Under the pieces are notes generated by a model. The model saw only the letters and a program-made list of their open reading frames with translations, was not told the DNA's origin and made no database searches. From positions 434,001 through 498,000 of the forward strand of contig NZ_VOBC01000002.1 in NCBI RefSeq assembly GCF_008369195.1: a stretch of DNA of 64,000 nt. The letters run 5' to 3'. Position 1 is the stretch's first letter; each line of letters opens with the position of its first letter. The DNA comes from Sporosarcina sp. ANT_H38. Its GTDB lineage: Bacteria > Bacillota > Bacilli > Bacillales_A > Planococcaceae. This document shows, piece by piece, positions 1-64,000 of the stretch. Made by a program: the position numbers and the translations under genes.

Positions 1-1166
1 TATAAACGTTGCTCTTTATCAGACAAGTTTTGAAGAATTGGCGTTTCCTCAGTAGGAATGATGGCATGGTGGTCCGAAACACGCTTATCATCGATGACGC
101 CCTTCTGCGGTTTAATGGCTCCCGCACGCAGAAGTGTGTTGGTTGCTTTACGGTATGGACCTATGTCTACAGCTTTAATGCGCTCTTTCAACGTGCTTTC
201 CATGTCCGATGTTAGATGCTTCGAATCGGTACGCGGATACGTCACCGCTTTATGGCGTTCATATAAATTTTGCAACGTCGACAGCGTTTCTTTTGCTGAC
301 CACGACCAGCGACGATGTGCTTCTTTCTGCAACTCGGTCAAATCGAATAAGTGCGGTGCCGGCTGTGACTTCGCTGTCGTTTTTACGTCTATCACTTTAC
401 CAGCATGAACCCCGTCGATTTTCCCAATTAGCTTCTCAACTGTTTCTTTATCGAACGACTGTGTTTGACCTGCTTTATCATGCCATGTGAATTTCGCTTT
501 TTCAGTCAATGCTTGCATACCATAGAATGATTTCGGTTTGAAGTCGCGAATCTGATTCTCGCGTGCCGCAATCATCGCAAGGGTCGGTGTCTGAACGCGC
601 CCCGTTGAAAGTTGAGCATTGTATTTCACTGTCAAAGCACGCGTTGCGTTAATACCTACGACCCAATCCGCTTCCGCACGGGCTACTGCCGCCTGATACA
701 AGTTTTCATATGCTCGACCGTCTTTCAAATTGTTGAAGCCGTCTTTAATCGCTTTGTCGGTGACCGAGGAAATCCACAACCGTTTGACAGGCTTACGAAC
801 TTTCGCCTGTTCTAGAATCCAGCGTGCAACAAGTTCCCCCTCACGCCCCGCATCTGTTGCGATAATGATTTCTTTTACATCGTTGCGCAGAAGCTGGGCT
901 TTAACTGCATTAAATTGCTTCATCGTTTGACGAATTGGCACAAGTTTGAATGGCGCTGGAATAATAGGCAGATGCTCTAGCTTCCACTCCTTGAATTCAT
1001 TGCCATAGCCTTCAGGATCTGCATGTGTTACGAGATGACCAAGCGCCCACGTAACGATATAATTTGTTCCTTCAAGAAATCCATTACCTTTTTTATTACA
1101 ACCGAGTACTCGCGCAATATCGCGTGCCACGGACGGTTTTTCAGCTAATACTAGTGATTTGGACAT
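1..1166 (-). CDS. topB: DNA topoisomerase III, 5' part (runs off the left edge)
   Basis: Type IA topoisomerase that cuts and passes single DNA strands, acting in decatenation and recombination. The reading frame is open from an ATG at 1166 to the window edge (about 388 codons), so the C-terminal third is missing. The N-terminus MSKSLVLAEKPSVARDIA is the Toprim start, and the acidic stretch IIATDAGREGE follows near residues 100-110. The motif VTYPRTDS holds the active-site tyrosine, which I count as Tyr310. The SD is AGAAAGGGG, 7 bases before the ATG. Length and motif order fit TopB rather than TopA, which has a different N-terminus and zinc fingers. The next gene is divergent. No oddity seen. 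Confidence 0.95.
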   Translation of the reverse strand, partial: MSKSLVLAEKPSVARDIARVLGCNKKGNGFLEGTNYIVTWALGHLVTHADPEGYGNEFKEWKLEHLPIIPAPFKLVPIRQTMKQFNAVKAQLLRNDVKEIIIATDAGREGELVARWILEQAKVRKPVKRLWISSVTDKAIKDGFNNLKDGRAYENLYQAAVARAEADWVVGINATRALTVKYNAQLSTGRVQTPTLAMIAARENQIRDFKPKSFYGMQALTEKAKFTWHDKAGQTQSFDKETVEKLIGKIDGVHAGKVIDVKTTAKSQPAPHLFDLTELQKEAHRRWSWSAKETLSTLQNLYERHKAVTYPRTDSKHLTSDMESTLKERIKAVDIGPYRKATNTLLRAGAIKPQKGVIDDKRVSDHHAIIPTEETPILQNLSDKEQRL

Positions 1167-1325
1167 AAGTAAATCCCCTTTCTACATACAACGATTATAC
1201 GTGAGAACGTGTTTGGATGCATGTCGTGCGAATGAACCCCGCCTGTAATGCAGGAGAAGTATACATATCTTACTAGTTCTTTACATAAGGTTATAGAGGT
1301 GAATTAAACAAGCTAGCATGAAAGG

Positions 1326-2396
1326 GTGATTCCAATAGAAGGACAACAAAAGAAAACAGTCGCTATCCATATTTCCAGGTCGGACGGAAAAGGGACATAC
1401 CCCGCACGTAGAGCAGCCATGATTGCCAATACCCTGGCTGACGACATAGATATCGTTTACTTATGCGGAGTAGATTCACCACCAGCGCCTGAAGGATTTA
1501 AAACAGTGCTGACCCCAAACAATACAACGTTTTTGCAGGCACTGATGTCTATCAAACCTGACCTTCTCCTCCGTGACACAGGCTCCACTATTCACGAAGA
1601 AGTTGAGAAGATAACCGAACTCGTCCCCTCCATCATCCATTTCGATGATTTCGGCGATGGCGGTAAATGTGCTGACCTTGTATTCCAGACATTGTATGTC
1701 GAATCAAATGACATAGCACCGGATCATTACGTACTTGGGAGAGACAGTTTCATTGCTGACGAAAAGATGGCTTCAGTTAAACACATCGGACTTCGCAAAG
1801 CGCAGTTAGGTCCTCTCCCCCATCTAGTCATTTCATTCGGTGAACAGGATGAAGGAAACTTGACGTATCGGGCGTTGCGGCATATCATGCAACTTCAGAT
1901 TCCACTCAAAGTAACCGTCCTCATCGGTGAAAATTATTCCCATGATACGAGCACAATTCGAATGATGGCACTCGAAAGGCGGAACACAAAAGTGTTGGTG
2001 CCTCCGTATAATTACGCGGAAATATATGCAGCAGCAGACATCGTTTTATGTGCGTCCGGCTATATGCCCTATGAAGTAGCTGTGATGGGTATCCCTTGTG
2101 TCGTACTCGCCCAGAATGATTTCGAAGTGGGCCTTGCGTTCCCGAAAGAACAGCATGGTTTTATTCATCTCGGCCTCGGCCGAAAAGTAAAACAATCGAG
2201 TTTGCTAAACGCTATCATGGAACCCCTCTTGCACGAACCGCTCCGTAAAAAAGCGATTGCCCGACAAACCGCTCTCGGCCTCGGTGATGGCAAAGACGCT
2301 GTATGTGAAGCAATACGCTATTACCTTGATTATCCGAAGCGCACTACTAGTGGCAGCACAGGAAAAGAAAAAACTACTATCAAGTCTGTTTATTAA
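1326..2396 (+). CDS. GT-B fold protein of the PseG/SpsG/MurG type, catalytic His not conserved
   Basis: About 356 residues with two Rossmann-like halves. The C-terminal half carries the nucleotide-sugar site typical of MurG/PseG proteins: LVISFGEQDEGN near residue 165, then VLCASGYMPYEVAVMGIP and a PCVVLAQNDFE strand near residues 240-260. PseG/SpsG hydrolyse UDP-linked sugars in pseudaminic or legionaminic acid routes using a His in a GxGHxxR loop. Here the matching loop reads GKGTYPAR, with Thr where the His should be, so PseG activity is doubtful. The start is uncertain: GTG at 1326 has only AAAGG directly before it, a 3-codon ATG ORF sits just upstream, and an in-frame TAG at 1314 blocks extension. 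No other sugar gene adjoins it. The stop codon lies inside the left end of repeat R2, so the last residues may come from the insertion. Confidence 0.6.
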   Translation: MIPIEGQQKKTVAIHISRSDGKGTYPARRAAMIANTLADDIDIVYLCGVDSPPAPEGFKTVLTPNNTTFLQALMSIKPDLLLRDTGSTIHEEVEKITELVPSIIHFDDFGDGGKCADLVFQTLYVESNDIAPDHYVLGRDSFIADEKMASVKHIGLRKAQLGPLPHLVISFGEQDEGNLTYRALRHIMQLQIPLKVTVLIGENYSHDTSTIRMMALERRNTKVLVPPYNYAEIYAAADIVLCASGYMPYEVAVMGIPCVVLAQNDFEVGLAFPKEQHGFIHLGLGRKVKQSSLLNAIMEPLLHEPLRKKAIARQTALGLGDGKDAVCEAIRYYLDYPKRTTSGSTGKEKTTIKSVY

Positions 2397-2975
2397 CCAT
2401 TTATTTGCATGAAATTCATAACAGGATTATTTAACGAGTAAAACGAACAGTGTTGATTTCCTCTTCAGGTGGACGCTTTCCGCGGGCACGGCTTCAGCCT
2501 CCTCGTCGCTTCACTCCTGTGGGGTCTTCAGCACGCGCTGTTCCCGCAGGAGACGCCACCTTGCGCTACAATCAACGAGAGTAGCCCGAAATGTTGATGG
2601 ACAATGAATAGATAGATGAATTATATCGTTCGTATTTACACAAAAATTAGTAATTGTGAAATTTATTCATTTGCATGAAATTCTGGTGAGAAGGGCTTAA
2701 TATCCTCCATTTTCACTGGACCATTTCCGGCTCGCTCTCGGGGAAATAGTTATGACAGGTTTAAGGTGGAATTGCAATTCATGCCTCCCTCGAGAGGCAT
2801 GTGTTGCAATTCGTTGCCTGGCGTGTTCCTACGATGTTCAAGTGAAAAACGCAATTGTTTCGGAAGAAAAGAATAGATGACTTTCTATAGAAATTGTAAG
2901 TGCCCGAAGTTACAATTTCGGGCACTCTAGTACTTTGTAAAATGTGTTCCTTGCTAACTTTTAGCAAAGATTATG
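2382..2975 (+). repeat. Repeat R2, copy A: left part, split by R1
   Basis: The left terminus (AAGTCTGTTTATTAACCAT) matches the R2 TIR of the copies at 9846 and 48990. It continues for about 30 bases and is then interrupted by R1. The R2 sequence resumes at 2668 (CTGGTGAGAAGGG) and runs to the conserved tract CTTGCTAACTTTTAGCAAAG near 2975. The right half, including hairpins H3 and H4, is absent. It contains the AGTGCCCGAA hairpin near 2911-2935. At the variable hairpin slot it has an AATTGCAATTCATGCCTC stem (about 2772-2815) not seen in other copies. Confidence 0.75.
2410..2680 (+). repeat. Repeat R1, copy 1 (MITE-like, about 270 bp)
   Basis: Matches the copy at 53612-53882 in inverted orientation over essentially its full length. 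The core is a palindromic tract around GGTGGACGCTTTCCGCGGGC and CTGTTCCCGCAGGAG. I recall this core from many Bacillaceae and Planococcaceae intergenic regions. There is no ORF. Here it is flanked by a 15-base direct repeat, ATTTGCATGAAATTC, at about 2406 and 2675, which looks like a target duplication made on insertion into R2. Confidence 0.75.
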
Positions 2976-3633
2976 CATCTATTCATCTGTTTCCTCTCTC
3001 CTTTTCGAGTTTTGTACCCAGAATGAGTACTCCATTTCGCGAACTATAATAACTCGCCATGAATCGAACGCAAAAAAGGCCTCTGGTCCGATTTTTAATC
3101 ACAGCAAAAAAGAACTGTGTCTCAATCGGTCCAAAGACCTCCATTGGTCGCCACCGCAAGATCCCGGGTGGTTTCTGCATTAAACGTTAAAGTTGATATG
3201 CTGTTAGTTCATCAATTCCTTTTATATTTCCCTAATAATTATTGATCAATTTAAAAATACAGTTGACCCTGTCTTTGTTACCTTTTAACTTTTGGTGCAG
3301 GCCCTGCAAGGCAGAAAAAAATAAGACTGTTACGCTGTCACACTGCAAGGAAAACCATTCCCCTTGATCCCAATATAAAACAACCAGCCCCTCAATTGAT
3401 GGAACCCCAAAGCTGCTCTTTCATTCAAGAAAAATTCACAAGTTGAAAGAGAATGCCCATTTACACGCAGTTATTTTCCCGCAAAAATAACTGCGTGTAA
3501 ATGGTTTCTTACGGGGGTTTTTTCATAAAAAAAGCATAAAGAAATTGATAATCCTGTATTAACCTCGGGAATTTTGAATGAACTTGACTTTGTAATTAAG
3601 AATCTATATGAAAGCGGTACCCTTGCTGTTTCT
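2976..3633. other. Intergenic region without a confident gene; long hairpin at 3457-3504
   Basis: No convincing coding region. A start-less run of about 60 codons on the minus strand (roughly 3236-3420) ends in TAG and reads like a protein remnant, but I cannot assign it. The tract 2983-3180 contains an imperfect inverted repeat around GGTCCGAT and ATCGGACC. At 3457-3477 and 3484-3504 there is a perfect 21-bp inverted repeat with a 6-base loop (arm CCATTTACACGCAGTTATTT plus one T). It has no U-tract on either strand in the expected place, so it is not a standard intrinsic terminator. Confidence 0.5.
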
Positions 3634-5316
3634 TTATTTGCTTTCTAAGAGTGCTTCAAAAGCATTAGTAAGTGCGTACAATCGAAGTTTTTTTATTTCA
3701 GTTATTTGTTTCAATATTTCTAATTCCGTAGAAGTGTTGCAGTCATAGAGGTTTGATATTGGCTTACTATCTCTCAAATTCTCTATCATTTTAATAAGCA
3801 TGGTTTGGAATGTTTGTTTAAATTCTCGGTATTCAAATGGATGTTTTTCGCATAGTTCATTGTATTGAGAGACCACATAATGCATTTGAGTGAAACTTAG
3901 ACCTGGTTTATGTTCCAAGGCTAAAGCCAGAACATCAATTTCAGGGAACTTTTTCATGAATTGATGTAAATTACCCATTGCTTCCGGAAAATTATTTGAA
4001 GATATTGGGTGTTCCTGATGATAGCAAAATGTTGAAGGATCTAATAAAAAACGGGCGCCATTTTTGTACAAGCGATATCCAAGCTCCCAATCTTCTGCCC
4101 CATACCCTCGAAATGATTCATCAAAGTATCCTACCTTATCCAGCAGTTCTCTATTGACTGATACGTCCCCTGTTAAAAACGCAAGATAGGGAAGCGTATA
4201 ATTACTTAGATCTACTCCAAAATCGTTTAATCCATTGTTAAGCTCCCTGGTGAAATACCAATTCGGGAATGATAGATTTTGAAAGGAATTATTATCTATA
4301 TCCTTCTTAGTAATGAGTGGGAATAACTGATTAGAGTTTTGGTGATTTTGTTTATATTCATTATATGGGAATGTAAAATATGGATCACGGGTAACAAAAT
4401 CATCTATGTGTTCCCATTGTTTACTATTGAAATCGGAAGTCAAAAAGGTATAAATACCTCTATAGTGCATCGAACCACTCACGACTATATTCTTATCATT
4501 AATGTGATGTTTATAATGATTTTCAATAAAATTAGGCTCAGTGAGCATTTCCGCATCTAGAAAGATTATCACTTCTCCTTCCGCAAGCTGGATGCCTAAG
4601 TTACGTGCGCGTGACCGACCTAAGTTTTTTCTTGGACGCACATATTTAAACTTAAAGGGTGGATCGAATTCTTTAGGAATATCAGCAGTATTGTCAACGG
4701 AACAATCGTCAACTAAGATAACTTCAAAACTAGAAAAATCAAATGTTTGTCCCAAGAGGCAATAGAGCGATAAAGAAACATATTCGTACTTATTGAATGA
4801 AGGCATAATAATACTTACTTTTATATCCTTTTCATCTTTATTTTTTACAATTAATTCATACTCCTCCTCCTCCTTTTCATCTTTATTTTTTGCAATTAAT
4901 TCATACTCCTCCTCCTTTTCATCTTTATTTTTTACACTTAATTCATTATCCTTCTCCTTTTCATCTTCATTTTTCACAATTAATTCATTATCCTTCTTCT
5001 TTTTGTCTTTATTTTTTACAATTAGTTCATTATCCTTCTTCTTTTTATCTTTATTTTTTGCAATTAGTTCATTATCCTTCTTCTTTTCATCTTTATTTTT
5101 TACAAGTAGTTCACTATCCTTCTCCTTTTTGTCTTTTTTTTTCACAATTAATGCATAATCCCTCTCCTTTTTATCTTTTTTATTCACAATTAATATATAA
5201 TTCCCCCCCTTTTCTTCTTTGTTTTTCACAATTAATTTATAATTTTCCCCCTTTTTTTCTTTTACATTACTTAGTTTTTCATTAACGCTCAATAGTTTAA
5301 TTTTTTTGTGTTTCAA
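3634..5316 (-). CDS. GT2 glycosyltransferase with repetitive charged N-terminal domain
   Basis: A 560-residue protein. Residues 166 to about 430 form a GT-A catalytic domain: SIIMPSFNKYEYV, then VDDCSVDNT with DD at 203-204, a DAE triad at 254-256 in place of the usual DxD, and GAEDWELGYRLYKNGA of the C-terminal half (galactosyltransferase/chondroitin-synthase type). Residues 19-165 are about ten 14-residue repeats, roughly KDEKKKDNELIVKN, very rich in Lys, Asp and Glu. The start is a TTG with an excellent SD (AGGAGG, 7 bases away). There is no signal peptide or membrane helix, so it is probably cytoplasmic. The gene is AT-rich, stands alone between repeat-rich intergenic regions and is likely acquired. 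The acceptor is unknown; surface glycan or glycoprotein synthesis is inference. Confidence 0.85.
   Translation of the reverse strand: MKHKKIKLLSVNEKLSNVKEKKGENYKLIVKNKEEKGGNYILIVNKKDKKERDYALIVKKKDKKEKDSELLVKNKDEKKKDNELIAKNKDKKKKDNELIVKNKDKKKKDNELIVKNEDEKEKDNELSVKNKDEKEEEYELIAKNKDEKEEEEYELIVKNKDEKDIKVSIIMPSFNKYEYVSLSLYCLLGQTFDFSSFEVILVDDCSVDNTADIPKEFDPPFKFKYVRPRKNLGRSRARNLGIQLAEGEVIIFLDAEMLTEPNFIENHYKHHINDKNIVVSGSMHYRGIYTFLTSDFNSKQWEHIDDFVTRDPYFTFPYNEYKQNHQNSNQLFPLITKKDIDNNSFQNLSFPNWYFTRELNNGLNDFGVDLSNYTLPYLAFLTGDVSVNRELLDKVGYFDESFRGYGAEDWELGYRLYKNGARFLLDPSTFCYHQEHPISSNNFPEAMGNLHQFMKKFPEIDVLALALEHKPGLSFTQMHYVVSQYNELCEKHPFEYREFKQTFQTMLIKMIENLRDSKPISNLYDCNTSTELEILKQITEIKKLRLYALTNAFEALLESK
4822..5262 (-). 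repeat. In-frame 42-bp tandem repeat, about 10 units
   Basis: Ten degenerate 42-bp units inside the glycosyltransferase gene encode 14-residue periods such as KDKKKKDNELIVKN. Two adjacent units are identical at protein level. Nine units keep the 42-bp length and one has an extra Glu codon, so the frame is never lost. Slippage or recombination would change domain length without inactivating the enzyme. Fourteen is two heptads, but the hydrophobic residues are adjacent (LIV) rather than a/d spaced, so a classical coiled coil is not obvious. Confidence 0.9.
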
Positions 5317-5664
5317 AATAATCCTCCTCTTATATAATTAATATCTTTATATAGAGTATGAAAAATATATTTTATTGAATGGACATATGTATTGAGGCAT
5401 TGTAAATTTATTTTAAAACATGGAGGGGCAATAGGCTTCTGCTTGCGTGTAGGAATTTGTTTTCAATAGATGTAAAGCGTGTGCTACTTGCTTTCAAGTG
5501 AATTTCTTCGACCTACCTTCATGGAAATCGGGATTCTGCTTCGCCATTGTTTTACACTCTGTTAATCGTTCAACTTTCATATCTCTCAAACTTCGCAATG
5601 GCTGATAACATTCTTACAATTAATCTGTCCATTGATGTATCTGCTATATGGCCTGGTGGTGATC
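5317..5664. other. Non-coding spacer
   Basis: The AT-rich stretch upstream of the TTG start of the glycosyltransferase gene presumably carries its promoter, but no clear -35/-10 pair stands out. No RNA or ORF recognised. Confidence 0.4.
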
Positions 5665-5703
5665 AAGTTATTTACTGGTTACTTTGGTTAATCAACAGCC
5701 GTG
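5665..5703 (+). repeat. Solo right end of repeat R2
   Basis: The sequence TTACTGGTTACTTTGGTTAATCAACAGCCGTG matches the right terminus of full R2 copies (compare the end of the copy at 48990-49722). The rest of the element is missing. It lies immediately upstream of the promoter of the 61-residue gene at 5747. Confidence 0.65.
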
Positions 5704-5720
5704 GTCCAATATGCTATACT
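5692..5720 (+). promoter_or_regulatory. Putative sigma-A promoter
   Basis: The -10 hexamer TATACT at 5715-5720 is preceded by TATGC. A TCAACA hexamer at 5692-5697 gives 17-bp spacing; it is a 4/6 match to TTGACA. The -35 lies inside the R2 terminal repeat, so the transposon end may have supplied it. Confidence 0.45.
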
Positions 5721-5746
5721 GAGGTAAAAGCTGAGGTGTTTTTCGG

Positions 5747-5932
5747 ATGAACAAACGTCAAGTAGAAACAGCAATCACTGAACTCAAAATGGACTATATC
5801 AATTTGCAAGGCGATATCGAGAAGCTCGAATCGACCGGTAATAACAGCTTCGTCAAAAAAGCAGAACTACGTCTCGCAAAATTGGAAGATGATCTGGCAG
5901 AACTAAATAAGCAACTCGTAGAATTTGAATGA
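5747..5932 (+). CDS. Small conserved coiled-coil protein (SE1832-like)
   Basis: Sixty-one residues, nearly all predictable as two helices: NKRQVETAITELKMDY, LQGDIEKLESTG, then LRLAKLEDDLAELNKQL. Length and the segment QGDIEKLESTG resemble the short uncharacterised Bacillota family I remember as SE1832. That name is from memory and not certain. The start ATG has an AGGTG SD, 9 bases upstream. It is monocistronic, with a strong terminator 41 bases after the stop. Soluble; function unknown. Confidence 0.75.
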   Translation: MNKRQVETAITELKMDYINLQGDIEKLESTGNNSFVKKAELRLAKLEDDLAELNKQLVEFE

Positions 5933-5973
5933 TAAAAGCGTATGTGCCTAGGCGCTAGAGTCTAGACATGAAC

Positions 5974-6012
5974 AAAAAGGCTAACCCTTGCAAAGGTTAG
6001 CCTTTTTGTTTT
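5974..6012 (+). terminator. Intrinsic terminator
   Basis: Stem AAAAAGGCTAACC (5974-5986) pairs with GGTTAGCCTTTTT (5995-6007), loop of 8, followed by GTTTTC. Ends transcription of the 61-residue gene. Confidence 0.85.
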
Positions 6013-6114
6013 CGTAAAACCTCGATTCATTCGGCATCGGTTGGACAACCGATCATATACATCCAACCCGTCTATATCAATTCAAAAAGATCCCCACACT
6101 AATTTTCCCCATAC

Positions 6115-6144
6115 AAAAAGCACAGCCTTCATTGGCTGCGCTCT
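6115..6144 (-). terminator. Intrinsic terminator of the ECF sigma gene
   Basis: On the minus strand, stem AGCGCAGCC pairs with GGCTGTGCT and is followed by TTTTTG. It directly follows the stop codon. Confidence 0.75.
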
Positions 6145-6689
6145 TATGCCGTGACGTATTCGTTCACAGCAGTATCTGCAATCATCAGCTCTTTTAAATA
6201 CTTCTTCGCACGGAACAATCTCGATTTTACCGTACCGATTGATACTTTCATCACTTCTGCAATTTCAATCAATGAATATTGATGGACATAGAAATATTCA
6301 ATCGTTTTTCTATAAATCGTATCAAGTTCACCAATTTTCTGTTGGACAATTGTTTTAATATCATTTTGTTCCAGAAGTTCTGCCGGTGTCAAACTGTCAC
6401 TTTGGACCAAATCTAGAATTGGCACATCGAGCGTTTCCGGTTGATTCATTACATGCTTGCTTCTTCTGACATCTTTGCGGTACTGATCTCGGAATGTGTT
6501 CATACAGATTGTCGTAAGCCAAGCTTTCATATGGTCCACGCTATCCATCCGATTACTGTAACGGACGACTTTTACCCAAACATCCTGCATAAGATCTTCT
6601 GCTTCTTCTTTGTTACGTGTTAATTTAAGACATAAATGATATATGTATCGACCGTATTCTTCGTACAGCCCATTTAGATTATTGTTCAT
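6144..6689 (-). CDS. ECF-type RNA polymerase sigma factor
   Basis: 181 residues, the usual ECF size. Sigma region 2 covers residues 8-78: NKEEAEDLMQDVWVKVVRY is the core-binding helix and AWLTTICMNTFRDQYRK the -10 recognition part. Region 4 covers about 120-172, with the helix-turn-helix YSLIEIAEVMKVSIGTVKSRLFRAKKYL. It directs RNA polymerase to a stress or envelope regulon. The start ATG has GGGAG 7 bases upstream. The gene is monocistronic: a terminator follows immediately and the upstream gene has its own. No anti-sigma gene adjoins, which is unusual for this class, so the control partner must lie elsewhere or be absent. Subgroup not assigned. Confidence 0.9.
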   Translation of the reverse strand: MNNNLNGLYEEYGRYIYHLCLKLTRNKEEAEDLMQDVWVKVVRYSNRMDSVDHMKAWLTTICMNTFRDQYRKDVRRSKHVMNQPETLDVPILDLVQSDSLTPAELLEQNDIKTIVQQKIGELDTIYRKTIEYFYVHQYSLIEIAEVMKVSIGTVKSRLFRAKKYLKELMIADTAVNEYVTA

Positions 6690-6905
6690 AAGCTAACACT
6701 CCCGTCTTCTATCTGTTGTTCTTATTATCGGCAATACAGATCTTTCAAACCATCGTATTCTCTTTCAGTACTCTTACAAACGTGTAAGGAGGAAAAGAGG
6801 AAGTCGCCTACTCTGCCTAAAACCGCTGCGCCAAGTGGCAACTAGAAGGAAGAAGTGCATTCCCTCCCCCTCTTCGTGTTAACCTCCGAGAGTCTGGACT
6901 GAGTA

Positions 6906-6948
6906 CAAAAAATGCCCCCGTAACCTTTTACTCGGTTACGAGGGCATG
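6906..6948 (-). terminator. Intrinsic terminator
   Basis: On the minus strand, ATGCCCTCGTAACC pairs with GGTTACGGGGGCAT and is followed by TTTTTTG. It lies 10 bases past the stop of the CNNM/CBS gene. Confidence 0.85.
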
Positions 6949-6956
6949 CATGTTAT

Positions 6957-8192
6957 TTAGTCTTCATCTTTACGAATTGTTATAGTCATGCGGATAATCC
7001 GATTACGTTCCATTTCCTCGATTTCAAAACGCAGATGATCGTAAGTAAACCGTTCGCCTTCTTCGGGAACATGTCCGAGTTCTTGTAGAACAAATCCCCC
7101 GAGTGTCTCATGATCCATCGGCAATTCAATATCGAGCAAATCCATCGCGTCCACGATTTCGAGTCTGCCATGACAGACTAACGTAGTTTCCGTCTTTTCA
7201 TATACAAGTACTTCTTCATCATCATCGGTCTCATCTTCAATGTCCTGGCCAATCATTTCCTCGATAATATCTTCATGCGTTATCATGCCCAGCGTTCCAC
7301 CGTATTCATCCAGAACGATTGCCATATGTTTCTTTTTCGAAAGCATCATTTTGAACACTTTTTCAACGCTTGCGGACTGCACCACAAAAATTGTATCTCG
7401 ATCAATTAATTCAGCAAGTGTCTGCTCAGTATTCATAGACCACCCAATAAGCATTTTCGAATAAAACACACCTACAATATTATCCATACTATCTTCGTAG
7501 ACGGGATAACGCGTGTAAGAATGCTCCAAAATCATGTTGCGGACTTCTTCATACGTCGACTCAATCGGTAATCCCACTATATCCATCCGGTGCGTTTCGA
7601 GGACATCGGACACGTCTTTTTCTGCAAAATCGAGTACTTCCTTCAAACGATTCGATTCTTCAATTTCGAACGTTCCTTGTATAGAAGCGATATCCATCAG
7701 AGATCGGAGGTCGTCCTTTGTAAGCGTAGCTTTCTTCACCGTACCTTTCGAGATGATGCGTATGAAAATATTTGTGAACGCACCGAGCAATGCAGTTAAC
7801 GGTGTCAAAAGTTTAACGAGCAGCATAATCGATGGCCCAACCATATAGGCGACCCGGTCAGCAAATGTCGCCGCAATTGTTTTCGGCAATACTTCACCGA
7901 AAACAATAATAATAACCGTTAGGACTCCTGTCCACAGGCCGACGCTAAGACCTTTATCGATTGCAATCATCGTAACGATGGTCGGCATCATAATGTTCGC
8001 GATATTATTTCCAATCAGAATTGCTGTAATCATACGGTCCGGTTTCGAAATCAGTTTTTGCAGCTTTATAGCCTGCTTGTCTCCCTGCTCTACTTGAAAC
8101 TGGACCTTCATCCTATTTACTGCTGTTAATGCCGTTTCGCTTCCTGACAAGTAAAATGACAGGAATAAAAATAATCCAAGTGCAATAAACAA
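6957..8192 (-). CDS. CNNM/CBS transporter, HlyC/CorC (hemolysin III-like) family
   Basis: 411-residue membrane protein of the DUF21-CBS-CorC_HlyC family, relatives of which (B. subtilis MpfA/YhdP type) export or regulate Mg2+. The first 170 residues hold the CNNM core with four hydrophobic segments, including FYLSGSETALTAVNR with the SGSE motif and ILIGNNIANIMMP. A CBS pair lies at about 195-320 (GVFYSKMLIG; AIVLDEYGGTLGMITHEDIIEEMIG). The C-terminal CorC_HlyC domain is at about 335-410 (LGGFVLQELGHVPEEGE). The start is TTG with GGAGG 8-9 bases upstream. Monocistronic with its own terminator. The older name hemolysin does not mean toxicity. Ion specificity is inferred from the family. Confidence 0.92.
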   Translation of the reverse strand: MFIALGLFLFLSFYLSGSETALTAVNRMKVQFQVEQGDKQAIKLQKLISKPDRMITAILIGNNIANIMMPTIVTMIAIDKGLSVGLWTGVLTVIIIVFGEVLPKTIAATFADRVAYMVGPSIMLLVKLLTPLTALLGAFTNIFIRIISKGTVKKATLTKDDLRSLMDIASIQGTFEIEESNRLKEVLDFAEKDVSDVLETHRMDIVGLPIESTYEEVRNMILEHSYTRYPVYEDSMDNIVGVFYSKMLIGWSMNTEQTLAELIDRDTIFVVQSASVEKVFKMMLSKKKHMAIVLDEYGGTLGMITHEDIIEEMIGQDIEDETDDDEEVLVYEKTETTLVCHGRLEIVDAMDLLDIELPMDHETLGGFVLQELGHVPEEGERFTYDHLRFEIEEMERNRIIRMTITIRKDED

Positions 8193-8355
8193 AAGTGATT
8201 CCTCCCGAAAATGATATCATATTTATATATTCGTCCTATTAATAACTTTCAAATAGCATACCATATTATTCATAATTACGTTCGTCTTTCTCACTCAATA
8301 TATTTCCATCTGCTATACTTAATTCTATTCACGAAATTATTCGAAATGAGGGATT

Positions 8356-9756
8356 GTGTTGAATCATTTAGAGACGCTTGACGGGTATTTCAAAGAAAAG
8401 CGGGATGAACATCTCGATCAATTAAAAGACTTCCTCCGCATTCCAAGCATCAGTGCTTTATCAGAACATAAAAACGATATGCAAAAGGCTGCAGAGTGGC
8501 TACTTACTTCATTCAAAACAGCAGGACTTGAAAACCTTTCAATCGATGAAACAGATGGACACCCGGTTGTCTACGCAGATTGGCTCCATGCCGAAGGTAA
8601 ACCAACAATTCTTATGTACGGTCATTATGACGTTCAACCGGTTGATCCATTAAATTTATGGGAAACGGGGCCATTCGAACCTGAAGTACGAGCTAACAAA
8701 TTGTATGCGCGCGGTGCCAGTGATGATAAAGGACAAGTATTCATGCATATCAAAGCCGTTGAAGCTCTTATGCAGAAGACGGGCGGTTTGCCGATCAATG
8801 TGAAATTCATTATCGAAGGTGAAGAAGAGATTGGCAGTCCAAACCTAGAAAAGTATATCGTGGCGAATAAAGACAAACTTGCAGCCGACATCATCGTCAT
8901 TTCCGATACAGGCATGCAGGGACCCGGACAACCGGCAGTTTGTTACGGACTTCGTGGTTTGTGCGGCGTTCAAATTGACGTTCAAGGAGCGAAAAGCGAC
9001 CTACACTCCGGCTTATATGGCGGAGGAGTTCAGAACCCTATACATGCACTTGCAGAGGTCCTTGCATCGTTCCGAGATCAAGAAGGAACGATTGCCATTG
9101 AAGGATTTTACGACAATGTCCGTCCTTTATTAGATGAAGAGCGCGAAGCCTACCAAGCGCTTGGATTCAACGAAGGGGAATTAAAAGAAGAAATCGGTGT
9201 GACGGAATTGTTCGGCGAAAAGGGATATTCGTATCTTGAACGTACATGGACTCGCCCAACACTCGAAGTTAACGGCATAGTTGGCGGTTTTTCAGGCGAA
9301 GGCATTAAAACAGTATTGCCAGCTGAAGCGAGCGCAAAAATCACATGCCGGTTAGTTCCAGATCAGGCTCCGGATGAAATCGTTGAAAAGTTGAAAGCGC
9401 ATATCGAGAAGCATAAACCCGTAGGTATAACTGTGAAAGTAACGGAATTCGATAAAGGGAAACCGTTCATCACGCCATTCGATCATCCTGCAATTCAAGC
9501 TGCAGGCCGGTCGTATCAAAAAGTATATAATGTTCCAACAGCCTATACACGCGGCGGCGGATCAATTCCTATCGTTGCGGCATTCGATGAAATCTTAGAA
9601 CTACCTGTCGTTTTGATGGGCTTCGGACTTGCGTCGGAAAACTTCCACGCACCTAACGAACACTTCCATTTAGAAAACTTTGACCAAGGATTGCGTGTTA
9701 TTGGGGATTATTATTATGAGATTGCCAGCTTTGAAAAAGATGAATTGAAAAAGTGA
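8356..9756 (+). CDS. M20 family dipeptidase
   Basis: 466-residue zinc-dependent exopeptidase of the M20 CNDP/PepV-like group; splits dipeptides in the cytosol. Metal and catalytic motifs: MYGHYDVQP (His90, Asp92), RGASDDKGQ (bridging Asp123), EGEEEIGS (Glu156-158), and HAPNEHFHLENF near the C-terminus (metal His). The lid domain lies between about residues 190 and 345. Full length for the family. The start is GTG at 8356, or TTG at 8359, which is better spaced (6 bases) from GAGGG. Monocistronic with its own terminator. Substrate range cannot be read from sequence; some relatives act on carnosine-like or Cys-Gly dipeptides. Confidence 0.93.
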   Translation: MLNHLETLDGYFKEKRDEHLDQLKDFLRIPSISALSEHKNDMQKAAEWLLTSFKTAGLENLSIDETDGHPVVYADWLHAEGKPTILMYGHYDVQPVDPLNLWETGPFEPEVRANKLYARGASDDKGQVFMHIKAVEALMQKTGGLPINVKFIIEGEEEIGSPNLEKYIVANKDKLAADIIVISDTGMQGPGQPAVCYGLRGLCGVQIDVQGAKSDLHSGLYGGGVQNPIHALAEVLASFRDQEGTIAIEGFYDNVRPLLDEEREAYQALGFNEGELKEEIGVTELFGEKGYSYLERTWTRPTLEVNGIVGGFSGEGIKTVLPAEASAKITCRLVPDQAPDEIVEKLKAHIEKHKPVGITVKVTEFDKGKPFITPFDHPAIQAAGRSYQKVYNVPTAYTRGGGSIPIVAAFDEILELPVVLMGFGLASENFHAPNEHFHLENFDQGLRVIGDYYYEIASFEKDELKK

Positions 9757-9763
9757 TAGTTTT

Positions 9764-9795
9764 GCCGGATTCTCAATGTGAGGATCCGGTTTTTA
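9764..9795 (+). terminator. Intrinsic terminator
   Basis: CCGGAT and ATCCGG arms around a loop with a small inner stem (CTCA/TGAG), followed by TTTTTATG. Lies just past the dipeptidase stop. Confidence 0.8.
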
Positions 9796-9845
9796 TGATT
9801 TCATCTCCCGCTAAGCAACGCTCGAGCTACTTAGTACCATTTTCT

Positions 9846-10589
9846 CGTCTATTGATTAACCATATATTTGTATAAAATACTGGTGAGAAGGGGTTGATAA
9901 CTTTTATTTTCACTAGACTATTTTCGGAACACTTTCGGCTAGCTATTCATGACAGATTTACTGAGGGGTCATAGTGTGGCAAGAAGTGACTCCGTCACTT
10001 CTTGCCACACTTTTTAGGGAGGAATTGTAGTTCATTCCTCCTTAGTAATCTTGTTGTAAATAGTTGCATGTAGCGTACCTACAATGTTCAAGTGGAAAAT
10101 GTAGTTGCTTTGGAAGAAAAGAATAGATGACATTCTATGGAGAGTGTAAGTGCCCGAAGATACAATTTCGGGCACTCTAGTACTTAGTACATTGTTTTCC
10201 TTGCTTACTTTTAGCAAAAATTATGTGTGACCTATTAGAAAGTGACAATTCTTAAAAATAGATAAGAAAAAACCATAGAGAAGGCATCAGCCGCCAAAAT
10301 TAAATCTTTGGCGGCTTTTCTCTATTTAAGAAGCAAGCTATTCTTTCATCCCAATAAGCTTCAGCACTCTGTGCACTTATGCTTTTGGATCGCGACGGAT
10401 GAAGGACAACCATACGATTACAGAAAAAATGTGTAGGGATGCGAAAAAGCCGCATCCCTACACATCCAGACATCTCGGTAATCGTACTAGAAGTCATTCA
10501 ATCCAAAGCAATCAAAAAGCAACTATACACGTAGCACCCAATAGATTATCAAATTATTCACTGTTTACTTTAGATAATCAACAGACGTG
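9846..10589 (+). repeat. Repeat R2, copy B: complete, about 745 bp, TIR-bounded
   Basis: The left end CGTCTATTGATTAACC and right end GATAATCAACAGACGTG form imperfect terminal inverted repeats. Inside are strong hairpins. H1 (9974-10010) has a 17-bp perfect stem, GTGTGGCAAGAAGTGAC, then TTTTT. A small GGAGGAAT/ATTCCTCC stem lies near 10018-10043. H2 (about 10150-10178) is AGTGCCCGAA. H3 (about 10275-10325) has AGCCGCCAAA inside an AGAGAA/TTCTCT outer stem. H4 (10430-10464) is TGTGTAGGGATGCG inside a TACGATTA/TAATCGTA outer stem. No ORF fills it; the short ones are not conserved between copies. Confidence 0.85.
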
Positions 10590-10611
10590 TTCTATTTTTG
10601 ATGCAGAACCG

Positions 10612-10650
10612 TAAAAAAGCCCGAATCGCATTATAGAATGCAATCCGAGC
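10612..10650 (-). terminator. Intrinsic terminator of the nitroreductase gene
   Basis: On the minus strand, GCTCGGATTGCATT pairs with AATGCGATTCGGGC (one internal mismatch) and is followed by TTTTTTACG. Confidence 0.85.
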
Positions 10651-10669
10651 AAAAATTACTCCAATACCA

Positions 10670-11260
10670 TTATGCTTCTTCTTCGATTTCCCGTCCGTAA
10701 TACGTGACAATCTCGTCAAGCGGTTTACGTGGGCGGGCCTTTGGTATTTCATCAAAATAACCGAACTGAAGCATACTGATAATCCGCTCGCCCTGTTTAA
10801 CACCAAGTTCTTCTCTGAACTTCGGGTTATCGAGGAAGCCAGGTGTTTTCCAGCATGTTCCGATTCCTTTATCCCACGCGAGAAGCTGAGTGTTCTGGAC
10901 GAACATGCTCGCCGCTGCATAATCTTCTAGACGTTCTTTTTGGCGCACATCTTCAGGAACAATAACAAATGCAACTGCACCCGGTCCTGTAAATTTCTTC
11001 ATTTGTTTCTCAAGATCTTCTTCCGAAAGTTCTTTCCACTTCGGAACGCCATATTCACGCAAAACCGCGAGGAATTTCACATATTCCTTATCAGCAGCTA
11101 CAACAAATCGCCACGGATTACGATTGCCATGGTTTGGCGCCCATGCTGCATCTTCAAGCATTTCAGCAATATTTTCCGGATCAACCGGCTGACCGTTAAA
11201 GTTCTTTATTGAACGACGAGAAATAATTGCGTCTCTGACAGATAAAGCTTGCTCATTCAT
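10670..11260 (-). CDS. Nitroreductase family oxidoreductase
   Basis: 196 residues, a compact FMN-dependent NAD(P)H nitroreductase-fold protein of the YdjA-like group. Evidence: the N-terminal RRSIKNFNGQPVDPE (RRS...F FMN-phosphate motif), AAWAPNHGNRNPWRFVV (substrate/FMN loop), and TCWKTPGFLDNPKFREELGV followed by ISMLQFGYFDE near the C-terminus. Expected to be a homodimer reducing nitro or quinone compounds; the physiological substrate is unknown. ATG start with AAAGGGG 9 bases upstream. Monocistronic. Confidence 0.92.
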   Translation of the reverse strand: MNEQALSVRDAIISRRSIKNFNGQPVDPENIAEMLEDAAWAPNHGNRNPWRFVVAADKEYVKFLAVLREYGVPKWKELSEEDLEKQMKKFTGPGAVAFVIVPEDVRQKERLEDYAAASMFVQNTQLLAWDKGIGTCWKTPGFLDNPKFREELGVKQGERIISMLQFGYFDEIPKARPRKPLDEIVTYYGREIEEEA

Positions 11261-11427
11261 TACTCATATCCCCTTTACACATACTCATGCCATTATACCT
11301 TATCTGTCCATTTTTAGCGAAGTCACCTGAAGACAGAAAAATATAATGTTTTCAAAATACAAGATTATTACTTTTCGTGGTATAGTAATAACAGAGTATA
11401 TTATAATAAAAAAGGATGATTTTATTC

Positions 11428-12273
11428 ATGACGAAAAAGCCTATTGCATGGATTGTGGACAGTACAGCCTACATTCCAGAAGAACTTAGCAACCACCCAG
11501 ACTTCTTTTCAGTACCTTTAAATATACATTTCGGTGAAAAACAATTTATTGATGGTGTGGACTTAAATCTACAACAACTTTACGAGAAAATAAAAAACAC
11601 AAAAGACTTCCCTAAATCTTCACAACCTTCGGCCGGCGTATTTGCTGAACGTTACAAGCTAATCGCTGAACAGTATGAACAAGCAATAGCTGTTCACGTG
11701 TCTTCTAAAATGAGTGGAACGCTTGCTTCTTCTATAGCTGGCGCTGAAATTGCGGGGTTCCCTGTTACTTTCATAGATTCACTTTCCCTATCCTATGGAG
11801 TCACAGGATTAATCGAAAAAGGCATGAAAATGCATGACGAAGGTGCATCTGTTCCAGAAATTGAAGCCCAGCTTAAGAAAACGGCTGGTACGATGCATAA
11901 CTATATCCTTATGGGACAACTTGAACAATTGTACAAAGGCGGCAGAATGAGCGCTGCACAATTTTATATTGGAAGCTTGTTGAAAGTAAAACCAATTGTC
12001 CACATTACGCCTGAAGGTGAATTGCAACCAATAGACAAAGTGCGTTCTGAGAAAAAAGCACTTCAATACCTGGTCGATAAAGTAGTCGCGGGCCACCATC
12101 CCAGCCGAAAGAAAATTCATGTAATGCAAGGCAATGTCTTGGAACAAGCAGAGCATTTGAAAACCCTTATCACGAAACAAATACCCGATCTCGAAGTGGA
12201 AATTGGAGATATTAGCTCCGTTCTCGCGGTTCACGCCGGCGAAGGAACACTCGCTGTTTTATGGTTTGACTGA
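11428..12273 (+). CDS. DegV family fatty-acid-binding protein
   Basis: About 281 residues. DegV/FakB-type proteins bind a fatty acid and present it to FakA kinase for phospholipid synthesis. Visible: AWIVDSTAYIPEEL at the N-terminus, PLNIHFGEKQFIDGVDL near residue 35, the loop FPKSSQPSAGVF, VSSKMSGTLASS near residue 95, YKGGRMSAAQFYIGSLLKVKPIV near 175-195, and a C-terminal HAGEGTLAVLWF. An ATG at 11416 is also in frame but sits directly on the AAAGGA SD; ATG 11428 is about 11-12 bases from it and gives the family-like start MTKKPIAWIVDS. Monocistronic, convergent with the next gene. Confidence 0.92.
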   Translation: MTKKPIAWIVDSTAYIPEELSNHPDFFSVPLNIHFGEKQFIDGVDLNLQQLYEKIKNTKDFPKSSQPSAGVFAERYKLIAEQYEQAIAVHVSSKMSGTLASSIAGAEIAGFPVTFIDSLSLSYGVTGLIEKGMKMHDEGASVPEIEAQLKKTAGTMHNYILMGQLEQLYKGGRMSAAQFYIGSLLKVKPIVHITPEGELQPIDKVRSEKKALQYLVDKVVAGHHPSRKKIHVMQGNVLEQAEHLKTLITKQIPDLEVEIGDISSVLAVHAGEGTLAVLWFD

Positions 12274-12391
12274 AGGAACAAAAGTCCAATCGCGTGTGCC
12301 TAGGAGCTAGATGTTGGAGTCTAGACGTAAAATCTCTAAGTTACAACTTTTCCAAAGTAGGAGACTTTATAATTCCCTAGAAAGTTAGAAA

Positions 12392-12426
12392 AGCAGTCCG
12401 TCTTTAGTTGACGGGCTGCTTTTTTA
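12392..12426. terminator. Bidirectional intrinsic terminator
   Basis: AGCAGTCCGTC and GACGGGCTGCT arms with a 7-base loop. TTTTTTA follows on the plus strand and TTTTCTAA on the minus strand. It separates the convergent DegV and amidase-domain genes. Confidence 0.85.
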
Positions 12427-12450
12427 CGATTACATGAGCAACCATAGTTA

Positions 12451-12936
12451 TTATGAAAACTGGTCGTTGATTTTAAAAAATACATACTTTGCATTTGGTG
12501 AAAACATATACGAATCCTTGTATGCCCAGTGACGGTGCTGCGCATCGAACGTATGAGCATTAACGAGTGGCTCTGATCCATCTTTTGCGGTGACGATGGT
12601 AGAATGATCGTACCTACCATCACCTTCAAAATCATAGGAGATGACATCCCCGAGCCCTAGCTCTTGAGCTGTTGAAACTTGTTTTGCTGTCAATCCTTTT
12701 TTAGAACCCGCTAAATACCAACGCAATGAATGTGACACCGACCAACTAAAACTCCACGTCCCTCCACGCAGCCACCAGCCACTTTGACGGTTCGGATACC
12801 CATGCATCGGCGCCCCTCCAGCAAGCAAGCACTGTGAGATAAAGTTCGTACAATCCACATCGAAAGCAGGAAATGCCGGATTGCGACTATCCCACCACTG
12901 GTTTGCATAGCGAACTGCCGCTTCCCTATTGTACAT
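12451..12936 (-). CDS. Amidase domain protein (Amidase_6 type)
   Basis: 161 residues, almost entirely one Amidase_6-like (putative papain-fold) domain. The catalytic Cys is in FDVDCTNFISQCLLAGG near residue 30. WWLRGGTWSFSWSVSHS precedes a His-containing block, GDVISYDFEGDGRYDHSTIV, near residues 110-130. The longest frame begins with TTG at 12975, but ATG 12936 has a far better SD (GTAAGGAGGG, about 7 bases away) and begins exactly at the domain, so I take that start. No signal peptide, unlike many relatives that act on the wall, so it may be cytosolic or spore-associated. Substrate unknown. Confidence 0.88.
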   Translation of the reverse strand: MYNREAAVRYANQWWDSRNPAFPAFDVDCTNFISQCLLAGGAPMHGYPNRQSGWWLRGGTWSFSWSVSHSLRWYLAGSKKGLTAKQVSTAQELGLGDVISYDFEGDGRYDHSTIVTAKDGSEPLVNAHTFDAQHRHWAYKDSYMFSPNAKYVFFKINDQFS

Positions 12937-13040
12937 TGTAAAATCCCTCCTTACGTCATCGTATGAAAAGGACAAAGTAGGAATGCATTTCTGAAGAATT
13001 GAAGCGCCTTTATTTAACCTAAAAAGTTCATTTTAATTTT

Positions 13041-13090
13041 AAAAAGCGCCAACCTTATGCAAGTAAATTGCATGGATTGGCGCTTTTTAG
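13041..13090 (-). terminator. Intrinsic terminator downstream of the antiporter gene
   Basis: AAAAAGCGCCAA and TTGGCGCTTTTT arms with an inner ATGCA/TGCAT stem. U-tracts lie on both sides, so it can work in either direction. Confidence 0.85.
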
Positions 13091-13196
13091 CTATTTCAAT
13101 AAACTTCAAATGCCAAAGAATCAGTGATTCAGCACTTTTGATAAAACAATTTCCTCGCCTCTTTACTCATCACTTTCACCCTTAACGGTGGCATCA

Positions 13197-15212
13197 TTAT
13201 TCTACATATTCGTATAAAACAACACTTTCCAAATAATTCAAAAAACGTCGAAGTTCTTTCGCTCCTACCGTATTAATGGCACCGTCCTCGACCATTTCTG
13301 AAATCTCTTTCCTCTGTACTTCAATAGCATTCAAGCATAGAATCTCCTTTTGTTCGTCTAAAATGGATTGTTCCATTTTTACTTTATGACGCAATTCTTT
13401 TTTATTCAAAAGGCGTTTATAATAATAAATCATATTGTGTAGAACTTCTGGTTGATCACTAATAGAAGCTCGTTCTTCCAAGTCAGCCAATACTTTCTCG
13501 AACGTAAATAGTTGAACTGCATCTTCCATCTCTTCAGCTTGTTCTAATTCTCGGTCACTTAAGCGCCTACGTTTCCATTCTCTCAGTTCTTGATAGAACC
13601 GTTGACGAATAAAGCGATTCACCCCGCTAGTTACCGCCTCTTCACGAATTGAAACCGACTTTTCAATATTTTTTAACGTAACCGCCTTCACTTGATGAAC
13701 ACTCATATATTCCTTCGCATATTTGCGCTCCAGCATTAAGGAATGTAATCTTTCCGCCTTCAGTTGCTCGTCATATTCGCGTAGCTCTTCCTCGTTTTTA
13801 TTTTTCGACTGTAGCATGTACAACATAAGTGTATATTCATTTAGTAACTCATAGACAATTGAAGCATTCTCTTCTGTTTTTTCCGAATTGATTTTCTGAA
13901 TAGCGCCCATAATCATGCGCTGCTTTTCATTATTTAAATCTAAAACCGTTGTATGTGCGCTCGCTTCATCTCTACTTAGGATAGGCAGGAATATCGTTGC
14001 CATAATAAGTGTCAATAAAATAACGCCTGCCGCCAAAAAGATAATAAGTGAGCGCTCTGGGAATAAATCGTTCGTTGATGTGAAAAATGGAATCGATAAT
14101 ACACCGACCATTGTAATCGTTCCACGGACACCTACTAAACTCGTCATTAGACTTGTTTTTAATGATGGTTTTTCTGACACATTTTTTAATATATAAAAAT
14201 CAAAGTAATTAATGCTATGCGACCACAAGAATCGTATACCAAGCACGACGAAACCTAATGCAAGGACATATCCTAACAACAACCAGTTACTCATCTGTTC
14301 ATTTTCCAGTAATGAACGCATTGCAGATGGAAGTGTTAGTCCTAATAGCAAGAAAATCAAGCCATTTAATACGAATGCGATAATTGACCAAATATTATCC
14401 GTCAACACCTGTTCCTGCGCTCTAAAGTTTTCTATACGCTCTTTAACAAGTGCATGGATAATTCCCGCTGCTACAACTGCTATAACACCTGAAGCATGGA
14501 ACACTTCCTCTGCAATGAAGAAAATAATAAATGGTGTTAAAACTTGTAGTAGTGAATGGAATACTACGTCGACAAACCCTCCTCTACGTAGAACATAGCG
14601 AAGCCAATTAATCGCAAGTCCAAGCCCGATACCAAGCAAAGCACCAACGATAAACATATACACAAAGTCTCCTGTAGCCTTTTGAACTGAAAAATAACCG
14701 GTTACAACCGCTAAAACAGCATAATTAAATGCAACCAGCCCTGAAGCATCATTGATTAAAGATTCCCCACGCACTAAATTCATAATATGAGTTGGAATAT
14801 GAATACGTTTCGCAATGCCATTTACAGCAACTGGATCCGTTGGCGATAAAATTGCCGCAAGCGCAAATGCTGCAGCTAAAGGAATTGCTGGAATCATCCA
14901 ATGCACAAACAATCCACCAAGTATCGTAGTTAAAAGCACTAAAATAATAGCATTCCCTAAAATGGATGCACGCATTTTCCACAATTCCTCTCGTGGAAAA
15001 TGAGCGCCTTCATTGTATAAGAGTGGTGCTATAAACAGTAGGAGAAACCATTCTGTCTCCACTTCAATTGTAAAATCTTTAAAAGCCAACGCAAAAATGA
15101 GTCCCACAATAATTTGGATTAATGCGGTAGGTAATATTGTCACGTAATTACCAATAACGTTTGTCAGAAGCAATAAGACTAGCAACATCAAGATACTCGT
15201 TAATAATTCCAT
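13197..15212 (-). CDS. nhaK: CPA1 family Na+(K+)/H+ antiporter, NhaK-like
   Basis: 671 residues, matching the length I recall for B. subtilis NhaK (YvgP). Residues 1 to about 400 hold 12 or so membrane segments with the CPA1 ion-site motifs AILSPTDPVAVN and ESLINDASGLVAFN; the two Asp residues are the expected cation/proton carriers. Residues from about 410 form a long charged cytoplasmic tail rich in Glu, Lys and Arg (LMLERKYAKEYMSVHQVKA and onward), likely regulatory. It exchanges internal Na+ or K+ for protons. ATG start with GAGGAG 8 bases upstream. Monocistronic. The symbol is by similarity; specificity is not provable here. Confidence 0.88.
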   Translation of the reverse strand: MELLTSILMLLVLLLLTNVIGNYVTILPTALIQIIVGLIFALAFKDFTIEVETEWFLLLFIAPLLYNEGAHFPREELWKMRASILGNAIILVLLTTILGGLFVHWMIPAIPLAAAFALAAILSPTDPVAVNGIAKRIHIPTHIMNLVRGESLINDASGLVAFNYAVLAVVTGYFSVQKATGDFVYMFIVGALLGIGLGLAINWLRYVLRRGGFVDVVFHSLLQVLTPFIIFFIAEEVFHASGVIAVVAAGIIHALVKERIENFRAQEQVLTDNIWSIIAFVLNGLIFLLLGLTLPSAMRSLLENEQMSNWLLLGYVLALGFVVLGIRFLWSHSINYFDFYILKNVSEKPSLKTSLMTSLVGVRGTITMVGVLSIPFFTSTNDLFPERSLIIFLAAGVILLTLIMATIFLPILSRDEASAHTTVLDLNNEKQRMIMGAIQKINSEKTEENASIVYELLNEYTLMLYMLQSKNKNEEELREYDEQLKAERLHSLMLERKYAKEYMSVHQVKAVTLKNIEKSVSIREEAVTSGVNRFIRQRFYQELREWKRRRLSDRELEQAEEMEDAVQLFTFEKVLADLEERASISDQPEVLHNMIYYYKRLLNKKELRHKVKMEQSILDEQKEILCLNAIEVQRKEISEMVEDGAINTVGAKELRRFLNYLESVVLYEYVE

Positions 15213-15618
15213 CCTGTTTTCTCCTCAACATTTTATCAATTCCAATAATCACGAACAAAGTTGTTATTTCTTTAAATGATGGGTATTTGTCAATATCGCT
15301 ATGTATATTAAAATAAGGCATTCAATTGAATACGCTTTTGCGCTCGGGGATGCCTCCCGCCTAGTTTAAATAGGTATCATTTTTTCAACATATTAAGATA
15401 AAAGGAAACACAATACAATCATGTGTTTCCTTTTACTCTACCATGAAATTCAAAAAAACTGTTAGCTCCTAACCTGGTTTCCGAAGAACAAGGTTACCGT
15501 ACAATCTTAATAATTAGATTAATTGCATGTTGCATTCCACTTTACTACTCGCTGCACGGAAGAAAATTTTGTGAAAAAAAAAGTGCCCAGATATACTGGA
15601 CACCCTTCGAAACCTATA
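15213..15618. other. Non-coding spacer with hairpin at 15400-15434
   Basis: Contains a perfect 13-bp inverted repeat, AAAAGGAAACACA / TGTGTTTCCTTTT, with a 9-base loop. It can act as a terminator in either direction, probably for transcription from the tRNA side. Nothing else recognised. Confidence 0.5.
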
Positions 15619-15691
15619 TGGAGCATAGGGGGCTCGAACCCCTGACCTTCACACTGCCAGCGTGACACTCTCCCAGCTGAGCTAATGCCCC
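15619..15691 (-). tRNA. tRNA-Ala (GGC anticodon)
   Basis: 73-nt cloverleaf on the minus strand. The acceptor GGGGCAT pairs with ATGCTCC (one G-T wobble), discriminator A. D-arm GCTC/GAGT, anticodon stem TCACG/TGTGA with loop CTGGCAG giving anticodon GGC (reads GCC/GCU codons). T-arm AGGGG TTCGAGC CCCCT. CCA is not encoded. A solitary tRNA gene outside any cluster. Confidence 0.95.
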
Positions 15692-15759
15692 GTATCTTTG
15701 ATATAATAAGAAGTATAGCAAGATGATTCGAAAAAGACAATAGGCAGGGGGAAGTCTAT

Positions 15760-16779
15760 ATGCAGCATGCAGAAAGAGAAATTACCGAACCCGTTGCGTT
15801 GTGTGACGACAAAGGGTTATTAAATCCAGAAGCAATCGGCTTCGCACGTCAGCCTTACATCCAGAGCAATCTCAAGAACCACTTCATGCGGAAGAAGAAG
15901 TGGAATTATTGGTGTGTGTACGGGGAAGATTTGTTATTTTCCGCAACGATTAGTCATCTCGATTATGCAGCTGTCTGCTTTGTCTATATTTTAAATTATG
16001 AAACACAACGATTTTATGAAAAGCAAATAACCATTCCATTTGGCCGCAATGTGAAGATGCCTGAAAACGTACTGGATGGCGTTAAATTCGTGAATGACAA
16101 CCTGACTGTCCAAATCATACATATTCAAGGCGAAACCCATTTGTCCGTAACAATTCCAGATTTTGATAATGAAGTACTGCATGCTGATTTCCATATTGGT
16201 CATCCAGTTAACGATGAATCGTTGAATGTTGTTATACCTAGGAGTAGGGACATTTTCCAGTTCACATCTAAGCACCATTCATTACCGACATCCGGGTTCG
16301 TTAAAATTGGTGACAAACGGTTTGATTTCAATCCAGATTATAGTTTTGCTGTTCTAGATTATGGACGGGGTATCTGGCCGCGAAAAGCAGAATGGAACTG
16401 GGCGATGGCATCACAGCGTCAAGGTAGTCAGCGCATCGGACTTAATTTCGGCGGTAAATGGACGGATGGCACAGGGATGACCGAGAATGCGGTTTTCGTT
16501 AATGGTTTGATGACAAAGATTCACGAGGATGTTCTGTTTACATATGACACTAAAAACTTCATGTTACCTTGGAAAATCCGGACGAAGTTTTCGAATACTG
16601 TCAACATAACATTTACACCTTTTTTCGAACGTGTCTCAATAACAAATGTCCGTCTCGTAAGTACGGAAGTCCATCAGGTAGTCGGTTATTTCAATGGTAC
16701 TGTACGCTTACATGATGGCTCCATTCTACAAATTCGTAACATGCTTGGCTCCTCTGAAGAACATATTGCGAAATGGTGA
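15760..16779 (+). CDS. DUF2804 domain protein
   Basis: 339 residues, one DUF2804 domain over the whole length. Recognised from RKKKWNYWCVYGEDLLFSATI near residues 45-65, VLDYGRGIWPRKAEWNWAMASQ near 205-225, and IGLNFGGKWTDGTGMTENAVFVNG near 230-250. No signal peptide or membrane helix; predicted beta-rich cytosolic protein. Family function is unknown; the fold resembles lipocalin/carotenoid-synthase-like barrels, which is weak inference. The SD AGGCAGGGGG lies upstream of the ATG. Followed by a terminator; divergent from the tRNA gene. Confidence 0.88.
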   Translation: MQHAEREITEPVALCDDKGLLNPEAIGFARQPYIQSNLKNHFMRKKKWNYWCVYGEDLLFSATISHLDYAAVCFVYILNYETQRFYEKQITIPFGRNVKMPENVLDGVKFVNDNLTVQIIHIQGETHLSVTIPDFDNEVLHADFHIGHPVNDESLNVVIPRSRDIFQFTSKHHSLPTSGFVKIGDKRFDFNPDYSFAVLDYGRGIWPRKAEWNWAMASQRQGSQRIGLNFGGKWTDGTGMTENAVFVNGLMTKIHEDVLFTYDTKNFMLPWKIRTKFSNTVNITFTPFFERVSITNVRLVSTEVHQVVGYFNGTVRLHDGSILQIRNMLGSSEEHIAKW

Positions 16780-16817
16780 CTAACACAATTGAATTTGCAC
16801 ATTATAATTACTTCTAC

Positions 16818-16843
16818 TAGCCGGCTAAAATGCCGGTTTTTTT
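16818..16843 (+). terminator. Intrinsic terminator
   Basis: AGCCGGC / GCCGG(T) short stem with a 6-base loop and TTTTTTT tail, after the DUF2804 gene. Confidence 0.8.
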
Positions 16844-16917
16844 ATTTGTATAATTATTTTGTTTAGAAAGTTAGTTTTTAGGCAAAATAATAGATAAGAC
16901 AACAGATCCGAAAGGCA

Positions 16918-17397
16918 GTGAGTGTTTTGAGAAAATTGAATGCAGTAGGTACAATTGTGATTACAGGTGCATTGCTAATGGGTGGATGTGGCAACTTCGG
17001 GGAAAATGCCGATAAACCAAACCGTGAAGAAGCAGTAATTATTAATGAAGACGAGAAAGTAGGTGGATCCATCGAAACTGGTGATGGATATGGGTTTACA
17101 TCATTCGATCTTGAAATTGATGTCGATGGCAAAGATGCAATTGATGCTGATTACGATGTAACCGAAAAAGCGGATGCCGATTATGAAAATAAACTAAAAA
17201 ACATCAAGCTAAAAGATAATAAAGCTATGGATGAGCTTAACAAAATGTTTATAGAAATTCGTATTACAAAAGATACACCCAAACAAGAAGTAATTGATAA
17301 CATTATTCAATGGTATGGGTTAGATACTTACTCGAAATTTGATCTTGAAGTTGACTTTGACGATGGTACTTTACTCGATATCGAAGACATAAAATAA
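16918..17397 (+). CDS. YusW-like lipoprotein
   Basis: 159 residues. The lipoprotein signal peptide has hydrophobic core VGTIVITGALL and lipobox LMGGC, so the mature N-terminus is Cys24 from the GTG start. A low-complexity acidic linker precedes a C-terminal domain (about 65-155) of the YusW type: SFDLEIDVDGKDAIDADYDV, IRITKDTPKQEVIDNII, KFDLEVDFDDGT. Strongly acidic, probably at the outer membrane face. The start is unclear: GTG 16918 is 2 bases from AAAGG, whereas TTG 16927 is 11 away and gives the cleaner start MRKLNAVG. Function unknown. Confidence 0.85.
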   Translation: MSVLRKLNAVGTIVITGALLMGGCGNFGENADKPNREEAVIINEDEKVGGSIETGDGYGFTSFDLEIDVDGKDAIDADYDVTEKADADYENKLKNIKLKDNKAMDELNKMFIEIRITKDTPKQEVIDNIIQWYGLDTYSKFDLEVDFDDGTLLDIEDIK

Positions 17398-17406
17398 TAG
17401 CAATGG

Positions 17407-17444
17407 AAAAGGCTACAAGGACACATTGTCCTTGTAGCCTTTTT
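17407..17444 (+). terminator. Intrinsic terminator
   Basis: A 17-bp perfect stem, AAAAGGCTACAAGGACA, with a CAT loop and TTTTT tail, after the lipoprotein gene. Confidence 0.9.
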
Positions 17445-17445
17445 A

Positions 17446-17785
17446 TTGTCCCATTTCTAAGCCGCTTACGCTTTTCTATACTGTCCAGACTCCAGCGGCC
17501 AAACGCTCGGGTCATGAGTCGTACCAGCTATGCGGCAGAGTACGCCACTTCGCCGGTTCGCCTTATGCCTGCCGCGTTTAGGCAGGCCGCTTACGCTTTT
17601 CTATGTTGTCCAGACTCCAGCGCCTAGCTCGCTGTGGAAAAGATGAAAGCACCATAAGCCTAAGGGCGGCTTCCGGTGCTTTCCCTTTTTCCTTCACAGG
17701 CCTACAGGATGTAGGTCATGCAGCCTTTGCCACAGGAAGTGGCGTACTTAGGCTGCATTCCTTTGAAATAGGCGCTTAGGCTTTT
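17446..17785. repeat. Intergenic repeat cluster
   Basis: Two near-identical 37-base direct repeats (CGCTTACGCTTTTCTATRYTGTCCAGACTCCAGCG) start near 17463 and 17589. A third degenerate piece (GCGCTTAGGCTTTTCTATACTTTCGATTC) near 17772 overlaps the stop codon of the ABC gene. Two hairpins lie between: GAAAGCACC/GGTGCTTTC (17645-17683) and ATGCAGCC/GGCTGCAT (about 17718-17757). Either may terminate the ABC operon. No ORF. Confidence 0.6.
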
Positions 17786-19615
17786 CTATACTTTCGATTC
17801 TAGTAGCATGTTGTAAAAAACACCTTGTCGTTCGATCAATTCCTCTTGGTTACCAAACTCTATTAGTTTCCCTTGCTCCATAACATAAACGGTATCGGCT
17901 TTCCGTACGGTGTTCAGTCTATGTGCAATAACAAAACTGGTCCTGCCTTCCATAAGGCGATCGAGTGCTTCTTGGATCTCCAGCTCAGTAACTGTATCGA
18001 TGCTACTCGTGGCTTCATCAAGAAGGAGAATCACCGGGTCTGCAACGAGTGCTCTCGCAATTGACAGCAATTGCTTCTGCCCTTGTGAAATCTCTCCGCC
18101 ATCAGCCGTCAATACAGTGTCATAGCCATCTTCCAACCGACTAATGAAACTATGGGCATTGGCCTGTTTTGCAGCCTTAAAGACTTCTTCGTCTGTGGCG
18201 TCAAGTTTTCCATAACGAATATTTTCAAGGACTGTCGCTTCGAAAAGAAATGGATCTTGCAATACAAATGCTGTCTGACTACGAAGCGTTTTCCGAGGCA
18301 ACTTGCTAATCGGAATACCGTCGATATAGATTTCTCCTTTATCGACTTCATAGAACCTGGCAAGCAACTGCATAATCGTTGTCTTCCCTGCGCCCGTGGC
18401 CCCGACAAATGCCGCCGTTTCCCCCGCCTTCACACAAAATGATAAATCGTTAATTGTATAGCCGTCGGTTTCGACTGCATAACCGAAAGACACATTGCGG
18501 AATTCGACGTCCCCTTTGAGGATCATATCCGCATATTCTGTTGCCTCATCCTTCTCGACCGGTTCATCCATAATCTTAAAGACTCGCTCCGCTCCCGCAA
18601 TTGCCGATAACACTGTGTTAAATTGGTTCGCAAGATCATTAAGCGGGCGTGTGAACTGACGCGCAAATTCCGAAAAAATGACGATTGTCCCGACCGTTAC
18701 AACGCCGTCCCCTCTTAACGCAAGCAATCCACCCACTCCTGCAACGACTGCGAAACTCGCGTTATTTAACATGTTCATTACCTTGGGGATGAAACCAGAG
18801 TAGGTCAACGCCCAGAAACCGGTACGTCGAAGTCGGTCACTCTTCTGCGCAAATTCTTCCATTACACGTTCTTCCTGTGAGAATGCTTTGACAATGCGCT
18901 GGCCAGAAATCGTTTCTTCTATCATTCCATTTAGCTCGCCAACTGCTTGCTGCTGTTCTTTAAATAAAGGTCCCGTACGGCGCGTAATCCACCGAATCGC
19001 TACGAACATTACCGGCACAATGATCATCGTCAGTAGTGTCAATAGCGGGCTCAAGTAAAGCATGACCCCGAACGTCCCGGTCAGCGTCAAGATGCTCGAA
19101 AATACTTGGATGAAAGAAGAGTTCAGCGTTTGGCTAACGTTTTCAATATCGTTAGTAATTCGGCTCATCAGTTCACCGTGCTGCCTTTTATCAAAAAATG
19201 TGACTGGCAACTTTTGAAGATGAGCAAACAAGCTCGTCCGTAAGCGATAAACGGTTTGTTGTGCGATGCCAACCATCCAATAGTTTTGAAAATACATCGC
19301 AAGTGATAAGCCTATATAGATAGCGATAAGCAACCAGATATTACCGCCTAAACCCGTGAACTGCATCGGAATAATATAGTTGTCAATAATTTTGCCAATC
19401 ATCAATGGGCCAAGTAGCGCCAGAATTGAGCTGACGAAAACAAGTGCGAGCACAGCAATGAGTAGGCCACGCTGTTCATCGACAAGTTGCCAAATCCGGT
19501 AAAGAACCGATTTCCAGTTACTTGCTCGCTCTTTTTTCTTCTTGCCGGTACCATTAATATCTTCCTTCGATAGAATCGGCTCGTAGCCGAACGGTTTACG
19601 AATTGCGCGTAACAT
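17786..19615 (-). CDS. ABC exporter subunit with the intact catalytic site (YfiC-like)
   Basis: About 609 residues: six-helix ABC_membrane domain (about 60-340) followed by the ATPase domain. Walker A GATGAGKTT, Walker B VILLLDEATSSID with catalytic Glu, switch His in FVIAHRLNTV. The signature is the degenerate ISQGQ instead of LSGGQ. Paired with the next gene it makes a heterodimeric drug or lipid exporter. The frame can start at a TTG (19651), but ATG 19615 has AGGAGGTGG 6 bases upstream and overlaps the partner gene by 20 bp, so I use that. The cargo is unknown; efflux is inferred. Confidence 0.92.
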   Translation of the reverse strand: MLRAIRKPFGYEPILSKEDINGTGKKKKERASNWKSVLYRIWQLVDEQRGLLIAVLALVFVSSILALLGPLMIGKIIDNYIIPMQFTGLGGNIWLLIAIYIGLSLAMYFQNYWMVGIAQQTVYRLRTSLFAHLQKLPVTFFDKRQHGELMSRITNDIENVSQTLNSSFIQVFSSILTLTGTFGVMLYLSPLLTLLTMIIVPVMFVAIRWITRRTGPLFKEQQQAVGELNGMIEETISGQRIVKAFSQEERVMEEFAQKSDRLRRTGFWALTYSGFIPKVMNMLNNASFAVVAGVGGLLALRGDGVVTVGTIVIFSEFARQFTRPLNDLANQFNTVLSAIAGAERVFKIMDEPVEKDEATEYADMILKGDVEFRNVSFGYAVETDGYTINDLSFCVKAGETAAFVGATGAGKTTIMQLLARFYEVDKGEIYIDGIPISKLPRKTLRSQTAFVLQDPFLFEATVLENIRYGKLDATDEEVFKAAKQANAHSFISRLEDGYDTVLTADGGEISQGQKQLLSIARALVADPVILLLDEATSSIDTVTELEIQEALDRLMEGRTSFVIAHRLNTVRKADTVYVMEQGKLIEFGNQEELIERQGVFYNMLLESKV

Positions 19616-21338
19616 CGGCCGCCACCTCCTCATCGGATTGGGATTCCGCAATTTTTTGATACAGTGTGGACTGCTCCATTAAGTCCTCATGTGTTCCATA
19701 ACCGACAACTTGCCCTTCATCTAAAAGGAGGATTTTGTCAGCCCCTTGTGCGGTGCGGATTTTCTGTGTGACCACGAGCATTGTCGCTTCTTCCCTTTCA
19801 AGCGCATCCCATAGTGCCGTTTCAGTTTTCACGTCGAGCGCACTTGTACTGTCATCGAGTATCAAGATCGATGGTTTCCGAACGAGCGCCCGTGCAATGG
19901 ATAATCGCTGTTTCTGACCACCCGATAAGTTGACACCTTTCTGTCCGACCCTTGTCCCATATTTTAGAGGGAACAGGTCAATCGATTCATGGATTTGTGC
20001 TTTTTTAGCAGCCTCTTCCAGTTCGTCGACATCCGCCTCCATATCGCCCCATGATAAGTTATCCAAAATCGATCCTGTGAATAAAATCGATTGCTGCGGT
20101 ACGAGCCCGATTGTATCCCTCAAATCTTTCAACGGCCAGTCCTCTACTTCAGTTCCACTGACATAGATCTTCCCTTGTGTTTTTTCAAAAATACGGGGAA
20201 TAAGATTGAGCAATGTAGATTTTCCAGATCCAGTTGCCCCCATAATGGCGAGCTTTTCTCCCGGTGAAACGTGGAATGACACGTTATCTAAAATCGGTTC
20301 CAACTTACCTGGATACATGAATGACACATTTTCAAATTGCAAATCGCCTTCATTACGCAACAATCCTGTACTTTCCGAACTATGGTTTTCCAAGTCTTCA
20401 TTCGCAAGTAGAACTTCTTCCATCCGTTCAGAAGATGCTTTTGCACGCGAGAACGCCACAATGATGAATGAGAACATCGAGAATGCACCTGTCATGCGCA
20501 TTGCATAGTTGACAATTGCCACTAGTTCTCCTACTTGTGCGCCGCCATCACGAACTTCAATGGCGCCAAACCATAGTACAGCCATCAAGCTGGCGTTCAT
20601 AACAAACAACAGGACCGGCAAGATAAGTTCCATCATCCGCATCGCTTTCACAGTATCATTTCTTAATAGATCAGATACTTTTGAGAAGCGGCTCGCTTCA
20701 TAAGCCCCGCGTAAAAATGCTTTAATAAGCCGTACAGCCTGTAAGTTTTCTTGAATGACACGGTTTACCCGGTCAAGCCTGTGCTGGACACGCGAAAAAT
20801 AACTGACCCCTTTTTTCGCCATGAAATAAAGAAAAATCAGCAGAAATGGTGCACCAACCACAAGGAATAATGCCAGTTTCACATTAACGAAAAAGGCCAT
20901 TATCAGACTTCCGATAACGAGCAGTGGTGCACGCATCATAATTCGAAGTCCCATAAACAGGACGTTTTGAGCCATAGAGACATCACTTGTCAAGCGTGTG
21001 ATAAGTCCCGATGTCGGGAACCGAAGAAATGTCGCCATGGAAAACGCTTGTACTTGGCGAAACAATGCCTGTCGTAAATCAAATCCAAAACTTTGCGCCG
21101 CATGTGCAGCGAAGAATGAATTGATGGCCCCCGAAAAGAAAGCCACAAACGCCAGTGCCATCATAACGCTTCCCCATGTCCAAATAACAGCCTCATTCCC
21201 AGCCATGATGCCATCATCGATAATTTTAGCGATGAGCATCGGCTGAATTAGCTCTACAGATAATTCCAGTAACATAAGAAATAACGCAATTACGATCGGC
21301 CATTTGTATGGCAACGCATAAGAAAAAACTGTTTTCAT
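19596..21338 (-). CDS. ABC exporter subunit with a degenerate ATPase site (YfiB-like)
   Basis: About 580 residues, promoter-proximal gene of the exporter pair. Six membrane helices (about 10-310), then the ATPase domain: Walker A GATGSGKST, canonical signature LSGGQKQRLS. Walker B is ILILDDSTSALD, with Asp in place of catalytic Glu, and the switch His is replaced by Gln (LVVTQKIRTA). Its own Walker site should be non-hydrolytic, while its LSGGQ completes the partner's active site. The frame extends to a GTG at 21371, but ATG 21338 is preceded by TTGGGGGTC at good spacing. No regulator adjoins on the same strand. Confidence 0.9.
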   Translation of the reverse strand: MKTVFSYALPYKWPIVIALFLMLLELSVELIQPMLIAKIIDDGIMAGNEAVIWTWGSVMMALAFVAFFSGAINSFFAAHAAQSFGFDLRQALFRQVQAFSMATFLRFPTSGLITRLTSDVSMAQNVLFMGLRIMMRAPLLVIGSLIMAFFVNVKLALFLVVGAPFLLIFLYFMAKKGVSYFSRVQHRLDRVNRVIQENLQAVRLIKAFLRGAYEASRFSKVSDLLRNDTVKAMRMMELILPVLLFVMNASLMAVLWFGAIEVRDGGAQVGELVAIVNYAMRMTGAFSMFSFIIVAFSRAKASSERMEEVLLANEDLENHSSESTGLLRNEGDLQFENVSFMYPGKLEPILDNVSFHVSPGEKLAIMGATGSGKSTLLNLIPRIFEKTQGKIYVSGTEVEDWPLKDLRDTIGLVPQQSILFTGSILDNLSWGDMEADVDELEEAAKKAQIHESIDLFPLKYGTRVGQKGVNLSGGQKQRLSIARALVRKPSILILDDSTSALDVKTETALWDALEREEATMLVVTQKIRTAQGADKILLLDEGQVVGYGTHEDLMEQSTLYQKIAESQSDEEVAADVTRNS

Positions 21339-21691
21339 CTTTTTGACCCCCAAAAAACTCTTTCGTTTCACGAATTACTTCTCGATAGAACTAATTATGC
21401 CATAGCTACCAAGTTGTGTATAGCCAATTCGACTGAATTGTAGGATATCTTGACGTGTATGATTCCGTCGAATACCACGTTAGCGCTTAAGGCTTCAGCT
21501 ACCCCTGTAAGGCGCCTACGTTAGTTTATATACCGTTTTCAATTCTTCAATATATTATGTAACTACACGAATGTATTTGTAACTTCCAATAATTAATTGC
21601 AACTTTCAAATCCTAATTGCATCTCCAATATTTTTCTTACAATATGTAGCTTTCTCCTCCATCCTCATACCTCCGATATCCCTATAACGAG
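21339..21691. other. Non-coding spacer with a short shared intergenic motif
   Basis: Between two divergent operons. Around 21486-21516 it carries, on the minus strand, GTAGGCGCCTTACAGGGG followed by TAGCTGAAGCC, a motif repeated near 56152-56182. Nothing coding seen. Confidence 0.4.
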
Positions 21692-21741
21692 TTGTATTTA
21701 ATTCCCAATTGGCGTATAGTACATCACAACAGTAATGTACT
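21692..21741 (+). promoter_or_regulatory. Promoter and likely GntR operator of the ABC operon
   Basis: -35 TTGTAT (21692-21697), 17-bp spacer, -10 TATAGT (21715-21720). An inverted repeat AGTACAT-N10-ATGTACT (21718-21741) overlaps the -10 and start point. This is the right place and shape for an autoregulatory operator of the YtrA-type repressor encoded next. Confidence 0.7.
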
Positions 21742-21762
21742 AATTTATTGGGGGTGACACCG

Positions 21763-22137
21763 GTGCTTAACATGGACGGCTCGAAACCAATTTACGTCCA
21801 AATTGCGGAATGGATTGAAACGGAAATAATTGATGGCACACTTTCACCCGATGAAAAAGTCTATTCACAATACCAACTTGCGGAACTCTTCACTATTAAT
21901 CCAGCAACGGCAGGCAAAGGACTTACTTTGTTGCTTGAAGCGGAAGTCATCTACAAGCGACGTGGTCTTGGAATGTTTGTCGCGCCCGGTGCCAGTGGCA
22001 AGCTACTGGCTAAACGTAAAGAAGAAACTCTGCGGCGACTCATTAGGGAACTGCTCAATGAAGCTGTACTTCTTGGTGTCGACGATTCACATCTGCTCTC
22101 AATGATTGAAGCAGAGCGAGGAAAAAGGGGGAATTGA
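21763..22137 (+). CDS. GntR family regulator, YtrA subfamily
   Basis: About 124 residues: a winged-helix GntR domain and a short C-terminal helix instead of a large effector domain, the YtrA arrangement. KPIYVQIAEWIETEIIDGTL and SQYQLAELFTINPATAGKGLTLL are the HTH; VIYKRRGLGMFVA is the wing. It is predicted to repress its own ABC operon, as YtrA does in B. subtilis in response to cell-wall-active agents; the inducer here is unknown. The longest frame starts at TTG 21748, but the SD GGGGGTGA overlaps that codon, so GTG 21763, 5 bases downstream, is the likely start. One base separates its stop from the next gene. Confidence 0.9.
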   Translation: MLNMDGSKPIYVQIAEWIETEIIDGTLSPDEKVYSQYQLAELFTINPATAGKGLTLLLEAEVIYKRRGLGMFVAPGASGKLLAKRKEETLRRLIRELLNEAVLLGVDDSHLLSMIEAERGKRGN

Positions 22138-22138
22138 A

Positions 22139-23047
22139 ATGACAGTAATTGAATTTAACGATGTGACGAAAACATATGGCAGACGTACAGTGTTGAATAA
22201 GATGAATTTCAGCATTCGACAGGGTGTTCTTACTGGAATCATTGGACGTAATGGTGTCGGTAAATCTACGTTGATGAAAATCGTTGTAGGACATATCCAA
22301 GCTACGTCTGGAGATGTCCACGTTTTTTCAGACAATCCATTCAATAGTTTGAAAGTGTCTGCGAATTCTATTCTTGTTGATGACTCAATGAGTTTTTCTG
22401 ACAAACTGACGTTGAAGGATATTCTCAAAGAGGCGGGTCGTTTCTATCCGAACTGGGATGGACCACTTGCACAACGACTGTTCGATTATTTCAGCTTTCA
22501 TCCAGATGCGCGCCAGATGGATCTTTCTAAAGGGAAGAAAAGTACATTCAATGCCATTATCGGTCTTGCCTCCCATTGTCCTTTAACGATTTTTGATGAA
22601 CCGACAACCGGGATGGATACTGTTGTACGTAAAGACTTTTATCGTGCACTTCTAAAGGATTATATTGCCCATCCACGGACCATTTTAGTATCTAGCCATC
22701 ACCTTGAGGAAATAGAAGACTTGCTTGAGGATATTCTTTTAATTCACAATGAAACCGCACTTTTTCACGGTCCTACAACGGTTTTACAAGGGATGTTCGT
22801 CAGCTTAATAGGGAAAAAGGACATACTTAGTGACTTTATCGCAGATAGAGAAATTTTTAGCAGCCAGATAAATGGTTCTTTCAGTGAAGTACTTGTCAAA
22901 AACACTTTCACTTCCGATGAAAAAAAACAGTTATACACACAGGGCATTCAACTAGTCCCTGTCTCCGCAGACGATGCATATGTTGCACTGACAACCGGGA
23001 TAAAAGGAGGAATCGATCATGTATTTAACAGAACCCCAGCTGACTGA
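22139..23047 (+). CDS. ABC transporter ATP-binding protein (YtrB-like)
   Basis: 302 residues. Walker A IGRNGVGKST, Walker B LTIFDEPTTGMD with catalytic Glu, switch His in VSSHHLEEIED. The signature position reads MDLSKGKKSTF rather than LSGGQ, seen in some YtrB/antibiotic-peptide ATPases. Residues after about 220 form an extra regulatory tail. Start ATG with AAAGGGGGAATTGAA upstream; a longer frame to 22106 would overlap the regulator and lacks an SD. Partner of the membrane protein encoded next. Probably peptide or lipid-II-drug defence or lipoprotein transport by analogy with ytr operons (inference). Confidence 0.9.
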   Translation: MTVIEFNDVTKTYGRRTVLNKMNFSIRQGVLTGIIGRNGVGKSTLMKIVVGHIQATSGDVHVFSDNPFNSLKVSANSILVDDSMSFSDKLTLKDILKEAGRFYPNWDGPLAQRLFDYFSFHPDARQMDLSKGKKSTFNAIIGLASHCPLTIFDEPTTGMDTVVRKDFYRALLKDYIAHPRTILVSSHHLEEIEDLLEDILLIHNETALFHGPTTVLQGMFVSLIGKKDILSDFIADREIFSSQINGSFSEVLVKNTFTSDEKKQLYTQGIQLVPVSADDAYVALTTGIKGGIDHVFNRTPAD

Positions 23048-23768
23048 TATCATAAAAAAACAATTCCTTCATAAATTGAATGCCTATACAGGTGTCTTTA
23101 GCTCACTTCTTGTTATGCAGCTGATTGGAATTTTTTTAGGTTTTGGAACCGGTAGTGGTGGATCCAGTAGTGGAGGTACACTGACAGTTGACTATAGTTT
23201 TTCAACCGGAGATATGCCGGTCTTCTTCACATTTCTCTGGGCATTTTCAATGGGTATCCTAGTAACAACGCTAGCTTATCGCAACGATGCTTTTTCGTTC
23301 ATATCAAATCGGCTAAGCCACAATATATCTAGCTTCCTGTTTTTGCTGTTCGCGTCTGTCATCGCTGGTATCCTAGCAACCCTTGCAGGTTCAATCATTA
23401 AATTTATCACTTTACTTCAAAGTAACCCCATCTTTACCGAAACATCAGGACTGTTCATTTCTCCGACTGATTTTTTCCTCAGGGTCCTGACTTCGGTTCT
23501 TTACACCGGCCTGTTTGCAAGCTTAGGTTATGTAGTGGGGTCGTTCATCCAGCGCAGCAAATTTGTTCTCCCACTTCTCATAGTGGCAATCTTTGTGATT
23601 CCATTACTCCAGTTAAATATGGGCGGCCTAGACCTTATAGCAAAAATTGTTGCTTTCTTTGGTACTGAAACATCGTTACTACTTTTCCTTATGAAAATAC
23701 TTGTAACAGTTGGCATACTGTTTGCCATTTCCATCACGGTTACAAATAAAACGGAGGTGAGAAAATAA
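23019..23768 (+). CDS. ABC transporter permease (ytr-type operon)
   Basis: 249 residues with about six hydrophobic segments: YTGVFSSLLVMQLIGIFLGF, FFTFLWAFSMGILVTTLAY, FLFLLFASVIAGILATLAG, LTSVLYTGLFASLGYVVG, FVLPLLIVAIFVIPLL and a C-terminal pair. A Gly/Ser-rich extracellular loop (GTGSGGSSSGG) follows the first helix. Overlaps the ATPase gene by 29 bp and has its own strong SD (AAAGGAGG), the usual translational coupling of ATPase and permease. No named family recognised. Confidence 0.82.
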   Translation: MYLTEPQLTDIIKKQFLHKLNAYTGVFSSLLVMQLIGIFLGFGTGSGGSSSGGTLTVDYSFSTGDMPVFFTFLWAFSMGILVTTLAYRNDAFSFISNRLSHNISSFLFLLFASVIAGILATLAGSIIKFITLLQSNPIFTETSGLFISPTDFFLRVLTSVLYTGLFASLGYVVGSFIQRSKFVLPLLIVAIFVIPLLQLNMGGLDLIAKIVAFFGTETSLLLFLMKILVTVGILFAISITVTNKTEVRK

Positions 23769-24451
23769 TGTCTGGTCTTTTATCTCTCATCTTTATAGCC
23801 TTAATTATCTGGTATTTCTTGCAAGGAAGAAAAAAACCAAACCGGCAAATAAATAAAAAATGGACGTATATGTTCCTGGCAATATATGCAGCCGTTTTAA
23901 TCATTGCAACGATTGCCGCAGAACTAATTGACACTACTTCTTTAAATAGTCAACCGAAAGCAGAATCAAATGAACATCTTAATCGCCTAACGACTGCTAT
24001 ACAAAATGGGGATATCGGGTCCATTGATTCTTCCAACATTCTCAGCAAAAGAACGCAGAAGATAGGAAAAACACTACAAATGAATGCACAAGGCATTGAC
24101 ATTCATTCAACAATTATTGTAGAACGTAAAAATGAAAATGATGGATTGATTGAAGAAACACTCATTAAGCCTCTTCTTCTGGTGGGCGATTACGATTTCT
24201 CTGACCAACTTAAATACAAAATACCAGAATGGACTGCCGACTCGGTCACGTTCCTAGAACCACCCCTTACAGAAATAATCTATACCACTTATCAGGAAGC
24301 TTATTTGTTAAATCAATTCACAGACACATCTTGGCAAAAGAATAATTCTTACAACACTTCAGAGCGCCAGGTTGCTGTACATCTGCTAGTTCCAAAAGAT
24401 TTGATCATCACCGCAGACGAAAATCTTTATATCAACTACATCAATGAATAA
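23768..24451 (+). CDS. Membrane-anchored protein of the ABC operon, unknown function
   Basis: 227 residues. Two N-terminal membrane helices (SGLLSLIFIALIIWYFLQG, then MFLAIYAAVLIIATIAAELI) are followed by about 165 residues of predicted extracellular alpha/beta domain (NEHLNRLTTAIQNGDIGS onward). Start overlaps the permease stop (TAATG). Being the last gene of the operon, it probably works with the transporter as a substrate-sensing or accessory subunit. I recognise no family. Confidence 0.75.
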   Translation: MSGLLSLIFIALIIWYFLQGRKKPNRQINKKWTYMFLAIYAAVLIIATIAAELIDTTSLNSQPKAESNEHLNRLTTAIQNGDIGSIDSSNILSKRTQKIGKTLQMNAQGIDIHSTIIVERKNENDGLIEETLIKPLLLVGDYDFSDQLKYKIPEWTADSVTFLEPPLTEIIYTTYQEAYLLNQFTDTSWQKNNSYNTSERQVAVHLLVPKDLIITADENLYINYINE

Positions 24452-24528
24452 CAAAAGCGTAAGACTCCTTTTAACCAGTCTAGGCACCGATCCATCTAGA
24501 AAAAATTATACTTTCTTACCTTTGAAAA

Positions 24529-24561
24529 GAAGGACCGGACCCCAAAGGGAACCGGTCCTTC
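24529..24561. terminator. Bidirectional intrinsic terminator
   Basis: GAAGGACCGG / CCGGTCCTTC 10-bp stem. The minus strand continues TTTTC and the plus strand TACTATTC. Serves the convergent ABC operon and DMT transporter genes. Confidence 0.75.
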
Positions 24562-24568
24562 TACTATT

Positions 24569-25402
24569 CTATGTTTTCACCTTACTACCTGCAATTGACA
24601 GCCAAGTCACCCCGATAAGCATGATTATCGCCCCTGTCAATTGCCACATTCCAAGTACCTGACCGAACCAGATTACGGAAATAACCATTGCTGTCAATGG
24701 TTCAAAGCTAGATAGTATGCTTACTTCCACTGGGGATATGTATTTCATGCTACTCATAAACAAGATGAAAGCAATGGTCCCTACTATAATGACAAGTAGG
24801 AGCATACCCGCTATAGTCCAATCTGCTAAATAGTCCATGTTGGTAACGACTGTCAATGGATTCGAAACAAAAAGCGTTATTCCCCCGATAATCATTCCCC
24901 AGCCGATTGATAGCAAAACCCCCCATTCTTGCATCAGCCGTACAGGATATAATGTGTAAAATGAAAACGCAAAACCTAGTGCAAGTCCCCATAAAACCGC
25001 AACTTTGCTCAGTGCAAAGCCAGAAAACGATCCATTAGTCAAAAGGAGAAGTAATCCTACTAGTGTCACGAACATTCCTAGTACCTGTACGATTGGCGGC
25101 CAGGTCTTTTGGGACGCCGTTACAAATATGATAATAAAAATCGGTGCTAGGAACTGAAATAATGTCGCAATAACTGCATTACTCGTATTAATGGACGCGA
25201 CAAATGTGTATTGAACCCCGAGCATACCAATTACTCCGAACAGAAGGAGTTGGCGGGCCCATACTTTTTGCCGCCATGGAAGAGTGATGCGCTTCCCTTG
25301 TATCTTCAGCATAGCAAGCAAAAAAGAACCTGCGAGTAGGAGACGAACTGTTAGCATAAAAGAAACCGTCATCTCGCTGTGTAGCAACATCCATTCCATC
25401 AT
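24569..25402 (-). CDS. EamA/DMT family transporter; true N-terminus probably upstream
   Basis: 277 residues from the first ATG, with nine hydrophobic segments where ten are expected and two EamA repeats; drug/metabolite permease in the cytoplasmic membrane. The frame stays open upstream of ATG 25402 for 22 more codons that encode the missing half of helix 1: IDRLKGIALIISGAVLWGA, then TGP, typical of EamA N-termini. A GGGGGGTGG SD lies 6 bases before an ATA codon at 25466-25468, and no ATG/GTG/TTG is in frame there. Translation may start at that ATA, or at an ATT nearby. Substrate unknown. Monocistronic; divergent from the EAL gene. Confidence 0.88.
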   Translation of the reverse strand: MMEWMLLHSEMTVSFMLTVRLLLAGSFLLAMLKIQGKRITLPWRQKVWARQLLLFGVIGMLGVQYTFVASINTSNAVIATLFQFLAPIFIIIFVTASQKTWPPIVQVLGMFVTLVGLLLLLTNGSFSGFALSKVAVLWGLALGFAFSFYTLYPVRLMQEWGVLLSIGWGMIIGGITLFVSNPLTVVTNMDYLADWTIAGMLLLVIIVGTIAFILFMSSMKYISPVEVSILSSFEPLTAMVISVIWFGQVLGMWQLTGAIIMLIGVTWLSIAGSKVKT

Positions 25403-25603
25403 AGGACCCGTGGCCCCCCAAAGTACTGCACCCGAAATAATTAGAGCAATACCTTTTAATCTATCTATGACTTTCCACCCCCCAATTTGACTATTTATCT
25501 ACAATTTCGGAAATTAACAATGATTTATCACTTTCATGATGTACAGACACGAGAACTTCATTATAATAGTAGTAGCATCCATATCCGGAAAGGGGACATT
25601 TAT

Positions 25604-27265
25604 ATGAAGCCAGATTATGGACAATTCGTGCCGGAACTGCCGGACATAATGAAAAGTCTCGAACAATTTTACATGGTTACTCGAACAGATAGTGAGGGTT
25701 CGATTATTTATACTAATAAAAATTTTTTAGACACAAGTAAATGGACACCTAAACGAGTGCTAGGAATGACATTTTGGCGAATGTTCCCAGATACTGATGC
25801 AGGCCAAGATCAGGCACATCTAATCTGGAAAAGTGTAACTATTGGGAAAACGTGGTTCGGTGCGGTTGAAAAAACAACACGCTCCGGTGAACCTTATTTT
25901 GTAAATATGATCGCTATTCCAATCATGCGATCAGGTGAAAAGCTATTTTCCGTTACTTTCCTCGAATTAGATATCACTGTCGACGTAAGTTTAAGGGACC
26001 AGCTACAACAAATCGCATTCATCGACTACGAAACCGGACTAATGAGCCGTTACAAGCTTGAAACAACCGTGGCAGAAATTATTGAAGAAGCAAAAAGTTT
26101 CTCATTTGTCTTCATTACTATTGACCACTTTTACACATTGAAAAATCTTCAGTCATCTGAATCGAAGATAGAACTTATTAATTCGTTTTCTAATAGGCTT
26201 AAGCGATATTTCCAGGACAATCTAATAGCTAGGGTCGGTGCAAATGAATTTATCGTCCTCACCGCCTTCGGTGATTGGTATGTACAAGGCCTGCTATTAT
26301 TCCTGGAGCAGCAACCAATCTATATCGACAACATTGCTATTCCATTATCCATTAGCGGGGGCGTCGTCCGCTATCCTGAAGACCAAAAAACGTATAATCA
26401 TCTTATGAAGGCTGCATTGACCGCTACAAAAGATGTTATCAAAAATGGTGGCGGCAAAATTGCTACACTATCAGCCGAATCACATAAAGTGCTAAATAGG
26501 CGAGCAATTATTGACCAAAAAATGTTATCTGCACTGAACCATAATAACTTGCAAGTCGTTTATCAACCACAGTTGGATATCGCTTCTGGCGAAGTGACGC
26601 TTTACGAAGCGCTCGTTCGATGGGAAGATAACGAGCTCGGTACTATTATGCCTGATGAGCTTATCCCTATTGCAGAAGAGAACGGTCACATCCATGAAAT
26701 TGGAGCTTTCGTACTTGAAGAAGCCGCATCACTTGCCGCCCACTGGAATAGACAAGGCCGTCAAGTAGACATTTCAGTGAACACTTCCGTTCGCGAGTTC
26801 AGTAATACAAAGATGAAAGACAAAGTTTTAGAAATTCTCAAGGAGACAAAATGCCAAGCAAGTAGCATCCAATTAGAAATAACCGAGAAATTCGCTTTTC
26901 AAGCTGAAGAGGAAAGTTCAATCATCCTTCAGATGAAAGAACTTCAAGACGCAGGAATCGAGTTCATACTAGACGATTTCGGAACCGGTTATGCATCATT
27001 CCGTTATATGCAGCATCTACCGATTACAAAAGTAAAAATCGATAAGTTATTTACTAACTCTTTAACGACACAGCCGAAGACGCGTCAACTCGTCGAAGGA
27101 ATGATACGTTTCAGCAAGTCGATGGGATTATACGTCGTAGCGGAGGGCGTCGAAACGAAAGAGCAGTATGACCTTCTCGTAAAGTTGGGAGCAGATGCCG
27201 TCCAAGGCTATTATATCGGCATGCCAGTAGCTTCAGACAAAATCCGATTTAAGGGTATAGATTAA
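25604..27265 (+). CDS. PAS-GGDEF-EAL protein: c-di-GMP phosphodiesterase with degenerate GGDEF
   Basis: 553 residues. A PAS domain (about 15-135; SEGSIIYTNKNFL ... KRVLGMTFWRMFPD) is followed by a GGDEF-fold domain whose active motif is GANEF (212-216), so cyclase activity is unlikely. The EAL domain (about 315-545) keeps its motifs: YEALVRW (E335), the Asn of VNTSVREF, QLEITE, LDDFGTGY (D457, D458), KIDK, AEGVET and VQGYYIG. It should hydrolyse cyclic-di-GMP, gated by the PAS or the GANEF domain. No membrane segment. The frame extends to 25487, but ATG 25604 has AAAGGGGA 7 bases upstream. A consensus TATAAT lies at 25562-25567. Other c-di-GMP genes lie 13-16 kb downstream. Confidence 0.93.
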   Translation: MKPDYGQFVPELPDIMKSLEQFYMVTRTDSEGSIIYTNKNFLDTSKWTPKRVLGMTFWRMFPDTDAGQDQAHLIWKSVTIGKTWFGAVEKTTRSGEPYFVNMIAIPIMRSGEKLFSVTFLELDITVDVSLRDQLQQIAFIDYETGLMSRYKLETTVAEIIEEAKSFSFVFITIDHFYTLKNLQSSESKIELINSFSNRLKRYFQDNLIARVGANEFIVLTAFGDWYVQGLLLFLEQQPIYIDNIAIPLSISGGVVRYPEDQKTYNHLMKAALTATKDVIKNGGGKIATLSAESHKVLNRRAIIDQKMLSALNHNNLQVVYQPQLDIASGEVTLYEALVRWEDNELGTIMPDELIPIAEENGHIHEIGAFVLEEAASLAAHWNRQGRQVDISVNTSVREFSNTKMKDKVLEILKETKCQASSIQLEITEKFAFQAEEESSIILQMKELQDAGIEFILDDFGTGYASFRYMQHLPITKVKIDKLFTNSLTTQPKTRQLVEGMIRFSKSMGLYVVAEGVETKEQYDLLVKLGADAVQGYYIGMPVASDKIRFKGID

Positions 27266-27268
27266 CGA

Positions 27269-27306
27269 AACGGAGTGGCTCTTACTAGGAGAACACTCCG
27301 TTTTTC
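27269..27306 (+). terminator. Intrinsic terminator
   Basis: AACGGAGTG / CACTCCGTT stem with TTTTT tail, right after the EAL gene. Confidence 0.8.
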
Positions 27307-27486
27307 ATCTGACTAGGCTTCGGACGCCCCCCTCGGGTCATAAGCCATTTTGTTGCGGTGGCTGCAGGGATGCAGTGGGGAGGGATTGAACTTCATCCCT
27401 CCTTGTTGCGACAGGACGTCGCGCTCTTAGACTGCCTTCCTTTTCACTTATGCCTGTCGGGACTGAACCACGCCCTCCGGCTTTTC

Positions 27487-27942
27487 CTAAATCGTTTTCC
27501 CCCTCTTCCTTCCGATACCCGATCGAAAGATGAGCTGAATGATCACTTCCGCGAAAACAAGTCCCATAGCAATCGCCCCCGATACCATGAAAGCTCCAGA
27601 TGCAAAAGAAATTGCCGTTAAATAATCTTTTTCAACGATATGCCGCATCGCATTATAAGCCATCCCCCCCGGCACAAGCGGAATGATTCCAGCAACGCTG
27701 AATATGATCATCGGCGTACGGAAACGCTTGGCAAATATATGCGCAACGAGCGCAACCATAAAAGCTCCTAGGAAAGAAGCTTGTACGGGATCACCCGACA
27801 TTTCATTAAACACACTATAAATAAGCCAACCCGTCATCCCAACAAAACCACAATAAAATAACATTCTACGAGGGGCATTAAATATAATTCCGAACCCAGT
27901 AGCAGCAAGGAAACTGAGAATCGCTTGTATTATCCACGTCAA
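27487..27942 (-). CDS. Threonine/serine exporter, ThrE C-terminal-type subunit (YjjB-like)
   Basis: 151 residues, four or five membrane helices of the ThrE_2 (DUF3815) half: FLAATGFGIIFNAPRRMLF, AKRFRTPMIIFSVAGIIPLVPGG with the conserved IPLVPGG loop, and MVSGAIAMGLVFAEVI. Together with the upstream gene it makes the split form of a ThrE amino-acid exporter. Follows its partner by 20 bp in one operon. Confidence 0.9.
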   Translation of the reverse strand: MTWIIQAILSFLAATGFGIIFNAPRRMLFYCGFVGMTGWLIYSVFNEMSGDPVQASFLGAFMVALVAHIFAKRFRTPMIIFSVAGIIPLVPGGMAYNAMRHIVEKDYLTAISFASGAFMVSGAIAMGLVFAEVIIQLIFRSGIGRKRGKTI

Positions 27943-27962
27943 AACTCTAACCCCTTTTCAAT

Positions 27963-28709
27963 TCAGAAAGATAAAACGAGTGCTACGCCAGCTCCGATTG
28001 CAAATGCCGTCAGAAAAGCTTCTGCGCCTTTTGACAAGCCAGACATAAAATGGCCCGCCATCAAATCTCGGACTGCATTCGTAATGAGGAGGCCAGGAAC
28101 AAGCGGCATGACCGATCCGATGATGATTTTGTCCAGTTCAAATCCTAATCCGGTTTGTACTGCCGCAAACCCGATAAGCCCTATGAACAATGAGCCAACA
28201 AATTCCGCAAAAAACTTCACCCTTGTCAGCTCATGAATCTTTGTCACAATGACGTAACCGACACCTCCTGCAAATATTGCAGAAGGGACATCCCTCCAAA
28301 GACCTTCATATAAAATAAGAAAGCTACCGCTTGCAATGGCTGCGGCAAGGATTTGCAACCAGAGTGGAAACATAACATTCGCTTTTTCGATTTCTTGGAG
28401 CTTATTATACGCTTCTTCAAGTGTATATTCATTGGCAGACAGCTTACGTGAAACGTCATTAACGAGCGCAACTTTCTCAAGGTCCGTCGTCCGGTTCTTT
28501 ATCCGGATCAGCTTCGTATGATGTGGACTGCCTGGTGAAAAAATAATACCTGTCGGCGTAACGAAACTATGAGTAGCGGATAGGTGCTGCGTTTCAGCCA
28601 TTCGCGCCATTGTATCTTCTACCCGGTACGTCTCGGCTCCAGCTTCCATCATGAGACGTCCCGCGAGCAGACAGCAGTCTATTGCCAACTCTTTATCCAT
28701 ATTCGACAT
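27963..28709 (-). CDS. Threonine/serine exporter, ThrE N-terminal-type subunit (YjjP-like)
   Basis: 248 residues. The cytosolic N-terminal ThrE domain has CLLAGRLMMEAGAETYRVEDTM and SFVTPTGIIF; five membrane helices follow, with IIGSVMPLVPGLLITNAVRDL repeating the PLVPG loop of the partner. Exports small amino acids or, in some relatives, pyruvate-like acids or dipeptides. The frame can be extended to 28745, but ATG 28709 has AAGGAGGACACG at correct spacing, so the shorter start is used. First gene of a two-gene operon. Confidence 0.9.
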   Translation of the reverse strand: MSNMDKELAIDCCLLAGRLMMEAGAETYRVEDTMARMAETQHLSATHSFVTPTGIIFSPGSPHHTKLIRIKNRTTDLEKVALVNDVSRKLSANEYTLEEAYNKLQEIEKANVMFPLWLQILAAAIASGSFLILYEGLWRDVPSAIFAGGVGYVIVTKIHELTRVKFFAEFVGSLFIGLIGFAAVQTGLGFELDKIIIGSVMPLVPGLLITNAVRDLMAGHFMSGLSKGAEAFLTAFAIGAGVALVLSF

Positions 28710-29003
28710 CTCGTGTCCTCCTTGCATAAGAAGAATGTAATTCAATCCCTCTCACTAGAGAAATAAAACTCAATTTCCCTCTAGTAAATAATCTTATCGT
28801 TGCAGACGCTAAATGACAATGAACAAGTTGAGATATACTTTTTTCCATTTAGAAAAGTGGAATGCGCCTAAAAGGATCGGAGCTTAAGTGCGCCACTTCC
28901 TGTCGCAGTCTTTACCACATTAGCCGGGACGTCTTATGATCCGATTTCCTAGGCGCGGAACTAAACACTATTCCATGTTGCAAAACTTATCCTTATCTCA
29001 AAA
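28710..29003. other. Non-coding spacer
   Basis: Contains degenerate pieces (GCGCCACTTCCTGT-like, near 28895) that also occur near 17740 and 58955. No gene recognised. Confidence 0.35.
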
Positions 29004-29034
29004 TGAATGGTCCAGCATTAAGCTGGACCATTCA
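29004..29034 (-). terminator. Intrinsic terminator
   Basis: TGAATGGTCCAGC / GCTGGACCATTCA stem. The minus strand continues TTTTGAG. Fifteen bases past the beta-propeller stop. Confidence 0.7.
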
Positions 29035-29048
29035 GTAACGTTTCACAT

Positions 29049-31205
29049 CTAATTGATTTTCAAACTATCAATTGGTGCGTACGTATCAAGCGAGTAAGTA
29101 TTGATTTCCTTCATTGAAACTGTATACAAAATGTCTTTACTATAAAGCATACGCTGAATTTCTCTTTCCCAATCCCCGTATTGTTCTCCGTGACTTTTCG
29201 CTCTCAGTAAATCCCCTTTCAGGACAATACCATTTTCTGGTGTAATTTCGTAGACGAGTGCACCGGAGCTTTGGAAATCTATGTTATGATTTCCCCCTAT
29301 TTCATCATAAATGGATACTGGGAAACCATATAAATTTCGTTCTTTATGCTGAAACAACGCCTTATGATTATGTTGAACCTGCGAGTATGTTCCACGCCCG
29401 CCAATGATTTCTGTGTCCTTCTCTTTTGGATTATTAAAGTCAGTTACGTCGAACAAGGAAACCTTCATACCCATAGTCAAAATGAGCGGCTCTCCCCCTT
29501 GTGGATTTTTCTCCGCAACTGTTTCATAGCCAAAACCAATGAGATGGTTTTCGTCAAGCGGATGCAAGTAGTTACTGAAGCCTGGAATCTTTAGTTCTCC
29601 AAGAACTTTAGGGGCAGTTGGATCGGCCACATCGATTACAAACAGTGGATCCGTTTCCCTGAACGTCACCATATAAGCCTTATCCCCCATGAAACGTGCA
29701 GAGTAGATACGCTCCCCTTTCGCAAGACCTTCAACTGAACCGGTAATATCAAGGTTTTCATTCAATATGAAGAGATGATTTTTAGATGGCTTTTTATCAT
29801 CCCACATATTCCCTTCTGTCGTAACGACACGGAAATAACCATTGTGTTCATCCATCGAAAACTGGTTGAGTAAATGTCCTTTCAACGTAGTTGAATTTTC
29901 AAATGTGACGTTTGTCTTGTTCAATGTGAACTTGAATAATTCACTGTTTGCAATGGCTGGATTCCAGCTCGTTTTATGAGAAGTAGAGGCGTTCGTTTCG
30001 TAAATTGTCGCTGTAAGATACAGATTTTCTTTGGACATATAAAGTTGCTCACTGCCGCCAAGATAACCCTTTGTCACGACCTTACCTTCTGCGGGTGAAG
30101 AAAGATCGATAGCAGTAATAACAGAATATGATGGTTCCATCGCTCCTGGTAAAATCGCGATGTCTCTATAGTCTAAGAGCTTCGATTCTTTACCTTGGGC
30201 GGAGTCATAAGCTTGCGGACGGAGTAAGTCTCCTTCGAAATTCTCCATACCCCAAAAATCTGGCCAAACGTTCGTTACAAAGTACAGCATATCTCCTGTT
30301 TTTCGCGCACCGTTTAAATAGCCTTCAGCACCTATCTCCCGTAAGAGTTTGGGACTTTTCGGATTCGACACAGTATACATGCGAACTGTTGTCATTCCGT
30401 TCATCGGTCTGCTGATTCTTGCCTCAGTATTCCCCTCACTTTGGTAATGTTCATATTTCTCACCAAAAACAATTAGCATGTCTCCATGAAGAATTAGCTG
30501 GGAAGGATAAAATTCTTCTTCCATCTTTATCGTTGATAGTTTTTTGATTTCCTGCGGATTACGAATATCAGTAACTGTGACTTGATTACTACCCACAACA
30601 GCGTAAATGTAGTTGCCGTCCGTCTTTACAATATCGGCTTCGTCGACCCCTTCAACTTGGTTGTTCGTTGTCGAATGATCCCCACTTTCGCCTTGAGCGG
30701 ATACAGCTGTTTCGGACTTGGATTTATCTGAGCTTTCCATTTCGACAAATTCTTGGCGATCTGCCTGTTGCATGGACTTAGCCCGTTCGAAATAGGCTTT
30801 TAACTCCTTTGCAGATGTGACGGATTCGATTGTTTCATGGACAGTGAAATTAATTTCATCGACTGGAAGAGATTTCAATACTTTACCATTGAACGCATTT
30901 TTCTCGACGTGTAGTGTATATGAACCAGGCGCTAGGCTCTTCACATCCAGGGTTTTACCTGCATCTTGAAGTGTGAGGTCTGCGGTTATCCTCTTTCCAT
31001 TTCGATCGGTAACATAGAGATCATCCGATCCAATTGCATCTTTTTTCAATGGCGTAGAGAAGTTAGCTTGCCACCCTTGTTTGGAAAGTGCAATATCGGT
31101 AGCTGTGACAGTTACTTTGTCGATGACTAGTGCAAAAGAAATTGCAACCATGGTAATAAGTGCCGTAACAAATAGCCAAATAACTTTTTTTCTCAATTTG
31201 ATCAA
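29049..31205 (-). CDS. Secreted or membrane-anchored beta-propeller domain protein
   Basis: 718 residues. One N-terminal hydrophobic segment, VIWLFVTALITMVAISFALV, acts as uncleaved anchor or signal. An Ig-like/Big domain (about 30-125; DIALSKQGWQANFSTPLKK) is followed by a Glu/Ser-rich linker and then the Beta_propel family domain to the end. The family hallmark is STTNNQVEGVDEADIVKTDG near residue 175, followed by repeated blades such as GDKAYMVTFRETDPLFVIDV. Extracellular; role unknown, probably binding or scaffolding. The start is a TTG with GGAAAGGG close by; a second in-frame TTG three codons later is equally possible. Monocistronic. Confidence 0.9.
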   Translation of the reverse strand: MIKLRKKVIWLFVTALITMVAISFALVIDKVTVTATDIALSKQGWQANFSTPLKKDAIGSDDLYVTDRNGKRITADLTLQDAGKTLDVKSLAPGSYTLHVEKNAFNGKVLKSLPVDEINFTVHETIESVTSAKELKAYFERAKSMQQADRQEFVEMESSDKSKSETAVSAQGESGDHSTTNNQVEGVDEADIVKTDGNYIYAVVGSNQVTVTDIRNPQEIKKLSTIKMEEEFYPSQLILHGDMLIVFGEKYEHYQSEGNTEARISRPMNGMTTVRMYTVSNPKSPKLLREIGAEGYLNGARKTGDMLYFVTNVWPDFWGMENFEGDLLRPQAYDSAQGKESKLLDYRDIAILPGAMEPSYSVITAIDLSSPAEGKVVTKGYLGGSEQLYMSKENLYLTATIYETNASTSHKTSWNPAIANSELFKFTLNKTNVTFENSTTLKGHLLNQFSMDEHNGYFRVVTTEGNMWDDKKPSKNHLFILNENLDITGSVEGLAKGERIYSARFMGDKAYMVTFRETDPLFVIDVADPTAPKVLGELKIPGFSNYLHPLDENHLIGFGYETVAEKNPQGGEPLILTMGMKVSLFDVTDFNNPKEKDTEIIGGRGTYSQVQHNHKALFQHKERNLYGFPVSIYDEIGGNHNIDFQSSGALVYEITPENGIVLKGDLLRAKSHGEQYGDWEREIQRMLYSKDILYTVSMKEINTYSLDTYAPIDSLKIN

Positions 31206-31490
31206 CCCTTTCCTTTTTTTCGTTAGTTACACCATTAGACTCTGATAGGAAGATTTCGTTTCACTAAACTGAAAAATTTATTCGTTGTGGTCTAGGATAG
31301 AATGCATGTTGTTTACTCTTGATAAAACAATGCTTACTTTCTCGGAAACAGTGTCTAGTCTGAGTGGCGCGAGCTAGACACTAGGCCATATTAAAAACTT
31401 AAACTTTCTTACCTATCAAAAACGTGTCACTTTAACAATCCATTGTGAAGGCGACTCGTTTTGATCCCGCATTACCGGACAGTAAAAAAA
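31206..31490. other. Non-coding spacer
   Basis: Upstream region of the beta-propeller gene. Carries an inverted repeat, GTGTCTAG / CTAGACAC, at 31351-31381 around a 15-base spacer, of the degenerate intergenic type seen elsewhere in the window. Confidence 0.35.
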
Positions 31491-31533
31491 AACCTACTTT
31501 AAGTCTTCAAGGACACGAGAAGACTTAAAGTAG
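31491..31533 (-). terminator. Strong intrinsic terminator without an obvious gene
   Basis: A 16-bp perfect stem, CCTACTTTAAGTCTTC, with a 9-base loop; on the minus strand followed by nine T. The only sequence it could terminate on that strand is the non-coding stretch 31540-31690 or antisense transcription through the AtoE gene. Confidence 0.8.
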
Positions 31534-31698
31534 GGATCGAGAAAACTCTTAAGTACTAATATTAACTTCATTGCGGTTTAAATATTGCAGTATCGCTCCG
31601 TTTCATGACTTATATTGTAAAATTATGTTAATAACATATCGAATGAGTGGACCGCATACGATATGCTAAGGTGGGACAAGAGAAAAGGGGGATGTTTT

Positions 31699-33012
31699 GT
31701 GAAAGTATTAACTAGATGGTCGAACACGCTAATGGAGCGGTATTTACCGGATCCGTACATCTTCGTCGCAATTTTGACGTTGGTCGTGTTCTTGCTGGGT
31801 CTCGGTTTAACCGATTCTGGACCGCTCGATATGGTTAGGCATTGGGGAGATGGTTTCTGGGGGCTTCTCGCATTTACAATGCAAATGGTTATTGTTCTTG
31901 TAGCAGGACATGTGTTAGCAAATAGTCCGATATTCAAGAAGTTATTAAGCACGGTAGCGGGTTTCGCGAAATCACCAGGTTCTGCAATTCTTCTAGTTTC
32001 AGTTGTATCGCTGATTGCTTGTTGGATTAACTGGGGCTTCGGTCTCGTTATCGGTGCACTTTTCGCAAAAGAGATTGCACGCAAAGTAACAACGGTCGAC
32101 TACCGGCTCTTAATTGCAAGCGCTTACTCAGGTATGATTGTTTGGCACGGTGGACTAGGTGGGTCGATTCCACTTTCAATCGCTACAGCGGATCACCCAT
32201 TTGCAGGCATTATGGGTGTCGTTCCGACGTCAGAAACAATTTTTTCAAGCTATAACATAATTATTGTAGTCGCACTTATTATTTCAGTTCCAATTTTGAA
32301 CCGCTTCATGATGCCAAAACCAGAAGATACGGTTACGGTCAATCCGAAGCTGCTGGAAGAACCTATTGAAATTGAAGAAGATACAGATCGTACACCAGCA
32401 AGCAAGCTAGAAAATAGTGTTACGCTTTCCATGCTGATTGGTGCGCTCGGTCTCGTATACTTAATACAGCATTTTGTTTTAAAAGGCTTTGATTTAAATT
32501 TGAATATCGTCAACTTGATATTCTTTACGCTCGGAATCATTTTCCACGGTACACCAAAACGATTCCTTGCAGCAGTGACAAATGCTGTGAAGACGGCAGG
32601 CGGTATCATTATCCAATTTCCATTCTATGCGGGAATAATGGGAATGATGGTTGCATCAGGGCTCGCGGGCGTCATGTCTGAATGGTTCGTTAGCATTTCG
32701 AATGAGCACACATTCCCACTCTTTACATTTTACGCGGCAGGACTTGTAAATTTTTTCGTACCTTCGGGTGGCGGACAATGGGCCGTGCAAGCTCCCATCA
32801 TGTTGGAAGCGGCTCAAACACTTGGCGTCAGCTATTCAAAAACAGCAATGGCTATCGCATGGGGTGATGCTTGGACAAACATGATCCAGCCGTTTTGGGC
32901 ATTACCTGCACTTGCAATCGCTGGGCTTCGCGCGAAGGATATTATGGGGTACTGTTTATTTGTTCTTATACTAAGCGGCATCGTCATTAGTATCGGATTG
33001 TTTTTCTTCTAA
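31699..33012 (+). CDS. Short-chain fatty acid transporter, AtoE family
   Basis: 437 residues, about 11 membrane helices. Recognised by WSNTLMERYLPDPYIFVAILT, ACWINWGFGLVIGALFAKEIAR, and NFFVPSGGGQWAVQAPIMLEAAQ followed by WGDAWTNMIQPFWALPAL. Imports short-chain fatty acids such as acetoacetate or butyrate in the AtoE family. The longest frame begins at ATG 31663, but GTG 31699 has AAAAGGGGG 7 bases upstream and fits family N-termini. Monocistronic: no CoA-transferase or thiolase genes adjoin, unlike the ato operon. Confidence 0.92.
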   Translation: MKVLTRWSNTLMERYLPDPYIFVAILTLVVFLLGLGLTDSGPLDMVRHWGDGFWGLLAFTMQMVIVLVAGHVLANSPIFKKLLSTVAGFAKSPGSAILLVSVVSLIACWINWGFGLVIGALFAKEIARKVTTVDYRLLIASAYSGMIVWHGGLGGSIPLSIATADHPFAGIMGVVPTSETIFSSYNIIIVVALIISVPILNRFMMPKPEDTVTVNPKLLEEPIEIEEDTDRTPASKLENSVTLSMLIGALGLVYLIQHFVLKGFDLNLNIVNLIFFTLGIIFHGTPKRFLAAVTNAVKTAGGIIIQFPFYAGIMGMMVASGLAGVMSEWFVSISNEHTFPLFTFYAAGLVNFFVPSGGGQWAVQAPIMLEAAQTLGVSYSKTAMAIAWGDAWTNMIQPFWALPALAIAGLRAKDIMGYCLFVLILSGIVISIGLFFF

Positions 33013-33023
33013 ATTAATTCAAA

Positions 33024-33073
33024 GGGGGCGTCCTGCAAGTCGGTAATTATCGACTTACGGGACGCCCCCTTAT
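33024..33073 (+). terminator. Intrinsic terminator
   Basis: AAGGGGGCGTCC / GGGACGCCCCCTT outer stem with an AAGTCG/CGACTT inner stem, after the AtoE gene. Confidence 0.85.
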
Positions 33074-33116
33074 TATGTTTATAGTAGAGTTCCTTGATGT
33101 TAGAAAGTTTCGTACC

Positions 33117-33262
33117 GATTATAAACCCGGATTGACCAATCATATATCCTTGAACACCGATTATAAATACCGATCGACCAATCATATATCATCACACACC
33201 GATCATAAACACGGATTGGCCAATCATATATCCTCGCCGACCGATCATATATCCTCACAAGT
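33117..33262. repeat. Tandem repeat, 21/42-bp period
   Basis: Three 42-bp units plus a part unit, each made of two related 21-bp halves (CCGATYATAAAYACGGATTG-type, then ACCAATCATATATCC-type). Because 21 is a multiple of 3, all frames stay open. On the minus strand it reads as heptapeptides such as RIYDWSI / RVYDRCV, but without a convincing SD or start. The sequence ends in an inverted repeat, GCATACATCATGG / CATGATGTATGC (33285-33318). Confidence 0.85.
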
Positions 33263-33330
33263 AACTCAACATACGTTCTTATTTGCATACATCATGGATT
33301 TTACACCATGATGTATGCTTCTAGAACACA

Positions 33331-36300
33331 TTATTTATTAATAATCATATAAAGTAATTTGACTTCATTTTCATTAACATTAAAATTAATTTCTAGCGCG
33401 TAGTATCCTTGGCTTTCATTTGAAAGATCTATTGTAAACTTATCTACGTTTTGTGCAAAGTCATTCACGTCTACTATTATCACTTCTCCAGTATTCGTTT
33501 TTTTCAATCTCACTTCTTTAGGCAGTACTTTACTCCCGTTGACATCTATTACGATGTTCTCTATTTCGGCAACTGGTCCTCTTGCTTCTCCCACTGCGAT
33601 TATTTGGGAATTGGCTGCTACGTTTTCCAATTTTCTTAATCCTTTAAGTGGAGAAAAATCGGTTACTTTGTTTCCATCAATATCTAGCTTAATTAAGTTC
33701 TTCGCATGCTCTAGCCCTTCAAGAGTAATAACTCGTCCCGTACGATTTGTTAAACTTGTGAGATTGTACATATCACCTAACGTTATGTTTCCAGTTAAAC
33801 CTAACGTTGATTTTATAGACTGTTCTAAGTATTTATCTTTTATTGTTATAACAGAATCTAATACCACTTCAAGTAAAGCCTCTGTTGCTTGTTTTAATTC
33901 TTCTACCGCCTGATCTACTGCTGTTTGCGTTGCTTCTTTGTTAACTAAAAGTTCTTCTGCTTTTATAACACTTGATTCAAATGCTTGTACACTTTCTTCC
34001 GTGTATACCTCTGTATTAAGTGCTTTCGCAACTTCAATAGCCTGTTCTAAATTATTCTTGTAAACTCTTTCTGAATTTGCGTAATGTAATTTAGTATCTC
34101 CCCACGTTGCATGGTCTGAACCATTTCCATTTCCACCATCCGTTACAACTAACTTCAGCTCTTTCGCTCCGTTAGTATCAATTTCAATAAATTTTTGTGG
34201 GTCTCTCGAGTTCATTAATCCACTTTCAAATTTCTTTACTCCGTCAACATATACTTCGAAGGTTACGGAACCAATAGAACCATGCATTTGTCTATCCACA
34301 CCGACAAATGACGTAAAGTAATCCGCTTTCTTATCAGTCAAATCATACACAATCGTAGTGTTAGAATGTGCTCCAATCCCTTTTTCATAAGAGACTTCAT
34401 TTCCAAGTTCGTCATTCAATCTTAATGTTTTCCAACTGATAGATTGATTTTTTAAAGGAGCAGCGTAACTGTTTTGCGTAGACTTCCAGTCAAAGTCAGA
34501 TAGATAGTTGTAATCTTCCATATCGACGACGGCTATTGTTCGGGTCTTAATAACTTCATTTCCATCACTATCTACTACTTTATAATTTATGTTGTACTTA
34601 CCAGCTCGCTCAAAGTTCACCTGATTTTCTCCAGTTACTTCTACATGAGAAGTTAGGTCTCCATCTTCCGCATCTATTGCTGAATAAGCTTCTATTACTT
34701 TGATTTCTTGTCCTACCTTAGTTGACACAGATTTCGGAATCGTAAGTTCAGGTGCATTGTTAAATAATAGAAACGCGGCATTCCCAAAACTTCCGTGATC
34801 CGAGGAAATTCCGTTACCTGCATTATCTATAACAAGTTTTAATTGACTTACATCTTTAACCGGAATTCTAATAAGTTTTGCAGCTGTATTATATTTCATA
34901 ATCCCACTGTTATAAACTTCTTTACCATCCGCTAAAACTTTAAATATTATACTTGAATTGGTTTGTTCCGCTATATTTCTATCAACACCTATATACGTTT
35001 CCAAGTATTCGTAGTTAGAATTTGTTAGGTTATAAACAATTTCAGCATTTGCATGTGTACCAATGCCTTTATCAAATTCTTTTACTTCCCCATTGACTAG
35101 TAATTTAATCGTACTATTCGTACTCGATTTGTCTTTACCAACAGTACCGTGATCAGTTCTTGCTGATTCCCAAGGTATGTCACTCACATATTTAGAGGCA
35201 CTGTACACAGCGATTCTTCTTGTCTTCATCACTTCATTTCCATCACTATCAGTGACCGAATACTCTATATTGTAAGTGCCTGTTTTGTTGACAGTGAATC
35301 CATTTTCCTTTACTTTAATATGCTCTTTTAAGTTACCATCTTCTGCATCAAATGCTTGTACATCCTTCAGCATATCAAACTCACTATTCAGTTTAACTGC
35401 TGTAATTTCTTCAGGTATCGTTAATGAAGGCTTACTAGAGTTTTTAACAAACTTAGCATCTGCCCACACTGTATGATCTGATTCGTTTCCATTATTATTT
35501 GCATCTGTCGTTACAAGTTTAATTTCTTTTGCACCAGTTACAGGGATTTTCACAAATTCATGCAATGTGTTTGCTTGGAAAACATCACTACCAAATTTCT
35601 TTTCTCCATCTATCCACACTTCAAATGTTGCTGATGATTTTTTTCCTTTCATCGACTGATCAATTCCAATATAGCTTTCAAAGAAATCATAACCTTCGCC
35701 TTCAATATCATAGACTACTTCCGAATTGGCATGTACACCAATCCCTTTAGCGTAGCTTGCAGCTACTCCTTGTCTAAGAAGCGTAATCGTTCCCCCGGCT
35801 GGTGCTTTATCTTTCTTTAAATCAGCCCAGCCAACACTTGCTAATTTGGAACTCTTGTCGGAAATATATGCGTAATCACTTACTACCGTAACTTTCGTTG
35901 TTTTTATTTCTTTTATATCTTCATTTATTACTTCATATACAACTTCATAGTTTCCTTTTTTCGCCACATCTACGTCGGTAGATTTCACAATTACGTCTTG
36001 CGTAATATCTTCCCCTTGATACGTAATTGCTTTTACATAGTCCATTGGGTCAAACGCTTGGTGTAATTTTAGCGTCACATGCTCTTCAACAGATAATACT
36101 GGTCTGAATGAATTAATTTCTACTGGTTTTAGTGCATTTAGTTTTTTATCATATACAACAACTTGATAGGTGTAGTTCTTGTTTGTATCTATATCTTTAT
36201 CTATAAAACTGTTAGAAGAAGTGAACCCTACAATTTCCCCATTTCTTACTATTTCATAACCTAAAAAGTCTTCTCTATAACTCTTGTCTAGTGTAAAACT

Positions 36301-38481
36301 TAACGTGTTGTTTTTATTTCCTGCATTAGAAACTAAGTTAACACCAACCGAAGCATTTTTATCTGCTATTCCATTTCCTTTATACCCTACTACAGAGTCA
36401 TTTAAATACCATAATTTGTCCGGCTTCGGATACTTGCTAGTCTTCTCTCTTGTTTCTTTGTTAACCATAAAACCATGTCTAGCAAAATGTTCGCTTAAAT
36501 CTATTCCTAGCACTTCAGAGGAGAATTCAACTAAATATTGTTGTTTAGAGCTATCTCCATCTATAAGCTGTATATTTTTCTCTCTATATACTCTGTTTAA
36601 TTTCCCCCAGTATCCTGGACTATACAATTCTATTTGCCAATAAACACCCAATTTTTCAAAAAATCCTTGATTACTATAATCTTTCAGGTTTTCTTTTAGT
36701 ACATTTTTATATATGTTATCTTCATATGGTATTCTCATATCTGTTTTGTTATAAAAAGTAGACATATATTGTGGTAGCATGTTATTCGTAGTTTCACCAT
36801 ATAATCTAGCATTTACATCCATTTTATGGCCTATCTCGTGGGTTAAGCCCCATGATGGTCCTCTAACTTCAAACGGGATTAAGTGGTTAGCCATAACGTC
36901 ATCTAACGTTCCGATATGATCACCCGCGGCGTACATATAGGCATAGGGTTGTGCAAGTCTTACGCTTTCTCTTATATATTTAGGGTCATGAACTTCGCTA
37001 CTTGCATCTAAACCATAATATCTAAAAAGCTCTTTCATATGAATATTGTAAGACTTAATTGTTTCTAATGGACTATAGCCATCTTCTATATATGTTTTGT
37101 AGGCACCAGTTGCTGTACCCGTCCACATAATATGATCACTCACGAATTCGAAAACATCTAGTACTTCTCTCTCTTCAACAATTGGGTGTTGCGCTATATC
37201 TTCATCTAATTTTTTCTTATAATCTATTAAGAATGATTTGAACTCTTTAAGGTCCGTATTTGCAGTTGCAAATGGTATTTTCGCGGCACCTTCAAATCGC
37301 AGTACCGGAGCTTTCCCTTGTTCTTCTTCAGTATATGGATTAATAATATATATACTTCCACCAGGTGTTACAGCTTTTTTATACCAGCCATCTTTTGCGA
37401 TTGCAGGTACTGTTATTATATTTTTACCAGCAACTAGATTAACATCTTTTCTCCAGCTTGACCAAGCACCTTCTTGTTGAGCAAAAGATAACTTAGGTAA
37501 TGGGCCTTTGGTGTTTGCATCAACATATACAGTTATTTTATCTCCTGGCTGAGCTGCAAATCCTGTTGGTTGAAGATTGTTGCCAAAACCAAATTTTAAT
37601 TTTTGATTTGCATGTTTCACCATATCCCCACGCTGTTCCGCTACAACAAGCGTTCCCTCTGTTTCGACTTTTCCACTTACTACAGCCCTAGCTAAATCTA
37701 AAATCTCTTTCAATTTAGATTCATACAAAGGATGGGTATTTGCTTCTATTTCTAGGGTATTTATCTTTTCTATGCTGTTATACGAATCGATGACTTTGCT
37801 CATTGTACCGTCTGTAAATAAGCTTTCTATTTTATCTGATACAGCATCTTCTTTGTAGAATATTAACTCTGAAGCACTTGCCCAGTCTTGATTTGCTTTT
37901 GTAAAGACAAATTTTATTCTCTTAAATTCTGTAGGCGCAAATTGGATTTCAACTACATCTCCTGTTGAACCTTTATATTCTCCAGAAGACACTAACTGGA
38001 AATCACCATCATCAGTAGTTGAGCTATATATTTCAAATTCTTGCGCAAAGCCCTTTCCTTTAGCACTTGATTGTCTGGCTGCATACACAATTCGATTTAA
38101 TTGCGTAGTTTTATCAAAATGAACGATTACCTCATTTTTAAAATCTGAAGTATTCGGTTTACCAGTCTCCCAATGTGTATTAAGATTTCCATCTATTGCA
38201 TACTCAATAAAAGAATTTGCATATCTTCCACCATTACCGGTAATCGACTTTATTGTGGATTTATCTATTTTAAATACTTGATTATAAGAATTAATAATTT
38301 CATCTTCATATAAATCAAATTTACTAACCTTTGCCTTATTCCTTTCGCTATCCCCACCTTCTATTGCATTTGTCACCTCATTCTCAATTTTCACTTCTTG
38401 CGCTAGAACTGTAACTGGTCCACTCAACATGTTAAAAATTAGTGTGGCGGATAGTATAATCGCCATAAACTTAGTCATCAT
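33331..38481 (-). CDS. Giant secreted M60-like metallopeptidase with F5/8C, NPCBM and Ig-like modules
   Basis: 1716 residues with signal peptide (AIILSATLIFNML; cleavage after VLAQ). Modules: F5/8 type C-like (about 70-215; IDGNLNTHWETGKP); peptidase M60 domain (about 290-690) with zinc motif HEIGH at 548-552 and a third ligand candidate Glu563, fitting HExxH-X(8,28)-E; a fibronectin-like segment; then three alternations of an Ig-like/DUF5011 domain with an NPCBM domain (each carries KGIG(V/T/A)H(A/S)N); a helical FIVAR-like segment; and a C-terminal leucine-rich-like tail. M60 enzymes cut mucin-type O-glycoproteins; NPCBM and F5/8C modules bind carbohydrate. No LPXTG or membrane anchor. ATG with GGGAGGG close upstream. 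Controlled by the c-di-GMP riboswitch in its leader. Confidence 0.92.
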   Translation of the reverse strand: MMTKFMAIILSATLIFNMLSGPVTVLAQEVKIENEVTNAIEGGDSERNKAKVSKFDLYEDEIINSYNQVFKIDKSTIKSITGNGGRYANSFIEYAIDGNLNTHWETGKPNTSDFKNEVIVHFDKTTQLNRIVYAARQSSAKGKGFAQEFEIYSSTTDDGDFQLVSSGEYKGSTGDVVEIQFAPTEFKRIKFVFTKANQDWASASELIFYKEDAVSDKIESLFTDGTMSKVIDSYNSIEKINTLEIEANTHPLYESKLKEILDLARAVVSGKVETEGTLVVAEQRGDMVKHANQKLKFGFGNNLQPTGFAAQPGDKITVYVDANTKGPLPKLSFAQQEGAWSSWRKDVNLVAGKNIITVPAIAKDGWYKKAVTPGGSIYIINPYTEEEQGKAPVLRFEGAAKIPFATANTDLKEFKSFLIDYKKKLDEDIAQHPIVEEREVLDVFEFVSDHIMWTGTATGAYKTYIEDGYSPLETIKSYNIHMKELFRYYGLDASSEVHDPKYIRESVRLAQPYAYMYAAGDHIGTLDDVMANHLIPFEVRGPSWGLTHEIGHKMDVNARLYGETTNNMLPQYMSTFYNKTDMRIPYEDNIYKNVLKENLKDYSNQGFFEKLGVYWQIELYSPGYWGKLNRVYREKNIQLIDGDSSKQQYLVEFSSEVLGIDLSEHFARHGFMVNKETREKTSKYPKPDKLWYLNDSVVGYKGNGIADKNASVGVNLVSNAGNKNNTLSFTLDKSYREDFLGYEIVRNGEIVGFTSSNSFIDKDIDTNKNYTYQVVVYDKKLNALKPVEINSFRPVLSVEEHVTLKLHQAFDPMDYVKAITYQGEDITQDVIVKSTDVDVAKKGNYEVVYEVINEDIKEIKTTKVTVVSDYAYISDKSSKLASVGWADLKKDKAPAGGTITLLRQGVAASYAKGIGVHANSEVVYDIEGEGYDFFESYIGIDQSMKGKKSSATFEVWIDGEKKFGSDVFQANTLHEFVKIPVTGAKEIKLVTTDANNNGNESDHTVWADAKFVKNSSKPSLTIPEEITAVKLNSEFDMLKDVQAFDAEDGNLKEHIKVKENGFTVNKTGTYNIEYSVTDSDGNEVMKTRRIAVYSASKYVSDIPWESARTDHGTVGKDKSSTNSTIKLLVNGEVKEFDKGIGTHANAEIVYNLTNSNYEYLETYIGVDRNIAEQTNSSIIFKVLADGKEVYNSGIMKYNTAAKLIRIPVKDVSQLKLVIDNAGNGISSDHGSFGNAAFLLFNNAPELTIPKSVSTKVGQEIKVIEAYSAIDAEDGDLTSHVEVTGENQVNFERAGKYNINYKVVDSDGNEVIKTRTIAVVDMEDYNYLSDFDWKSTQNSYAAPLKNQSISWKTLRLNDELGNEVSYEKGIGAHSNTTIVYDLTDKKADYFTSFVGVDRQMHGSIGSVTFEVYVDGVKKFESGLMNSRDPQKFIEIDTNGAKELKLVVTDGGNGNGSDHATWGDTKLHYANSERVYKNNLEQAIEVAKALNTEVYTEESVQAFESSVIKAEELLVNKEATQTAVDQAVEELKQATEALLEVVLDSVITIKDKYLEQSIKSTLGLTGNITLGDMYNLTSLTNRTGRVITLEGLEHAKNLIKLDIDGNKVTDFSPLKGLRKLENVAANSQIIAVGEARGPVAEIENIVIDVNGSKVLPKEVRLKKTNTGEVIIVDVNDFAQNVDKFTIDLSNESQGYYALEINFNVNENEVKLLYMIINK

Positions 38482-38519
38482 TTTCCCTCCCGATCTATGA
38501 TTTATTTAAAAAAAGGCAC

Positions 38520-38544
38520 AAAAAAACTACTCCCTCAGAGTAGA
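38520..38544 (-). terminator. Riboswitch expression platform: intrinsic terminator
   Basis: On the minus strand, CTACTC-TGAGG-GAGTAG is followed by TTTTTTT, between the c-di-GMP aptamer and the SD of the M60 gene. An 8-bp hairpin, TGTGAGGT / ACCTCACA (38554-38579), lies between aptamer and terminator. Confidence 0.85.
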
Positions 38545-38605
38545 TTCGATTTGTGTGAGGTAAAGTTAAAAACCTCACATAAACAAAAAGTAAAATTCAC
38601 TCTTT

Positions 38606-38680
38606 GGCAACTGGCTGACATAGTTATAAACCTTAGTCCCTTTAGCTTTGCGTCCCTACATTTCTATAGGTTTGCCTATT
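38606..38680 (-). ncRNA. Cyclic-di-GMP-I (GEMM-I) riboswitch aptamer
   Basis: Read on the minus strand. P1 pairs GGCAA with the terminal TTGCC. The next stem is CCTATA-GAAA-TGTAGG with the GAAA tetraloop. The signature GGGACGCAAAGC follows directly, then GGGACTAAGG (tetraloop-receptor side) and GTCAGCCAGTTGCC. These are the conserved elements of the GEMM-I class as in Vc2. It sits about 125 bases upstream of the M60 gene with a terminator in between, so c-di-GMP should set read-through. Whether ligand turns the gene on or off cannot be told by eye. Confidence 0.92.
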
Positions 38681-39048
38681 TAGTTTTAGTTTTTTTATAA
38701 TATTAACACAATACGACATATTTCCACATGAATCATTTATACCCCTAAAGAATCAGGACCTTTGAACAACGTTATGTAAAATTTTTAACATAGTTCCACA
38801 TATATTATCTTATGATATATGTAGAAACCTCCATTTCAGCAATCATAAGTCGGAAAGAGAAAGAGCATTTCTATAATTTACATTTAAACTTAATAGAACA
38901 AAAGCTGAGACTTCTTCGATAATTGCGAGAAAGGACACTGATGCATCTCTGTTCCCATTAGTAAACCTAACTTGTGATATTCGGCTAGGTTGTAACAGAA
39001 AAAGCATATATAACTCTATTACTTCCATAAAAAACTTTAATAATTAAA
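38681..39048. other. Promoter region of the riboswitch transcript and unassigned DNA
   Basis: AT-rich. The promoter for the M60 transcript must lie just upstream of 38690 on the minus strand. A 61-codon minus-strand frame at 38843-39028 has no SD or recognisable product, and I do not call it. Confidence 0.35.
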
Positions 39049-39697
39049 CACGTCTGTTGATTAATCAAAAATAGCCAGTAATTAACTTAATCCCCCGGCC
39101 GCACTTGTATAGTTGCGCATTGGGATCACTTTGGATTGAATGACTTCTAGTACGATTACCGAGATGTCTGGATGTGTAGGAATGCGACTTTGTCGCATCC
39201 CTACACATTTTTTTCGTTAATCGTATGGTTGTCTTTCATCCGTCGCGCTCCAAATGCTTAAGTACACAGAGTGCTGAAGATTTTTGAGACGAAAGAATAG
39301 CTGACTTCTTACCGAGAGAAAAGCCGCCAAAGATGCAATTTTGGCGGCTGATGCTTTCTCTATGGTTTTTTCTTACTTATTTTAAAGGAGTGTCACTTTC
39401 TATAAGGCATTACATGATCTTTGCTAAAAGTAAGCAAGGAAAGCATTGTACAACGTGCAAGAGTGCCCGAATTTGCATCTTCGGCCACTTACACTCTTCA
39501 TAGAATGTCATCTATTCTTTTCTTCCGAAACAACTGCATTTTTCACTTGTACATTGTTGGAACCCGACAGGCAAATATTCACAACCGGATTACTAAAGAG
39601 GAATGAATTGCAATTCCTCCTTAAATCTGTCATGAATAGTTAGCCGAAAGCGGTCCGAAAATAGGCCAGTGAAAATGGAGGTTATCAAGCCCTTACT
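39049..39697 (-). repeat. Repeat R2, copy C: inverted, one end lost
   Basis: Begins with the TIR CACGTCTGTTGATTAATC at 39049 and runs through H4 (about 39171-39207, TGTGTAGG...CCTACACA), H3 (GCCGCCAAAGATGC, about 39322-39350) and H2. In the variable slot only a GAGGAATTGCAATTC-type stem is present. Similarity stops near 39697, so the second TIR is missing. A short hairpin (39692-39720) then leads into the 3' end of the glycosyltransferase gene. Confidence 0.8.
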
Positions 39698-39725
39698 CGG
39701 ACATCCTCTGTCCAAGTAACTCGTT

Positions 39726-41027
39726 TTATTTAGACTTAAATCTCTCTGTCTTGTCCCAACCAATTATTTGGCGATTTTTCTTAGCTTTTATATAAAAAAT
39801 CAAACTGCGTACGAACAAATAGGAAAATAGCTGCGCGTACGTAAAGTACATAATGACACTGACAAAAATATTAACTGGCGAAAAGGTTCTTTGACTCGCC
39901 TGTGCCGCAAATAACTGCGCTGTATACACAATATAGGCAAGATACCAGATGAATAAGAGCGGATAAGTGTATTCGATAAAAAAGACATCAAGAATTCCCA
40001 ATACAAACCATACATACGAAAAAACAAGAAAAAACCAGAAAATGACGTAAACAAGCAGCTGGTGAATGGAATGAACGAGCAGCTTCCCTTTGAAATAGCC
40101 TGGTTCTGTAAGCGTTTTTTCTACTATGTATAAGTTCCCTTGCAGCCATCTTGTCCTTTGTTTCAAGTAGACTCCAAGCGTTTCAGGCTCTTGTTCCCAC
40201 GTGATTGACTCTGGAACAATCGGCAAATAATACCCTTTTTGTGTAATACGCAATGTCAATTCTGCATCTTCCGCAATAGCGTATGGATCGTATCCTCCAA
40301 GTTCTTCTATGACCGATCTTTTCACAAGCATGTTCGTGCCAGTAAGTGATCCTGTTTTGAACAGTTGCCACCTTCCCGATTGCATAAGTAGTTGAAACAC
40401 TTGAAATTCAATAGATATCATTCTCGTTAGCCAGCTTGCTGATTCGTTCATCGTCCGTACATATCCGACGGCTCCGCCTGCCCGTTCCTGTGTTTCTGCA
40501 ATAGCAACCAACTTTACAAGCGCGTGCCGTTCTGGTTGATTGTCCGCATCATACACACAATAATATTTGTTTTCCGAAATACTTAGTCCATAATTAAGGA
40601 CCCTCGATTTTCCACGTGGTTCTCCTGGAGGTACTTTTATATGGTGGACGTTTTTAAAGGTATTTGCAAACGCATCCGCGATTTCAGCTGTATTATCAGA
40701 TGAGTTATCATTCAATATATAAATTTGCAGAATACCTGGATAATCGATTGCTACCATCGCTTCTATTGTGTCCTTAATGACGACTCCTTCATTGTGTGCT
40801 GGAATTAAAATATCTACACCAGGATAAAAGTCCAATACTGGGACTTTTTTGTGTGTAATCCTGCTATACAATCCAGCAATCGTTAAAATAGAATAGTATA
40901 GGAGCAATACTAAAAAAAGGGCTGTCGTAAAAAACAGTAACATTCTAACATTGAATATTACTGCGATAACAAGCAGAGTGAGAAACAGAACAAAACTCAG
41001 AATTAGAACCCCAATCCGGCCTGTCAT
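39726..41027 (-). CDS. Processive GT2 glycosyltransferase (polysaccharide synthase, YdaM-like)
   Basis: 433 residues. Two N-terminal membrane helices, the GT-A domain (about 65-300), then four helices. Catalytic motifs of the cellulose/PNAG/hyaluronan synthase class: LNDNSSDNT, YDADN (DxD), IAEDAELT (general base Asp) and QRTRWLQG (QxxRW), the mark of a processive enzyme making and extruding a polymer. Start ATG overlaps the upstream gene by 4 bases (ATGA). That gene encodes a degenerate-GGDEF membrane protein; B. subtilis ydaK-ydaM shows the same pairing, in which c-di-GMP activates exopolysaccharide production. YdaL- and YdaN-like genes are not present here. The polymer is unknown. Confidence 0.9.
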   Translation of the reverse strand: MTGRIGVLILSFVLFLTLLVIAVIFNVRMLLFFTTALFLVLLLYYSILTIAGLYSRITHKKVPVLDFYPGVDILIPAHNEGVVIKDTIEAMVAIDYPGILQIYILNDNSSDNTAEIADAFANTFKNVHHIKVPPGEPRGKSRVLNYGLSISENKYYCVYDADNQPERHALVKLVAIAETQERAGGAVGYVRTMNESASWLTRMISIEFQVFQLLMQSGRWQLFKTGSLTGTNMLVKRSVIEELGGYDPYAIAEDAELTLRITQKGYYLPIVPESITWEQEPETLGVYLKQRTRWLQGNLYIVEKTLTEPGYFKGKLLVHSIHQLLVYVIFWFFLVFSYVWFVLGILDVFFIEYTYPLLFIWYLAYIVYTAQLFAAQASQRTFSPVNIFVSVIMYFTYAQLFSYLFVRSLIFYIKAKKNRQIIGWDKTERFKSK

Positions 41028-41812
41028 GTGACCACCACCGATTCACGTAAGGTCTTATCTCCCTCAATTTTCATTACGGTCCACCTGATTTTCTCGACCG
41101 CATTTTCTTCCAGGCGTTCTACCAAGAGCTTTTCAAGCCGCCCCCTTACAATCTCAAGGCCCTTTTCTTCAGTATTTTGAACCAGAACTATGAGCGTTGA
41201 ATCATTATATTGACCGACAATGTCGTAGTTTTTCCGAAACACCGCATACATCATACTAGCTAGAGTATGCATGACTTTTTTCCGAACAGTCCGATTCACA
41301 TCACTTAAATCTGCTTTTAAATAGAAGCCTATTTCATTACGACGGCTCATATTAGCTAGTATAAGTACCGCCTGTTTCTCAAATTCACGCTTTGTTAAGA
41401 CGCCCTCTTCTAAAATATATTCTTCTAACTGGCTAATGCGTTTTTTCAATAGCCTGTTCTCCGCACCAATCTGATAGACATATTTCGATAAGCTATAAAG
41501 CGAAAATAAATGAATCAAGAAAATGAAATGCAGACCGATTGCCAGTGCCTGTTCACCTGGCTGCCAGCTATTTTTGAATGCTAGGAAGAGAAAATAGAAT
41601 ACGGTCACAAGTATTAATGTGATATAAAAGAAAAACGCAGCTCTGTCCGACACACCAAAAAATAATAATGCCAGAAAACCGAATCCTAAATAGTAATAGA
41701 GTGGTACCTCGTTGTAGGTAATGACCAAGACGACAAGTATCGATACAAGCCAACTGACCGAGGCAATCGGCAGTTTTATCCGGTCCCAAACCTTTCGTTT
41801 TTTCAATAACAT
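41024..41812 (-). CDS. YdaK-like membrane protein with degenerate GGDEF (putative c-di-GMP receptor)
   Basis: 262 residues. Four membrane helices (about 15-110; LPIASVSWLVSILVVLVITY, YYYLGFGFLALLFFGV and others), a short coiled coil (AENRLLKKRISQLEEYI), then a GGDEF fold (about 140-250). The cyclase motif is replaced: DIVGQYNDSTLIVLV, with NDSTL where GGDEF would be. In place of the I-site RxxD it has KNYD. Catalysis is excluded and ligand binding is plausible but not shown. GTG 41815 is also possible; ATG 41812 is better spaced from AAGGA. Translationally coupled to the polysaccharide synthase gene, which it should regulate. Confidence 0.82.
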   Translation of the reverse strand: MLLKKRKVWDRIKLPIASVSWLVSILVVLVITYNEVPLYYYLGFGFLALLFFGVSDRAAFFFYITLILVTVFYFLFLAFKNSWQPGEQALAIGLHFIFLIHLFSLYSLSKYVYQIGAENRLLKKRISQLEEYILEEGVLTKREFEKQAVLILANMSRRNEIGFYLKADLSDVNRTVRKKVMHTLASMMYAVFRKNYDIVGQYNDSTLIVLVQNTEEKGLEIVRGRLEKLLVERLEENAVEKIRWTVMKIEGDKTLRESVVVT

Positions 41813-41891
41813 CACCTTCCTTACTAGTTTTCCATTCCATCTGTCAGGATAAAAAAACTATATACTACTTTTTTTATAGATTAATCTATTT

Positions 41892-41916
41892 GTTTATAGT
41901 CGTCAATTCAGGGAAT
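41892..41916 (+). promoter_or_regulatory. Putative sigma-B-type promoter
   Basis: GTTTAT (41892-41897), 13-bp spacer, GGGAAT (41911-41916), a close match to the general-stress consensus GTTTAA-N12-14-GGGWAW. Located 43 bases before the SDR start. Confidence 0.6.
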
Positions 41917-41958
41917 AATCTCTTTATACAAATAATAAACCAAATAGGAGGAAGTCAC

Positions 41959-42840
41959 ATGACAAAAGATAAATATGAAAAAATTGATAAACAGGTGCCA
42001 GGGCAAACACAGAATCAGCAACCTGGTGTAGAGGCGGAAATGAATCCTGCACCGATTTATGATGATAAAAATTATGTAGGCTCAGGAAAATTGAAAGGAA
42101 AAAACACTTTGATAACAGGCGGAGATAGCGGTATCGGTCGCGCAGTAGCTGTCGCTTTTGCAAAGGAAGGTGCGAATGTAGCGATTGCATATTTGAGTGA
42201 ACAGGAGGATATCGATGCAGCTAAAACAGTGGAACTCATTGAAGGTTATGGTGGAAAAGCGCTGAAAATTCGTATCGATATAAGTGAGGAAGAACATTGT
42301 GAGCAATTGGTTGACAAGGTTATTGATGAATTCGGCAGTTTGAATGTCCTCGTCAACAATGCCGCAAAACAATTCCCACAAAAAGATATCTCCCTGATTT
42401 CATCCGACCAGCTTCGGGAAACATTCGACACGAATTTCTTCGGTTTATTTTATATGTCTAAGGCGGCTTTGAATCATATGACAAAAGGCGATACCATCGT
42501 CAACACTTCGTCCGTCACAGCTTATAACGGCTCAAAAGAATTGCTCGATTACTCTGCGACAAAAGGAGCCATTACTTCCTTTACACGTTCTCTCGCACTG
42601 AACTTGGCCGAAAAAGGGATACGTGTCAATGCCGTTGCCCCTGGCCCGATTTGGACACCGCTCATCCCAGCAACATTTGATAAGGAAAAGGTTAAACAGC
42701 ACGGTGCGGATACGCCGGTTAAACGTCGAGGCCAACCTGCTGAAAATGCACCGGCCTATGTGTTTCTCGCTTCAAGTGATTCCAGCTATATGACCGGCCA
42801 GACGATACATGTTGATGGTGGCGGTTTCGTAGGATCTTGA
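41959..42840 (+). CDS. SDR family oxidoreductase, general-stress type (YhdF/YhxC-like)
   Basis: 293 residues. A polar N-terminal extension (KQVPGQTQNQQPGVEAEMNP) typical of the stress SDRs precedes the Rossmann fold: TLITGGDSGIGRAVAVAFA (TGxxxGIG cofactor motif), VLVNNAAKQFP (NNAA), Ser of VNTSSVTAY, the catalytic pair Tyr/Lys in DYSATKGAI, and VNAVAPGPIWTPL. NAD(P)-dependent; substrate unknown. The frame extends to 41890, but ATG 41959 has TAGGAGGAAG 6-7 bases upstream. A sigma-B-like promoter precedes it, as expected for this group. Monocistronic, followed by a terminator. Confidence 0.93.
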   Translation: MTKDKYEKIDKQVPGQTQNQQPGVEAEMNPAPIYDDKNYVGSGKLKGKNTLITGGDSGIGRAVAVAFAKEGANVAIAYLSEQEDIDAAKTVELIEGYGGKALKIRIDISEEEHCEQLVDKVIDEFGSLNVLVNNAAKQFPQKDISLISSDQLRETFDTNFFGLFYMSKAALNHMTKGDTIVNTSSVTAYNGSKELLDYSATKGAITSFTRSLALNLAEKGIRVNAVAPGPIWTPLIPATFDKEKVKQHGADTPVKRRGQPAENAPAYVFLASSDSSYMTGQTIHVDGGGFVGS

Positions 42841-42850
42841 ACGAATTTGA

Positions 42851-42885
42851 CAACCCCTTAGAGACAATTTCTCTGAGGGGTTTTT
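42851..42885 (+). terminator. Intrinsic terminator
   Basis: ACCCCT / AGGGGT outer stem, AGAGA / TCTCT inner stem, TTTTTC tail. Confidence 0.8.
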
Positions 42886-42947
42886 CCCTTATGTTGTTTA
42901 CTTTCCTCCAAACAATTGTACTCATAGCTGTCAACCGAAAAACCAAC

Positions 42948-42995
42948 AAAATAGCCCCTCTAGACGGAATTTCTTCCGTCTAGAGGGGCTATTTT
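42948..42995 (-). terminator. Intrinsic terminator of the YhgE gene
   Basis: A perfect 22-bp inverted repeat with a 4-base loop (arm core AGCCCCTCTAGACGGAA, flanked by AAAA/TTTT on both sides), directly after the YhgE stop. Confidence 0.85.
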
Positions 42996-42997
42996 AA

Positions 42998-45199
42998 TTA
43001 TGCTTCCACTGTTTCTTTTGAATACCTCTTTTTGTAAATCAGTGCGAAGTATCCGAATGTAATCGCAAGGAATGCGACCATGAATCCGATAAGAATACCG
43101 TTGTTCATCCAAAGGAACGACATATTACCTGTTGAGATGGCGGCTTTAAATGCTTGAACGGAATACGTCATCGGCAGTAATGTGTTGAAAATTTGCAGTG
43201 GTGCTGGTATTAATTCAAGTGGGAATGTCCCTGCACTTGTCGTCAATTGCAAAATAAGGACAAGAATTGCTACGAATCGTCCTGCGTCCTTAAGAATGGA
43301 CACGCACATCTGTACAAGTGCAATGAATGTGTAACTCGTGATGATTGCAGTCAAGATGAATAACGGTGTATTCACTGTTTCCATTCCGAGTGCAAACTTG
43401 ACAACCCCCGCTGCGATAAGCGCCTGCAATAGACCTACGATTGCCAACACAGAAACTTTACTTGCAAACCATCCGAATGCCCCTGTAGGCTTAATAGCCG
43501 GCTCTACTAGCGGGAAGACGATGGAAAGAAGAAGTGCACCAACAAATAGTCCAAGAGATAAGAAGTATGGTGCAAAACCGGTACCGTAGTTTGGTACATG
43601 GTTAATGCCGTCCTTCTCGACATCGACAGGTGCTCCGACCATGCCATATGTTTTATCTGTAGGATTCACTTCACTTGCTGTTGCATTTGCTTCCGCAAGT
43701 TTTTCTTGCAGCGTCAGCGTACCTTCATCAAGTTCTACTATGCCGTCTGCCAATGTTGCTGATCCATCAGCGAGTTCTTGCGATTTAGATGCAAGTGTAT
43801 CTGTTCCGGTTTTCAAAGTGCCCGATCCTTCTGTTAATGAAGCAAGACCGGAGGCCAGATCAGATGATCCTTTCTCTGCCGTATTCACGCCTTTCGAAAG
43901 TTGAGCAATTCCAGATGAAAGTTCTCCATTACCCGATGCTAGAGCATTTGCCCCTTCGCGAAGGTCTGTAGATGAACCATTCAATTTCTGTAATCCTGCC
44001 ATAGCCTGGTTATGCGCGCCTGCAAGTTGACCTGCAGCACCATTTAACTCAGCAGTACCTGCCGACAATGCACCTGTACCAGCAGTAAGTTGCTGCATTC
44101 CCCCTGATAGCTCAGCACTTCCTTGTTTCACTTGGCTCAGTGCTGCATTTAACCCTGCTTGTTGTTCCTCCGTCAGTGTTGCAAGTACCGGAGCAAGACT
44201 TGCTGAAAGCTGATCAATTCCAGCTCCTAAGTTTGTAGATCCTTTTGCAAGTTGGCCGGCAGCTGTATTTAATTCAGCTGTTTTTTCTTTCACTGTACTT
44301 ACTGCACCATCAAACTCTTTTTCTTTCTGGGCAATTTGTCCATAACTCACTGTTAATTGGCCGACACCTTCTGTATATTGAGCGATGCCATCTTTCAGCC
44401 CACTAGCGCCTGCTGATGCCTTTTGCGCTCCTGTAAGAAGATCTTTTGATCCTTGCGATAAAGTACCAAGTCCTTTATTCAACTCATTAGCACCCTTAGC
44501 AGCATCGCTCGCTCCTTGTGCAAGTTTCTGTGAACCATCCGCAAGTGTAATTGTGCTGCTTGCCAATGTTTCAAGATACCCTTTTAATTCATCTGCGCCA
44601 GATGATAATTTTGTGGCACCGTCATGTAATTCACCGGCACCGTCCGCCGCTTCACCAAACCCATCGCCCATTTCCGTGATGGAATCAAAGATTTTTTCTG
44701 CATACGTTGTAGCAACTTGTTCATTCACTTCTGCACGAATCCGGTCCATCGCCGTTTCTCCGATTTGAGCAGAAAGGAAGTTGAACCCTTCATTTGGCTT
44801 GTAGACAATTGTTAATTTCTCCGGTTCATCATCCAAAAGTGTAGTTGCGTGTTCAGAAAAGTTTTCTGGTATTTCAATTACGACATAATAATCTTCATTT
44901 CCAAGCCCTTTTTCTGCATCTGATTTTGATACTTTCTTAAAATCAAACTGCTTACTGTCAATTAATTTATCAGTTAGTTCTTTCCCGAGTGCTAGCTTCT
45001 CGCCATCCATTTCAGCCCCATTATCAAGGTCAACGATTGCGACAGGCAAATCACTCATATTGGCATACGGATTCCAAAACGCCCATAAGAACATACCTGC
45101 ATAAAGAACGGGAATAAATAGAATAGCAATCATTGGAACGATCAATTTTTTTGAACGTAAGACCAGTTTCCATTCTGCCCATGTCATCGATTTTTTCAT
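42998..45199 (-). CDS. yhgE: YhgE/Pip family membrane protein
   Basis: 733 residues. N-terminal helix (LIVPMIAILFIPVLYAGMFLW) and extracellular Pip domain with FWNPYANMSDLPVAIVDLDNG. About 350 residues of Gly/Ala/Ser-rich heptad-like repeats (SGADELKGYL, ASGNGELSSGIAQLSKG) follow, then five C-terminal helices of the ABC-2 permease type (FAPYFLSLGLFVGALLLSIVFPLV onward). Family members include phage-infection protein and YhgE; possibly transport or envelope assembly. ATG with AGGAGGAAG upstream. Encoded 69 bp after a TetR regulator gene on the same strand, as yhgD-yhgE in B. subtilis. Function not established. Confidence 0.92.
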   Translation of the reverse strand: MKKSMTWAEWKLVLRSKKLIVPMIAILFIPVLYAGMFLWAFWNPYANMSDLPVAIVDLDNGAEMDGEKLALGKELTDKLIDSKQFDFKKVSKSDAEKGLGNEDYYVVIEIPENFSEHATTLLDDEPEKLTIVYKPNEGFNFLSAQIGETAMDRIRAEVNEQVATTYAEKIFDSITEMGDGFGEAADGAGELHDGATKLSSGADELKGYLETLASSTITLADGSQKLAQGASDAAKGANELNKGLGTLSQGSKDLLTGAQKASAGASGLKDGIAQYTEGVGQLTVSYGQIAQKEKEFDGAVSTVKEKTAELNTAAGQLAKGSTNLGAGIDQLSASLAPVLATLTEEQQAGLNAALSQVKQGSAELSGGMQQLTAGTGALSAGTAELNGAAGQLAGAHNQAMAGLQKLNGSSTDLREGANALASGNGELSSGIAQLSKGVNTAEKGSSDLASGLASLTEGSGTLKTGTDTLASKSQELADGSATLADGIVELDEGTLTLQEKLAEANATASEVNPTDKTYGMVGAPVDVEKDGINHVPNYGTGFAPYFLSLGLFVGALLLSIVFPLVEPAIKPTGAFGWFASKVSVLAIVGLLQALIAAGVVKFALGMETVNTPLFILTAIITSYTFIALVQMCVSILKDAGRFVAILVLILQLTTSAGTFPLELIPAPLQIFNTLLPMTYSVQAFKAAISTGNMSFLWMNNGILIGFMVAFLAITFGYFALIYKKRYSKETVEA

Positions 45200-45223
45200 T
45201 TAGTTACTTCCTCCTGTACTGGT

Positions 45224-45246
45224 TGACCACTTTCCTCAAGTGGTCA
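45224..45246. promoter_or_regulatory. Inverted repeat between the TetR and YhgE genes (candidate operator)
   Basis: TGACCACTT-TCCTC-AAGTGGTCA, perfect 9-bp arms. A looser TGACC...GGTCA pair occurs in the leader of the TetR gene near 45871-45895. No U-tract follows on the transcribed strand, so it is unlikely to be a terminator. Confidence 0.5.
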
Positions 45247-45268
45247 TTTTTGAATAAAAAATGAAGTC

Positions 45269-45838
45269 TCAAATTAAGAGACTTTTAAAAATGGTCCCAT
45301 TTAGTAAAGCGGCGATACGCTCTTCAGATAGCTCTTCATCGTGGGTTTTAGTCCAGTCCGAGACAAGTGCGAGGTATGCTTTAAATAACATATATGCAAC
45401 AAGTTCAGTATCGCAAGGCTTTACTTCACCTTTGGCAATTCCCTTTTCGATCTTCTCTTTTACATAAAAAACGATTTCTTTTTCAATTGCCTGCAGCACT
45501 TCACCAACAGCAGGTGTACGAAGTTCTTTTTCTTCATCTATTAACTTCGCATACAATTGATGTGTTCCGCGGAATTTGAGCATTTGCATCAGCCTGGCAT
45601 GCGCATTTTGTTCGAATGGCGCACCCTCAACAGAAACAGCATCTGCTTCCGCCCGCATTTCGTTAATCATTTTCACCACAATTGCATTGAATAGTTCTTC
45701 TTTATTGGCGAAAAACGTATAGATTGTTCCTTTGCCGACATTCGCAATTTTCGCGACCTGATCCATCGTCGTCGCTTTATAGCCGAACAGTGAAAATGAT
45801 TTTGCTGCTGCCTCCAAAATTTCCTGCCTGCGGTCCAT
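45269..45838 (-). CDS. yhgD: TetR/AcrR family regulator (YhgD-like)
   Basis: 189 residues. HTH domain at 1-50: RRQEILEAAAKSFSLFGYKA, TTMDQVAKIANVGKGTIYTFFANKEELF. The C-terminal ligand/dimer domain is helical (about 60-185; LKFRGTHQLYAKLIDEEKELRT). Precedes the YhgE gene on the same strand with a 69-bp gap, so it probably represses its own two-gene operon. ATG with GAGGTGGAG upstream. A TATAAT-like -10 lies on the minus strand near 45900. Ligand unknown. Confidence 0.92.
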   Translation of the reverse strand: MDRRQEILEAAAKSFSLFGYKATTMDQVAKIANVGKGTIYTFFANKEELFNAIVVKMINEMRAEADAVSVEGAPFEQNAHARLMQMLKFRGTHQLYAKLIDEEKELRTPAVGEVLQAIEKEIVFYVKEKIEKGIAKGEVKPCDTELVAYMLFKAYLALVSDWTKTHDEELSEERIAALLNGTIFKSLLI

Positions 45839-45949
45839 TTCTCCACCTCACTTTGAATGGATTATCCGAATGACCCAAAAACAACTTTAGTCATCTGGTC
45901 ATTATATTACTCCGACTGAATAAATTTTGCAAGGTTTTTCTTCCCATTG

Positions 45950-45985
45950 AAAAAAGTCTGCGAAAGGATTAATCCCTACGCAGAC
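45950..45985 (-). terminator. Intrinsic terminator of the ABC-F gene
   Basis: GTCTGCG / CGCAGAC stem with a 16-base loop and TTTTTT tail on the minus strand. Confidence 0.85.
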
Positions 45986-46000
45986 AGTGTACTCCATTTC

Positions 46001-47872
46001 CTATTCTAGCTCACTCATCCACATTCCATAGTAAGACTCTAACTCTTGTTTCATCACGGCCACTTCAGCCATGATTGATTCATATTTCATCCAATCCATT
46101 TCAACTTCCGCTTCTTTTTCCATTTTATCTATTGCTTGTTCTAATCTCGCTATTTCTTCTTCCAAGTTAATAGGTACTACTATTTCCGCTTTTTCTATCG
46201 TCGGTTTTTTTATCGCAATGGGTTCAGGCACTCCGACTACCTTGTGACTTTGAAGCTCCTGCCACTTGTCACGCGCCCAATTGTAAGGTCCTTCAAACGT
46301 CGTCATAATTCCGTCTTCCAACCATGCAGTGCGGGAGAATAATTTATTCAAGAAATAACGATCATGCGATACGGCAACAATTGTGCCTGTAAAGTCTTCC
46401 AGTGCCTCTTCAAGTACTTCTCTTGACTCAATATCCAAATGATTTGTCGGCTCATCTAGCACAAGGAAATTAACATCCTGGTACATGAGTTGAACCAGAC
46501 GGAGGCGCATTCTTTCTCCACCACTTAAGTCTCCAATTCGTTTAAACACATCTGGACCGTAAAACATAAACTTCGCTAATATATGTCGGGCTTCCCCTTC
46601 AGCAATATTTACTTCATCACGAAAGACATCTATCAAACGCGCCTTCGGGTCCTTGATATCAAAGTGCTGCGACAAAAACCCTATCTTCACGCTACTTCCT
46701 ATTTTACTCAATCCAGTGTCAACCGGAAGTTCGCCTAAAAGAATTCTAAGTACGGTTGATTTCCCGCATCCATTCCGACCGACAATCGCTGTCCGATCCT
46801 TCCAATACACATGGAAGTCGGCCCCCTTCAATAGCTCCTGTTGACCAAATGATTTCGTGATTCCTTCCATAATAACAACTTCCTTACCACTCCGCGGTGC
46901 AGCTTCAAACGATAAGGTCATTTTCTTCGGATCGATAAGTGGCTTCCTTACTTTTTCCATCCGTTCTAGAGCCCGTTCCATATTGCGCGCTCGCCTGTGC
47001 AATCCTGGATTTGGAGGATTGGCTTCATTTGCCCATTGCCGTAGCCGTTTAATCGATTCTCTCATTTTTCTTATTTTCTTTTGTTGTTCTTCGTAATCCT
47101 GGAATTCCCTCATGAGACGCTCTTCTTTTTCTAGTATAAAGGCGGAATAGTTCCCGTGATAAAGATGAATTTCCCCTTCTTCAAGATCCGCAACCTTCGT
47201 CACAACACAATCCAAAAAGTAGCGGTCATGCGAAATAATGATAACTGTTCCCGAGTAATCCGTTAAATACGCTTCCAACCATTCTACTGCAAATAAGTCC
47301 AAGTGATTCGTCGGTTCATCTAATAACAGCAAATCAGGTTTCGTCAATAATAGCTTCCCGAGCATAATCTTCGTCTGTTCGCCACCGCTCAATTGTCCAA
47401 AAGAACGTCCGACAAATGGTTTTAGTTGCAATCCATTGATGACTTTCTCGATTTCCGAATCTACGGCATAGCCATCACGACGAGCAAATTCTTCCTGCAA
47501 ATCTCCATAAATTCGAAGCAATTTGTCCATATCAGCATTACCAGCAATCGCCAGCTCCGTCTCTAACTCCGACATTCTCGCCTGCATTTCCCTTAGTTCT
47601 CCAAATGCACTGTTTAGCACATCATAGCCAGTCGTTTCTTTTTCAAATAAAGGGATTTGCGCTAAGTAACCTATTTTCGTTCCTTTTTTAAAATGAATTG
47701 CTCCACTATCCGGTTGCTCAGCTCCGGAAATCAACTTAAATAACGTTGTTTTCCCACTGCCATTCCGCCCGACAACGCCTAATTTATCACCTGTTTTAAT
47801 TTCCAAAGAAAGATTTTCAAAAATCATATTCCCACCGAGCATTTTGCTTATTAGTTGAATTGTACATATCAT
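46001..47872 (-). CDS. ABC-F family ATPase (possible ribosome-protection protein)
   Basis: 623 residues, two ATPase domains without membrane segments. First site: VGRNGSGKTT, LSGGEQTKIMLGKLL, LLLLDEPTNHLD, IIISHDRYFL. Second site: VGRNGCGKST, LSGGERMRLRLVQL, LVLDEPTNHLD, VAVSHDRYFL. The P-site tRNA-interaction motif linker (about 245-325; RMESIKRLRQWANEANPPNP-like, RRARNMERALERMEK) and a C-terminal coiled coil are present. ABC-F proteins act on stalled or antibiotic-blocked ribosomes. The exact subfamily (VmlR/Lsa-type or YheS/YdiF-type) is not clear by eye. The upstream leader ORF plus terminator favour an inducible antibiotic-resistance member. ATG with a weak SD. Confidence 0.92.
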   Translation of the reverse strand: MICTIQLISKMLGGNMIFENLSLEIKTGDKLGVVGRNGSGKTTLFKLISGAEQPDSGAIHFKKGTKIGYLAQIPLFEKETTGYDVLNSAFGELREMQARMSELETELAIAGNADMDKLLRIYGDLQEEFARRDGYAVDSEIEKVINGLQLKPFVGRSFGQLSGGEQTKIMLGKLLLTKPDLLLLDEPTNHLDLFAVEWLEAYLTDYSGTVIIISHDRYFLDCVVTKVADLEEGEIHLYHGNYSAFILEKEERLMREFQDYEEQQKKIRKMRESIKRLRQWANEANPPNPGLHRRARNMERALERMEKVRKPLIDPKKMTLSFEAAPRSGKEVVIMEGITKSFGQQELLKGADFHVYWKDRTAIVGRNGCGKSTVLRILLGELPVDTGLSKIGSSVKIGFLSQHFDIKDPKARLIDVFRDEVNIAEGEARHILAKFMFYGPDVFKRIGDLSGGERMRLRLVQLMYQDVNFLVLDEPTNHLDIESREVLEEALEDFTGTIVAVSHDRYFLNKLFSRTAWLEDGIMTTFEGPYNWARDKWQELQSHKVVGVPEPIAIKKPTIEKAEIVVPINLEEEIARLEQAIDKMEKEAEVEMDWMKYESIMAEVAVMKQELESYYGMWMSELE

Positions 47873-47965
47873 TATTTTCCGCTTCCCCTCGTTCTGTTTT
47901 CACAACTGGAAGCATCCTTAAGAAAAGCGCAGAGTGCATGCTTAGATCTGAGTCTAAGCAACACA

Positions 47966-47990
47966 AAAAGACCGCGTGTAAGCGGCCTTC
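47966..47990 (-). terminator. Leader terminator (attenuator) before the ABC-F gene
   Basis: On the minus strand, AAGGCCGC-TTACAC-GCGGTCTT with TTTTT tail, 94 bases before the ABC-F start and 47 after the leader ORF stop. A second hairpin, GCTTAGACTC / TCTAAGC, follows at 47940-47959. Termination here would block the ABC-F gene unless relieved. Confidence 0.75.
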
Positions 47991-48036
47991 CCTCTTGAAA
48001 ATAATCGTAAGGAATGCATGCTAAACAGCTGTGTGA

Positions 48037-48159
48037 TTACTGAAATTGTCTAAAAAAGGACAGACTTATCCCGTCGACTGCAATTTCATGAGTAATCGCA
48101 CATGAAGTAGCTAAATATTCCAATAGACTTTCACGTGCATACACAGTGTCTAACATCAT
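48037..48159 (-). CDS. 40-residue leader peptide of the ABC-F gene
   Basis: A 40-codon ORF, ATG ATG TTA GAC..., with a near-ideal SD (CGGAGGTGAGGA). It encodes MMLDTVYARESLLEYLATSC and continues to a C-terminal ...FFRQFQ. It lies between the methyltransferase and ABC-F genes, ends 47 bases before an intrinsic terminator and has no domain. Position and strong translation signal suggest a regulatory upstream ORF on which drug-stalled ribosomes would change leader folding, as described for vmlR, msr and erm-type genes. The alternative is a small independent protein. Confidence 0.65.
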   Translation of the reverse strand: MMLDTVYARESLLEYLATSCAITHEIAVDGISLSFFRQFQ

Positions 48160-48213
48160 TCCTCACCTCCGTTCGTTTAATGTAAGAATAGTTTAACACA
48201 ACTATCCATCAAT

Positions 48214-48951
48214 TCACACTATTTTTTTAGCCGAAATCATCAAAAACATAGGCCTACGGTTTTCATCTTCCATTGCCGCATCATTCTTCAACATTTCTTC
48301 TGAAGGTATAGATTCCTTAATAACTTCCAAAACAAATCCAGCATTAATCAAGTCATTCATATAGGTTGAAATTGTGCGATGATATTTAATAACATTTTCC
48401 GCCAAAAATGAAGTTTGTCGTACTCCCTCCGCCTGATAATTATCTACGGGCCAATGCAGACGGTTCCCTTGATCATCAAGATACCAATCTTGTTCATGTC
48501 GAGAGGTGAATATGGGATGTTCAACTGAGAAAATGAAAGTGCCATCTGGCTTCAAATAGTCATATACCTTTTTGCAGATACCCTCAAATGATTCAATGTA
48601 ATGGAAAGCCAACGAACTGATCACTACATCAAATTGTGAAGCTGAAAACTCGATGTCTTCAATAGGAAGTTGCAAATAGGTAATTTTAGGATCATCTGTT
48701 AGTTCACTAGCCTGTTGAAGCATTTTTTCAGATATATCGACTCCTACCACTGAACTTGCTTGTTGTTCACGGGCAAATCGACAATGCCAACCAAAGCCGC
48801 ACCCTAAATCAAGTACCGTTTTATGCCGTAAGTCGGGTAATAATGATTTAAATATATGCCATTCTCCTGCACCTTCGAGTCCTTTGATTGAACGTGCCAT
48901 ATGTTTATATGCAGAAAAGAAATCTAGTTCATCATATTTGTTTTGTTTCAT
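48214..48951 (-). CDS. Class I SAM-dependent methyltransferase
   Basis: 245 residues. SAM-binding motif I HKTVLDLGCGFGWHCRFA near residue 45, motif II VVGVDISEKML near 70, post-motif DVVISSLAFHYIESF near 110, then a C-terminal part with ISAKK. The fold is the small-molecule (Methyltransf_11/25) type; no rRNA-methylase signature such as the Erm NPPY motif is seen. ATG with TAGGAGGG upstream. It precedes the leader ORF on the same strand, but no terminator separates them clearly, so co-transcription is possible. Substrate unknown. Confidence 0.9.
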   Translation of the reverse strand: MKQNKYDELDFFSAYKHMARSIKGLEGAGEWHIFKSLLPDLRHKTVLDLGCGFGWHCRFAREQQASSVVGVDISEKMLQQASELTDDPKITYLQLPIEDIEFSASQFDVVISSLAFHYIESFEGICKKVYDYLKPDGTFIFSVEHPIFTSRHEQDWYLDDQGNRLHWPVDNYQAEGVRQTSFLAENVIKYHRTISTYMNDLINAGFVLEVIKESIPSEEMLKNDAAMEDENRRPMFLMISAKKIV

Positions 48952-48989
48952 CCAAAATCCCTCCTACACATCATCTTTAGATAATTTTA

Positions 48990-49722
48990 ACACGTCTGTT
49001 GATTAAACATATATTTGCATAAAATACTGGTGAGAAGGGTTTGATAACCCCTATTTTCACTGGACTATTTTCGGACCGCTTTCGACTAACTATTCATGAC
49101 AGATTTACTGAAGTGTCTAATGTGGCTAGAAGTGACTCCGTCACTTCTAGCAACACTTTTTTCAGTAATCCTGTTGAGAATCGTTGCCTGTCGCGTTCCT
49201 ACAATGTTCAAGTGAAAAATGCGGTTGTTTTGGAAGAAAAGAATAGATGACATTCTATGGAGAGTGTAAGTGCCCGAAGATGCAATTTCGGGCACTGTTG
49301 TACTTTGTACAATGCGTTCCTTGCTTACTTTTAGTAAAGTTTATGCATGTAAGTTTGTGTTGCCTATTAGAAAGTGACACTTCTTTAAAATAAATAAAGA
49401 AAAACCATAGAGAACGCATCAGCCGCCAAAATTGCATCTTTGGCGGCTTTTCTCAAGGTAAGAAGCCAGCAATTTTTTCGTCCCAAAAATCTTCAGCACT
49501 CTGTATACTTAAGCATTTGGAGCGCGACGGATGAAAGACAACCATACGATTAACGAAAAAACTGTTTAGGGATGCGACAAAGTCACATCCCTAAACATCC
49601 AAACATCTCGGTAATCGTACTAGAAGTCTTTCAAACCAAAGCGACCCCAATGCGCGACTATACAAGTGCGGCCGAGGGGGATTGAGTTACTTTCTGGTTA
49701 TTTCTGGTTAATCAACAGACCT
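48990..49722 (+). repeat. Repeat R2, copy D: complete, about 733 bp
   Basis: Left TIR ACACGTCTGTTGATTAAAC, right TIR GGTTAATCAACAGAC. Hairpins: H1 49121-49156 (TGTGGCTAGAAGTGAC / GTCACTTCTAGCAACAC, TTTTTT tail), H2 near 49271-49297, H3 near 49418-49450, H4 49563-49597 (TGTTTAGGGATG / CATCCCTAAACA). The GGAGGAAT stem of copy B is absent. Two stem positions differ from copy B on both arms so that pairing is kept. No conserved ORF. Confidence 0.85.
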
Positions 49723-49849
49723 GCAATTTTAACACTTTGATAAATTTATCGGCAAGCTAACTGTACGTTAATTACTGAAAGGACTCCGGATGAAATTGCA
49801 GCAATTGAAAACTTCTATATAGGAGCGAATTTAAAGGTTTGAGCCATTC

Positions 49850-49890
49850 AAAAAAGAGTACCGAATCGCAATGATTCAGCACTCTTTTCA
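49850..49890 (-). terminator. Intrinsic terminator of the BmrA-like gene
   Basis: On the minus strand, AAAGAGTGCTGAATC / GATTCGGTACTCTTT stem with mismatches and TTTTTT tail, just after the stop codon. Confidence 0.75.
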
Positions 49891-49894
49891 ATTC

Positions 49895-51628
49895 CTACGT
49901 CAATTGTTGCTCAGCAAACTCTCGATACAACGCATGTGATTGTGTCAATTCCTGATGGGTCCCGCTACCTGTCACTTGCCCGTTCTCTATAAATATAATT
50001 TTATCCGCATCAACGATTGTTGATAACCTGTGGGCGATAACAAATGTTGTACGCCCTTCCATTAATCGTGTCAGCGCATCTTGAACGACACCTTCCGATT
50101 GACTGTCCAAACTTGCTGTCGCTTCATCCATCATTAATATTTTGGGATCACGTAAAAAAGCACGTGCGATGGCAATACGCTGCCTTTGACCACCCGAAAG
50201 TTTGACACCGCGTTCACCAACTTCAGTGTCCAATCCTTTCGTAAAGCTTTTAATAAATTCGTCGGCATACGCCATTTCAGTGACCTCCCACAGCCGTTCA
50301 TCCAAAATGCTTTCGCCATCCTCCAAACCGTAGCATAGATTTTCGCGGATTGTCCCAGCCATCATCGCGCTCTCTTGCGAAACATAGCCGATTTGACTGC
50401 GCCACGATGCCATTGACAACTCTTTTATAGGGGTGCCACCGATTCTTATTTCACCAGCCGTAGGTTCATAAAAACGTTCAAGCAACCCAAACATCGTCGT
50501 TTTTCCACCGCCGCTAGGTCCAGCAAAGGCAATCATTTCTCCAGGTTGCGCTTCAAAGGATACGTTGCTAATCACCGGCTCATCTTCTTCATAAGCAAAC
50601 GATACGTCTACTACTTGAACTGATTTGTTAGCTATATCTACCACTAAGCCATCCTGCCCTTCTTCCAATGGCAGTTCTAAAATGTCAATAATACGCTCTG
50701 TTGCGCCTTTTGCCTTCTGCAATTGCGTGAAAAACATCGCAAATGATGTGATCGGAAATATGATTTGGAACAGGTAGAGCAAGAAAGCAACTAGTGCCCC
50801 TGTCGACATTGTGCCGTTCGCAACACGCATGCCGCCATATCCGATAATCATCACAATAACGACCATGACAACTAAATACATAAACGGAGCAATCAAAGCA
50901 GTAATACGGGCTTCTTTTAAACCAAATCCGAGTAATTTGTCAATTCCAGCCTTTCCACTCGCCTCTTCATTCAGTTCGGCGTTGGAAGCCTTCATTAAAC
51001 GAATTTCACCGAGTGTCTGTTGTATTTGACCTGTAAATAGAGCCGTTTCATCTTGCAAACCACGAGAGATTTTCGCCATTCTTGTCCCCAGCGGAATCAT
51101 GATTGCTACTGTAATTGGAACAGAAATTAACATGATAAGTGTCATTTTCCAATCCATAATGAGTAGTATCGTCACCGCACCTATAATCGAAATAATACCC
51201 GTAATGAATTGCGGGAAATGCTGCGTTATCAATTCTTTGACGATTCCCGTATCATTGATGACACGACTCACCGTTTCACCGCTAGATTCCTTGTCAAAGT
51301 GACTAACAGGCAAACGGATTAGTTTTGTCCACATTCTTTCGCGTAATCTCGCAACTACTTTTTGTCCTACATAACTCAGCAAATAAATGGATACTCCATC
51401 AATTACTGCTTGGACGATAAATGCTACCCCAATAGCAATCATTATTGGAACACTTAGCGAGGAAACTGAAAAGCCATCCACTAGATTTTTCGTTAGCAAT
51501 GGCACAACCAAACCTGCAAGTGTTGTCAACACGCCTGCCGTCAGGCCCACAGCTAAAGCTAGCTTCGGGATACCTGTTGATAAAATTAGAGAGAAAAACG
51601 GCTTCAAGCCGACTTTTTTCTTGTCCAT
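49895..51628 (-). CDS. bmrA: Homodimeric multidrug ABC exporter, BmrA-like
   Basis: 577 residues (582 from an upstream ATG at 51643). N-terminus KKKVGLKPFFSLI, then six helices, with segments I recognise from B. subtilis BmrA: VVPLLTKNLVDGFS, FDKESSGETVSRVINDT, VKELITQHF. Complete ATPase site: Walker A GPSGGGKTT, signature LSGGQRQRIAIARAF, Walker B ILMMDEATASLD with Glu, switch FVIAHRLST. Ends YREFAEQQL as in BmrA. Exports amphiphilic drugs such as ethidium or doxorubicin in the homologue. ATG 51628 is better spaced from TGGAG than ATG 51643. Monocistronic. Confidence 0.92.
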   Translation of the reverse strand: MDKKKVGLKPFFSLILSTGIPKLALAVGLTAGVLTTLAGLVVPLLTKNLVDGFSVSSLSVPIMIAIGVAFIVQAVIDGVSIYLLSYVGQKVVARLRERMWTKLIRLPVSHFDKESSGETVSRVINDTGIVKELITQHFPQFITGIISIIGAVTILLIMDWKMTLIMLISVPITVAIMIPLGTRMAKISRGLQDETALFTGQIQQTLGEIRLMKASNAELNEEASGKAGIDKLLGFGLKEARITALIAPFMYLVVMVVIVMIIGYGGMRVANGTMSTGALVAFLLYLFQIIFPITSFAMFFTQLQKAKGATERIIDILELPLEEGQDGLVVDIANKSVQVVDVSFAYEEDEPVISNVSFEAQPGEMIAFAGPSGGGKTTMFGLLERFYEPTAGEIRIGGTPIKELSMASWRSQIGYVSQESAMMAGTIRENLCYGLEDGESILDERLWEVTEMAYADEFIKSFTKGLDTEVGERGVKLSGGQRQRIAIARAFLRDPKILMMDEATASLDSQSEGVVQDALTRLMEGRTTFVIAHRLSTIVDADKIIFIENGQVTGSGTHQELTQSHALYREFAEQQLT

Positions 51629-51930
51629 AGTGTTTAGCTCCATTCCGTTGAACCGATTTGATTTGATTTAGTTTATAATATAATGTGAATGATAAGTTTT
51701 AGCTACCTCACATCTACTAATACACATTATTAACAGTATAACTGTCTAGATAACTTAAGTCTTAACTGACTCCTTATCATCCGAATTAACCCTAGAAATG
51801 AAACTAATCCTCTACAATTAAAACCCTCTTTCTTCGCCTAACAATCCCTAAACACTTTCAATAAGTTCATCTTAATAGAAACATGTAAACTCAATATAAA
51901 CAGACTTCGCTCTGTCATTCGAAATATAAT
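51629..51930. other. Upstream region of bmrA
   Basis: AT-rich with no gene. It must carry the bmrA promoter, which I could not define. Confidence 0.35.
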
Positions 51931-51948
51931 GGTTAATCAACAGACGTG
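51931..51948 (+). repeat. Solo right terminus of repeat R2
   Basis: GGTTAATCAACAGACGTG, the exact R2 right TIR, with no further R2 sequence adjoining that I could recognise. Confidence 0.55.
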
Positions 51949-52387
51949 ATCTAACGGCTAATTGTGATTGCAATCGTACGAAGGGAATAGAGTAAGTGGC
52001 CTGACTTACAAAGAGAAGCTTCAATCATTTGGGGATGACTAACTGGACGTGGCGTATCTAGCCAATATGCCCGTTAATGCAGGATAAATAAGAAGTGCCC
52101 TGACAAAAAGACCGCTGAGAAGACCATTCAAGTTCTCAGGATAGAAGAACTCCAGGTATTTTACAGTGGTATCAAAAGAGAACGGATGACAATTGGCGAT
52201 CTCCAACCAAAGGAAACATTCCAAGTTCTACGCTCCGGCATCTGGAAATGACGAGGTTACTCTTACAGATTGAGTTCAAGACAGCGGGTATTCAATCGCT
52301 TTCTCATGCGGAAAACCCTAAAGATACGCACGATCCGTTCATTTATCCGCGAATCAAGACTCCCGGACTACAATTCGAAGCAGTCAG
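51949..52387. other. Unassigned region, possibly gene debris
   Basis: Plus strand has short in-frame runs (for example near 52095-52250: KKCPDKKTAEKTIQVL, then KRERMTIGDLQPKETFQVL) interrupted by stops. They look like decayed coding sequence but match nothing I recognise. No promoter or RNA seen. Confidence 0.3.
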
Positions 52388-52669
52388 TCATAATCTGATG
52401 GAAACTTTTGTCCCATCCTTCGCTTTGACATCAACTAACTCAAGTCCTTTATTCTTTTTCAGTTCGTTCACAATATTTCTAAGGTCTTTTTTGTTTATTG
52501 GTGGCATCGTAAAGGATTGTTCTTTATCCTTCATGGACACCTTTACCCCCTTGTTGATCAATCGATTTACGAGTTCTGAAGAAATAATACAAATACCTAT
52601 GTTGAGAATCACATAAGGAACTGGAATCCAGAGCCTTACTCCTTTTGTTTTCACCTTTACTTTTAGCAT
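52388..52669 (-). CDS. Small protein, third gene of the DUF2089 operon
   Basis: 93 residues. A hydrophobic stretch (LWIPVPYVILNIGICIISSELV) precedes a basic C-terminal domain (INKKDLRNIVNELKKNKGLEL). The C-terminus, VDVKAKDGTKVSIRL, resembles the end of the upstream protein (IVDIKSANGDIISIAIE), suggesting the two share an ancestral domain of the YvlB/SHOCT-like kind. One membrane-associated helix is likely. Starts 9 bases after the upstream stop, with AGGG as SD. Function unknown. Confidence 0.75.
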   Translation of the reverse strand: MLKVKVKTKGVRLWIPVPYVILNIGICIISSELVNRLINKGVKVSMKDKEQSFTMPPINKKDLRNIVNELKKNKGLELVDVKAKDGTKVSIRL

Positions 52670-52678
52670 ATAAATACC

Positions 52679-53065
52679 CTATTCAATCGCGATTGAAATA
52701 ATATCGCCATTCGCAGATTTAATATCCACAATTTGACCATCTAATTCATTTTCGATTGCTTCCAAAATTAAACGTATATCGATATCCTTTACGTACTTTT
52801 CCGATTGTGGAATATTTGCAGCGATACTGTGCCCAGCTAACAATACAACTTTTACAAGTTTAATTGGCAAATTGACAGTAACATTATCATTTTCCGCTGT
52901 TACAATACGTACTTTCAATGTTTTGTCCATGTATACAGGTGCTTTGGAAGCAAGATTAGCTCCAGATTCCCGAGTATTTAACACATGGATCAATTCAGAA
53001 GCTTTTGCTGCATCAATTTTACCTTCTTGCACCATTGTGATTATCTTTTCAATTTCTGCACTCAA
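52679..53065 (-). CDS. SHOCT-like domain protein
   Basis: 128 residues. The N-terminal helix-turn MVQEGKIDAAKASELIHVL is a SHOCT-like/YvlB N-terminal motif. The second part, about 45-128, is predicted alpha/beta: LKVRIVTAENDNVTVNLPIKLVK, then IRLILEAIENELDGQIVDI. TTG start with GGGGGAATC upstream. Lies 12 bp after the DUF2089 gene; that protein also ends in a SHOCT-like motif (MLESGEITPEEAIRLL). Cytosolic. Possibly part of an envelope-sensing module by analogy with yvlB operons (inference). Confidence 0.8.
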   Translation of the reverse strand: MSAEIEKIITMVQEGKIDAAKASELIHVLNTRESGANLASKAPVYMDKTLKVRIVTAENDNVTVNLPIKLVKVVLLAGHSIAANIPQSEKYVKDIDIRLILEAIENELDGQIVDIKSANGDIISIAIE

Positions 53066-53077
53066 AGTTGATTCCCC

Positions 53078-53443
53078 CTATTCATCTTTTAATAACCTAA
53101 TGGCTTCTTCGGGCGTTATTTCTCCGCTTTCCAACATAGCAACGACCTTTTTCTCATCTACTTCATTTTTCTTTTTTGTTTCATATCCAAGGGAACTAAC
53201 AACTTCACTCAACTTGCCACGAACAGTAGGATAGGAAATTCCCAGTTCTTTTTCAACTTCCTTAATATTTCCCCTACACATTAGAAATACTTCAACAAAG
53301 TGAAGCTGCTCATTCGATAACGATGCTAGTTTAGATAATTCGAATTCATTTTCAATAGTTGTGTGACAGTGAGAGCAGTGCAACTTCGTGATTTTTAGTG
53401 TTTCGCTACAGACAGGACATTGACTAATAACTTGATAGGCCAT
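53078..53443 (-). CDS. DUF2089 family putative regulator
   Basis: 121 residues. N-terminal zinc ribbon CPVCSETLKITKLHCSHCH (two CxxC pairs), then a helical HTH-like region (LSNEQLHFVEVFLMCRGNIKEVEKEL, GISYPTVRGKLSEV) and a C-terminal SHOCT-like hairpin. The family is described as predicted transcriptional regulators. First gene of a three-gene operon, probably autoregulated. ATG start; GGGGG upstream at long spacing. No effector domain visible. Confidence 0.88.
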   Translation of the reverse strand: MAYQVISQCPVCSETLKITKLHCSHCHTTIENEFELSKLASLSNEQLHFVEVFLMCRGNIKEVEKELGISYPTVRGKLSEVVSSLGYETKKKNEVDEKKVVAMLESGEITPEEAIRLLKDE

Positions 53444-53611
53444 AATAAAAGCTTTTTCCCCCTTTCATTTGTATTCATTGTATATCAAATAATTCATCAA
53501 ATCAACAACGCAAATTAATATTATTAATACAAAAATTAATAATATTGATTTATCAGTTCTCCTCAATTCACAAAAGTGATTAAAGCATTAATTACTTTTA
53601 TATCTACTACC
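53444..53611. other. Promoter region of the DUF2089 operon
   Basis: Very AT-rich. Overlapping copies of AATTAATATTATTAA-type sequence near 53515-53545 form an imperfect palindrome that could be an operator. Confidence 0.35.
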
Positions 53612-53882
53612 AATTGAATCAATTTCACAATTACTTATTTCATGTATAAAGACGAACGATATAATTCATCTACCAGTTCATTGTCCGTCAATTTTACGGA
53701 CTACTCTCGTTGATTGTAGCGGAAGATGGCGACTCCTGCGGGAACAGCGCGAGCTGAAGACCCCGCAGGAGTGAAATGACGAGGAGGCTGAAGCCGTGCC
53801 CGCGGAAAGCGTCCATCTGAAGCGGAAATCAACATTGTTCGTTTTTCCCGTTTAATAATCCTATTATGAAATTGATTCAATT
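53612..53882 (-). repeat. Repeat R1, copy 2: complete, 271 bp
   Basis: Bounded by near-perfect 19-bp terminal inverted repeats, AATTGAATCAATTTCAYAA, at 53612-53630 and 53864-53882. The core has GACTCCTGCGGGAAC and CCCGCAGGAGT arms. It is the inverted counterpart of the copy at 2410-2680. No ORF and no clear target duplication. Confidence 0.85.
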
Positions 53883-53901
53883 AAGTGTTATTTTTTAAAA
53901 A

Positions 53902-53943
53902 AAGGTTAGAAAGGACAATGAAATGCATGTCCTTTCTAACCTT
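53902..53943 (-). terminator. Intrinsic terminator
   Basis: A 16-bp perfect stem, AAGGTTAGAAAGGACA, with a 10-base loop; eight T follow on the minus strand. Serves the aminotransferase gene. Confidence 0.9.
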
Positions 53944-53970
53944 GTATGTTTACCTTGTGTTTAAACCCGC

Positions 53971-55146
53971 TTACTCCATTGCATAAATTTCTAACTTACT
54001 TAATTGGTCAACCGCTTTTTGCAGTGCATCCACTTTCTGAACGAGTGCTAATCGGACGAACCCGACGCCTTCAGTGCCGAATATACTTCCGGGAACCATG
54101 ACGACTCCACATTGTTCGATGACTTTGAAGACGAATTCCTTGTCGTCCATGTCAAAAGGATATTTCGCCCACACAAACATGCCTCCATTTGAAGGTGTTA
54201 CAGACCAACCTATTTCAGTTAAACCGTTCATTAACACTTTGTGACGCGCTGAAAATTCATTTCGCAGACGTTGTGTAATCTCTTCTGCATTGTCCAGCGC
54301 AGTAGCTGCAGCTTCTTGTATTGGACCAAACGTTCCAAAATCTAAATTCGATTTAAGCTGTTTGATAATGCGAATCATCTCGGCATTGCCGACAATATAG
54401 GCGATGCGGGCACCCGCAAGACTGAAGCTCTTCGATAAAGAATTGATTTCCATCCCGACTTCCATTGCACCGGGCGTTGATAGGAAACTGATTGGAGAAT
54501 CGCCTGTAAAATAATACTCCGAATAGGCTGCGTCATGAAGAACTATGATGTTATGTTTCTTCGCAAACGCAACAACTTTATCAAAAAATGTCGCATCAGG
54601 CAAAGCTGGAACAGGATTTCCGGGTAAATTTAAAATAAGTAATTTTGCTTTTTGTGCGATAAAATCTGGAATCTCATCCAAATTAGGCAAAAATCCGTTT
54701 TCTGCACGCAATGGCATTTCGTATGGAACAGCACCAGCAAGCTTGATGCCAGCTTCATATGCCACATAGGCAGGATTCGTAGTGAGCACGATATCTCCTT
54801 CATTACAAAAGGCCAGCGGCAGATGGACCAGTCCTTCTTGCGACCCCATCGTTTGAATGATTTCCGTTTCAGGGTTCAGCGTAATACCGGAACGACGTTT
54901 GTAATAATTCGCGACAGCTTCATTAAATCGTTTTGTTCCATTTAGTGTATAGCCGTATGTATTTTCCAAAGCACTTTGTTCCGATAATACCCGCCTTACC
55001 TTTTCGTCCGGCGGAAGGTCTGGGCTGCCCAAACTTAAATCTACAAGTTCGACCCCGTTCGCTTTTTTTGCTTCGGCAGCTGCTTTTAAATCACCGAAAA
55101 TAGCAGGGGCAAAAATGGACATTTTTTTTGAAGGTTCAATTTTCAA
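53971..55146 (-). CDS. Class I/II PLP-dependent aminotransferase
   Basis: 391 residues, fold type I, close to the LL-diaminopimelate/PatA-like group by its N-terminus (IFGDLKAAAEAKKANG, LVDLSLGSPDLPP). Visible: TYGYTLNGTKRFNEAVANYY, TNPAYVAYEAG, LILNLPGNPVPAL, VLHDAAYSEYYF (Asp contacting the pyridine N), NSLSKSFSLAGARIAY with PLP Lys, and FVRLAL with the carboxylate Arg. Note NPVPAL in place of the usual NP(T/P)NPTG. TTG start with AAGGAG 9-10 bases upstream. Monocistronic. The amino donor cannot be read from the sequence. Confidence 0.9.
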   Translation of the reverse strand: MKIEPSKKMSIFAPAIFGDLKAAAEAKKANGVELVDLSLGSPDLPPDEKVRRVLSEQSALENTYGYTLNGTKRFNEAVANYYKRRSGITLNPETEIIQTMGSQEGLVHLPLAFCNEGDIVLTTNPAYVAYEAGIKLAGAVPYEMPLRAENGFLPNLDEIPDFIAQKAKLLILNLPGNPVPALPDATFFDKVVAFAKKHNIIVLHDAAYSEYYFTGDSPISFLSTPGAMEVGMEINSLSKSFSLAGARIAYIVGNAEMIRIIKQLKSNLDFGTFGPIQEAAATALDNAEEITQRLRNEFSARHKVLMNGLTEIGWSVTPSNGGMFVWAKYPFDMDDKEFVFKVIEQCGVVMVPGSIFGTEGVGFVRLALVQKVDALQKAVDQLSKLEIYAME

Positions 55147-55302
55147 GTGAAAGCACTCCTTGTTTGCGGAAATTTGTTTTTAAGAAACATTTTACCACAA
55201 ACTGTATCACTATGGTGAAAAAGCTAAAAAGGCTATTGTTAAGCTCTGCCTTTCTAGCTTCTTATAGTCATATATCTAAATTCAGCAATATAGATTTGTC
55301 AT

Positions 55303-56001
55303 TTATGAAGAACTATTCCCTGTCATATATACTTCCTCATACGGTTGAATAATAACAAATCCTTCTCCAGAGAACTCCATTTGAATCGATTCTCCACTCC
55401 CTCGACCAAGGAGAGTTCTAAAGCTTATGTCTGTTCGGAATTCTGGTGTTAAATGGCCAGACCAGGCGACTGTCGCATTTGGATCTGTAATGACGGATTC
55501 ACCAGGTCTCACGAGTAGCGTTAACGGCTCAAAATGAGTCGTGATCGCAACCTTTCCTTTTCCTGTCAACGTCACGTTGAATAATCCGCCGGACATCATG
55601 CCAGCCACTTTTCTCATGAGTTTAATATCCCATTCAATCCCTGGTTCGAACGCAAGTAAATCATTACCATTCACTGTAATCGATTCATTATCCAAGTCGA
55701 AAATGGTGATTTTTTTCCCTTTATCAGCTAAGTACAACCTCCCATTCCCTGTTGCTTTCATCAATGAGGCACCTTCACCCGAGAGCGCTTTTTTAAACAT
55801 CATGCCTACTCCGTGCTCGAGCACTCTTTCCCGTTCGAATTTAATCTGCCCTGTATAAGAGATCATAGAGCCCGTCTTTGCCCAAACGAGGTCTCTTAAA
55901 TTCACTTCCAAAATGCGCGGTGTTTCCAGTTCAAAGTATTCGCTCTCACGTTCATCCTGTTGTGTCTGTCTAATGAACTCGTTAATTGTATACTTACTCA
56001 A
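55303..56001 (-). CDS. AIM24 family protein
   Basis: 232 residues of the AIM24/TIGR00266-like beta-sandwich family: RDLVWAKTGSMISYTGQIKFER, ALSGEGASLMKATGNGRLYLAD, GGLFNVTLTGKGKVAITTH and GEGFVIIQPYEEV. No signal peptide. Function unknown in bacteria. TTG start with GGGGAG 8 bases upstream. A second, longer-looped member starts at 63291. Monocistronic. Confidence 0.9.
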   Translation of the reverse strand: MSKYTINEFIRQTQQDERESEYFELETPRILEVNLRDLVWAKTGSMISYTGQIKFERERVLEHGVGMMFKKALSGEGASLMKATGNGRLYLADKGKKITIFDLDNESITVNGNDLLAFEPGIEWDIKLMRKVAGMMSGGLFNVTLTGKGKVAITTHFEPLTLLVRPGESVITDPNATVAWSGHLTPEFRTDISFRTLLGRGSGESIQMEFSGEGFVIIQPYEEVYMTGNSSS

Positions 56002-56256
56002 TTTATATCTCCCCTTCCATCCATCTACACTGCCTATACATACGTTCCAAAATGTAGAAAGATTCCATCAAGCAATTATTCTCTTTTCTATTCACCAAGA
56101 TTTTTAAATGAATAAAGGTTGAGGTATTGAATTTTGTATGTGAACTCATCGTAGGTGCCTTATAGGGGTAGCTGAAGCCATAAGGATGGCAAGGGCGCAC
56201 GGAGCTAGACACTGTTCCGTACCGAAAAACTTATACTTTCTTATCTTTCAAGAAAA
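56002..56256. other. Non-coding spacer with repeated motif
   Basis: Carries GTAGGTGCCTTATAGGGG followed by TAGCTGAAGCC (56152-56182), also found inverted near 21486-21516. No ORF. Confidence 0.4.
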
Positions 56257-56284
56257 AATCCTGATGGAAACACTCATCAGGATT
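56257..56284 (-). terminator. Intrinsic terminator
   Basis: AATCCTGATG / CATCAGGATT stem, TTTTTT on the minus strand; ends the lysine dehydrogenase/acyl-CoA dehydrogenase operon. Confidence 0.85.
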
Positions 56285-56290
56285 CCAATC

Positions 56291-57481
56291 TCACTCAAAC
56301 GGCCACTCAGGCAACCTATTACTCAACTTCTTATCTTCCCGATACCCAAGTACATATTCCGCCTGCATAATCGTATGAATTTCACGAGTCCCTTCATAAA
56401 TGACAGGTGCCTTAGAGTTACGCAGGAATCTTGCGACTGGATATTCATCTGAATAACCATAAGCGCCGTGAATCTGAAATGCGTCGTCTGCTGCTTTATT
56501 GGCAAAATCGCATGCCTGCCATTTCGCAAGCGATGTCTCACGCGTATTACGCAATCCGTTATTTTTCATGTCACCAGCACGGTAGACAAGAAGTCGGCTC
56601 ATTTGATAACCTGCTTCCATATTGGCAATCATCTGCTGAACGAGTTGATGTCTGCCGATTTCCTTACCAAACGTTTCCCGTTCATGACAGTACTTCACAC
56701 TTTCTTCGAGACAACCCATGATTAAGCCAACCGCTCCTGCAGCAACAGTGAAGCGACCATTATCTAGTGACGCCATGGCGATTTTGAATCCGTCACCTTC
56801 TTCACCTAATAAGTTCGCAGCCGGTATACGCATATCTTCGAAAAATAGTTCGCCCGTATTACCTGCACGGATACCGTATTTACCTTTAATCGCCTTCGAC
56901 GAAAACCCCGGTGTCGTCCGTTCCACGATGAACGCGCTAATCCCATGGTGCTTCTTCGATTTATTTGTGTAAGCGAAAACTAGGAAATGATCCGCAACAT
57001 CACAAAGGGAAATCCACGTTTTTTGACCGTTCAGCACATAGTCATCCCCGTCACGAACAGCGGTCGTCGCCATTGCCGCGACATCAGATCCTGCCCCCGG
57101 CTCTGTTAAACCGAATGCACCAATTTTCTCTCCTTTCGCTTGGGGAACGAGGTATTTCCTTTTCTGCTCTTCGTTTCCCCACTGCATAAGGCTCATGGAA
57201 TTCAATCCAATATGGACCGATACTGCTGTCCGGAACGCAGTATCCCCACGCTCTAGTTCTTCACACAAGATCGCAAGAGAATTATAGTCCATGCCGCTAC
57301 CACCATATTGTTCAGGTATGCAAACACCCATGAAGCCCAAATCCGCAAGTTTCTTCCAAATTGCCTGATCGAATCCGCCTTCTGCATCCCATTTTTGTAT
57401 ATGCGGCATAATTTCCGTATCGACGAACTGACGGGCCGTTTTTCTTAACATTAGCTGTTCTTCCGTAAATCCGAAATCCAC
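56291..57481 (-). CDS. Acyl-CoA dehydrogenase family protein
   Basis: 396 residues, full ACAD fold. N-terminal helical domain (FGFTEEQLMLRKTARQFVDTEI), FAD/substrate signature FGLTEPGAGSDVA and KTWISLCDVADHFLVFA, C-terminal domain with ETFGKEIGRHQLVQQMIANM, and catalytic Glu in VIYEGTREIHTIMQAEYVLG. FAD-dependent alpha-beta oxidation of an acyl-CoA. GTG 57481 is taken as start because AAGGGGGATGGAG precedes it and MDFGFTEEQ is the usual beginning; ATG 57505 would add eight residues. Encoded downstream of lysine dehydrogenase in one operon, so its substrate may come from lysine breakdown (inference). Confidence 0.93.
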   Translation of the reverse strand: MDFGFTEEQLMLRKTARQFVDTEIMPHIQKWDAEGGFDQAIWKKLADLGFMGVCIPEQYGGSGMDYNSLAILCEELERGDTAFRTAVSVHIGLNSMSLMQWGNEEQKRKYLVPQAKGEKIGAFGLTEPGAGSDVAAMATTAVRDGDDYVLNGQKTWISLCDVADHFLVFAYTNKSKKHHGISAFIVERTTPGFSSKAIKGKYGIRAGNTGELFFEDMRIPAANLLGEEGDGFKIAMASLDNGRFTVAAGAVGLIMGCLEESVKYCHERETFGKEIGRHQLVQQMIANMEAGYQMSRLLVYRAGDMKNNGLRNTRETSLAKWQACDFANKAADDAFQIHGAYGYSDEYPVARFLRNSKAPVIYEGTREIHTIMQAEYVLGYREDKKLSNRLPEWPFE

Positions 57482-57516
57482 TTCTCCATCCCCCTTCACA
57501 GACATCCTTTAGTTAT

Positions 57517-58683
57517 TCAGTCATACGTCTCATTCGACTCGATACTTTCTTTAATAACGACACCGCGTTTTTTCATCTCTTCTATATACAACTCACCAGG
57601 TATGATATTTTCGGGTGGATGGACTCCGCGTTTCGTAATTATGCCACTGCCAATCATTTGCGCCACGATAGAAATTGTATTAGCCGTCGCTCGAGCCATC
57701 GCAGTCTCATTTATCGACACGTCTTTCTCCGTAACTAGATCATATGCATATGTCACAGGCATTTCGTTTTTTTCACCGCTTACGATAACGCGCAGCAACA
57801 CCGCATCCGAATTCTTACCAAGTCGAAGTCGCGGCGACAAGTGCTCTCTCATGACATCACGTACTTTCACTTTATTACCCCCAACAGTCACTTCATTATC
57901 CCGTGACAGTAACCCTAAATCGACGAGCAGTTGGAATTTCTCCGCATGTCCTTTATAGCGGATCGTTTTGTATTCAAGTGTTTCCACGTTCGAGAACGAT
58001 TTTGTCAGTGTCGACGTACCGCCTGATGTATGGAACGCTTCAAGCTCACCGTATTTTTCAAAATGAATCATTTCGATTTCAGACAATGAAGGGACTTCCA
58101 ACAGTTGCCCATCCCGAATAACGTGGGAAGGATCAGTGTAATGATCGAACACGCCTTCCAATGAAAAGACGACATTATAATTAAGCGGCGGCTCCGGTTT
58201 TACAGGAATTCCCCCGACATACAATTTGATTGAATTTACTCTATCAAGTTTGCCTGCTCCATAACCAGTAAGAATGTTAATCATTCCAGGAGCTACCCCT
58301 AGATCCGGAATGATTGTGACACCTTTAGCAATCGCCTTGTCTGCAAGGTTAAGCACTGCATCTGTTGCACCACCTATATGTCCTCCAAGATCGATAGAAT
58401 GGACGCCGATTTCTACTGCAATACGCGCAACCTTTTCATTGAACGTATAGAACAGGGCATTGATGACGACATCCCCCAGTGCCATCACGTTGCTTAATTG
58501 CTCTTCGTTCTTTGCATCCAACAATAGGATATCGAGTTTTTCGGACATCAGTTCTTCAGCAAAGTCTTCTGCCTGTCTCACGTTCAAATCGGCCATATAT
58601 ACTTTATCTACATCTTTACTTTTCACTAGATCGCGTGCCGCCTCTTTCCCCATTAAACCTGCTCCGAGTATGACAACCTTCAT
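57517..58683 (-). CDS. L-lysine 6-dehydrogenase (saccharopine dehydrogenase-like)
   Basis: 388 residues. N-terminal Rossmann motif [18 protein letters not shown], then [74 protein letters not shown] and [14 protein letters not shown] recall the same blocks from Geobacillus L-lysine 6-dehydrogenase, including the C-terminal [14 protein letters not shown] and [10 protein letters not shown]. It oxidises lysine at the epsilon carbon with NAD to 2-aminoadipate semialdehyde/piperideine-6-carboxylate. ATG with AAGGGGATGGGG upstream. First gene of a two-gene operon with the acyl-CoA dehydrogenase. Confidence 0.88.
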
Positions 58684-58841
58684 TTCCCCATCCCCTTACA
58701 TTAGGTATTAGGCTATATCAATCTACGCCCGTTGCAATTTACTGCCCACGACAATTACCGAAAATGCTTATATCTATTGATTTCGACATCCCAAATCAAA
58801 TACCTCTAATTTTCAGACAACAAAGAAGTACGACAGCAACG
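58684..58841. promoter_or_regulatory. Presumed promoter region of the lysine dehydrogenase operon
   Basis: AT-rich stretch between an upstream terminator and the start codon. No clear hexamers or operator seen. Confidence 0.3.
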
Positions 58842-58873
58842 AAAAAACCCCGATAGACAAAGCTATTCGGGGG
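58842..58873 (-). terminator. Intrinsic terminator
   Basis: CCCCGATAG / CTATTCGGGG stem (one mismatch), TTTTTT on the minus strand. It lies beyond the decayed gene at 58995-59190 and probably once ended it. Confidence 0.8.
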
Positions 58874-58994
58874 CGGAAATTATTATTCATAATTTAGTTA
58901 CTATCCCATCAGCGGAAGCCTTCATCCCCAGTAATTGTTCAATGAATTCAGGCTAAGAGCGCCACTTCCTGTTGATATAAGGATGGATTTACAG

Positions 58995-59190
58995 CTAGTT
59001 TATTCTCAACTTACCTTCATTTAAATCGAGATAAATTCTAGATACACCGTAATCATTCTCCTCTAGGAAAATATGGAATATCCAGAAGCCTTGGAAAAGC
59101 ATCTTTTGGCGCATCTGCATCGATCATACTTTAAAAGAATGTATTTGCATCTTTAGCAACCCCACCATTTCTATCGATTCAGCACCCGGT
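58995..59190 (-). pseudogene. Possible decayed gene 3' end
   Basis: On the minus strand two fragments in different frames join naturally: MIDADAPKDAFPRLLDIPYF, then ENDYGVSRIYLDLNEGKLRI ending in TAG. A frameshift lies near 59060-59070, and a stop separates an earlier piece (NGGVAKDANTFF). The fragment sits just before a terminator on the same strand, as the tail of a former gene would. Family not recognised. Confidence 0.4.
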
Positions 59191-59222
59191 TCTTCCATTA
59201 CCAAAAGTCATTACAAATAACG

Positions 59223-59262
59223 AAAAACACCGCGCAGGTTCTTTTGAGCCCACGCGGTGTTT
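59223..59262 (-). terminator. Intrinsic terminator
   Basis: ACACCGCG(C) / CGCGGTGT stem with an inner stem and TTTTT on the minus strand, about 90 bases after the SEC-C gene. Confidence 0.8.
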
Positions 59263-59350
59263 CAGGTATAAAAGAAGATGTTCAAATCGTTTTAGCTTGT
59301 ACGTTATTAAGACTTAGTAAATATCAGTCCGGAGTTATTCTATTTCTACA

Positions 59351-60394
59351 TTATTCATTTATTTGTTGACGACTACGCTCGTACATTTCAATGACAAATT
59401 CGCGGATGTTATCTGCATGTTTCATCATTGAACTCGTCGATACAACGAACAACTTCGCAATCTCGGCATTCGTCAACTCTTCATCTTCCATAATTCCCAA
59501 ATCAATTGCTACAAAAAATACGGCGGCAGCAATGACGCCCGGTTTACGGAAATTAGGTCGCTCTTTCAAAAAGTACGTTACGATAATATTTCTCAGTAAC
59601 TCGCGCACTTCTTGAGAAGTACTTCTTAGCTCAAGTACATCATTAAGAATTCCGACTACCTCTTGTTGAACTGGGGTAAAGTCATGCTCTATGAGTTCAT
59701 CCACTGTACGGGAATCTCTGGCAAGCAGAATTTCGTATACATCTGCCATATGCTCATTATAGAACGCAACGCTTTTATCGAATCCACTAGCCTCCGCAAG
59801 TTCGACTATCTGTTTTTCGAACGAACCATTCCAGTCATTAATGAACATAAGTGAAGAAATTACGTAGATATCATTTTCAAGGTTCCGATTATCTGGCAAA
59901 ACAATTCCGAATATGAATGAATGCTCTTCAAGCAACATATCTGGTTTCTTTTCCAAATTGAACGTGCCCTCGCCAAGTATTTCTTGGACAACAACATATC
60001 CTTCCTTCTCCTCTTTCACCTTAGCAAACAAAACTATTGGGTCTTTCCATAACTCTAAAACAGATCGAACCGTTTCTCTTATCGGGCTATTCAATATTCT
60101 GAGGAGATGACGCTTCCATAGATCGCGCCGCGCAACGAATAAGAAATATTCACTAACAGCCTCTTCAATGTCATCTGGTCCCATCAGTTTACCGAGTTTA
60201 CTTTTCCAGTGTCTTCTATGGCTTTCAAACTCTGCTATATCTGACGGGTCCGTAGCTTGTTCATATGCACCAAAGACGATGCGCTCAAGCTCCTCGTCAA
60301 TAAGTACATCTAGTGGTGATTCATCTTTCTCCGCACAACACTTTTTATACTTTTTCCCGCTCCCACATGGACACGGATCGTTTCTTCCAACCAT
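59351..60394 (-). CDS. SEC-C motif protein
   Basis: 347 residues. The N-terminal SEC-C zinc motif VGRNDPCPCGSGKKYKKCC (CxC-x8-CC, Cys/Cys ligands) is as at the SecA C-terminus. The rest is all-helical with no domain I recognise (about 35-345), including LELWKDPIVLFAKVKEEKEGYVV-type beta content near 120-150 and a C-terminal helical part (LTNAEIAKLFVVSTSSMMKHADNI) that resembles a small HTH. Cytosolic. The frame extends to a TTG at 60412, but ATG 60394, directly before the zinc motif, is the more natural start. Possibly a ribosome- or translocase-linked factor (weak inference). Confidence 0.85.
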   Translation of the reverse strand: MVGRNDPCPCGSGKKYKKCCAEKDESPLDVLIDEELERIVFGAYEQATDPSDIAEFESHRRHWKSKLGKLMGPDDIEEAVSEYFLFVARRDLWKRHLLRILNSPIRETVRSVLELWKDPIVLFAKVKEEKEGYVVVQEILGEGTFNLEKKPDMLLEEHSFIFGIVLPDNRNLENDIYVISSLMFINDWNGSFEKQIVELAEASGFDKSVAFYNEHMADVYEILLARDSRTVDELIEHDFTPVQQEVVGILNDVLELRSTSQEVRELLRNIIVTYFLKERPNFRKPGVIAAAVFFVAIDLGIMEDEELTNAEIAKLFVVSTSSMMKHADNIREFVIEMYERSRQQINE

Positions 60395-60454
60395 TTTTCC
60401 ACGTCCTAACAATTATACGTTATCTAACTTTACGTTACACTTAATAATAACAGA

Positions 60455-60498
60455 AACAAAAAAACTCCGCATTGAGTATATATATACCCATGCGAAGC
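60455..60498 (-). terminator. Intrinsic terminator of the MFS gene
   Basis: CTTCGCAT...ATGCGGAG stem enclosing a GTATATATATAC palindrome; TTTTTTT on the minus strand. Confidence 0.85.
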
Positions 60499-60518
60499 AC
60501 TCCTTAATCTATTGCTTA

Positions 60519-62024
60519 TTATTTACTTTCCTGGGACTCGTTAAATGATTTCTCATTAGTTGGTATCTGAACACGTTTCACGAAGAGCGCTAAAGTCAAG
60601 GCAAGAATTGCGACGATCGTCGATATGAAAAATGAGAAGCTGATTCCGTCTAGCATCGCTTGGGCTTCAAGTTGCTCTTTTAATTTCGCAAGACCCTCAG
60701 CAGTTGTTGGAGCATTACCAGAGGCTTGGGCTTCTGCAAATAGCTCTGCACCCGTCGACTCCATCCGCTTCGTCATAATCGTTAACAAAATCGCGGACCC
60801 GATTGCGCCGGACACTTGTTGCAACGTGTTATTCATAGCTGTTCCGTGAGGATTAGAAATCATCGGTAATTGATTTAAACCGTTTGTCATAATCGGCATC
60901 ATTACCATAGAAATTCCGAGCATCCGAATCGTATAAACCATCATAATGTAATAATAACCGGATTCCATACCAAGTTCACTCAAATAGTATGTTGAAATCA
61001 CTGTAATGGTAAGACCGATTATCGCCAAAACCTTTGGACCATACTTATCGAATAATCGACCTGTTACTGGCGACATAAGTCCCATTACAATCGCACCCGG
61101 AAGCATAAGTATTCCTGAATGGAACGGTGAAATTCCACGTATCGTCTGGACATAGAGCGGCGTAAGAATCATGCCGGAAAACATTGCAATCGATAGTACG
61201 ATTGAGATGGCTGACGATAAGGCGAACATTGGATGTTTGTAAATTTTGAAATCCAACATCGGGTCATCCATACGAAGTTGACGCACGATGAACGATACAA
61301 GTGCAATCGTGCCGACAATGATCGTTCCATAGACAAGTATCGAATCCCAGCCCTTATCACCAGCCGAACTGAATCCGTAAAGGAGTCCGCCGAAACCAAC
61401 ACTCGATAGAATAAGTGAAAACACATCTAATTTCATGTCACGGTTCGGTGTAATGTTACGCAATTTAAAGAACGCATAAATAAGTGTCAGAATTGAGAAC
61501 GGTAAAACAATACCGAAAAGCGTACGCCATGTGTAATGTTCAATTACCCATCCTGACAACGTTGGACCGATCGCTGGCGCTGTAATCATTACAAGGCCAA
61601 AAATCCCCATTGCAGTTCCTCGGCGCTCAATTGGAAATGCTGTAAGCATAACGTTCATTAGGAGCGGCATCATCATTGCAGAACCACATGCTTGAATCAT
61701 CCGTGCAGCAACAAGTACACCAAATGCTGGTGCAAGCATTGCAAGCAGTGTCCCCAGAGTAAACAGTATCATAGCTGTTAAGAATATTTTTCGATTTGAG
61801 AATTTCTGGATGAAGAACGCACTGGCCGGTATTAAAATACCGTTAATTAGCATATATCCAGTTGTCAGCCATTGAACGACAGATGGGCTCACATCGAACT
61901 CCGTCATAATTGTCGGCAACGCAACGTTCAACAATGTGTTATTCAATAAAGCCACGAAAGCTCCTATAAATAAGATTGCTATCATGGCATAAGGTGGTTT
62001 CTCTTGCATTTTTTTAATATCCAT
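60519..62024 (-). CDS. MFS drug:H+ antiporter, DHA2 (14-TM, LmrB/EmrB-like)
   Basis: 501 residues, fourteen membrane helices. DHA2 hallmarks: LNNTLLNVALPTIMTEFDVSPS in helix 1, WLTTGYMLINGILIP in helix 2, RMIQACGSAMMMPLLMNV in helix 4 and GPTLSGWVIEHYTWRTLF (motif C region) in helix 5. Exports drugs such as lincomycin or quaternary compounds in the family. ATG with TTGGAGGAAG upstream. Transcribed divergently from a TetR-family gene 288 bp away that is likely its repressor; two palindromes lie in the leader. Confidence 0.93.
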   Translation of the reverse strand: MDIKKMQEKPPYAMIAILFIGAFVALLNNTLLNVALPTIMTEFDVSPSVVQWLTTGYMLINGILIPASAFFIQKFSNRKIFLTAMILFTLGTLLAMLAPAFGVLVAARMIQACGSAMMMPLLMNVMLTAFPIERRGTAMGIFGLVMITAPAIGPTLSGWVIEHYTWRTLFGIVLPFSILTLIYAFFKLRNITPNRDMKLDVFSLILSSVGFGGLLYGFSSAGDKGWDSILVYGTIIVGTIALVSFIVRQLRMDDPMLDFKIYKHPMFALSSAISIVLSIAMFSGMILTPLYVQTIRGISPFHSGILMLPGAIVMGLMSPVTGRLFDKYGPKVLAIIGLTITVISTYYLSELGMESGYYYIMMVYTIRMLGISMVMMPIMTNGLNQLPMISNPHGTAMNNTLQQVSGAIGSAILLTIMTKRMESTGAELFAEAQASGNAPTTAEGLAKLKEQLEAQAMLDGISFSFFISTIVAILALTLALFVKRVQIPTNEKSFNESQESK

Positions 62025-62041
62025 ACTTCTTCCTCCAATTA

Positions 62042-62094
62042 ATACGTAACGTATAGAATTTGTACCCTGAGTACATCATGTTAAATATATTATA
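62042..62094 (-). promoter_or_regulatory. Promoter and candidate operator of the MFS gene
   Basis: On the minus strand a TATAAT -10 lies at 62089-62094; the -35 is poor (TTGCAT at 15-bp spacing). Between it and the SD lie GTAC-N5-GTAC (62062-62074) and the palindrome ATACGTAACGTAT (62042-62054). Either could bind the divergent TetR protein. Confidence 0.5.
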
Positions 62095-62312
62095 CCGATA
62101 GTCCAAAATATGCAACCTCCGAAAACGCTTTCACATGTAAAAATTTAATTTCATTGATATGACAAACTTTTTAAGTTACCATAAAAATGTACTAACAGTA
62201 TAAAACCAATTTCTCTCTTCATGAAAAACTCAACAAACAGACATTATTCTATTGATACCCCTCGAACAAACCTAATAAGTTCAACAATAAAACACAGAAT
62301 AAAGGTGATTAG

Positions 62313-63197
62313 GTGAATGATCGTAAACGTCAGGTTTTATTGACAGCACAACGACTTTTTATAGATAAAGGTTTTTCCACTACATCTGTTCAAGACATAT
62401 TAGACGAGTCCTGTATTTCGAAAGGAACATTCTATAATTACTTCTCATCCAAGAATGAATGTCTCAAAGCGATACTCGAACAAGCACACGATGAGGCAAA
62501 TGTGAGAAGGCGTGAATTGCTTATTGGTCAAGACTTGTCCGATAAGCAAATTCTGGTTGATCAGATTTTAGTTCGCATGCATGTGAATCGTGAACAGAAT
62601 TTGCTACCCCTTTTCGAGGCTGTCTTCCATTCAGGGGATAGCGACTTGCGAGCCTTTATCAAGAATATGCTTATAGCTGAGTTTTCCTGGTTAACAAGAA
62701 GGCTGGTGGATGTCTACGGCAAAGCTGCAGAGCCCTACGCTGCTGATTGCGCAGTTATGCTACTCGGAATGATGCAGCAAATACTTCATGTATGGTCTGC
62801 TTTTTCAAAAGAGGAAATGGACTCCTTAAAACTCGTCACTTTCTTAATACGAAGAATCGATTCCATCATCCTGGGTATGATTAGCACAAAAGATGCTTTT
62901 TTCACTGAAGATGTATTTTTCAAGTTGAACAGTGAGTTTGGAGAACAAACCGAAACAAAGGAACAATTGTTCAAACAACTTACAGGGTTTTCTGAACTAC
63001 TTGAGGACGACACTTTTCGCGCGGCCAAACAATATGTTCAATTCCTTTTGGAAGAACTTCGCTCTGAATGCCCGCGGGTATTCGTGCTGGAATCTATCGT
63101 CCGCTCGTTCCGGGAGGCGTTCAAAGGACTCCCCCATGAAACAGAAGCTCACGAGCTAGCTTACAAAGTTTGGCGTTTTGTGGACACGCTTGAGTAG
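62313..63197 (+). CDS. TetR/AcrR family regulator, likely controlling the DHA2 pump
   Basis: 294 residues, longer than the usual 190-210. N-terminal HTH at about 5-55 (TAQRLFIDKGFSTTSVQDIL, CISKGTFYNYFSSKNECL), typical ligand domain to about 190, plus an extra C-terminal helical segment (about 195-294) holding a second HTH-domain-like or dimer region (FRAAKQYVQFLLEELRSECP). GTG start with AAAGGTGA upstream. Divergent to the efflux gene, the classic repressor-pump arrangement. The extra domain may bind ligand. Confidence 0.9.
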   Translation: MNDRKRQVLLTAQRLFIDKGFSTTSVQDILDESCISKGTFYNYFSSKNECLKAILEQAHDEANVRRRELLIGQDLSDKQILVDQILVRMHVNREQNLLPLFEAVFHSGDSDLRAFIKNMLIAEFSWLTRRLVDVYGKAAEPYAADCAVMLLGMMQQILHVWSAFSKEEMDSLKLVTFLIRRIDSIILGMISTKDAFFTEDVFFKLNSEFGEQTETKEQLFKQLTGFSELLEDDTFRAAKQYVQFLLEELRSECPRVFVLESIVRSFREAFKGLPHETEAHELAYKVWRFVDTLE

Positions 63198-63290
63198 TCA
63201 GAGTTTTTTATTATTATCTTGAAACTTTCTCCACTCTATTTCGTATGATTGAGTAGCAAAATATTTTTTCTAAGGGAGGAACGAGACAAG

Positions 63291-64000
63291 ATGAATAATC
63301 ATGAAATTGATTACAAAATACATGGCGATGATATGCAGTTTGTAGAAGTCGAGCTTGACCCCAAAGAGACGGTAGTGGCAGAAGCAGGGGCTTTGATGAT
63401 GATGGAAGACGGCATCGCGATGGAAACAATCTTCGGTGACGGATCTGGCTCTTCAGGTGGGGGCATTATGGGCAAACTGATGGGGGCAGGAAAACGAATG
63501 TTGACTGGAGAAAGTTTATTCATGACAACGTTCACGAATACTGTTGCTGGTAAAAAGCACGTCTCTTTTGCCTCCCCTTACCCAGGTAAAATCATTCCAA
63601 TGGATTTAAGTGAGTATAACGGCAAAATCATCTGCCAAAAAGATGCATTCCTTGCTGCAGCAAAAGGTGTATCCGTCGGAATCGAATTCCAGCGTAAACT
63701 CGGTACCGGCTTTTTCGGTGGTGAAGGGTTCATCATGCAAAAACTCGAAGGTGATGGTATGGCGTTCATCCACGCTGGAGGTACGATTATCGAAAAAAGG
63801 CTGCGACCGGGCGAAATATTGCGCGTGGACACAGGATGTCTCGTAGCAATGACGCATAATGTTAATTACAATATCGAAATGGTTAAAGGCGTGAAAACAG
63901 CATTATTTGGCGGCGAAGGCCTCTTTTTCGCGACATTGAAGGGACCAGGAACTGTTTGGATTCAATCCCTTCCATTCTCAAGACTAGCAAGCCGTGTTTT
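63291..64000 (+). CDS. TIGR00266/AIM24-like protein, 3' end beyond the window
   Basis: Frame open from ATG 63291 (SD AAGGGAGGAACG) to the window end, about 236 residues. Motifs: [23 protein letters not shown], Gly-rich loop [56 protein letters not shown], and [23 protein letters not shown]. This is the TIGR00266 (DUF124) branch of the AIM24 family. No signal peptide. Function unknown. Only a few residues are likely missing from the family length of about 260. Confidence 0.9.

Follow-up and report, generated by a model that had tools for sequence, protein, structure and literature searches.

The window, by which we mean the whole 64-kb stretch of Sporosarcina DNA analysed here, carries on its minus strand a gene (33331-38481) for a 1716-residue homologue of the M60 (ZmpA/B/C-type) glycopeptidases, and upstream of it a leader with a c-di-GMP-I (GEMM-I) aptamer. 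The Rfam covariance-model search gave three matches above threshold in the window: this aptamer, a tRNA and a Bacillaceae-1 RNA, which belongs to an Rfam sRNA family (17701-17767, minus strand, 77.2 bits). The aptamer (38603-38686, minus strand) scored 81.4 bits against RF01051, with a gathering threshold of 35 bits and an E value of 1.9e-14, and the match is full-length, covering all 87 model positions (1-87). An earlier note on this DNA had proposed a GEMM-I riboswitch in the minus-strand leader and suggested a search with the RF01051 model as a check; the significant match bears out the proposal. The same note had taken GGCAA/TTGCC as the P1 stem. The Rfam model has a different pairing, in which GGCAA contributes its GC to a helix with the GC of GACGC and the GCC at the end has no partner. 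The GGCAA:TTGCC helix would be an alternative fold at best.

The equivalents of G20, A47 and C92 (Vc2 numbering) are G 38676, A 38649 and C 38607 on the minus strand. They were located by their place in the Rfam alignment, together with the distance of 27 nt from G to A that the available text of PMC11218506 reports for Bc1 and Vc2; the first C of the GCC was chosen as the C92 equivalent after C87 of Cd1 (PMC9262584, accessible portion). The presence of all three suggests an aptamer of the c-di-GMP type and not of the cGAMP type.

Directly 3' of the aptamer's GCC lies a switching strand, strand A (AAAGAGUG, 38598-38605, minus strand). Together with the last C of the GCC it can pair with UACUUUUUG in a local hairpin, H (38584-38606, minus strand; 9/9 pairs in the window). 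Farther downstream is an intrinsic terminator (38520-38543, minus strand), with the stem CTACTCTGAGGGAGTAG at 38543-38527 followed by seven T at 38526-38520. The 5' arm of the terminator, UACUCU (38542-38537, minus strand), is complementary to strand A as well and could form an antiterminator with it. A Shine-Dalgarno sequence, GGAGGG (38490-38485, minus strand), and the ATG start of the M60 gene at 38481 were read directly, and the terminator with its seven T thus stands ahead of the Shine-Dalgarno sequence, as the earlier note had it. A terminator scan of 1401 bases gave four sites (two inverted repeats, each on both strands) versus 0.8 expected in shuffles, and the same bases held six promoter-like sites versus 4.9 expected, a count too close to chance to single out a promoter.

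The further claim that the downstream gene encodes a secreted M60 peptidase of 1716 residues also held: the product matches PF13402 with 48.5 bits (cutoff 25.8), its HExxH motif is intact (HEIGH, at residue 548), and by eye its N-terminus is signal-like, so that secretion is predicted. Other domains above cutoff are F5/8 type C, NPCBM (three stretches) and Ig-like (three stretches); FIVAR stays under its cutoff (25.2 versus 29.2), and an internalin-like stretch lies near residues 1549-1629. Among solved structures, the product is closest in sequence to 7jfs (E = 6e-200), 7js4 and 5kdj; these three entries bear the name F5/8 type C domain protein, and we take them to be C. perfringens ZmpB. Further relatives are the glycopeptidases ZmpA (6xsx) and ZmpC (6xsz), and the solved pieces cover residues 63-790, 278-1237 and 1403-1701. 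On the basis of homology to these solved glycopeptidases, the product may cleave O-glycosylated protein; the label "mucin-type" used in the earlier note likewise expresses that homology. Compared with the solved ZmpA, ZmpB and ZmpC proteins, to which it aligns in sequence, the window protein differs in its host, Sporosarcina.

The closest named homologues of a protein encoded next to it come from Sporosarcina as well, the best with 91% identity. The source genome (4.63 Mb, 19 contigs) contains one M60 match, two GEMM-I aptamers and 13 GGDEF places. Its other aptamer (L002, contig C1, 275804-275889) precedes a gene for a methyl-accepting chemotaxis protein, and Bc1 of B. thuringiensis is placed before such a gene as well in the available text of PMC4933901.

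Association of GEMM-I aptamers with M60 genes

Within the genus, 7 of the 68 genomes have an M60 match, and 7/7 of these carry a same-strand GEMM-I aptamer 1.4-2.2 kb upstream of that domain. At the level of the order, 30 M60 places were found in 28 of 261 genomes. The long type (frames of 1001-2081 aa) has GEMM-I upstream on the same strand in 16 of 22 places, with an aptamer-to-domain distance that is again 1.4-2.2 kb, and none of the eight short enhancin-type places with strong profile matches (E < 1e-49; reading frames of 523-734 aa) is linked. We estimate that chance would place GEMM-I before an M60 gene about once in a thousand per gene, given a handful of copies per ~4 Mb.

For six of the 22 long M60 genes of the order, no aptamer lies nearby. 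Five of the six are in genomes without a GEMM-I match, and one (G245) is in a genome with GEMM-I elsewhere. A search for remnants of the aptamer or of the H motif in the upstream DNA available for these six genes found none; for one of them (L100) this came to 93 bases, and the genome that carries it gave no match to RF01051. That linkage is missing because c-di-GMP signalling was lost is an unsupported explanation, as the six genomes have 15-21 GGDEF places.

The survey was extended to the class, in which 30 of the 398 genomes drawn have an M60 match, the window's own genome among them. Fourteen of the 29 others were checked for GEMM-I, the remaining 15 being weak matches. M60 genes of a Paenibacillus-type family (f3) are linked in 4/4, and 10 of the 14 checked genomes are unlinked (G424, G290, G609, G308 and six with weak matches), G308 having GEMM-I elsewhere. 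Protein similarity gave eight loci in Clostridium and Romboutsia, three of which begin inside the gene; the aptamer is upstream in all five testable loci. Judged from the genomes compared, the pairing of GEMM-I with M60 is a conserved unit, and these comparative data on linkage make regulation of the M60 gene by the leader riboswitch very likely. In one Paenibacillus-type genome, two tandem c-di-GMP-I-GGC aptamers were seen ~1.2 kb upstream of a 16S-23S-5S rRNA operon (L089, G026:C1 727000-737000).

The expression platform of M60-linked leaders

We compared the platform in 25 M60-linked leaders, comprising 22 leaders and three added later. The order of motifs 3' of the GCC is alike in Bacilli and Clostridia: RAAGAGUR, a short loop and URCUUUUUGUU, from which L033 and L038 deviate. 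The strand A consensus RAAGAGUR is present in 22 of the 25 leaders, the exceptions being L081, L033 and L038. All 25 keep hairpin H (paired cells: 224 of 225), in which G is throughout the partner of the last GCC position (C-G in 24 leaders, U-G in one). Two columns of H have double changes, from G-C to A-U and from A-U to G-C.

Between strand A and the terminator's 5' arm, at least 6 of 8 positions are complementary in 25/25 leaders, a count that describes complementarity and not formation; among the 25, the antiterminator pairing has no clear compensatory change specific to it. Counted by eye, TACTC of the 5' arm is present in 22 of 25 leaders and GAGTA of the 3' arm in 16, and better conservation of the 5' arm is expected if that arm has a second partner. 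Because strand A has two conserved and mutually exclusive partners, H and the 5' arm of the terminator, control by transcription termination is likely.

These two partners also set the M60 leaders apart from other RF01051 riboswitches. The aptamer itself resembles theirs, with a full-length match well above the gathering score and no aptamer difference seen, whereas RAAGAGUR with its two partners is a mark of M60 leaders: the H motif occurs in 13/13 of these versus 2/51 of the other GEMM-I leaders examined. This count leaves aside 5 of 69 GEMM leaders that have no exact core, and the pattern misses variants of H such as L093 and L110. The two H-motif leaders without M60 are both in genome G114, one before a pectate lyase gene (L069) and one before a carbon-nitrogen hydrolase gene (L080).

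The aptamer, the terminator, the two exclusive complementarities with their conservation, and the gene linkage across Bacilli and Clostridia are thus established by sequence; that c-di-GMP binds, that transcripts terminate here in the cell, and which way the switch works are inferences. We consider it highly probable that this is a genuine c-di-GMP-I riboswitch, whose choice between terminator and antiterminator controls how the M60 glycopeptidase gene is transcribed.

Direction of the switch and alternative explanations

In the proposed mechanism, strand A, just 3' of the aptamer, would make the choice. Paired with its neighbour in hairpin H, it would leave the terminator free to form (OFF); paired with the 5' arm of the terminator, it would form the antiterminator, and transcription would proceed (ON). 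Binding of c-di-GMP would favour ON, and the enzyme would be produced in the sessile, high c-di-GMP state, in which it may bind and cut extracellular glycoproteins. We lean, with modest confidence, toward c-di-GMP turning the M60 gene ON, since the final C of the GCC is taken up by hairpin H.

Folding calculations with the Rfam pairs enforced showed how much hangs on this base. When the last C was engaged in the aptamer, the thermodynamic linkage favoured the antiterminator in 20/20 leaders, with a mean of -2.08 kcal/mol. When it was left free, the linkage was near neutral (mean -0.31 kcal/mol), with 11 of the 20 leaders on the ON side, 7 on the OFF side and 2 flat. The linkage calculation covered 20 of 22 leaders, L033 and L038 being left out. 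In an ensemble calculation with the last C free, antiterminator pairs went up in 12 of 22 leaders, went down in 8 (including the window) and were zero in 2; in this calculation the folded L033 and L038 leaders gave no antiterminator. The computed sign thus depends on a single nucleotide, the last C of the GCC. Naive folding with GGCAA/UUGCC as P1 pointed to ON for most leaders; it was set aside because that helix is absent from the Rfam model.

The opposite direction is the most serious alternative, and we regard it as a real possibility of somewhat less than even weight. Here the ligand would hold the aptamer's GCC, the antiterminator would be blocked and the terminator would win, as in Cd1 of C. 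difficile, an OFF switch whose antiterminator takes C87 according to the available text of PMC9262584. A duplex that reaches the first C of the GCC would favour such an OFF switch, and the best antiterminator duplex does so in 6 of 22 leaders (the window, L034, L038, L072, L082 and L093), whereas in 16 of 22 it ends before that C. The 8 leaders, the window among them, that lose antiterminator pairs with the last C free point the same way, against which stands the shift to the antiterminator in all 20 leaders with the last C engaged. For Cd1, adding nucleotide 88, which lies beside the ligand-pairing C87, lowered the KD from 1.9 to 0.25 uM, about eightfold (PMC9262584, accessible portion); this gain in affinity is a hint that the second C has a role once the ligand is bound. 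Precedents are found on both sides: in the accessible part of PMC6200980, six of seven responding class I loci of C. difficile, including zmpI, decreased with c-di-GMP, whereas the Bc2 adhesin switch, from a Bacillus, is ON in that of PMC4933901.

It is improbable that the aptamer is a relic, or an element competent for binding but without effect on expression, with the promoter governing the M60 gene. Bc1 of B. thuringiensis offers a parallel, a conserved c-di-GMP-I aptamer that binds its ligand in vitro and leaves expression in vivo unchanged, as reported in the available text of PMC11218506, and the six long homologues without an aptamer would fit as well. The joint conservation of aptamer, H and terminator complementarity from Bacilli to Clostridia, with double changes in H, is on the other hand something that a relic would hardly keep. 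Least probable of all, and by our judgement very unlikely, is a leader that acts mainly on translation or that senses 3',3'-cGAMP in some species: the G20 position is said to tune selectivity between c-di-GMP and cGAMP among cyclic dinucleotides (PMC9262584, accessible portion) and is A in 2 of 25 linked aptamers, L085 (G076) and L033 (a Clostridium sp. MAG), but it is G in the other 23, including the window, and the Shine-Dalgarno sequence of the window is found ~30 nt past the tail of the terminator and belongs to none of the conserved pairing strands.

Catalytic-core divergence and relation to known systems

The proteins downstream of these leaders were compared region by region with the window protein. 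Five of the 14 riboswitch-linked proteins compared (L086, L088, L102, L103 and L104) have a divergent catalytic core in the same scaffold, with 60-63% identity in the F5/8 region, 70-75% in the NPCBM/Ig region and 28-32% in the M60 core; L085 and L087 are 71-72% identical in the core. In a tree of the cores (23 rows), L086, L088 and L102-L104 are split off by a very long, fully supported branch, and the tree requires at least two changes of riboswitch linkage. Both core types carry the same kind of leader, and one genome, G244, holds one of each (L087 and L088). The simplest reading would be that the catalytic core was exchanged while the scaffold under riboswitch control was conserved; alternatively, the core may have evolved faster in one lineage. 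Tentatively, the aptamer, the two-partner platform and the ZmpB-like scaffold may form one inherited unit of Bacilli and Clostridia in which the core is exchangeable and an ON switch ties glycoprotein cutting to the sessile state.

Two published systems under class I riboswitches come close. ZmpI of C. difficile is a small enzyme of a peptidase family other than M60. It is a zinc metalloprotease that cleaves surface proteins and is under the class I c-di-GMP riboswitch Cdi-1-12, an OFF switch, in the accessible text of PMC6200980; the arrangement is like that of the window in placing such a riboswitch ahead of a zinc protease, and its direction may differ. In B. thuringiensis, the collagen adhesion protein Cap is under the c-di-GMP-I riboswitch Bc2, an ON switch (PMC4933901, available text); Bc2 resembles the window in having an aptamer of this class and an intrinsic terminator before a surface protein gene, and differs in that its target is an adhesin and that of the window a peptidase.

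The earlier note had called direct second-messenger control of an M60 protein unusual. With riboswitch control of ZmpI and Cap published, this is only partly borne out. A literature search found no description of c-di-GMP-I with M60 among the matches listed, as judged by title and start of abstract, most subscription journals lying outside its reach. The window adds a solid case to a known class of control, with a conserved platform and a broad M60 target family for which we found no earlier description.

With this conserved set of leaders, the ON/OFF logic of c-di-GMP-I riboswitches becomes testable through one competing base pair. The pairing of aptamer and M60 gene would link second-messenger control of sessile life directly to large glycoprotein-cutting enzymes in Bacillota of soil and gut.
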